Positions 1 through 20,382 of a stretch of 20,382 nucleotides of DNA are shown here, piece by piece. Both the position numbers and the translations under genes were made by a program. Where the stretch lies: the IMG/VR virus record IMGVR_UViG_3300047546_000505, positions 1-20,382 of that record, one strand, 5' to 3'. This stretch comes from a virus. Position 1 is the stretch's first letter; each line of letters opens with the position of its first letter. The notes below the pieces were generated by a model. That model worked only from the letters and a program-made list of their open reading frames with translations. It was not told the DNA's origin and made no database searches.

Positions 1-62
1 CGCTCATATTCGTTGAAAACTTTACCAACTTCATGAAGAAGATTAGGCAAATCATTGCTCAT
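1..62 (-). CDS. Partial small protein, cut by window edge
   Basis: Only the first 20 codons are present, reading MSNDLPNLLHEVGKVFNEYE, and the gene runs off the left edge. The ATG at 62-60 lies inside the last codons of the RlpA-like gene, an 11-base overlap in another frame. An AGGA ribosome site sits about eight bases upstream. The arrangement implies translational coupling to the RlpA gene. The visible part looks helical and acidic, and no family is recognised. Confidence 0.6.
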   Translation of the reverse strand, partial: MSNDLPNLLHEVGKVFNEYE

Positions 63-396
63 GTTTTATTTCCTCAACTTTTAAGGTACAAATACCTGGG
101 CAATTAAGTGCCTGTGCTGCACCTCTCGCAAGATCAAGGTCTCTACCTTTTACAAAAGGACCTCTATCATTAACTCGTACTATAACAGAACGGTCACCAT
201 TTGTCAACCTCAGTTTTGTTCCGAATGGTAAAGTTTTATGGGCCGTTGTCATACCATTTGGATCAAAACGCTCGCCGTTTGCTGTTCTTGTTCCGTGCAT
301 ATACCATGTTGCAACCATATCACCTTTTGCTATACTGGTTTCGGTTGCACAACCAGTCAAAAAGAGAAGACTGGTTAGAGTTATTAGTTTACGCAT
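52..396 (-). CDS. RlpA-like double-psi beta-barrel lipoprotein
   Basis: A 114-residue protein with a lipoprotein signal: hydrophobic stretch, lipobox LTGC, lipidated Cys16. The rest is one RlpA-type double-psi beta-barrel. Visible hallmarks are the AxWY start of the barrel, TANGE, TAHKTLPFGT, and VNDRGPF followed by GRDLDLARGAA. RlpA proteins bind or cleave peptide-poor septal glycan; the Asp of NDRGPF belongs to the conserved active cleft. The SPOR domain of cellular RlpA is missing, leaving a minimal enzyme anchored to a membrane. In a phage it may help dismantle or remodel peptidoglycan at lysis (inference). A GAGG ribosome site fits between the ATG and the CCA end of tRNA-Arg, so the gene is probably read from the tRNA transcript. 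Confidence 0.85.
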   Translation of the reverse strand: MRKLITLTSLLFLTGCATETSIAKGDMVATWYMHGTRTANGERFDPNGMTTAHKTLPFGTKLRLTNGDRSVIVRVNDRGPFVKGRDLDLARGAAQALNCPGICTLKVEEIKHEQ

Positions 397-411
397 GTTA
401 CCTCTTATTGT

Positions 412-489
412 TGGCGGTCAGTGAAGGAGTCGAACCCTCAACCTTTGGTTCCGTAGACCAACGCTCTAATCCAGTTGAGCTAACTGACC
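412..489 (-). tRNA. tRNA-Arg(ACG)
   Basis: A full cloverleaf with acceptor GGTCAGT/ACTGACC, discriminator G and an encoded CCA. The anticodon stem TTGGT/ACCAA closes the loop CTACGGA, giving anticodon ACG. Its first bases also hold the last codons and TAG stop of the upstream small gene (480-683). Confidence 0.93.
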
Positions 490-683
490 TTATTGAATTT
501 GTTCAACATGTCATTGATGATAGACTTAGTATCTTCGAGACTATAGTTGTCCAAAAAAATCTTGATGGAGGATTCACACATGTTTACCGCAAGCAGTATG
601 ATATCTTTGTTATCATCCGTCATCAAAATCTGTTGATGAATTGGTTTGAATAGTTCTTCTTTACGTTTAATCAATTCTTCCAT
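480..683 (-). CDS. Small unknown protein ending inside tRNA-Arg
   Basis: A 67-residue protein starting MEELIKRKEELF, with an AGGTG ribosome site six bases before the ATG. It is rich in Lys, Asp, Asn, Ile and Leu, with no signal peptide or membrane segment, and is probably helical. No family is recognised. Its last codons and stop TAG lie in the 5' end of the tRNA-Arg gene; the stop is tRNA bases 8-10. RNase P cleavage at the tRNA 5' end would therefore remove the stop codon from the message. It lies between tRNA-Cys and tRNA-Arg and presumably shares their transcript. Confidence 0.65.
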   Translation of the reverse strand: MEELIKRKEELFKPIHQQILMTDDNKDIILLAVNMCESSIKIFLDNYSLEDTKSIINDMLNKFNKVS

Positions 684-696
684 TCATCACCTATTA

Positions 697-771
697 TGGA
701 GTTGCCTCGCGGAGTCGAACCACGTTCTCAAGGATTTGCAGTCCCGCGCATTACCGTCTTGCTCAGGCAAC
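697..771 (-). tRNA. tRNA-Cys(GCA)
   Basis: Acceptor GTTGCCT/AGGCAAC, discriminator U as usual for Cys, and encoded CCA. The anticodon loop CTGCAAA gives GCA. The D stem is only three base pairs, the same layout as the tRNA-Trp at 10382. Confidence 0.9.
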
Positions 772-772
772 A

Positions 773-846
773 TGGCTGGGGATCAAGGATTCGAACCTCG
801 GATAACGGAGTCAGAGTCCGCTGTTATACCACTTAACTAATCCCCA
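773..846 (-). tRNA. tRNA-Gln(CTG)
   Basis: Acceptor TGGGGAT/ATCCCCA with the U1-A72 pair typical of glutamine tRNAs, discriminator G, encoded CCA, and loop CTCTGAC giving anticodon CTG. Together with the TTG isoacceptor at 1479 it covers both Gln codons. The end of the upstream small gene overlaps its first 14 bases. Confidence 0.9.
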
Positions 847-1162
847 ATTCTTCTTTCTTTGTATCAATCCAAGCCATCAGATATTTGAAATCTTCTGGCT
901 GAAGTTTTTCTTCTTGAACATCTGTGCGAAATTCTACATCAAGTGTACTTATCTGATTGTATATTTTTCCTAAGATATTTGACACTTCAACAGGAAGTGC
1001 TACACCTTTATAAGACAAATACCATGCAAGGTTCTGAGCCGTATTGAAGGCTACGATATTACACATGTTATTCCACATATCAAGTGGAACACGTTCTTCG
1101 GTGCCCCAATATCTATCAACAAGTTTCATCATAACATATTCATATTCGACATGCTTGTTCAT
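833..1162 (-). CDS. Small unknown phage protein
   Basis: A 109-residue protein beginning MNKHVEYEYVMMKLVDRYWG. The start at 1162 is preferred over the in-frame ATG at 1174 because AGGT lies a normal distance before it, while the earlier ATG abuts the CCA end of tRNA-Asp. The protein is soluble and mostly helical, with many aromatic and acidic residues, and no domain is recognised. It ends ELGIS followed by TAA within the D arm of tRNA-Gln(CTG), so mRNA and tRNA share 14 bases. It is probably an accessory gene carried between tRNAs. Confidence 0.65.
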   Translation of the reverse strand: MNKHVEYEYVMMKLVDRYWGTEERVPLDMWNNMCNIVAFNTAQNLAWYLSYKGVALPVEVSNILGKIYNQISTLDVEFRTDVQEEKLQPEDFKYLMAWIDTKKEELGIS

Positions 1163-1179
1163 CACAGACCTCATTATAA

Positions 1180-1256
1180 TGGCGACCTCGACCGGTCTCG
1201 AACCGGCGACCTCTAGCGTGACAGGCTAGCGTTCTAACCAACTGAACTACGAGGCC
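1180..1256 (-). tRNA. tRNA-Asp(GTC)
   Basis: Acceptor GGCCTCG/CGAGGTC with one G-U pair, discriminator G, encoded CCA. Anticodon stem CTAGC/GCTAG closes loop CTGTCAC, giving GTC. Confidence 0.93.
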
Positions 1257-1261
1257 ATTAT

Positions 1262-1336
1262 TGGTACAGCGTACGGGAATCGAACCCGTCTTTCCAGCTT
1301 GAAAGGCTAGCGACCTAACCGATAGTCGAACGCTGC
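1262..1336 (-). tRNA. tRNA-Glu(TTC)
   Basis: Acceptor GCAGCGT/ACGCTGT, discriminator A, encoded CCA, T arm ACGGG/CCCGT with loop TTCGATT. Anticodon loop CTTTCAA gives TTC. Confidence 0.92.
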
Positions 1337-1341
1337 GTATA

Positions 1342-1418
1342 TGGTAGACCCACCGAGACTCGAACTCGGAACCTCTCGGTTAAAAGCCGCTTGCTCTAGC
1401 CTATTGAGCTATGGGTCC
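1342..1418 (-). tRNA. tRNA-Lys(TTT)
   Basis: Acceptor GGACCCA/TGGGTCT, discriminator A, encoded CCA. Loop CTTTTAA gives anticodon TTT. The anticodon stem AGCGG/CCGAG has only three Watson-Crick pairs, then facing G/A and A/G mismatches. Its 5' end is one base after the perfect hairpin at 1420-1473. Confidence 0.9.
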
Positions 1419-1419
1419 A

Positions 1420-1473
1420 GTATGTTATAAAACGGCTAAGATTATTTCTACAATTAGCCGTTTTATAACATAC
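1420..1473 (-). ncRNA. Perfect 20-bp hairpin between two tRNAs
   Basis: Bases 1420-1439 and 1454-1473 are exact reverse complements, with a 14-base loop between them. The element begins five bases after the CCA of tRNA-Gln(TTG) and ends one base before tRNA-Lys(TTT), so in the tRNA precursor it would form a long blunt RNA duplex. It has no U tract and is not a typical terminator. It could be an RNase III processing signal, a small stable RNA, or the trace of a mobile repeat. The strand is assumed from the neighbouring tRNAs. Confidence 0.7.
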
Positions 1474-1478
1474 AAAAT

Positions 1479-1554
1479 TGGTTCGGGGTGATGGGTTCGA
1501 ACCACCAACCTACGGAATCAAAATCCGGCATTCTACCAGTTGAACTAACCCCGA
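1479..1554 (-). tRNA. tRNA-Gln(TTG)
   Basis: Acceptor TCGGGGT/ACCCCGA with U1-A72, encoded CCA, stem CCGGA/TCCGT, and loop TTTTGAT giving TTG. The discriminator is A rather than the G of the other Gln tRNA here. Confidence 0.9.
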
Positions 1555-1555
1555 A

Positions 1556-1629
1556 TGGTGCTTCCTGATGGTTACGATCCAACGTCTATCGCTTATCAAG
1601 CGATTGCTCTACCATTGAGCTAAGGAAGC
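1556..1629 (-). tRNA. tRNA-Ile(GAT), unusual T loop
   Basis: Acceptor GCTTCCT/AGGAAGC, discriminator A, encoded CCA. Stem ATCGC/GCGAT closes loop TTGATAA, giving GAT. The T loop reads ATCGTAA instead of the usual TTCRANN: bases 54 and 58 are exchanged (A54, U58). The T stem also has one T-T mismatch. The same swapped T loop occurs in tRNA-Phe at 10462. Confidence 0.88.
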
Positions 1630-1634
1630 AATAG

Positions 1635-1642
1635 TCTAAATA
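1635..1642 (+). promoter_or_regulatory. Candidate T4-type late promoter
   Basis: TCTAAATA matches seven of eight bases of the T4 late -10 box TATAAATA. It lies 39 bases before the first gene of the plus-strand cassette, in the 52-base gap that separates the divergent tRNA array. No -35 element is apparent, as expected for late promoters. Start sites were not tested. Confidence 0.5.
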
Positions 1643-1681
1643 GTATATAGCAAACAGAATAGGAAATCAAGAGGTTTTTTT

Positions 1682-1963
1682 ATGAGTGAATGGTTCAAAT
1701 TAGTAGCCGAAGTAGGCTTTCCTATTGCCGGAGCATGTGCAGCTGGCTATTTCGTATTCCTAACTATGAAGTTTATCCTAGCAGGTGTTATGAGTTCTGT
1801 CAAGGGCCTTTCAGGTATCATCATGGCTCTCGACAATCGTGTGAAAACAATGAACCATGATGTTATCAGAATTGACACATTGGTTTCAAATGCGATGGGT
1901 GTAAAGCCTGACGTTGACCGTATTGCCCGCGCAGACGGCAAACATGACGCAAGGAGAGACTAA
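1682..1963 (+). CDS. Small membrane protein, holin-like (paralogue 1)
   Basis: A 93-residue protein with one or two N-terminal membrane segments (about residues 10-38, GFPIAGACAAGYFVFLTMKF), followed by a polar helical tail. It shares its layout and signature with the protein at 2392-2751: GFPI, a Gly/Ala-rich turn, then GY, and later a stretch like ALDNRVKTMNHDVIRIDTLV. The two are therefore paralogues. A short N-in membrane anchor with a charged tail resembles BhlA/UviB-type holin-like proteins, but no decisive motif is present. The TAA stop overlaps the next ATG (TAATG), so it is coupled to the nuclease gene. GAGG lies before the start. Confidence 0.8.
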   Translation: MSEWFKLVAEVGFPIAGACAAGYFVFLTMKFILAGVMSSVKGLSGIIMALDNRVKTMNHDVIRIDTLVSNAMGVKPDVDRIARADGKHDARRD

Positions 1964-2388
1964 TGTACGAATATAAATGCCGTGTAAATAAAGTGTTAGA
2001 CGGTGACACTGTTGATGTTGATTTGGACTTAGGTTTCAATATCATGCTGGCAAATCAGCGTGTTCGTATGGCTGGTGTTGATACACCGGAATCTAGAACA
2101 GCTAATGCAGAAGAAAAACCTCGTGGGCTTCTTTCTAAAAAGAAGTTGGCCGAAAAGTTACCTGTTGGTTCTTGGACCAAAATCAGAACTCAGAAGCAAG
2201 ACAGTAATGACGATAAGTTTGGTCGTATTCTCGGTGAGTTTATTCTTGATGACGGAACAAATGTAAATAAGTGGCTCATTGAAAATAACTATGCTGTTGC
2301 TTACATGGGTGAGAATAAAGACCTTGTGCAGGAACAACATCAGGCTAATAAAAAGATACTGATTGCTAGAGGCGAGTTGAAAGGATAA
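1963..2388 (+). CDS. Staphylococcal-nuclease-like endonuclease
   Basis: A 141-residue single-domain SNase homologue without a signal peptide. All catalytic positions of staphylococcal nuclease are visible: Asp15 in DGDT (D21 of the model enzyme), Arg35, Asp40 and Glu43 in RMAGVDTPE, and Arg88 in KFGRILGE (R87). The C-terminal WLIENNYAVAY segment is also typical. Such enzymes cut DNA or RNA with calcium. Lacking a signal peptide, it would act in the cytoplasm or be carried elsewhere by a partner. It sits between two related membrane proteins and is coupled to the first by TAATG. A role in host DNA breakdown, or as an envelope-linked nuclease against other phages, is inference. Confidence 0.9.
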   Translation: MYEYKCRVNKVLDGDTVDVDLDLGFNIMLANQRVRMAGVDTPESRTANAEEKPRGLLSKKKLAEKLPVGSWTKIRTQKQDSNDDKFGRILGEFILDDGTNVNKWLIENNYAVAYMGENKDLVQEQHQANKKILIARGELKG

Positions 2389-2391
2389 GTC

Positions 2392-2751
2392 ATGGGTGGT
2401 ATAGCCGAACTAATCAACAAATACGGATTCCCAATCGTCGCCGCTGGCGGCATGGGATACATGATATTTTATATCTGGACTTGGGCTACAAAAGAGATCA
2501 AGCCCGTTCTGTCAGAGGCTAATACTGTTCTGATTGCCTTGATTGATCGTATTCGTATGCTCGACAACGATCTTATCAGATTGAACCAGAAAGTCAATAT
2601 CGTCCTTCAACTTCGTAAAATGGAGTATGATGCACTAACAAAGCAGGCTCATGAGTTTGTTGTTAAAGAAAATGGTGGGACCGTAGATGTACCACAGCAG
2701 AAGCCCGAAGATAAACCAGACGAACCAAGCAAAGAAGTAAAGAAGAAGTAA
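2392..2751 (+). CDS. Small membrane protein, holin-like (paralogue 2)
   Basis: A 119-residue protein with a hydrophobic N-terminal segment (about residues 12-33, GFPIVAAGGMGYMIFYIW), a helical middle LIALIDRIRMLDNDLIRLNQ and a highly charged Lys/Asp/Glu/Pro tail (about 96-119). The first two parts match the protein at 1682-1963, so this is a longer paralogue with an added tail. AAAGGA lies six bases before the ATG. The gene ends one base from the stop of the convergent cyclase gene. A holin or nuclease-anchoring role is possible but not shown. Confidence 0.8.
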   Translation: MGGIAELINKYGFPIVAAGGMGYMIFYIWTWATKEIKPVLSEANTVLIALIDRIRMLDNDLIRLNQKVNIVLQLRKMEYDALTKQAHEFVVKENGGTVDVPQQKPEDKPDEPSKEVKKK

Positions 2752-2752
2752 C

Positions 2753-4816
2753 TTATTTGCTAGTTGCACGATAGACACCATCCCAATCAGCAGGTGGCGG
2801 ATTCTTCTTATAGTCTGCCACTCTTTCCATCATCATATCGTAATACTCTTTCATCTCACCGCCAAATGCACCTTCTAGATATGGATAGTATTCTTCACAT
2901 TTTTGCCATCTTTGATTAAAATAGTGGTCGATGAAGTCTGCGTGAGTTTTTGATTGTGCATGATTGAGACCTGTCTTATCTACGATAGTGTAGATGTTCA
3001 CACCTTCTTTCTTACCCTTGACGGCTAGACAGTCAAGCTGTAAACAGAGATACTCATCCTTTACAAGTTCATATGTTCTTTGACCAATCACCAGTTTAAC
3101 ATGATATGGTTTACTCTGACCTTCTAAGCGCGAAGCCAAGTTGACAGAATCCCCCAAGCAGGTATAATCAAATCTTTGATCGGAACCCATGTTGCCAACA
3201 ACAACATCACCAGTATTGATCCCAAGACCCATACCAAAAGGAGGAACACCTTCAGCAGCGATAGAATTGTTAAAAGCTTCGAGATCGCCGAGCATCGCAA
3301 GAGCCGTACGAACTGCATTCTTAGCGTGGTCAGCATCGTCAAGAGGCGCGTTCCAGAAAGCCATCTGAGCATCGCCGATATATTTGTCGAGTGTTCCATT
3401 GTTCTCCAGTATCTTTGCTGTCATGGCCGTCATGTAACGGTTCATGATCTGTGTCAGGCCTTGAACATCACTGCCATAATGCTCAGAGATAGATGTAAAG
3501 CCACGGACATCAGTAAACATAATCGAAAGCTCACGGGTCTCTCCTCCCAACTTGAGTAGTTCTGGATTCTTCTGCAACTTTTCAACAAGTGCTGGTGACA
3601 GATATGTACCAAATTGCTTCTTGATCTGTTGCTTCAGTCTAAATTCACGGGCGAAGTTGTTAAAGACCAGCTGACCATAAACAAAAGTGCCTGCTAGTAT
3701 TATGTAGCTTGGATCCCAGAGTTGAAGTTCTGTAGAGAATAAGTAATAAGAGGCATAGCCAGCACCACCAACGAAAAGAAAATAAAATGGGACCGTCAGC
3801 AGAACAGATAATCTTGGTACTAGGGCAATTATGGTCAGTAATGTTCCTAGCAGCACTCCTAATTCCAATGTTCTCGCATACGAAGCGCGAGAAATAGAAG
3901 TACCGTCAATCAAAGTTTGAAGTGCTTGTGCTTGTATCTCATGAGCCCATTTCTCACCAATTGGTGTTGCAATAATCCCACCAACACCTTCAATCGTCAA
4001 TCCTAAGACAACAATTTTCCCTTCGACTTGTTCTTTTGTAATATCTGTTGCCTCAATGCGTTTGAATCCATTGTTCCATGCGAGCCAGATGCGGCCGTTT
4101 TGATCTGTAGTGATGGGCGGGAAGGCAGGGATGCGGACGGCCTCGACACCGGCTTCACCTGCTTTGATTTGGTAAGAGGGGTCTCCAGCAGCCGTGCGTA
4201 GGGTTTCCAGTACAAGTGAAGGATACAATGTATCCCCAATGCGAGCCAGCATAGGCAACCTACGAACAACACCGTCACGCTCGGAAGCAACAGCCAGAAG
4301 TCCAACCCCGTCTGCATTTCCTGCCAAAGCAGGTAAAGGAGCGATAGCCCCGCGCCAAGTAAACAACCATGGAGCAGGATCATCACCGATAGCAGCAAAC
4401 CCTCTGCGAGCCGCATCTGGGTTTCTTGACTGAGTTGTTGGTGTTTGTGATATAACGATACCACCGCTGCCCACACTCTTTGTAAGATCGTCATCACCAC
4501 CGGCGCGATCTTTTTCTGAAAAGAGGATAGGGATTGCGATAACGCCTGCACCAGCCCAACGAAGACGTTCGATAGTTGCTGCAATATCTCTACGATCAAA
4601 TGGCCACTGGCCATACTCTTGAACAGATTTTTCACCAAACTCAACAAGGATTACCTCTTCTGACTGTTTCTTTTCTAGTGAACCAATAAGATAGTCAAAA
4701 GTTTTCAGTTGTAAAGTTTCAATCGGGCTTAAGTTCACCGCGTAGATAGCGACTGCCAATAACGCCGTCACCATTACTGCCCAGGCACTCGTTAATAGGT
4801 TGCTTAAATTTTTCAT
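2753..4816 (-). CDS. CHASE2-domain class III adenylate cyclase
   Basis: A 687-residue membrane sensor enzyme making cAMP from ATP. Residues 11-30 form an N-terminal membrane helix. Residues 31 to about 310 are a CHASE2-type extracytoplasmic sensor (WPFDRRDIAATIERLRWAGA is typical), followed by two or three membrane helices at about 315-385. The cyclase domain spans about 425-612. Its catalytic set is complete: metal-binding Asp436 (FTDVRGF) and Asp482 (KYIGD), adenine-selecting Lys478 and Thr552, and transition-state Asn559 and Arg563 (VNLASRLE). It is thus predicted active and ATP-specific. A C-terminal tail of about 75 residues is unassigned. The gene is last in the curli-like operon, two bases after the small curlin-like gene. 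CHASE2 cyclases are usual in bacterial chromosomes but surprising in a phage. Confidence 0.93.
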   Translation of the reverse strand: MKNLSNLLTSAWAVMVTALLAVAIYAVNLSPIETLQLKTFDYLIGSLEKKQSEEVILVEFGEKSVQEYGQWPFDRRDIAATIERLRWAGAGVIAIPILFSEKDRAGGDDDLTKSVGSGGIVISQTPTTQSRNPDAARRGFAAIGDDPAPWLFTWRGAIAPLPALAGNADGVGLLAVASERDGVVRRLPMLARIGDTLYPSLVLETLRTAAGDPSYQIKAGEAGVEAVRIPAFPPITTDQNGRIWLAWNNGFKRIEATDITKEQVEGKIVVLGLTIEGVGGIIATPIGEKWAHEIQAQALQTLIDGTSISRASYARTLELGVLLGTLLTIIALVPRLSVLLTVPFYFLFVGGAGYASYYLFSTELQLWDPSYIILAGTFVYGQLVFNNFAREFRLKQQIKKQFGTYLSPALVEKLQKNPELLKLGGETRELSIMFTDVRGFTSISEHYGSDVQGLTQIMNRYMTAMTAKILENNGTLDKYIGDAQMAFWNAPLDDADHAKNAVRTALAMLGDLEAFNNSIAAEGVPPFGMGLGINTGDVVVGNMGSDQRFDYTCLGDSVNLASRLEGQSKPYHVKLVIGQRTYELVKDEYLCLQLDCLAVKGKKEGVNIYTIVDKTGLNHAQSKTHADFIDHYFNQRWQKCEEYYPYLEGAFGGEMKEYYDMMMERVADYKKNPPPADWDGVYRATSK

Positions 4817-4818
4817 GA

Positions 4819-5085
4819 TCAGTACTGGTTAATGACATATGGACTATTAGGACAAGAATTGCCACAATCGACACTAAAGCTGTAGTTCTGTGGAGTAAGA
4901 CCTGACTGTGTACCACTAAATGATAGATTATTTCCGCGCAGGTCCACAGTAGCAGAATGGAGACCACCAGATTGAGTAATTGCGACATTTTGGTTCACTC
5001 CTTGCATATTGATGATTGCACTATTATTGATCTGTTGTGCGTTCACAGAAACCGTGAGTAAAAGAAGAGCGGCTAGAGTTCTCAT
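4819..5085 (-). CDS. Small secreted curlin-like protein
   Basis: An 88-residue protein with a signal peptide (1-16, cut after VNA). The mature part holds about two degenerate curlin-type repeats: NNSAIINMQGVNQNVAITQSG, then HSATVDLRGNNLSFSGTQSG. These have the alternating small/polar pattern with Asn, Gln and Gly of CsgA/CsgB strands. Two cysteines (DCGNSC) lie near the C-terminus and may form a disulfide. Its size and place suggest a minor subunit, nucleator or cap of a fibre (inference). The ATG overlaps the TAA of the FecR gene (TAATG), so the two are coupled. Confidence 0.75.
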   Translation of the reverse strand: MRTLAALLLLTVSVNAQQINNSAIINMQGVNQNVAITQSGGLHSATVDLRGNNLSFSGTQSGLTPQNYSFSVDCGNSCPNSPYVINQY

Positions 5086-6197
5086 TAGTTTGATTGCCTT
5101 ATGTTTATTGTTGTTGTACCAGCACTGTTCACGATCTGTTTGATGTTGATACCTTCTTGCATGATGTTGACCGTTGCATTGTTCAGTGTTGAGAGTGTGA
5201 CCTCTGCATATGCGGTATTCACTTCGCGATACAATGTCACAAAGTCATTCTCAACAAAATACTTCAGACCACTTCTTGCGTCATATTTAGGCAGTAAGGC
5301 ATTAAACTCAGCCAATTCATTTCCTAGTAACTGAGATGAGGAAACATCTAAGAAGTTATAGAGAAAGTCCACATCCAGAAAATTACGGTCGAGTTTATTA
5401 TACTCGGTCAAATAGTTTCTGTCAAGCTCGGTATACTTCAGTAAATCTTTTCCTAGTAGGTCTTCATCAAGATAGTTAAATGCTCTGGCTTCTGTTCTTT
5501 GTTCAATCACCACTTGTTTTGGTGGTGTGACGATGATCATATTATTGATCTGATCAAGAGATAAACTTAGTATTGCTGTCTTAGGTCTATCAACAGATGT
5601 ATTGACAACCACAGCCTCAAATGGCTTTGTCAACCAAACCGTTCCCATATCGGTTGTTACAGATATAGAACCTACGATACAATCTCTCTGTATGTTTTTC
5701 CAACCTACAGGGCAAGAAGGAAGCAATACGATAGTTGATTTACCAGTTTCATCTACTGTACCAGAAAAGTCAGTACCACGAACACCAATGGTGGCCGTTG
5801 GAGTTTCTACCTGAACTTGTTGTGGATCATTTTTGGCTATCTGACCACTGGCATACTTGATAGTGCCAAGTGCCATTTTCATGCCAAGTTTGCCAGTTTT
5901 TCTTGAATCATCGTAAACAAAGGTGTCGATCACCAGTCTAGAATGTTCTGTGATCTGCACCTTTGTATCGTCTTTGAATGTGATACCCGCCCTAGCATTA
6001 GCTGTGGTAATAGTATCTTGCATTTCAACACCAGCATCTTTAGTGCTAGGTATCACATTCTTGTCTCGTTTTATTTCTGTAGGTCCAGTTTGTTCCGTTA
6101 CAGTTCCAACCGCAGCATTAGTTGTGGTTGGACTTAACTGTAAGGTTGTTACCAGAACCAGTAATAGTACTAATGACCTTAGAGTCAACTGAGCCAC
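5085..6197 (-). CDS. Secreted FecR-domain protein with curlin-like tail
   Basis: A 370-residue protein with a signal peptide ending near NAA (residue 29). A FecR-type domain spans about 30-195; the segment TPTATIGVRGTDF at 133-145 is its hallmark. A Cys pair (162, 173) follows. Residues 240-290 have a repeating Leu-Asp-Arg-Asn-aromatic-Leu pattern. The last 40 residues (NNATVNIMQEGINIKQIVN, then TTTINIRQSN) resemble curlin repeats. It may join the fibre and signal, or template it. The start is uncertain: GTG at 6197 is listed, but TTG at 6188 has the better ribosome site (AGGTGG, five bases upstream). Either start overlaps the curlin gene upstream by over 70 bases. FecR proteins often accompany CHASE2 cyclases in bacteria (from memory). 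Confidence 0.88.
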   Translation of the reverse strand: MAQLTLRSLVLLLVLVTTLQLSPTTTNAAVGTVTEQTGPTEIKRDKNVIPSTKDAGVEMQDTITTANARAGITFKDDTKVQITEHSRLVIDTFVYDDSRKTGKLGMKMALGTIKYASGQIAKNDPQQVQVETPTATIGVRGTDFSGTVDETGKSTIVLLPSCPVGWKNIQRDCIVGSISVTTDMGTVWLTKPFEAVVVNTSVDRPKTAILSLSLDQINNMIIVTPPKQVVIEQRTEARAFNYLDEDLLGKDLLKYTELDRNYLTEYNKLDRNFLDVDFLYNFLDVSSSQLLGNELAEFNALLPKYDARSGLKYFVENDFVTLYREVNTAYAEVTLSTLNNATVNIMQEGINIKQIVNSAGTTTINIRQSN

Positions 6198-6801
6198 CTT
6201 GTCTAATGTCCACAGTATTTGTGGCGCCTACGATAGTCAAATCTGCTTCATGACCATTAGTACCAGCAGCACCAGCCTGAGTAATATCAACTTGGTTACC
6301 ACCACCACCAGAAATATCCACAGTTGACTTAGCACCCATGGCTGATGTTGATGTATTATTGATATTGACGGTGTTGTTGTTTGTTGTGATTGTTACAGAT
6401 GAAGTAGTTAGACCATCTGTGTTTTGAGTCACGGTATTACCATCACCCGTGATTGAGTTTGTAATGGTAGAGCCAGAACAGTCACCTGCAATACCGCAAC
6501 CTATAGTCACGCTATTACTATCACCTGTCGTTGTACTTGTGATTGTGACTCCGGCACCACTAACCGTCAGAGCGGCAATATTACTATTACCAATCTGGTC
6601 TACTGTTACCGAGTTGTTATTACCATTAAAGCTCGCCTTGTTTGTCGCATTACCTACAGCGTTTGAATTACCAGTTTGTGTAATATTGACGGTAGTTCCG
6701 TCACCAATCTGTTCCACATATACATTGTTACTTGCTGCATTTGCATTTTGAACCATAACCAAGAATGATAAGAACGCCATCATTCTTGTTATTTTTTTCA
6801 T
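6118..6801 (-). CDS. Major curlin-repeat (CsgA-like) fibre protein
   Basis: A 227-residue secreted protein with a signal peptide cut near NANA (residue 22). The mature chain is almost wholly repeats of about 20-22 residues carrying Gln-x-Gly-x-x-Asn, for example VEQIGDGTTVNITQTGNSN, VTVDQIGNSN and VDITQAG. It is very rich in Asn, Thr, Ser, Gly and Val and nearly free of Lys and aromatics, as expected for amyloid-forming curlin. Cysteines at 102 and 108 could bridge. It lies directly after csgG (the stop TAA touches this ATG), with AAGGA as ribosome site, and would be the main substrate of the CsgG/CsgF pore. The 3' end overlaps the FecR gene. The repeats are degenerate and E. coli gatekeeper positions cannot be assigned. 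Confidence 0.88.
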   Translation of the reverse strand: MKKITRMMAFLSFLVMVQNANAASNNVYVEQIGDGTTVNITQTGNSNAVGNATNKASFNGNNNSVTVDQIGNSNIAALTVSGAGVTITSTTTGDSNSVTIGCGIAGDCSGSTITNSITGDGNTVTQNTDGLTTSSVTITTNNNTVNINNTSTSAMGAKSTVDISGGGGNQVDITQAGAAGTNGHEADLTIVGATNTVDIRQGGSVDSKVISTITGSGNNLTVKSNHN

Positions 6802-7614
6802 TTATTTTTCCTTTTTGAAACTCCAGAGTTTCTTCTTTACACCTTCTTTTATCATATCTGTAACTGCGGCCTCAATAGCTATACGCACCGCATATGTGGT
6901 AGGTTCGTTGATAGATGAACCTGCTTCAAACTCAACTGATTTGGTACCAGCATCTACGAACTTAAATACGCTGGCACTTACACCTGTACTATAGACAGTT
7001 TTTGTCACACCAGTGGATAACATTATCTCACCTGTGTTTACCGAAATAAGACGAAGCATAACTGTCACTTCATCTTTACGATACTCTTGTTGAGCACCAA
7101 CACCAAGATATCTTGCACCGATACCACCTGTACCAAGATTGCTATCATAACCAACGATACCACCATCAATCATGATACCAGCAACAATAAGTGGTGTAAG
7201 AGGCTTTGCTTGATCTTTCTCATACAATTCGCGCTGAGAACGTATCAGTTGTCTTTCTTTGACCAGGTTTTCTAGTGCTACACGCTCAACAGGTTGAAAC
7301 CATTTTCCTTTGCCAGCATCTTGTAGAGCCTTGATGAGTATTACTTCACCGCCTTGGGTGACAGCAGAACTCAATGAAGCATAATTTGCGGCTGGTTTAC
7401 GTTGACCTGTTAGATCACCAAACTTGTATACCGCGATTGGTATAATTGGTCCATCAACAGGAACCAGATTGACCAATTCGTTGAAACGCTTTGAGGTCTT
7501 GATAACCTCAGGTGCATCAATCTGATTTTCAAAAGACTTGCTGCCCTTGATCTCTTTACCAGCACAACCAGCCAGTAGTAATAAGGACGTAACTATCGCT
7601 AAAAACTTTACCAT
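6802..7614 (-). CDS. csgG: CsgG-like curli secretion channel lipoprotein
   Basis: A 270-residue lipoprotein (lipobox LLAGC, Cys17), close to the 277 residues of E. coli CsgG and alignable along its length. Matching landmarks include DLTGQRKP (DETGQFKP in E. coli), SAVTQG, WFQPVERVALENLVKERQLIR, IVGYDSNLGTGGIGARYLGVGA, VNTGEI, FKFVDA and the C-terminal IKEGVKKKLW. CsgG forms a nine-fold outer-membrane pore that exports curlin. The E. coli constriction residues (Tyr51, Asn55, Phe56) are not strictly kept; the loop here reads AANYASLSS, which may change the pore. The ATG overlaps the csgF stop by seven bases and the TAA touches the curlin ATG, so the three genes form one translational unit. Confidence 0.96.
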   Translation of the reverse strand: MVKFLAIVTSLLLLAGCAGKEIKGSKSFENQIDAPEVIKTSKRFNELVNLVPVDGPIIPIAVYKFGDLTGQRKPAANYASLSSAVTQGGEVILIKALQDAGKGKWFQPVERVALENLVKERQLIRSQRELYEKDQAKPLTPLIVAGIMIDGGIVGYDSNLGTGGIGARYLGVGAQQEYRKDEVTVMLRLISVNTGEIMLSTGVTKTVYSTGVSASVFKFVDAGTKSVEFEAGSSINEPTTYAVRIAIEAAVTDMIKEGVKKKLWSFKKEK

Positions 7615-8045
7615 GCTAAACTTCCATAAGGTACAATAACTTGTGTAACAGAGCCGGCCGCATCGGTTATTGTCAGATTAATACTAGATCCATCAGAAGA
7701 CCATTCTATATGATTTCCAGCCACATCAAAATTACCACTTGTATTGCCATTGTCTTTGAATAGTTGTTCTGCTATCTTTTGAGATAGTGTGGCATATATG
7801 CGGCTTTCCAAGTTATTTAGAAACTTGGCTAGATTGGTGTTCTTTGCATCAGAGGCGGCCTTTGCAGCCTCAGCCTTCTTCTCATCTATTATTTTCTGGC
7901 GTCTGGTCTGTTCTTGGTTATCTATAGTAAGAACGTGAGATGAATAGCCTACGCCATTGAAAGCAGGGCTTTTGAAACCAAACTGCATTTCCGTGGCGTA
8001 AGCACCAGAAGATAGTAGTATAAAAAATGTGACCAGCTTCTTCAT
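7608..8045 (-). CDS. csgF: CsgF-like curli assembly factor
   Basis: A 145-residue secreted protein with a signal peptide cut after AYA (residue 17). The mature N-terminus TEMQFGFKSPAFNGVGY closely follows the E. coli CsgF segment MTFQFRNPNFGG that enters and narrows the CsgG pore. A Gln/Glu/Lys/Ala-rich helix (about 45-70) and a C-terminal beta part follow. CsgF links CsgG to the nucleator at the cell surface. The ATG at 8045 is preferred to an in-frame TTG at 8057 because GGAG lies six bases before it and the signal peptide then starts normally. An exact late promoter box sits 21 bases upstream. Confidence 0.93.
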   Translation of the reverse strand: MKKLVTFFILLSSGAYATEMQFGFKSPAFNGVGYSSHVLTIDNQEQTRRQKIIDEKKAEAAKAASDAKNTNLAKFLNNLESRIYATLSQKIAEQLFKDNGNTSGNFDVAGNHIEWSSDGSSINLTITDAAGSVTQVIVPYGSLAW

Positions 8046-8055
8046 GTCGCACTCC

Positions 8056-8079
8056 AATTCTTAACTATTTATAAGAATT
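8056..8079. repeat. Inverted repeat around the csgF late promoter
   Basis: AATTCTTA and TAAGAATT form perfect 8-base arms eight bases apart. Together they frame the late promoter box and lie just upstream of the csgF ribosome site. It could be an operator or a weak RNA hairpin. Confidence 0.5.
8066..8073 (-). promoter_or_regulatory. T4-type late promoter before csgF
   Basis: An exact TATAAATA on the minus strand, in the 32-base gap between the beta-barrel gene and csgF. In T4-like phages this octamer is the whole late promoter and is read by the phage late sigma factor with the sliding clamp. Its place implies late expression of csgF, csgG, the curlins, the FecR protein and the cyclase. Confidence 0.7.
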
Positions 8080-9943
8080 AGAAGCGAGCCGTTAACCCTA
8101 CCATGCCAACAAAGCCTGTCATACCAGAACCTTTATCAACACCAGCCGAAACATGAACTTTTACATATTCACTAAGATTTTTTTCATATGTACCACGAAC
8201 CTGAACCACATTCTTGAAGTCTCTTGAATGTGTGCCTCTGGCCTCTACTGAGAAACCATCACCTACCTCATATCTCACACCAGCATAAGGTCTAACTTCT
8301 GTCTTACTCTTATAGTCTGGTATTGCTGAGAGTAGAGGTGAACCCCACTCTTCTTTTGAACTAAGGTTATTATTGATAACAGTAGCACCAAAGAGTGGTC
8401 TGAAACCACCGAATGTGACTGGTGAATATACTGTAAGATCACCGTAGATATTTCTCTGTTTGATCTTATTGGTATTTGACAGATTAAATGCTGATATGTT
8501 TGTGTTTGTTGTATAGTTTGAATCCATCACACCAACAGAGGCTTTGACCCAGGCATAGTTCTGTCTTGTCAGGATGTATGCTGTGCCTGCCAGTGTGTCG
8601 TTATCATTCTTTGAATTGAGATAGCCTGCACTATTGGTATCTTGGAAAGAACCAGCAATGCCGAAAGTATTATTATCTACGGTTGTCTGATAACCAAATG
8701 ACATACCTTTCATACGGTATCTTCCGTTTTCCATTCTCACATAACCAACCATTGGTCTGGCCCATGAGCCGTCTTTGATTGACAAAGCATCAACAATAAA
8801 TGGATTGAAATTACGATATGCAATCGCATCTTTCAAAGCAGCAGATGATGCACTGGCTGTCTGTGAAGATGATGCGCCAGTCTGATAGGCTGTACCAGTC
8901 TGCGTTGTTGTAGTCGCAGAGTTGTTTGGATCATCAACAGTTGTGGTTGTATTGTCACTCCATGTCTGAATGACCTTTGGTGTGGATACTGTGGTAATTG
9001 TATATGGTGTGGCCGTTACAGGTGTGGTTGTCTTTATCAGATTGAAAAGAGAACCGTTATTTGTGCTTGATGTTGTAATCAAATTTGCTGTTGTTGGTGT
9101 ACCATATGTTGTAGATGATGTGACAACAGGATCAGTTGGTGTTGTGCTTACTACAGTTGGAGCAGGAGGTGTACCACCGCCACCACCACCATTATTAATA
9201 TCTGGCATGTTTGGATCGTTTGGAGCAACAGCACCAAATGGTTGACCGTTCTTCGTTACAGTACCAAGACCATCATTCACATACAGAACAGGAGAAAGTG
9301 CGGTGTCACCCTGATTGAAGGCTGCAAAACCAAGTTTATATGTACCTGCTGTGAGTATCTGATAGTTGACGATCTGCCAGCCAGTAGAACCATATGAACC
9401 AGTTGAATAGTTACCGGTTCCAGGATTCGTAGCACCAAGGAGCAGATATTCTTTCAATAGACCATTGATCTTACCGAGAGCGGCCGCATCGCCAGTATTT
9501 ACGAGAGTTGTAATAGAGCCATCATTAAACGGAACATAATCTGTTGAAGTATAGACCCAATACATTGAGAATGTTGTTGGTGCTGCAAACGTGAAGTCTT
9601 TGCTAATCCATGCACCATTGGTAATATTACCACCGCCTGATGGATTCTGTGCTGCAATTTCGGCAGATAATGCTGATACAGAACCAGCACTCATACCAAG
9701 AGCAGAAGTCATACTACTATATGAAGCGGAAGGATTTGTTGGTGTGAGACCCACCATAGTAGAACCTGTGTATGGGCCGATTGCCCAATTTGTTCCACCT
9801 GCATTGATTGTTTGAGTGCCTGTATATGTTGTTGTGCCGGCAGGTCCATTGACCCAACCACTGGCACCTAATGAATAGTCTTGAGCGAATGAAGTACCAA
9901 CAAACGCAAACAGACCCATAAGGGTCGATAATAATCTTTTCAT
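8078..9943 (-). CDS. Outer-membrane beta-barrel adhesin-like protein
   Basis: A 621-residue protein with a signal peptide (1-20, SFA|Q). Residues 21-240 form an extracellular-looking domain rich in Gly, Ser, Thr, Asn and aromatics. A six-Gly run (252-257) leads into a Thr/Ser/Pro-rich linker to about 370. Residues 375-621 show alternating amphipathic strands and end VGMVGLTARF, an aromatic-terminated beta-signal typical of BAM-inserted barrels and autotransporters. It is probably a surface-displayed passenger tethered by an outer-membrane barrel. It opens the curli-like cluster, although E. coli curli operons have no such gene. Function is unknown; adhesin, fibre anchor or exclusion factor are options. 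GGAG precedes the ATG by about ten bases. Confidence 0.8.
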   Translation of the reverse strand: MKRLLSTLMGLFAFVGTSFAQDYSLGASGWVNGPAGTTTYTGTQTINAGGTNWAIGPYTGSTMVGLTPTNPSASYSSMTSALGMSAGSVSALSAEIAAQNPSGGGNITNGAWISKDFTFAAPTTFSMYWVYTSTDYVPFNDGSITTLVNTGDAAALGKINGLLKEYLLLGATNPGTGNYSTGSYGSTGWQIVNYQILTAGTYKLGFAAFNQGDTALSPVLYVNDGLGTVTKNGQPFGAVAPNDPNMPDINNGGGGGGTPPAPTVVSTTPTDPVVTSSTTYGTPTTANLITTSSTNNGSLFNLIKTTTPVTATPYTITTVSTPKVIQTWSDNTTTTVDDPNNSATTTTQTGTAYQTGASSSQTASASSAALKDAIAYRNFNPFIVDALSIKDGSWARPMVGYVRMENGRYRMKGMSFGYQTTVDNNTFGIAGSFQDTNSAGYLNSKNDNDTLAGTAYILTRQNYAWVKASVGVMDSNYTTNTNISAFNLSNTNKIKQRNIYGDLTVYSPVTFGGFRPLFGATVINNNLSSKEEWGSPLLSAIPDYKSKTEVRPYAGVRYEVGDGFSVEARGTHSRDFKNVVQVRGTYEKNLSEYVKVHVSAGVDKGSGMTGFVGMVGLTARF

Positions 9944-9966
9944 ATGAAAATGCTCCGTTAAGCTGA

Positions 9967-9984
9967 ATTGATAATTTTATCAAT
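9967..9984. promoter_or_regulatory. Palindromic candidate operator
   Basis: ATTGATAATTTTATCAAT has perfect 8-base arms and a two-base centre. It lies in the leader about 24 bases before the beta-barrel ATG and downstream of the -10 box. The half-site TTGAT with ATCAA resembles the FNR/CRP family, with the six-base spacing of CRP sites. In a cluster that encodes an adenylate cyclase this suggests a possible cAMP-linked switch, but it is an AT-rich match only. Confidence 0.45.
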
Positions 9985-10005
9985 CATCAGAAGCATAACG
10001 AAGCA

Positions 10006-10027
10006 ATTATACTGTAAAGCTATTTAG
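10006..10027 (-). promoter_or_regulatory. Promoter region of the beta-barrel/curli cluster
   Basis: Two overlapping signals precede the beta-barrel gene: a consensus -10 TATAAT (10006-10011) with only a weak -35, and CTAAATA (10021-10027), a late-like box. They may allow expression in more than one phase of infection. The leader to the ATG would be about 60-75 bases and contains the palindrome. Confidence 0.45.
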
Positions 10028-10032
10028 GTAAA

Positions 10033-10108
10033 TGGTAGACCGTGCAGGGATCGAACCTGCGACAAATTGATTAAGAGTCAACTGCTCTACCAACTGAGCT
10101 AACGGTCC
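10033..10108 (-). tRNA. tRNA-Lys(CTT)
   Basis: Acceptor GGACCGT/ACGGTCT, discriminator A, encoded CCA. Stem GTTGA/TCAAT with loop CTCTTAA gives CTT. It complements the TTT isoacceptor at 1342. Confidence 0.93.
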
Positions 10109-10116
10109 AAATGAAG

Positions 10117-10192
10117 TGGTGCGGGATGAGAGGGTCGAACTCCCGACATTCTGCGTGTAAAGCAGACGCTACTACCACTGAGCTAATCCCGC
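10117..10192 (-). tRNA. tRNA-Val(TAC)
   Basis: Acceptor GCGGGAT/ATCCCGC, discriminator A, encoded CCA. Stem TCTGC/GCAGA with loop TTTACAC gives TAC. Confidence 0.93.
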
Positions 10193-10196
10193 ATAT

Positions 10197-10272
10197 TGGC
10201 TCCCCCGGCTGGGCTCGAACCAGCGACACTCTGATTAACAGTCAGATGCTCTACCAACTGAGCTACAGGGAA
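10197..10272 (-). tRNA. tRNA-Asn(GTT)
   Basis: Acceptor TTCCCTG/CGGGGGA with two wobble pairs, discriminator G and encoded CCA, resembling E. coli tRNA-Asn in its U1-A72 pair. Loop CTGTTAA gives GTT. Confidence 0.9.
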
Positions 10273-10278
10273 ATAAAC

Positions 10279-10368
10279 TGGAGGAAGGAGTGGGATTCGA
10301 ACCCACGGTAGACTTTCGCCTACATCAGTTTTCAAGACTGGAGCCTTAAACCACTCGGCCACCCTTCC
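10279..10368 (-). tRNA. tRNA-Ser(TGA)
   Basis: A class II tRNA with acceptor GGAAGGG/TCCTTCC, a long variable arm and encoded CCA. Loop CTTGAAA gives TGA. The discriminator is U, unlike the usual G of bacterial serine tRNAs. Confidence 0.92.
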
Positions 10369-10381
10369 AAATTTTTTATAC

Positions 10382-10456
10382 TGGCGAAGGTCCTAGGAAT
10401 CGAACCTAGTTCTCAAGGTTTTGGAGACCTGCGGATTACCATCTTCCTCGACCAAC
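10382..10456 (-). tRNA. tRNA-Trp(CCA), weak acceptor stem
   Basis: Stem CAGGT/ACCTT with loop CTCCAAA gives anticodon CCA; discriminator G and encoded CCA fit Trp. The T arm CTAGG/CCTAG is perfect. The acceptor GTTGGTC/GACCTTC has T-T mismatches at pairs 2-71 and 3-70, and the D stem is three pairs. It may be functional, edited, or decaying. Confidence 0.82.
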
Positions 10457-10461
10457 ATTCA

Positions 10462-10537
10462 TGGTGCCGCCTTCTGGTTACGATCCAGATTCTCTAGTTC
10501 TTCAGACTAGCGTGAGTACCACCTTCACCAAAGCGGC
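10462..10537 (-). tRNA. tRNA-Phe(GAA), unusual T loop
   Basis: Acceptor GCCGCTT/AGGCGGC, discriminator A, encoded CCA. Stem CTAGT/ACTAG with loop CTGAAGA gives GAA. The T loop is ATCGTAA with A54 and U58 exchanged, closed by a perfect stem TCTGG/CCAGA, which argues against decay. The 62 bases to tRNA-Pro hold only a small GCAGG/CCTGC hairpin followed by ACCA, and no gene. Confidence 0.9.
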
Positions 10538-10599
10538 ATATTGTATTTGGTGCAGGTACGTTACGCCTGCTAAAGGTCATCGTCTTCCCACCCAAAATT

Positions 10600-10676
10600 T
10601 GGTCGGAGATGCAGGATTCGAACCTGCGACCCTTCGCTCCCAAAGCGAATGCTCTACCAGACTGAGCCAATCTCCG
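10600..10676 (-). tRNA. tRNA-Pro(TGG)
   Basis: Acceptor CGGAGAT/ATCTCCG with the C1-G72 pair typical of proline tRNAs, discriminator A, encoded CCA. Stem TTCGC/GCGAA with loop TTTGGGA gives TGG. Its 5' end lies two bases from the end of the structured RNA at 10679-10874. Confidence 0.95.
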
Positions 10677-10678
10677 TA

Positions 10679-10874
10679 AACTGATTAGATAGGATGTGTG
10701 TTATTGATGTGGTTCAGTCCACACCGTTGACTTTAATCTGAAACCTTATTATAGATCGCGACATCTCTTTTCAGTTTCAACTCAGTATTGGCCGTGGTAG
10801 CTATCCAGAGGACCCATTGACTGTATCCTAGCCTGACTTCACAGATATTTTCCACACACCCTATCTAATCAGTT
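10679..10874 (-). ncRNA. Structured RNA 1 in the tRNA cluster (new candidate)
   Basis: The ends, 10679-10700 and 10853-10874, pair as a 22-bp closing stem around about 150 bases. The only imperfect position is G-U in minus-strand RNA but A-C in plus-strand RNA, so the minus strand is favoured. Internal pairing is visible. The hairpin 10707-10724 (GTGTGG/CCACAT) again has G-U only on the minus strand. A GUUGAAAC/GUUUC-CAAC arm encloses AGAU/AUCU. There is no open frame and no tRNA fold. It is not recognised as 6S, tmRNA or RNase P RNA. T4 also carries two stable RNAs of unknown role (C and D) among its tRNAs, a possible parallel. Confidence 0.72.
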
Positions 10875-10965
10875 GTTCCTACAAAGAAACTCTATCTTTC
10901 GGACCGATCCCACCGAAGTGAACGGGTTGGAATTCAACCAACTAGAGTTTCTATGAAGAAACAAC
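10872..10965 (-). ncRNA. Structured RNA 2, three-way junction (new candidate)
   Basis: It follows the CCA of tRNA-Met with no spacer and abuts structured RNA 1. Terminal pairing: GTTGTT/AACAAC (10872-10877, 10960-10965), then a perfect 10-bp block (10885-10894 with 10943-10952). The linking part has one G-U that pairs only in minus-strand RNA, plus two mismatches. Two hairpins fill the inside: GGTTG/CAACC (10925-10939) and TTCGG/CCGAA (10898-10917). The fold is a three-way junction on a long stem. It lacks an anticodon arm, T loop and hammerhead core. Role unknown; a stable RNA processed with the tRNAs is likely. Confidence 0.7.
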
Positions 10966-11042
10966 TGGTGCCTAATGTTGGCATCGAACCAACTTTGACT
11001 GTCTTATGAGGACAGCGAGATAGCCAATACCTCCCAATAGGC
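10966..11042 (-). tRNA. tRNA-Met(CAT) or tRNA-Ile2(CAT)
   Basis: Stem CTGTC/GACAG with loop CTCATAA gives CAT; T arm GTTGG/CCAAC, discriminator A, encoded CCA. The acceptor GCCTATT/ATTAGGC has one T-T mismatch. A paired first base excludes an initiator. A second CAT tRNA lies at 12064; one may be the lysidine-modified Ile tRNA. Confidence 0.88.
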
Positions 11043-11044
11043 AA

Positions 11045-11128
11045 TGGTGCCGAGAGTAGGGTTCGAACCTACCGTGTCTAAGACGTCCGATTTACAGTCG
11101 GGTGCCCGTCCACTCAGGCGGTCTCGGC
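11045..11128 (-). tRNA. tRNA-Tyr(GTA)
   Basis: A class II tRNA with acceptor GCCGAGA/TCTCGGC, discriminator A, encoded CCA and a variable arm. Stem CCCGA/TCGGA with loop CTGTAAA gives GTA. Confidence 0.94.
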
Positions 11129-11136
11129 GATACTCT

Positions 11137-11289
11137 TTACACTCTTTCAATAGTTGGCTTACCAACTAATTTATACTTTTCAGCCAATGTATTTATATAC
11201 ACAAAAGCGGCCTTGAGAGAATTAAATAACATTTCTCCTTCAGTCAGAAAGCCGTCTTTTGCTCTGTAGTCGAAAGTTACCTTAAACAT
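11137..11289 (-). CDS. 50-residue unknown protein
   Basis: A short gene starting MFKVTFDYRAKDGFLTEGEM, with a strong ribosome site (GAGGAGAG) about five bases before the ATG and an exact sigma70 consensus promoter 26 bases upstream. The protein has a short beta start, a helix (about 16-38) and a basic end. No membrane segment or known domain is visible. It is the first gene after the promoter and is followed by tRNA-Tyr eight bases on, so it shares the tRNA transcript and is probably made early. Confidence 0.75.
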   Translation of the reverse strand: MFKVTFDYRAKDGFLTEGEMLFNSLKAAFVYINTLAEKYKLVGKPTIERV

Positions 11290-11314
11290 CCGTTCTCTCC
11301 TCATCATTGGAGGT

Positions 11315-11343
11315 ATTATAGACGAAATGAGCTTCTATGTCAA
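11315..11343 (-). promoter_or_regulatory. Exact consensus sigma70 promoter
   Basis: TTGACA (11338-11343), 17 bases, TATAAT (11315-11320), all exact, on the minus strand. The -35 lies in the last codons of the 2OG-oxygenase-like gene. It would drive the 50-residue gene and the tRNAs and structured RNAs that follow. Host RNA polymerase should read it early. Confidence 0.85.
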
Positions 11344-11952
11344 GATCAATTCTGTAGCATTTTGAGAAGTACCAAAAATACCTTTTGCGAAGGTATTAAA
11401 GGCGATACTAATTCTTACATCTTTTCCTTTTGTCGTATCAACTCGGTGTTCCAAATTAGAAGGAAAGATAATCAAATCACCCGTCCTCACAGGAACAATC
11501 CACGTTCTGGCATTCTCATACACAAAGTCATTACTCTCTATATTGATAATGTTATTCAGTATTGGTGAAGTAAAAACAATGTTGTCTTCACCTTCGGTTG
11601 CTTTTGTGTATAGCACACCAGATAGGATACTATTCGCATGTGTATGTGTATGATGGAAATCACCTGGTTTTGTAAAGTTAAACCATGATTGCGTCATATA
11701 GAAATCCATCTTATTTACTGGTCTAATGATCTTATCAACATAGAAGTTGACACCAGCAAGACAGAAGGCCTTTAGATCAGCAATCCTTTCATCATTCAGA
11801 ACATCTTTTCTCGTAGAGATCATATTCCCCGTGTTCTTTTCATACTTATCAACGGAGCTAAAATAATCTTTTTCCTCTCGCGTGAAATCGCGAACGAGAT
11901 TAGACTTGATATAACAAGTAGGGAAAATTCTCTCAATACTAAAGATATTCAT
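11335..11952 (-). CDS. 2OG-Fe(II) oxygenase-like protein, HxH variant
   Basis: A 205-residue protein of the phage 2-oxoglutarate/iron oxygenase type. The core reads SWFNFTKPGDFHHTHTHANSI and continues to SGVLY; the distal part has GDLIIFPSNLEHRV then RISIAFN. Likely iron ligands are His103, His105 and His169, with Arg180 for 2-oxoglutarate. Where classical enzymes have HxD this one has HxH, as judged by alignment to the second copy at 15052, which has HRD. Such phage enzymes hydroxylate unknown targets, perhaps protein or nucleotide. GGTGAG precedes the ATG. The gene sits among tRNAs, which suggests later insertion. Confidence 0.8.
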   Translation of the reverse strand: MNIFSIERIFPTCYIKSNLVRDFTREEKDYFSSVDKYEKNTGNMISTRKDVLNDERIADLKAFCLAGVNFYVDKIIRPVNKMDFYMTQSWFNFTKPGDFHHTHTHANSILSGVLYTKATEGEDNIVFTSPILNNIINIESNDFVYENARTWIVPVRTGDLIIFPSNLEHRVDTTKGKDVRISIAFNTFAKGIFGTSQNATELILT

Positions 11953-11966
11953 ATTCTCACCGTGTT

Positions 11967-12057
11967 TGGTAGGCGTGTAGAGATTTGAACTCTATGGAAA
12001 ACGGTAATCTGCCGCTAAAGGTTTATAAGACCTTCCCCTGTACCAACAGCCACGCCC
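11967..12057 (-). tRNA. Class II tRNA-like gene with anticodon TAT
   Basis: Acceptor GGGCGTG/CACGCCT, discriminator A, encoded CCA, and T arm TAGAG/CTCTA with loop TTCAAAT as in leucine tRNAs. Stem AAGGT/ACCTT closes loop CTTATAA, giving anticodon TAT, which reads the Ile codon AUA. It has a 23-base variable arm (CGG/CCG stem), which bacterial Ile tRNAs lack. The D arm is abnormal: CTGT/ACAG around a four-base loop, or a shorter stem. It could be a Leu-type body with a changed anticodon, a true odd Ile tRNA, or a decaying gene. Confidence 0.75.
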
Positions 12058-12063
12058 GTTGTT

Positions 12064-12139
12064 TGGTGTTCCCGGAGGGACTTGAACCCCCAACCAGACC
12101 GTTATGAGCGGCCGGCTCTAACCATTGAGCTACAGGAAC
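12064..12139 (-). tRNA. tRNA-Ile2(CAT) or tRNA-Met(CAT)
   Basis: Acceptor GTTCCTG/CGGGAAC, discriminator A, encoded CCA. Stem GGCCG/CGGTC with loop CTCATAA gives CAT. The D arm TAGCTCAATGGTTAGAGC and T loop TTCAAGT resemble E. coli Ile2, so lysidine modification for AUA is plausible. Confidence 0.88.
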
Positions 12140-12144
12140 AAACT

Positions 12145-12221
12145 TGGTACCCGTTGTCGGACTCGAACCGACACTTGGGAGATTTTAAGTCTCCTGCCTC
12201 TGCCGATTGGGCTAAACGGGC
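12145..12221 (-). tRNA. tRNA-Leu(TAA) with class I shape
   Basis: Acceptor GCCCGTT/AACGGGT, discriminator A, encoded CCA. Stem GGAGA/TCTCC with loop CTTAAAA gives TAA (Leu). The variable region is only CAAGT, whereas bacterial leucine tRNAs have a long arm. The fold is otherwise sound. The end of the upstream small gene overlaps its first ten bases. Confidence 0.88.
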
Positions 12222-12391
12222 TCTTTATTCTTCTCACGTTTAGGTTCAGGATTACCCCAGTAATCATTGGCGCGCACCTTGATAAACTTCTTGTTCGTCT
12301 CGTTGTTGTTTGGATTCTCAACCGTCAGCCAAGGGTTTTGTTTGGCCCGCCACGCATCCAACTTGTTCAACATCTTCTGTGCTTCGCTCAT
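12212..12391 (-). CDS. Small unknown protein ending inside tRNA-Leu
   Basis: A 59-residue protein starting MSEAQKMLNKLDAWRAKQNP. The ATG at 12391 is chosen over upstream in-frame starts because AGGAGA lies just before it and earlier codons run through tRNA-Arg. It is polar, with a helical start and an Asn/Lys/Pro/Glu-rich tail, and no domain is recognised. The last codons and stop TAG lie in the tRNA-Leu acceptor; the stop is tRNA bases 8-10, exactly as for the gene at 480-683. It is presumably translated from unprocessed tRNA precursor. Confidence 0.7.
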   Translation of the reverse strand: MSEAQKMLNKLDAWRAKQNPWLTVENPNNNETNKKFIKVRANDYWGNPEPKREKNKEPV

Positions 12392-12410
12392 ACTGTTCTC
12401 CTGAAAAAAA

Positions 12411-12487
12411 TGGCGATCTCTGATGGACTCGAACCATCGACCCACAGCTTAGAAGGCTGTTGCTCTATCCAACTGAGCTAAGAGACC
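12411..12487 (-). tRNA. tRNA-Arg(TCT)
   Basis: Acceptor GGTCTCT/AGAGATC, discriminator G, encoded CCA. Stem ACAGC/GCTGT with loop CTTCTAA gives TCT. It is the first tRNA after an exact consensus promoter. Confidence 0.95.
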
Positions 12488-12501
12488 GATTGAATTTCTG
12501 T

Positions 12502-12530
12502 ATTATATAGTATAGATATGCGATTGTCAA
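12502..12530 (-). promoter_or_regulatory. Exact consensus sigma70 promoter for the tRNA array
   Basis: TTGACA (12525-12530), 17 bases, TATAAT (12502-12507), all exact. The expected start is a few bases before tRNA-Arg(TCT). The -35 overlaps the last codon and stop of the small membrane gene upstream. It should give strong early transcription by host polymerase. Confidence 0.88.
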
Positions 12531-12694
12531 TCGTCTTGTGAGTAAATCTTCAATCTAAAAAAACAACCTAGTGCGATAGTGATCCAGATACCTGCTGAAA
12601 AACCATACAAGGCTGAAATCAGCGGCACTTCAGATAAGAGTGCCACAGTGGCAAAACCTAGAAATGCTAAAGACGAGATAATAAACCACTTCAT
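12527..12694 (-). CDS. 55-residue membrane protein
   Basis: A small protein starting MKWFIISSLAFLGFATVALL with two hydrophobic segments (about 3-20 and 24-45) and a short polar end KIYSQDD. It is probably a two-span inner-membrane protein. Its ATG overlaps the stop of the preceding gene (ATGA), and GGAG lies within that gene's last codons, so it is translationally coupled. It is the last gene of the small-gene operon. No family is recognised; small early phage membrane proteins often affect host envelope or exclusion, but nothing here shows this. Confidence 0.75.
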   Translation of the reverse strand: MKWFIISSLAFLGFATVALLSEVPLISALYGFSAGIWITIALGCFFRLKIYSQDD

Positions 12695-12975
12695 GCCACA
12701 CTCCATTCATATTCATCAACGGTCACGACAGCTTCATTGCCATCATATTCGTCTATACGATAGCGAGTGCCAGGTTCCAATTCGCGGATACGCAAATCAG
12801 AAAAACGAGTATTGACATTATCGCCGAGTTCTTCAACAACCTGAACGAGAAGAGGATCAGCACGGTCCATATCGAAGCGGCTCTTAATCGTTCCACCAAG
12901 TTCGCGATATCGTTCACAAGCAGCTTCAGACAAACCAAAGCCACCGAAACATGCGTTATATACAATCTTAGTCAT
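12691..12975 (-). CDS. Conserved-looking phage protein (NACFGGFGLS motif)
   Basis: A 94-residue protein beginning MTKIVYNACFGGFGLSEAAC. The start at 12975 is preferred over the ATG at 12990 because AAAGG lies seven bases before it. The N-terminal beta strand followed by NACFGGFGLS is a pattern remembered from marine T4-like phage proteins of unknown role. The rest alternates charged helix and strand, ending in an acidic stretch (DEYDGNEAVVTVDEYEW). It appears soluble. It is coupled to both neighbours: one base after the previous stop and ATGA with the next gene. Confidence 0.75.
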   Translation of the reverse strand: MTKIVYNACFGGFGLSEAACERYRELGGTIKSRFDMDRADPLLVQVVEELGDNVNTRFSDLRIRELEPGTRYRIDEYDGNEAVVTVDEYEWSVA

Positions 12976-12976
12976 C

Positions 12977-13180
12977 TTACGACCTTTCAATTTTATCCAA
13001 CAAGTCTTCTAACCATTCGGCTTCATTCGTCTTGGCACAATCAATACCAAGATTGAAGTCATCATCTTGGTCTACCTTGACAGCCAATGTTCGCCTAACT
13101 TCTTTGAGACGATCATACAAGTCTGCTCTGACCTGTTCAAAGGCCTTTTCATAGTCTTTCGACAGGAACTCTGTAGTCAT
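12977..13180 (-). CDS. Small acidic helical protein
   Basis: A 67-residue protein starting MTTEFLSKDYEKAFEQVRAD, rich in Asp, Glu, Lys and Arg and likely two helices joined by a DQDDDFN turn. AAGGAT precedes the ATG. The ATG overlaps the stop of the small membrane gene upstream (ATGA). No domain is recognised; it may be a regulator or host-binding factor of the early operon, which is inference from place and size only. Confidence 0.7.
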   Translation of the reverse strand: MTTEFLSKDYEKAFEQVRADLYDRLKEVRRTLAVKVDQDDDFNLGIDCAKTNEAEWLEDLLDKIERS

Positions 13181-13290
13181 TGCCAGTATCCTTTTTCAAT
13201 TCCGTAATACCAGACACCATACATTATAGCAAGCCCGGTAGAAAAGGCAAGAAGGGGACCAAAAAGGATGAACAGATCAGAAGAAGACAT
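13177..13290 (-). CDS. 37-residue single-span membrane protein
   Basis: A tiny protein beginning MSSSDLFILFGPLLAFSTGL with one membrane segment (about 7-27) and the tail YYGIEKGYWQ. The leader AAGGAAAACTAAT before its ATG is identical to that of the gene at 13292-13510. It starts one base after the stop of that gene, and its own TGA overlaps the next ATG. No known family; the tight coupling supports real expression. Confidence 0.7.
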   Translation of the reverse strand: MSSSDLFILFGPLLAFSTGLAIMYGVWYYGIEKGYWQ

Positions 13291-13291
13291 A

Positions 13292-13510
13292 TTAGTTTTC
13301 CTTGAATCGTTGTTGGATAAACTCTAATGCTTCTGCGAGCCCATCGCCGCGAGCACCATAAGCCTGTTCTAGTTCTTTTTGCAGAACAGAAACGAGTTCA
13401 GCGTAGATATAGTTCACGATAGCATCGGCTGCACGTTCCACACCACACAAATCGCCACGACGATCTTCGTGGACATCTTCGTGAATAAATTGTATCACTT
13501 GTGAACGCAT
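13292..13510 (-). CDS. 72-residue unknown protein
   Basis: Starts MRSQVIQFIHEDVHEDRRGD; soluble, mostly helical and acidic, with a His/Asp/Glu/Arg-rich stretch (HEDVHEDRRGDLC) near the N-terminus. The ribosome leader AAGGAAAACTAATATG equals that of the next gene. It ends FKEN and stop, codons that themselves form the next gene's leader. No domain is recognised. Confidence 0.7.
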   Translation of the reverse strand: MRSQVIQFIHEDVHEDRRGDLCGVERAADAIVNYIYAELVSVLQKELEQAYGARGDGLAEALEFIQQRFKEN

Positions 13511-13521
13511 ATTAGTTTTCC

Positions 13522-13740
13522 TTAAGCCGCTTCGTTGAGGATCGTGGAAGCCAACTCTTCATCACCAGTCAATTCTGTCAGATCATCAAGAAGACCATCG
13601 AATGACCAGTAGCCGTTGCCACAATGACGTTCAATGGACATCTTGTAGAGTGCTTCGATGATTTCGTCATTCAAACCATCAGCATGACGTTTGCAGGCTG
13701 AGGCGAGATTGACATACATCTGTGCTTCATGGATATTCAT
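13522..13740 (-). CDS. 72-residue unknown protein
   Basis: Starts MNIHEAQMYVNLASACKRHA; helical and acidic, ending ELTGDEELASTILNEAA. The start at 13740 is set by GGAGAAGTGAAATG, the leader used three times in this operon; the longer open frame has no ribosome site. It starts one base after the previous stop. Family unknown. Confidence 0.7.
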   Translation of the reverse strand: MNIHEAQMYVNLASACKRHADGLNDEIIEALYKMSIERHCGNGYWSFDGLLDDLTELTGDEELASTILNEAA

Positions 13741-13741
13741 T

Positions 13742-13909
13742 TCACTTCTCCTCTTTCTTAGCAGCCTTGACCATCTTATCCAGCTTTCTCTGCAACTTAT
13801 CATAATGCTCGTAATCGTCATCGTTGCTGGTCGCGCCCATGGCGTCTTCACAAGCAACAGAAAGCCACTCAAGCTCGTCGAGAGTAAATTCCACAGATAC
13901 CTTGGTCAT
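13742..13909 (-). CDS. 55-residue unknown protein
   Basis: Starts MTKVSVEFTLDELEWLSVAC and ends in a basic, Lys-rich helix (KAAKKEEK). The leader GGAGAAGTGAAATG fixes the start at 13909. Its own last two codons and stop (GAG AAG TGA) are part of the same leader for the next gene, so C-terminal residues Glu-Lys are dictated by the ribosome site. No family recognised. Confidence 0.72.
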   Translation of the reverse strand: MTKVSVEFTLDELEWLSVACEDAMGATSNDDDYEHYDKLQRKLDKMVKAAKKEEK

Positions 13910-13910
13910 T

Positions 13911-14318
13911 TCACTTCTCCACAGTATAGGGTTTGTTCCACTTGCCAACATTGACATGGACATACCAACCAACATCAAAGTAGTCCGTCTGGATATCGGA
14001 GTTATCATGGTTACCGGTATTCATAGCCCGCAGGACTTCTTCAAGAAACTTCTTGATCACTTTGTCCGAAAAGTGATCACGGAACCAGTAGTTGTTGATT
14101 TGGATATATTTTTCAGCAGGGCTACCGAGACGAAAACCACCAGGCTGACGCTCGACCGTTTCGTTATAATTACCAATGAAGTCCATAGGACCAGATTTGA
14201 TATTGAGCGAGATGCTGTAACGGTCGGTGGACAAGGTGCCCTTGACACCGTAACGCTTCAGGATCGCCTTGACGGCGGGAGCAATCTGTGCTTTGCGTTC
14301 TTGTGACATATAAGCCAT
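13911..14318 (-). CDS. 135-residue conserved-looking phage protein
   Basis: Starts MAYMSQERKAQIAPAVKAIL, the largest of this operon. The N-terminal helix followed by KRYGVKGTLSTDRYSISLNI and an SGPMDFIGNY strand gives an alpha/beta fold remembered from other phage and plasmid proteins of unknown role. The C-terminus has DVGWYVHVNVGKWNKPYTVEK. The start at 14318 follows GGAGAAGTGAA; earlier in-frame codons lack a ribosome site. It ends Glu-Lys-stop, forming the next leader. No catalytic motif is evident. Confidence 0.75.
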   Translation of the reverse strand: MAYMSQERKAQIAPAVKAILKRYGVKGTLSTDRYSISLNIKSGPMDFIGNYNETVERQPGGFRLGSPAEKYIQINNYWFRDHFSDKVIKKFLEEVLRAMNTGNHDNSDIQTDYFDVGWYVHVNVGKWNKPYTVEK

Positions 14319-14319
14319 T

Positions 14320-14520
14320 TCACTTCTCCTGTTTGCGGTTGCGTTTACGCACAACACTAATGAGATGATTTGCGTATTGGCGGCTAGTTAAGGCCGCTTC
14401 GATCACATTGTCAACCGATATTCCCATGAGACGGGCATAATCTTCGGCAGCACAAATGAGGCCGTAGCCATCACTGACAGGAAGATCATACTGTTTGAGT
14501 AGTCGATTGACCTTGGTCAT
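14320..14520 (-). CDS. 66-residue unknown protein
   Basis: Starts MTKVNRLLKQYDLPVSDGYG; a helical protein with a strongly basic end (RKRNRKQEK) that could bind nucleic acid. The leader AAGGAAAACAAAATG is a close variant of the AAGGAAAACTAATATG leader used downstream. It ends in GAG AAG TGA, which starts the next leader. No known domain. Confidence 0.7.
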   Translation of the reverse strand: MTKVNRLLKQYDLPVSDGYGLICAAEDYARLMGISVDNVIEAALTSRQYANHLISVVRKRNRKQEK

Positions 14521-14530
14521 TTTGTTTTCC

Positions 14531-14689
14531 TTAGCGAACACCACAAGCGGCATAAAACTTTTGAACATCGAAGCGGGGATTGATACGAACACAAGCCGCA
14601 GCAACCGCAGCCGCAGCATTGAGACGCTGGAGCGGGTCGAGCATATTGCGGATCTCTTCGGCGAGGATAACAAAGTCACGTTTGGTCAT
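14531..14689 (-). CDS. 52-residue unknown protein, first of the operon
   Basis: Starts MTKRDFVILAEEIRNMLDPL and continues into an Ala-rich helix (NAAAAVAAACVRINPRF) before KFYAACGVR. The pattern is remembered from small genes in many phages, without a known role. AGGAG lies before the ATG. It is the first gene after the promoter at 14723-14750, with a leader of about 25-30 bases. Its TAA is followed by GGAAAAC, the leader of the next gene. Confidence 0.75.
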   Translation of the reverse strand: MTKRDFVILAEEIRNMLDPLQRLNAAAAVAAACVRINPRFDVQKFYAACGVR

Positions 14690-14722
14690 ACGGAATCTCC
14701 TGTCTCATCAACTTATGGACTT

Positions 14723-14750
14723 ACTATACAGGAGCCACGGATAGGGTCAA
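14723..14750 (-). promoter_or_regulatory. Sigma70-like early promoter
   Basis: TTGACC (14745-14750), 16 bases, TATAGT (14723-14728) on the minus strand, 34 bases before the first small gene. It probably drives the ten-gene operon from 14689 down to 12527 early in infection. Confidence 0.7.
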
Positions 14751-14787
14751 CCAAAATCGGCAGGAATCATCTAATACTTTAGTCTAA

Positions 14788-14805
14788 TGTGGCAAAAATG
14801 CCACA
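14788..14805 (-). terminator. Small hairpin between operons
   Basis: TGTGGC and GCCACA form a 6-bp stem around a six-base loop in the gap after the 77-residue gene. On the minus strand the T run is in the loop, not after the stem, so termination would be weak or need a factor. The rest of this 132-base gap holds the promoter at 14723-14750. Confidence 0.35.
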
Positions 14806-14821
14806 CCAGGAACCAGTGGTT

Positions 14822-15055
14822 TTATGCGAAAAACCGCGTAAATTCTTCGTTAACATTTGTAACAGACGGTGTTACATTACGGACCATGAAGGAAGGCGTG
14901 AATCCAGCAAAACCACCACCATCATTATAGAAACTGGCATAGTCCGAGGCATCTTCTTCAAAGTAGAGTGTTTGAATGATTTGGTTGGTAGTTGTTTCAA
15001 TAACCTGCCAAACATAATCATCATTGGTCTTCATAGGTGAAATCACATACTTCAT
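14822..15055 (-). CDS. 77-residue unknown protein
   Basis: Starts MKYVISPMKTNDDYVWQVIE; probably beta-rich, with aromatic and acidic residues and a Gly-rich turn (NDGGGFAGF). No membrane segment and no known domain. The ATG overlaps the stop of the 2OG-oxygenase-like gene (ATGA), so it is coupled to it. It is the last gene of the replication-side operon. Confidence 0.7.
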   Translation of the reverse strand: MKYVISPMKTNDDYVWQVIETTTNQIIQTLYFEEDASDYASFYNDGGGFAGFTPSFMVRNVTPSVTNVNEEFTRFFA

Positions 15056-15738
15056 ACGAACTTTCTCCAGTTTGATACAGGTTGAATACCAAGAGACTTT
15101 GCGGACTTTTCTTTATATGTTAGCAGAGCATCAGACGCAATACAGATACGTCGATTCATAAGGTCATCAACAGTCTTTACACCAGCATCGGCTGTAATTG
15201 GCCCACCAGACGTATCGTGCATGATCTGTGCGGGAAAAACATAGACTGTGCCTTCTTTTGGTTCAAACGACCAAGAGTATGAATTGAAAATAGTCCACTC
15301 TTTATCAGAGTTGTTATTCAGAATACAACCATCGAATGGTTCCATTCTGGGTGAGTAGTTATAGAATGTGATATCTTGTTTTTGTTTTTCTGGTGTATTC
15401 ACATAATATGTAAAAGAAACATGTGCATCTCTATGTGCATGTCTTGGTGTTGCTCTCTTATCAAGAACATTCAACCAAGACTTGACTATGTTAATATCAA
15501 AGTTGTCACTATTGACAGATAGTGTTTCGAGGTAGTGTAAAACACAACTTGAAAGAAACTTATAAAGTTCTTTGAAGGCTGGTTCATGATGTATTGATAC
15601 ATGACCGGTCTCTTCTTGTGAGTACCCGTCTTTATCGAAATACTTTAGACCGTTCTCAAAAAAAATCTTCTTAAATTCTTCATGTTTTGTGTAATGAAAC
15701 TCACAGATCAAAACAGGAAAGAGAGCATGTGTGATCAC
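15052..15738 (-). CDS. 2OG-Fe(II) oxygenase-like protein, HxD type
   Basis: A 228-residue member of the phage 2-oxoglutarate/iron oxygenases. RHAHRDAHVSFTYYVN gives the His102-x-Asp104 pair, VYVFPAQIMHDTSGG the distal His174, and NRRICIASD the 2-oxoglutarate-binding Arg (196 or 197). All ligands are present, so it should be active; the substrate is unknown. It is a distant paralogue of the gene at 11335. The start is GTG, overlapping the previous stop (GTGA), with no ATG nearby in frame. The C-terminal part (LGIQPVSNWRKFV) is unassigned. Confidence 0.82.
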   Translation of the reverse strand: MITHALFPVLICEFHYTKHEEFKKIFFENGLKYFDKDGYSQEETGHVSIHHEPAFKELYKFLSSCVLHYLETLSVNSDNFDINIVKSWLNVLDKRATPRHAHRDAHVSFTYYVNTPEKQKQDITFYNYSPRMEPFDGCILNNNSDKEWTIFNSYSWSFEPKEGTVYVFPAQIMHDTSGGPITADAGVKTVDDLMNRRICIASDALLTYKEKSAKSLGIQPVSNWRKFV

Positions 15739-15986
15739 TCTACTGCCTCATAGGTTGCTTCAAAGATATCTGGCTTGCAAGGATAAAACTCACCCTTCAC
15801 ACCTTTGATGATGTAGTCACCGAGATCGGCCTTCATTGTACCTTCTAAAGTGTAGATAGTGACATAAGGCTCAAAGTTATCTTCTCTTGCTCTAGCAACA
15901 CCATTACACCACTCAGCCAAATCTCTATAGTTAAAGTCTGTGAGTTTCTGTGCCTCAATCACAACAGGCTTCTTACGATACTTCAT
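15735..15986 (-). CDS. PGDYG-like small phage protein
   Basis: An 83-residue protein beginning MKYRKKPVVIEAQKL. The second half, TMKADLGDYIIKGVKGEFYPCKPDIFEATYE, matches the pattern of the PGDYG family of phage and prophage proteins of unknown role. The start at 15986 is chosen because AAGGAAATCTG precedes it and the family begins with MKYRKKPV. It overlaps the previous stop by one base (TGATG) and the next start by four. The family call is from memory. Confidence 0.8.
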   Translation of the reverse strand: MKYRKKPVVIEAQKLTDFNYRDLAEWCNGVARAREDNFEPYVTIYTLEGTMKADLGDYIIKGVKGEFYPCKPDIFEATYEAVE

Positions 15987-16411
15987 CAGATTTCCTTCAT
16001 CAATTCTTGGATCCTGGTCCAAACACTATTTTTGCTCGCTTCATATCGACGTTTTGCTTTGCGTTCAAAGTGCATACGAATCTTGGCAGTCTCAGATAGA
16101 GATTTCATGTTGCGAATATCTGGGTCGATGTGTTCGAAACGAAATGAACTGTAACCGTTATGATATTCTTCAAGTTCGTGAGCAATATAATCAGCAATCC
16201 AAGTAGAAGGATCACCAGTCATTACTTCGTATTGTTTCTTGAAGTGTGCAAGAGTCTCGACTGGATTGTATGGAATAGGTTGATCTACAAAGTTCGCAGG
16301 CGTAGATAATCCTGGCGATGGATATGATGTTTGATAAATCATTTCTTTGGCAACAGTAGGACCAACAGCAGCACCAATACCAAACATACCTAACACAGAT
16401 CGTCTATTCAT
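15986..16411 (-). CDS. Exported protein with Tat-like signal
   Basis: A 141-residue protein starting MNRRSVLGMFGIGAAVGPTVA, a twin-arginine followed by a short Gly/Ala hydrophobic stretch and an A-x-A-like end, as in Tat signals. Tat export would fit a protein that folds before export. The mature part is polar and helical with a Lys/Arg-rich C-terminus (RMHFERKAKRRYEASKNS). No domain or cofactor motif is recognised. The ATG at 16411 overlaps the helicase stop (TGATG); AAAGG precedes it. A GTG one codon earlier is also possible. Confidence 0.72.
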   Translation of the reverse strand: MNRRSVLGMFGIGAAVGPTVAKEMIYQTSYPSPGLSTPANFVDQPIPYNPVETLAHFKKQYEVMTGDPSTWIADYIAHELEEYHNGYSSFRFEHIDPDIRNMKSLSETAKIRMHFERKAKRRYEASKNSVWTRIQELMKEI

Positions 16412-17790
16412 CACACCACCTTTAGCTTTTTGAATTTATCACGATTGTTAAAGTTACCTTTCTCAAACACAGGTGTTTCCTGACCACTATCAATAATGTC
16501 CATCTGTGCTGAGTTCTCCACATCATACAGTCTCATCTTCGCCCTGTCAATACCCACCACAAACTTTCTGTTTACGGTAGGATCATTATAGCGGTTCTTC
16601 AACTGCTTGACTTGGATCTGACTTAGTTGTTCTAGTGTCTCTGTGCTAATCAGAGCAAACATCAAGTCTGCGGTGGCTGGGAGCCCGAAGGATTCTGAGG
16701 TATCTGTAAGTTCGACATCCGAGCTTGCATATCCGCTTCTAGTTGTTTGAGTTGCGGATACCAATGGGACGTTAAACTCAACGGCCAATCCTCGTAATTC
16801 CTCCGCAATAGACTTAATATAGGTGTATGAGTTAACATTGCCACCAGCTTTAATGCGAGAGCTAGAGCAAATATTGAGATAATCAACGTAAATGATATCA
16901 GGAGAAAAACTTCGTTTAAGCCTAAGTTCATTGAGCAGGTTCCTAAAATGATTATATCCAGCCGCAGCGGTTGGATATTCTTTGATGATTAGTTTACCAT
17001 GTGCTTTTGCTTTTGCGGATTCAATCTTCTTGTCATACATGTCTTTCGATAGTTTTTCAAGATCAGCAATATCAACATTCAAAAGATTGGCATCAATACG
17101 TTCTGCAATCTTTTCCTCTGACATTTCCATTGTGATGTAGAGAACATTATAACCAGCAGAGATATTGGCTGCGGCACAATGACACATGAACAGAGACTTA
17201 CCAACACCAGTGCCAGCAAGAGCGATGTTCAATGTTTTCTTTGGAAGACCACCTTTGGTGATATCGTTGAAGAAGGCCAGATCAAAGGGTATCTTCTCTT
17301 CAACACGGTGATAGAACTCAAACCGTTGATCTGAGTTTTCAAAGTAATCATGACCAATGTTTGGATCAAATGATACAGCCAGAGCATCAGTAAGCAAAAC
17401 TGGAATGGCACCTTTTTGCATGGTGCCATTCTTGTTGTTCATGATTTCGATGGCTTGCATCATTGCATGATAGATGGCTTTCTCTTGACAAAACTCTTCA
17501 GTTGTCTTGGTCAGCCAATCTTCATTTGACTTCTCACTGAAATCAAATGTGGCTAAGGCGCTTTTACACGCCTTAGCTTCTTCTTCTGTGATGCCACGGA
17601 GGGAATCAATTTCAATACTCAAAGCCTCTACGTTTGGGCTTTGATTGTATTCCATAATGAAGTTATTGATCTGTGTGAAGAGGATCTTGTCCTCACCAGA
17701 AAAGTATTCATCCTTTATAAACGGAAGAACCTTACGGCAATAGTCCTCGTTGACCAGCAGGTTCTTCAGAATAGTCTTTTCCAGTGTCAT
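16411..17790 (-). CDS. gp41/DnaB-like replicative helicase
   Basis: A 459-residue RecA-fold hexameric helicase. An N-terminal helical domain (about 1-150) is followed by the motor domain with Walker A GTGVGKS at 193-199, a DnaB-like motif YITMEMSEEKIAERIDA, Walker B IIYVDYLN, and VSATQTTRSGY. It unwinds the lagging strand at the phage fork, as T4 gp41 does with its primase. The ATG at 17790 is preferred to a TTG at 17814 because of GGAGAG upstream and the usual N-terminus. It overlaps the unknown gene before it by 59 bases. The order polymerase, UvsX, unknown, helicase agrees with T4-like genomes. Confidence 0.93.
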   Translation of the reverse strand: MTLEKTILKNLLVNEDYCRKVLPFIKDEYFSGEDKILFTQINNFIMEYNQSPNVEALSIEIDSLRGITEEEAKACKSALATFDFSEKSNEDWLTKTTEEFCQEKAIYHAMMQAIEIMNNKNGTMQKGAIPVLLTDALAVSFDPNIGHDYFENSDQRFEFYHRVEEKIPFDLAFFNDITKGGLPKKTLNIALAGTGVGKSLFMCHCAAANISAGYNVLYITMEMSEEKIAERIDANLLNVDIADLEKLSKDMYDKKIESAKAKAHGKLIIKEYPTAAAGYNHFRNLLNELRLKRSFSPDIIYVDYLNICSSSRIKAGGNVNSYTYIKSIAEELRGLAVEFNVPLVSATQTTRSGYASSDVELTDTSESFGLPATADLMFALISTETLEQLSQIQVKQLKNRYNDPTVNRKFVVGIDRAKMRLYDVENSAQMDIIDSGQETPVFEKGNFNNRDKFKKLKVV

Positions 17791-18079
17791 CCTTTTCACT
17801 CTCCGCTGCTTCAAGTATCATGTGGTTTAGAATAAGCCCAATATGGTTGGTAAATCTCTGATCGTTTCTCAATGTCGTTTCAGAGAAGTCACCAGTCTCA
17901 AGCAGATCATAGAGGAACTGGAGAACAGCCTCACCATCATCTTTCTCTTTGACACCAACTTTGACATAACGATATATAACATTTTTATAAGGCCCTGTCA
18001 AGACTTCAATTGGTACCGTTTGAACTTCTTCTGGTTTTACCAGATCATCACGAAAGCGGAAATCACCATTCTCAATCAT
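17732..18079 (-). CDS. Unknown protein between uvsX and helicase
   Basis: A 115-residue soluble protein starting [20 protein letters not shown]. It has a beta-rich first half ([21 protein letters not shown]), a helical second half and a very acidic tail ([15 protein letters not shown]). Its ATG lies in the last codons of uvsX (8-base overlap) and its end overlaps the helicase start by 59 bases, so the three are coupled. It sits where T4 has gene 40. Its place suggests a replication or recombination accessory role, but the sequence shows no domain. Confidence 0.8.
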
Positions 18080-19115
18080 CTTCACTCTCCACGTTTGTTG
18101 CACTAGTAGTACCGTAGAGGAACTCTTGCTTACATCCTTCATCAATCTGTTCAAGAACTTCTTGTGTGAAATACTTTTCAGGATCTTTCAAAATGGCTGA
18201 CTCGAATACCTTTGATCCATCTGGCAATTCATAACGAGTTGATACCTTCTTGAAGATACCAAACTTCTCAGCCAGATCAAGCAGACCATAATATGGATCA
18301 AGACCATGTGCATAGTTGAGAAGAGTTTCAACTTGTTTGTTCTCAATCGTCAAACGAGCCTTCTTGAGAACGGCCTTTACGATAGCACCAGACACTTCAC
18401 CATCTTTATCTTTGTCTTTCTTTTTAGACAAGAAAATGATAGATGAGGCGGCGTACTCCAGACCTGAACCGCCGCCCATCTTCTTCATTGGCACATAAGA
18501 GCCAACAACATCGTAAACATGGTTAGTAACAATTAGCGGCACATTAGCCTTACCGAGTTTCAGTGTAAGAACGCGGAAAGCACCACGAATAAGTTGTGCG
18601 CGAGTCATATCACGGGTGTCTTTACCATCCGCAATATCTTGCATTTCTTTTTCAGTTGAAAGATTGCCTAGTGAGTCGAGAACGAACATCATTGGCGCAC
18701 GTTCTTTTTGTTCAAGATACTTGTCGAGTATCTTTACAGCCTGTGTGCGAAATTCTTGAATGGTGGCCACAGGCATGATAGCAATACGTTTTACATCCAC
18801 ACCACGGTCTTCAAGCATTTTCTTTGAGATAGCCGACTCTGATTCAAAGTAGAAGATGAAGCCTGTTGGATTGTCTTGTAGAAATTGGCGACAAATGTTG
18901 ATTGCATAGAAAGTCTTGCCTGTAGAAGGTTCACCTGCTAGAGCGGTAACTTTATTCCCAGGAAGCCCTCCAAAAATGGACCCAGAAAGTAGAGCATTAA
19001 GACTATAGCTGCCAGTTCCAATAAAACTAGAAACATCCCCAGCTTCAATCCCTTCTTCAACAATGCTCGCATATTCATTGCCGGTCTCCTTGATAAGTGA
19101 TGCAAAAATATCCAT
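18072..19115 (-). CDS. uvsX: UvsX/RecA-like recombinase
   Basis: A 347-residue strand-exchange ATPase. Walker A is GEPSTGKT at 61-68, followed by FYFESES with the catalytic Glu region (about 91-93). Walker B is MMFVLDSL near 147, and a DNA-binding loop [16 protein letters not shown] lies near 210-224. The length and N-terminus fit T4-like UvsX rather than cellular RecA. It coats single-stranded DNA for recombination-dependent replication and repair. It lies ten bases after the cupin gene and overlaps the next gene by eight. A late Lys/Asp run ([10 protein letters not shown]) is a surface loop. Confidence 0.95.
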
Positions 19116-19125
19116 AAGTTTCTCC

Positions 19126-19458
19126 TTATTTACCCAGCCTTACAATATCGTTCTCATCGGTAATCTCACCGCATTGAACTTCGATTATGACTAACTGGAC
19201 ATTTGAAATGTTGGTGATTTTATGCACTGCACCAATTGGTACTACAAAGGTATCACCTTGCTTAACCTGAAACGTATCGCCATCTAATCGCACTTCACCG
19301 CGACCATGAGTGATAGCCCATGTCTCACTCCTATGTATGTGATATTGAAGTGAGATTGACTTGTTTGGCTCAATAGTAAGTCGCTTGACTTTGAACCATG
19401 AACCCTCTGCTAGAACTTCCCAGAAACCCCATGGTCTATCACAATAACTCTCGCTCAT
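19126..19458 (-). CDS. Mannose-6-phosphate isomerase-type cupin
   Basis: A 110-residue single cupin domain close to the C-terminal domain of bifunctional mannose-1-phosphate guanylyltransferase/mannose-6-phosphate isomerases. Signature parts are [41 protein letters not shown] and IIEVQCGE, with DENDIVRL at the end. Metal ligands His40, His42, Glu45 and His79 are all present, so it could be active on sugar phosphates. It may alter host surface sugars or supply mannose units; this is inference. The ATG overlaps the polymerase stop (ATGA), an unusual place for a sugar gene. Confidence 0.88.
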
Positions 19459-20382
19459 GTAAAAAATGCCTCCAAACTGCTGACATGTTCAGTTTTCCAA
19501 CCAATACTATCTAGTATGATCTTCAATGGTTCTACAAATGACTTCTCATATTGTGTATCATAGTCGATAAACTTCTTTATGTCAAGTTCTTCTGGAATTA
19601 TATTTGAAAAAGAAATGATATCACTCTGAATAGTGTTTGGCTCTTTGAGATAGATGAACTTGATCTTCTCACCTTCCTTGATCATCTCATACTTCTTTTG
19701 CAACTTCATCTTTGTAATGAGATTGTTGTAGATCAGAGAACCGCGAACATGAATTGGTGTACCTTTGTCATAGATAGCACCGTTCTTACCTTTATATTTG
19801 ACAAGACCATTCACACCGCGAGGGAAGGCAATCTCAACAGGCTCAAGACTACGAAAGTCTTTGCGGAACTTTTCGATAAAGTCAATGACGGCCTGCTCAT
19901 CTTTGTTGAAGATAATGTCGATGGCTTCCCACAACTTCTCTTTACAAGCTGAAGGAGTAGATGACTTGATCATTTCAAGACCCATCACTTTCAATTTAGG
20001 CTTTGCATACTGCACACCTTCATTGTTATGAACACGAAGGATGTAACGCTTCTTGGCTGTCCAGATACCTTTATCAGCCAGAGCCTCGCGCTTCATCATC
20101 ATTTTTTGGGCGAATGCGTGAGTATACCTAGCAAGTTCCCCGTAAGACCGATCAATAAAAGGTTGAATTTTAGCTTCGCAGATACGATCCATGAAGGTGA
20201 TGATCTGTTCTGCTGTAGCAGAAGGATTCTCTTCTCGAATAGTCCGGCTGACCAGTCTATCAAGAGTAAGGTAAATCGAATCTGTATCGCTTGCAATAAC
20301 ATAGTCTTCGTTCTCCGTTTTCAATACACGGTTCATATACTCGTTTATCTTTTTTTCAATCCATCGAATAGATAATTGACCT
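19455..20382 (-). CDS. Family B DNA polymerase (gp43-like), C-terminal part
   Basis: The gene enters from the right edge; about 309 C-terminal residues are visible out of roughly 900 in T4 gp43. The first visible residues, GQLSIRWIEKKINEYMNRVL, match the T4 segment before motif C. The catalytic DTDS follows at visible residues 32-35, then KKRYILRV (thumb region). The C-terminus SSLEAFFT resembles the clamp-binding tail of T4 gp43, implying use of a phage sliding clamp. The exonuclease domain lies outside the window. The frame is open to the edge, so an internal Met is not the start. It is coupled to the cupin gene by ATGA. Confidence 0.94.
   Translation of the reverse strand, partial: GQLSIRWIEKKINEYMNRVLKTENEDYVIASDTDSIYLTLDRLVSRTIREENPSATAEQIITFMDRICEAKIQPFIDRSYGELARYTHAFAQKMMMKREALADKGIWTAKKRYILRVHNNEGVQYAKPKLKVMGLEMIKSSTPSACKEKLWEAIDIIFNKDEQAVIDFIEKFRKDFRSLEPVEIAFPRGVNGLVKYKGKNGAIYDKGTPIHVRGSLIYNNLITKMKLQKKYEMIKEGEKIKFIYLKEPNTIQSDIISFSNIIPEELDIKKFIDYDTQYEKSFVEPLKIILDSIGWKTEHVSSLEAFFT

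Follow-up and report, generated by a model that had tools for sequence, protein, structure and literature searches.

The window, a 20,382-nucleotide fragment of a T4-like phage from IMG/VR whose UvsX is about 64% identical to cyanomyovirus UvsX, carries 21 tRNAs in two arrays, all of them on the minus strand. Curli-type genes lie on the same strand (Table 1); curli pore genes are already known from OM43 and SAR11 myophages (PMC9004378). Between tRNA-Met and tRNA-Pro, a first-pass annotation of the sequence had marked an unrecognised structured RNA, to which we refer, together with its homologues, as family A. The 22-bp stem described as enclosing the whole element was recovered to the base, and the flanks were likewise as claimed, with tRNA-Pro two bases away on one side and a second closed RNA abutting on the other. 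This neighbour starts directly after the CCA of tRNA-Met and occupies a position that also holds a closed RNA directly before family A at 20 other loci, hereafter called the slot.

Table 1. Features of the window, with positions counted from its first letter.
Feature	Coordinates	Strand	Remarks
Curli-type genes, whole region	2753-8057	-	
CHASE2-guanylate cyclase	2753-4816	-	
FecR	5085-6197	-	
Curlin repeat protein	6118-6801	-	
CsgG	6802-7614	-	
tRNA-Pro(TGG)	10600-10676	-	downstream of family A
Family A, full element	10679-10874	-	196 nt
Closing stem, 3' arm	10679-10700	-	stops 2 nt short of tRNA-Pro
Conserved multi-hairpin core	10705-10853	-	133 bits with covariance model R1, the window copy being among the 15 sequences used to build it
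Most conserved stretch, CAAUGGGUCCUC..CACGGCCAAUAC	10785-10818	-	contains the palindromic hairpin
Self-complementary loop UAGCUA	10798-10803	-	
Closing stem, 5' arm	10853-10874	-	22-bp stem
Neighbouring closed RNA, the window's slot copy	10875-10965	-	91 nt, immediately after tRNA-Met
tRNA-Met(CAT)	10966-11042	-	upstream of family A
Sigma-70 consensus promoter	11315-11343	-	12/12 match (TTGACA-17-TATAAT)
Second sigma-70 consensus promoter	12502-12530	-	12/12 match; head of the array, upstream of tRNA-Arg

As minus-strand RNA, the closing stem runs unbroken through 22 pairs, of which 21 are Watson-Crick and one is a G-U pair that reads A-C on the plus strand, and an inner hairpin (GGUGUGG/CCACAUC) contains one G-U pair, again on the minus strand only. 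The claim that the imperfect pairs of both helices are G-U solely on the tRNA strand was thus confirmed. Folding the element as minus-strand RNA gave -67.4 kcal/mol (z -5.7; 0/200 shuffles), compared with -53.8 kcal/mol (z -3.7) for the plus strand. Across the entire window, no longer uninterrupted minus-strand stem was found at spans of up to 300 bases, and the best run in each of 200 whole-window dinucleotide shuffles ranged from 14 to 21 pairs, never reaching 22. The outermost CAGTT (10870-10874) can pair either with the element's own 3' arm or with the arm of the neighbouring slot element, so that the 5' boundary of family A is shared by about 5 nt. Neither ARAGORN nor Rfam called a tRNA at 10679-10874, and no cloverleaf was seen there.

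Relatives of the window were retrieved by a helicase-based scan. One of them, L029, breaks off within its family A copy (88% identity over 56 nt), while in two syntenic contigs, L021 and L032, other closed RNAs occupy the same Met-Pro gap. A gapped pattern derived from the shared core then matched 25 contigs with unmistakable homologues, located in a tRNA array wherever the contig reaches far enough to judge, and further scans added L222, L273, L351 and L414, bringing the total to 30 contigs including the window. All are from IMG/VR except L222, which carries a phage tRNA array and was binned with a beta-proteobacterial MAG from a lake, making freshwater beta-proteobacteria candidate hosts. 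Model R1, built from 15 cores with the closing stem left out, also matched members that had not entered its construction, namely L105 (95 bits), L160 (72), L273 (142), L351 (158) and L414 (147). A T4-type gp23 capsid gene is present in five of the carrier contigs searched (G033, the 331-kb G034, G039, G040 and G042). Each searched contig holds at most one copy of family A, including contigs of 155, 108 and 85 kb. A close relative, L019, is 92% identical next door and lacks family A at this place, indicating that the element is not essential to the array.

Outside this set, family A had no match among 50,697 deposited phages, and BLAST searches of the element, other members and their neighbours against these phages returned nothing or only tRNA and chance matches. 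A 15-mer pattern from the stem arm yielded chance matches only, and a 16-mer core pattern revealed no further true member. No Rfam 15 family matched the window copy or its relatives at the gathering threshold; at E values of up to 5, the window and L141 elements gave only microRNA-like or other chance matches to long stems. Group I intron, tmRNA, RNase P RNA, riboswitch and known ribozyme models were without a match at either setting. No earlier description of this RNA was found in the limited set of literature searched.

We then evaluated covariation. In the core alone, 13 of 36 pairs showed two-sided change (shuffled mean 3.8). Across the 18 full-length members, two-sided change was seen in 30 of 56 consensus pairs of the full element (shuffled mean 7.3; 0/500) and 96.7% of cells were paired, counts that overstate independent events, since many of these members are closely related; relatedness is also ignored by the shuffle control. 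The covariation score was 0.255, compared with at most 0.069 for slid structures, and the signal is present in about six divergent lineages: the window, L273, L115, L149/L153, L105/L160 and the L141 group. The closing stem is maintained at about 20-22 pairs in every full-length member, with 98.6% pairing and two-sided change in 13 of 20 counted pairs. Pairing of the two arms within a member gives -20 to -33 kcal/mol, whereas arms crossed between divergent members pair far more weakly; for the window, the values are -32.6 kcal/mol and -6 to -14 kcal/mol, respectively. Within the core, compensatory variants include CGC/GCG, UGC/GCA and GAU/GUC in P3 and GUAAUC/GAUUAC, GUGAUC/GAUCAC and GAAAC/GUUUC in P7. 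Stem bases changing without compensation, named beforehand as the pattern that would speak against a structured RNA, were looked for in the homologues, and compensatory change was found instead. Base pairs have thus changed in matching pairs, indicating that selection has kept the folded RNA itself. Together with the negative Rfam searches, this extensive compensatory change upholds the description as an unrecognised structured RNA: family A is a real RNA family, carried by the window and at least 29 further uncultivated, mostly T4-like aquatic phage contigs.

The same data largely refute a reading at the DNA level, in which the fold would be incidental and the locus either a recombination hot spot or an insertion of MITE type bounded by terminal inverted repeats. 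Terminal inverted repeats, presence/absence polymorphism among relatives and modular, apparently exchanged neighbours would all fit such an element. However, the internal hairpins covary, the arms differ strongly between divergent members yet remain complementary, the imperfect pairs are G-U on the tRNA strand only, all 19 complete members share the tRNA orientation, each contig holds a single copy, and no target-site duplication or direct repeat is visible at the window flanks. We consider this explanation very improbable.

In 17 of the 19 complete members, the core ends 28-33 nt ahead of the next tRNA, a distance taken up by the 3' arm and a few bases. The identity of this tRNA varies (Pro, Lys, Ala or Cys), and in L149 and L153 it lies 826 nt off with family A still kept. 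Most members carry family A ahead of the first tRNA (Lys), after a sigma-70-like promoter. A boxA-like motif, G[CT]TGTTTGACAT, which carries G where canonical boxA has C, is conserved upstream in 17/19; the order in most other carriers is promoter and boxA-like motif, slot, family A and first tRNA. No match to this motif was found near the window array, in which the promoter closest to family A is followed by a small ORF, tRNA-Tyr, tRNA-Met, the slot, family A and tRNA-Pro. Orientation, spacing and promoters, all read from sequence, are consistent with processing of family A together with the tRNAs, as the first-pass annotation had proposed.

The location between promoter and first tRNA in most other carriers, along with the high conservation of unpaired nucleotides, could also point to a regulatory leader or switch RNA that governs read-through into the tRNA operon by antitermination or ligand sensing. 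We regard this as quite unlikely, as family A sits mid-array in the window, L105, L115, L116 and L149, and the next tRNA follows after only a few bases in most members, which leaves no room for a terminator or an alternative hairpin.

Long stems are a more general feature of these arrays. The second-longest stem of the window, a perfect 20-bp hairpin at 1420-1473, fills the gap between tRNA-Gln and tRNA-Lys; tRNA spacers hold both of the strongest stems as well as the 91-nt neighbour. In 24 related loci, the density of stems of at least 17 pairs is about fivefold higher in tRNA spacers than in the remaining sequence, where most such stems belong to promoter-proximal leaders of tRNA arrays. Hairpins related to 1420-1473, with changed stems, occur in other tRNA gaps (L021 16133-16183; L116 4630). 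Closed RNAs of other sequence, with perfect stems of 18-26 bp, lie flush or nearly flush with tRNAs in L105 (7548-7644 and 8017-8140) and L141 (6380-6597). A further 62-nt tRNA spacer of the window (10538-10599) has a weak fold (z -2.0) whose closing stem resembles a tRNA acceptor, and it is possibly a decayed tRNA. A viral contig with a tRNA array, L212, encodes an alpha-type, permuted tmRNA at 11684-12008.

Long closed stems cluster in the spacers and leaders of tRNA arrays and mostly adjoin the tRNA ends directly, as would be expected if family A were a cis-acting processing or spacer element. Its stem would then serve only for insulation or to set the place or timing of RNase cuts between tRNAs, with the RNA degraded afterwards. 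The payload-free appearance of the 1420-1473 hairpin fits as well, as do the stems that, in the absence of a slot, extend into the CCA of the preceding tRNA (L105, L149 and partly L115). A plain stem, however, would have no need of a separate palindromic loop or of some 60 invariant positions, which fall mainly in the core and in many cases are unpaired. Moreover, the core is retained across members in differing tRNA contexts, and contigs with as many as 29 tRNAs still hold a single copy, which favors a role in trans over a repeated cis signal. We therefore judge the cis-acting explanation unlikely, if less so than a leader.

The hairpin loop of P6 reads AGCU, UGCA or GGCC, all of which are self-complementary, and is embedded in longer palindromes (UAGCUA in the window; CUAGCUAG, CCUGCAGG, CCAGCUGG, CUGCAG or CGGCCG in others). 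The exchange of A-U for U-A spans a two-base gap and is thus not an ordinary hairpin pair. A mutual information search yielded no intramolecular partner column for the loop, and the AGCU and UGCA types follow no other column. Remaining palindromic through sequence changes while covarying with no column, the loop suggests homodimerisation, and its pairing between two RNA copies would be the simplest reading of the alignment. Palindromic tetraloops (CUAG, UGCA) are also found in some neighbouring slot heads.

Taken together, we favor the interpretation that family A is a stable ncRNA, probably excised from the tRNA precursor via a stem of RNase III length and acting in trans, presumably as a homodimer. 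Judged from its sequence context, it would be an ncRNA gene of the phage tRNA operon, transcribed on the tRNA strand from sigma-70-type promoters, and covariation shows its fold to consist of a conserved multi-hairpin core enclosed by a 22-bp stem. Bacterial RNase III requires a stem two helical turns long, and the closing stem, at about 20-22 bp, has the length of at least some 20 bp expected around an operon RNA processed by this enzyme. Such a stem may permit excision from the polycistronic precursor, as rRNA is excised from its operon, with the flanking tRNAs presumably freed by RNase P and the usual tRNA 3' processing. No RNase III gene was found in 18 carrier contigs searched, all of which are possibly fragments, so the host enzyme would be used. 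The released RNA would then be stable and trans-acting, and its loop, palindromic through all changes, may pair two copies, making a homodimer the probable working form. As for function, we speculate that its likeliest task during infection lies in translation or in taking over the host, with the RNA acting as a scaffold for, or sink of, some host or phage factor.

The neighbouring slot combines a near-constant outer stem (GGUUGUUUCUUCA..UGAAGAAACAACU) with heads of about ten unrelated kinds, its closed elements spanning 46-142 nt. Some heads contain T-arm-like or tRNA-like folds, the head in the window opens with a GUUGG-UUGAAUU-CCAAC hairpin, and L021 and L032 carry another head in the same slot without family A. 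A few bases at the junction are common to the slot stem and the family A stem. In L127 (9746-9878), L112 and L140, the slot heads include a degenerate tRNA-like fold, and its anticodon-like loop, UCGCGU, is complementary to a CGCGA loop within the same head. We also observed a second recurrent closed RNA, family B, with the motif GGTGGTGAYAGNAGTTAGATAGC, which adjoins tRNAs in every case (L021 16009-16133, L032 7247-7383, L179, L189, L196, L197, L206, L208 and L212). Families A and B never occurred together in the contigs searched. A bolder and, in our view, still doubtful extension is that the tRNA operons harbor modular RNA cassettes, in which a constant stem with exchangeable heads is paired with a conserved homodimerising RNA; excised in the manner of rRNA, these might be used as RNA-only infection machinery or as a variable RNA counter-defence.

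Phage tRNA clusters have been recognised as sources of stable RNAs from T4 RNA C and D onwards, and the ability of such RNAs to build large RNA-only assemblies is shown by GOLLD and ROOL. Family A adds a compact RNA that covaries strongly, has an architecture clearly suited to excision and offers a predicted dimer contact; its size puts transcription, folding, mutation and structure solution within reach. As many unrelated heads share one stem in the adjacent slot, phage tRNA operons may serve to assemble exchangeable ncRNAs, a class missed by annotation pipelines.

Among known systems, bacterial rRNA operon precursors offer an architectural parallel, as long stems close each RNA and a strong sigma-70 promoter and boxA lie ahead of the untranslated operon. 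The family A operon likewise has long closing stems, a sigma-70 promoter and a boxA-like motif; however, its stem encloses an RNA other than rRNA, the motif resembles boxA imperfectly and is missing from the window, and cutting by RNase III is a prediction. In retroviral dimer-initiation (kissing) hairpins, the palindromic loop may change in sequence while self-complementarity stays, just as in the P6 loop, although organism and RNA are different and the dimer is here a prediction. T4 rnaC and rnaD are late RNAs of unknown function, detected by Northern blot (PMC9697503). The parallel drawn with them by the first-pass annotation holds for context, as they too are small RNAs at the tRNA cluster of a T4-type phage, but fails for structure: their folds lack the 22-bp closing stem and rnaC ends in a tRNA T-arm fold. 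Model R1 did not match anything in the T4 locus (L221), and we rejected both as homologues. GOLLD and ROOL are structured phage and prophage ncRNAs of unknown function that often lie beside tRNA islands and self-assemble (PMC12286853). Family A resembles them as a structured phage RNA among tRNA genes, its self-association being suggested by one palindromic loop, yet GOLLD often exceeds 800 nt whereas family A measures 196 nt with one 22-bp closing stem. Their Rfam 15 models had no match in the window or its relatives at the gathering threshold, nor at E values of up to 5 for the window and L141. GOLLD and ROOL are thus nearest to family A in context and possibly in behavior, while family A belongs to neither.
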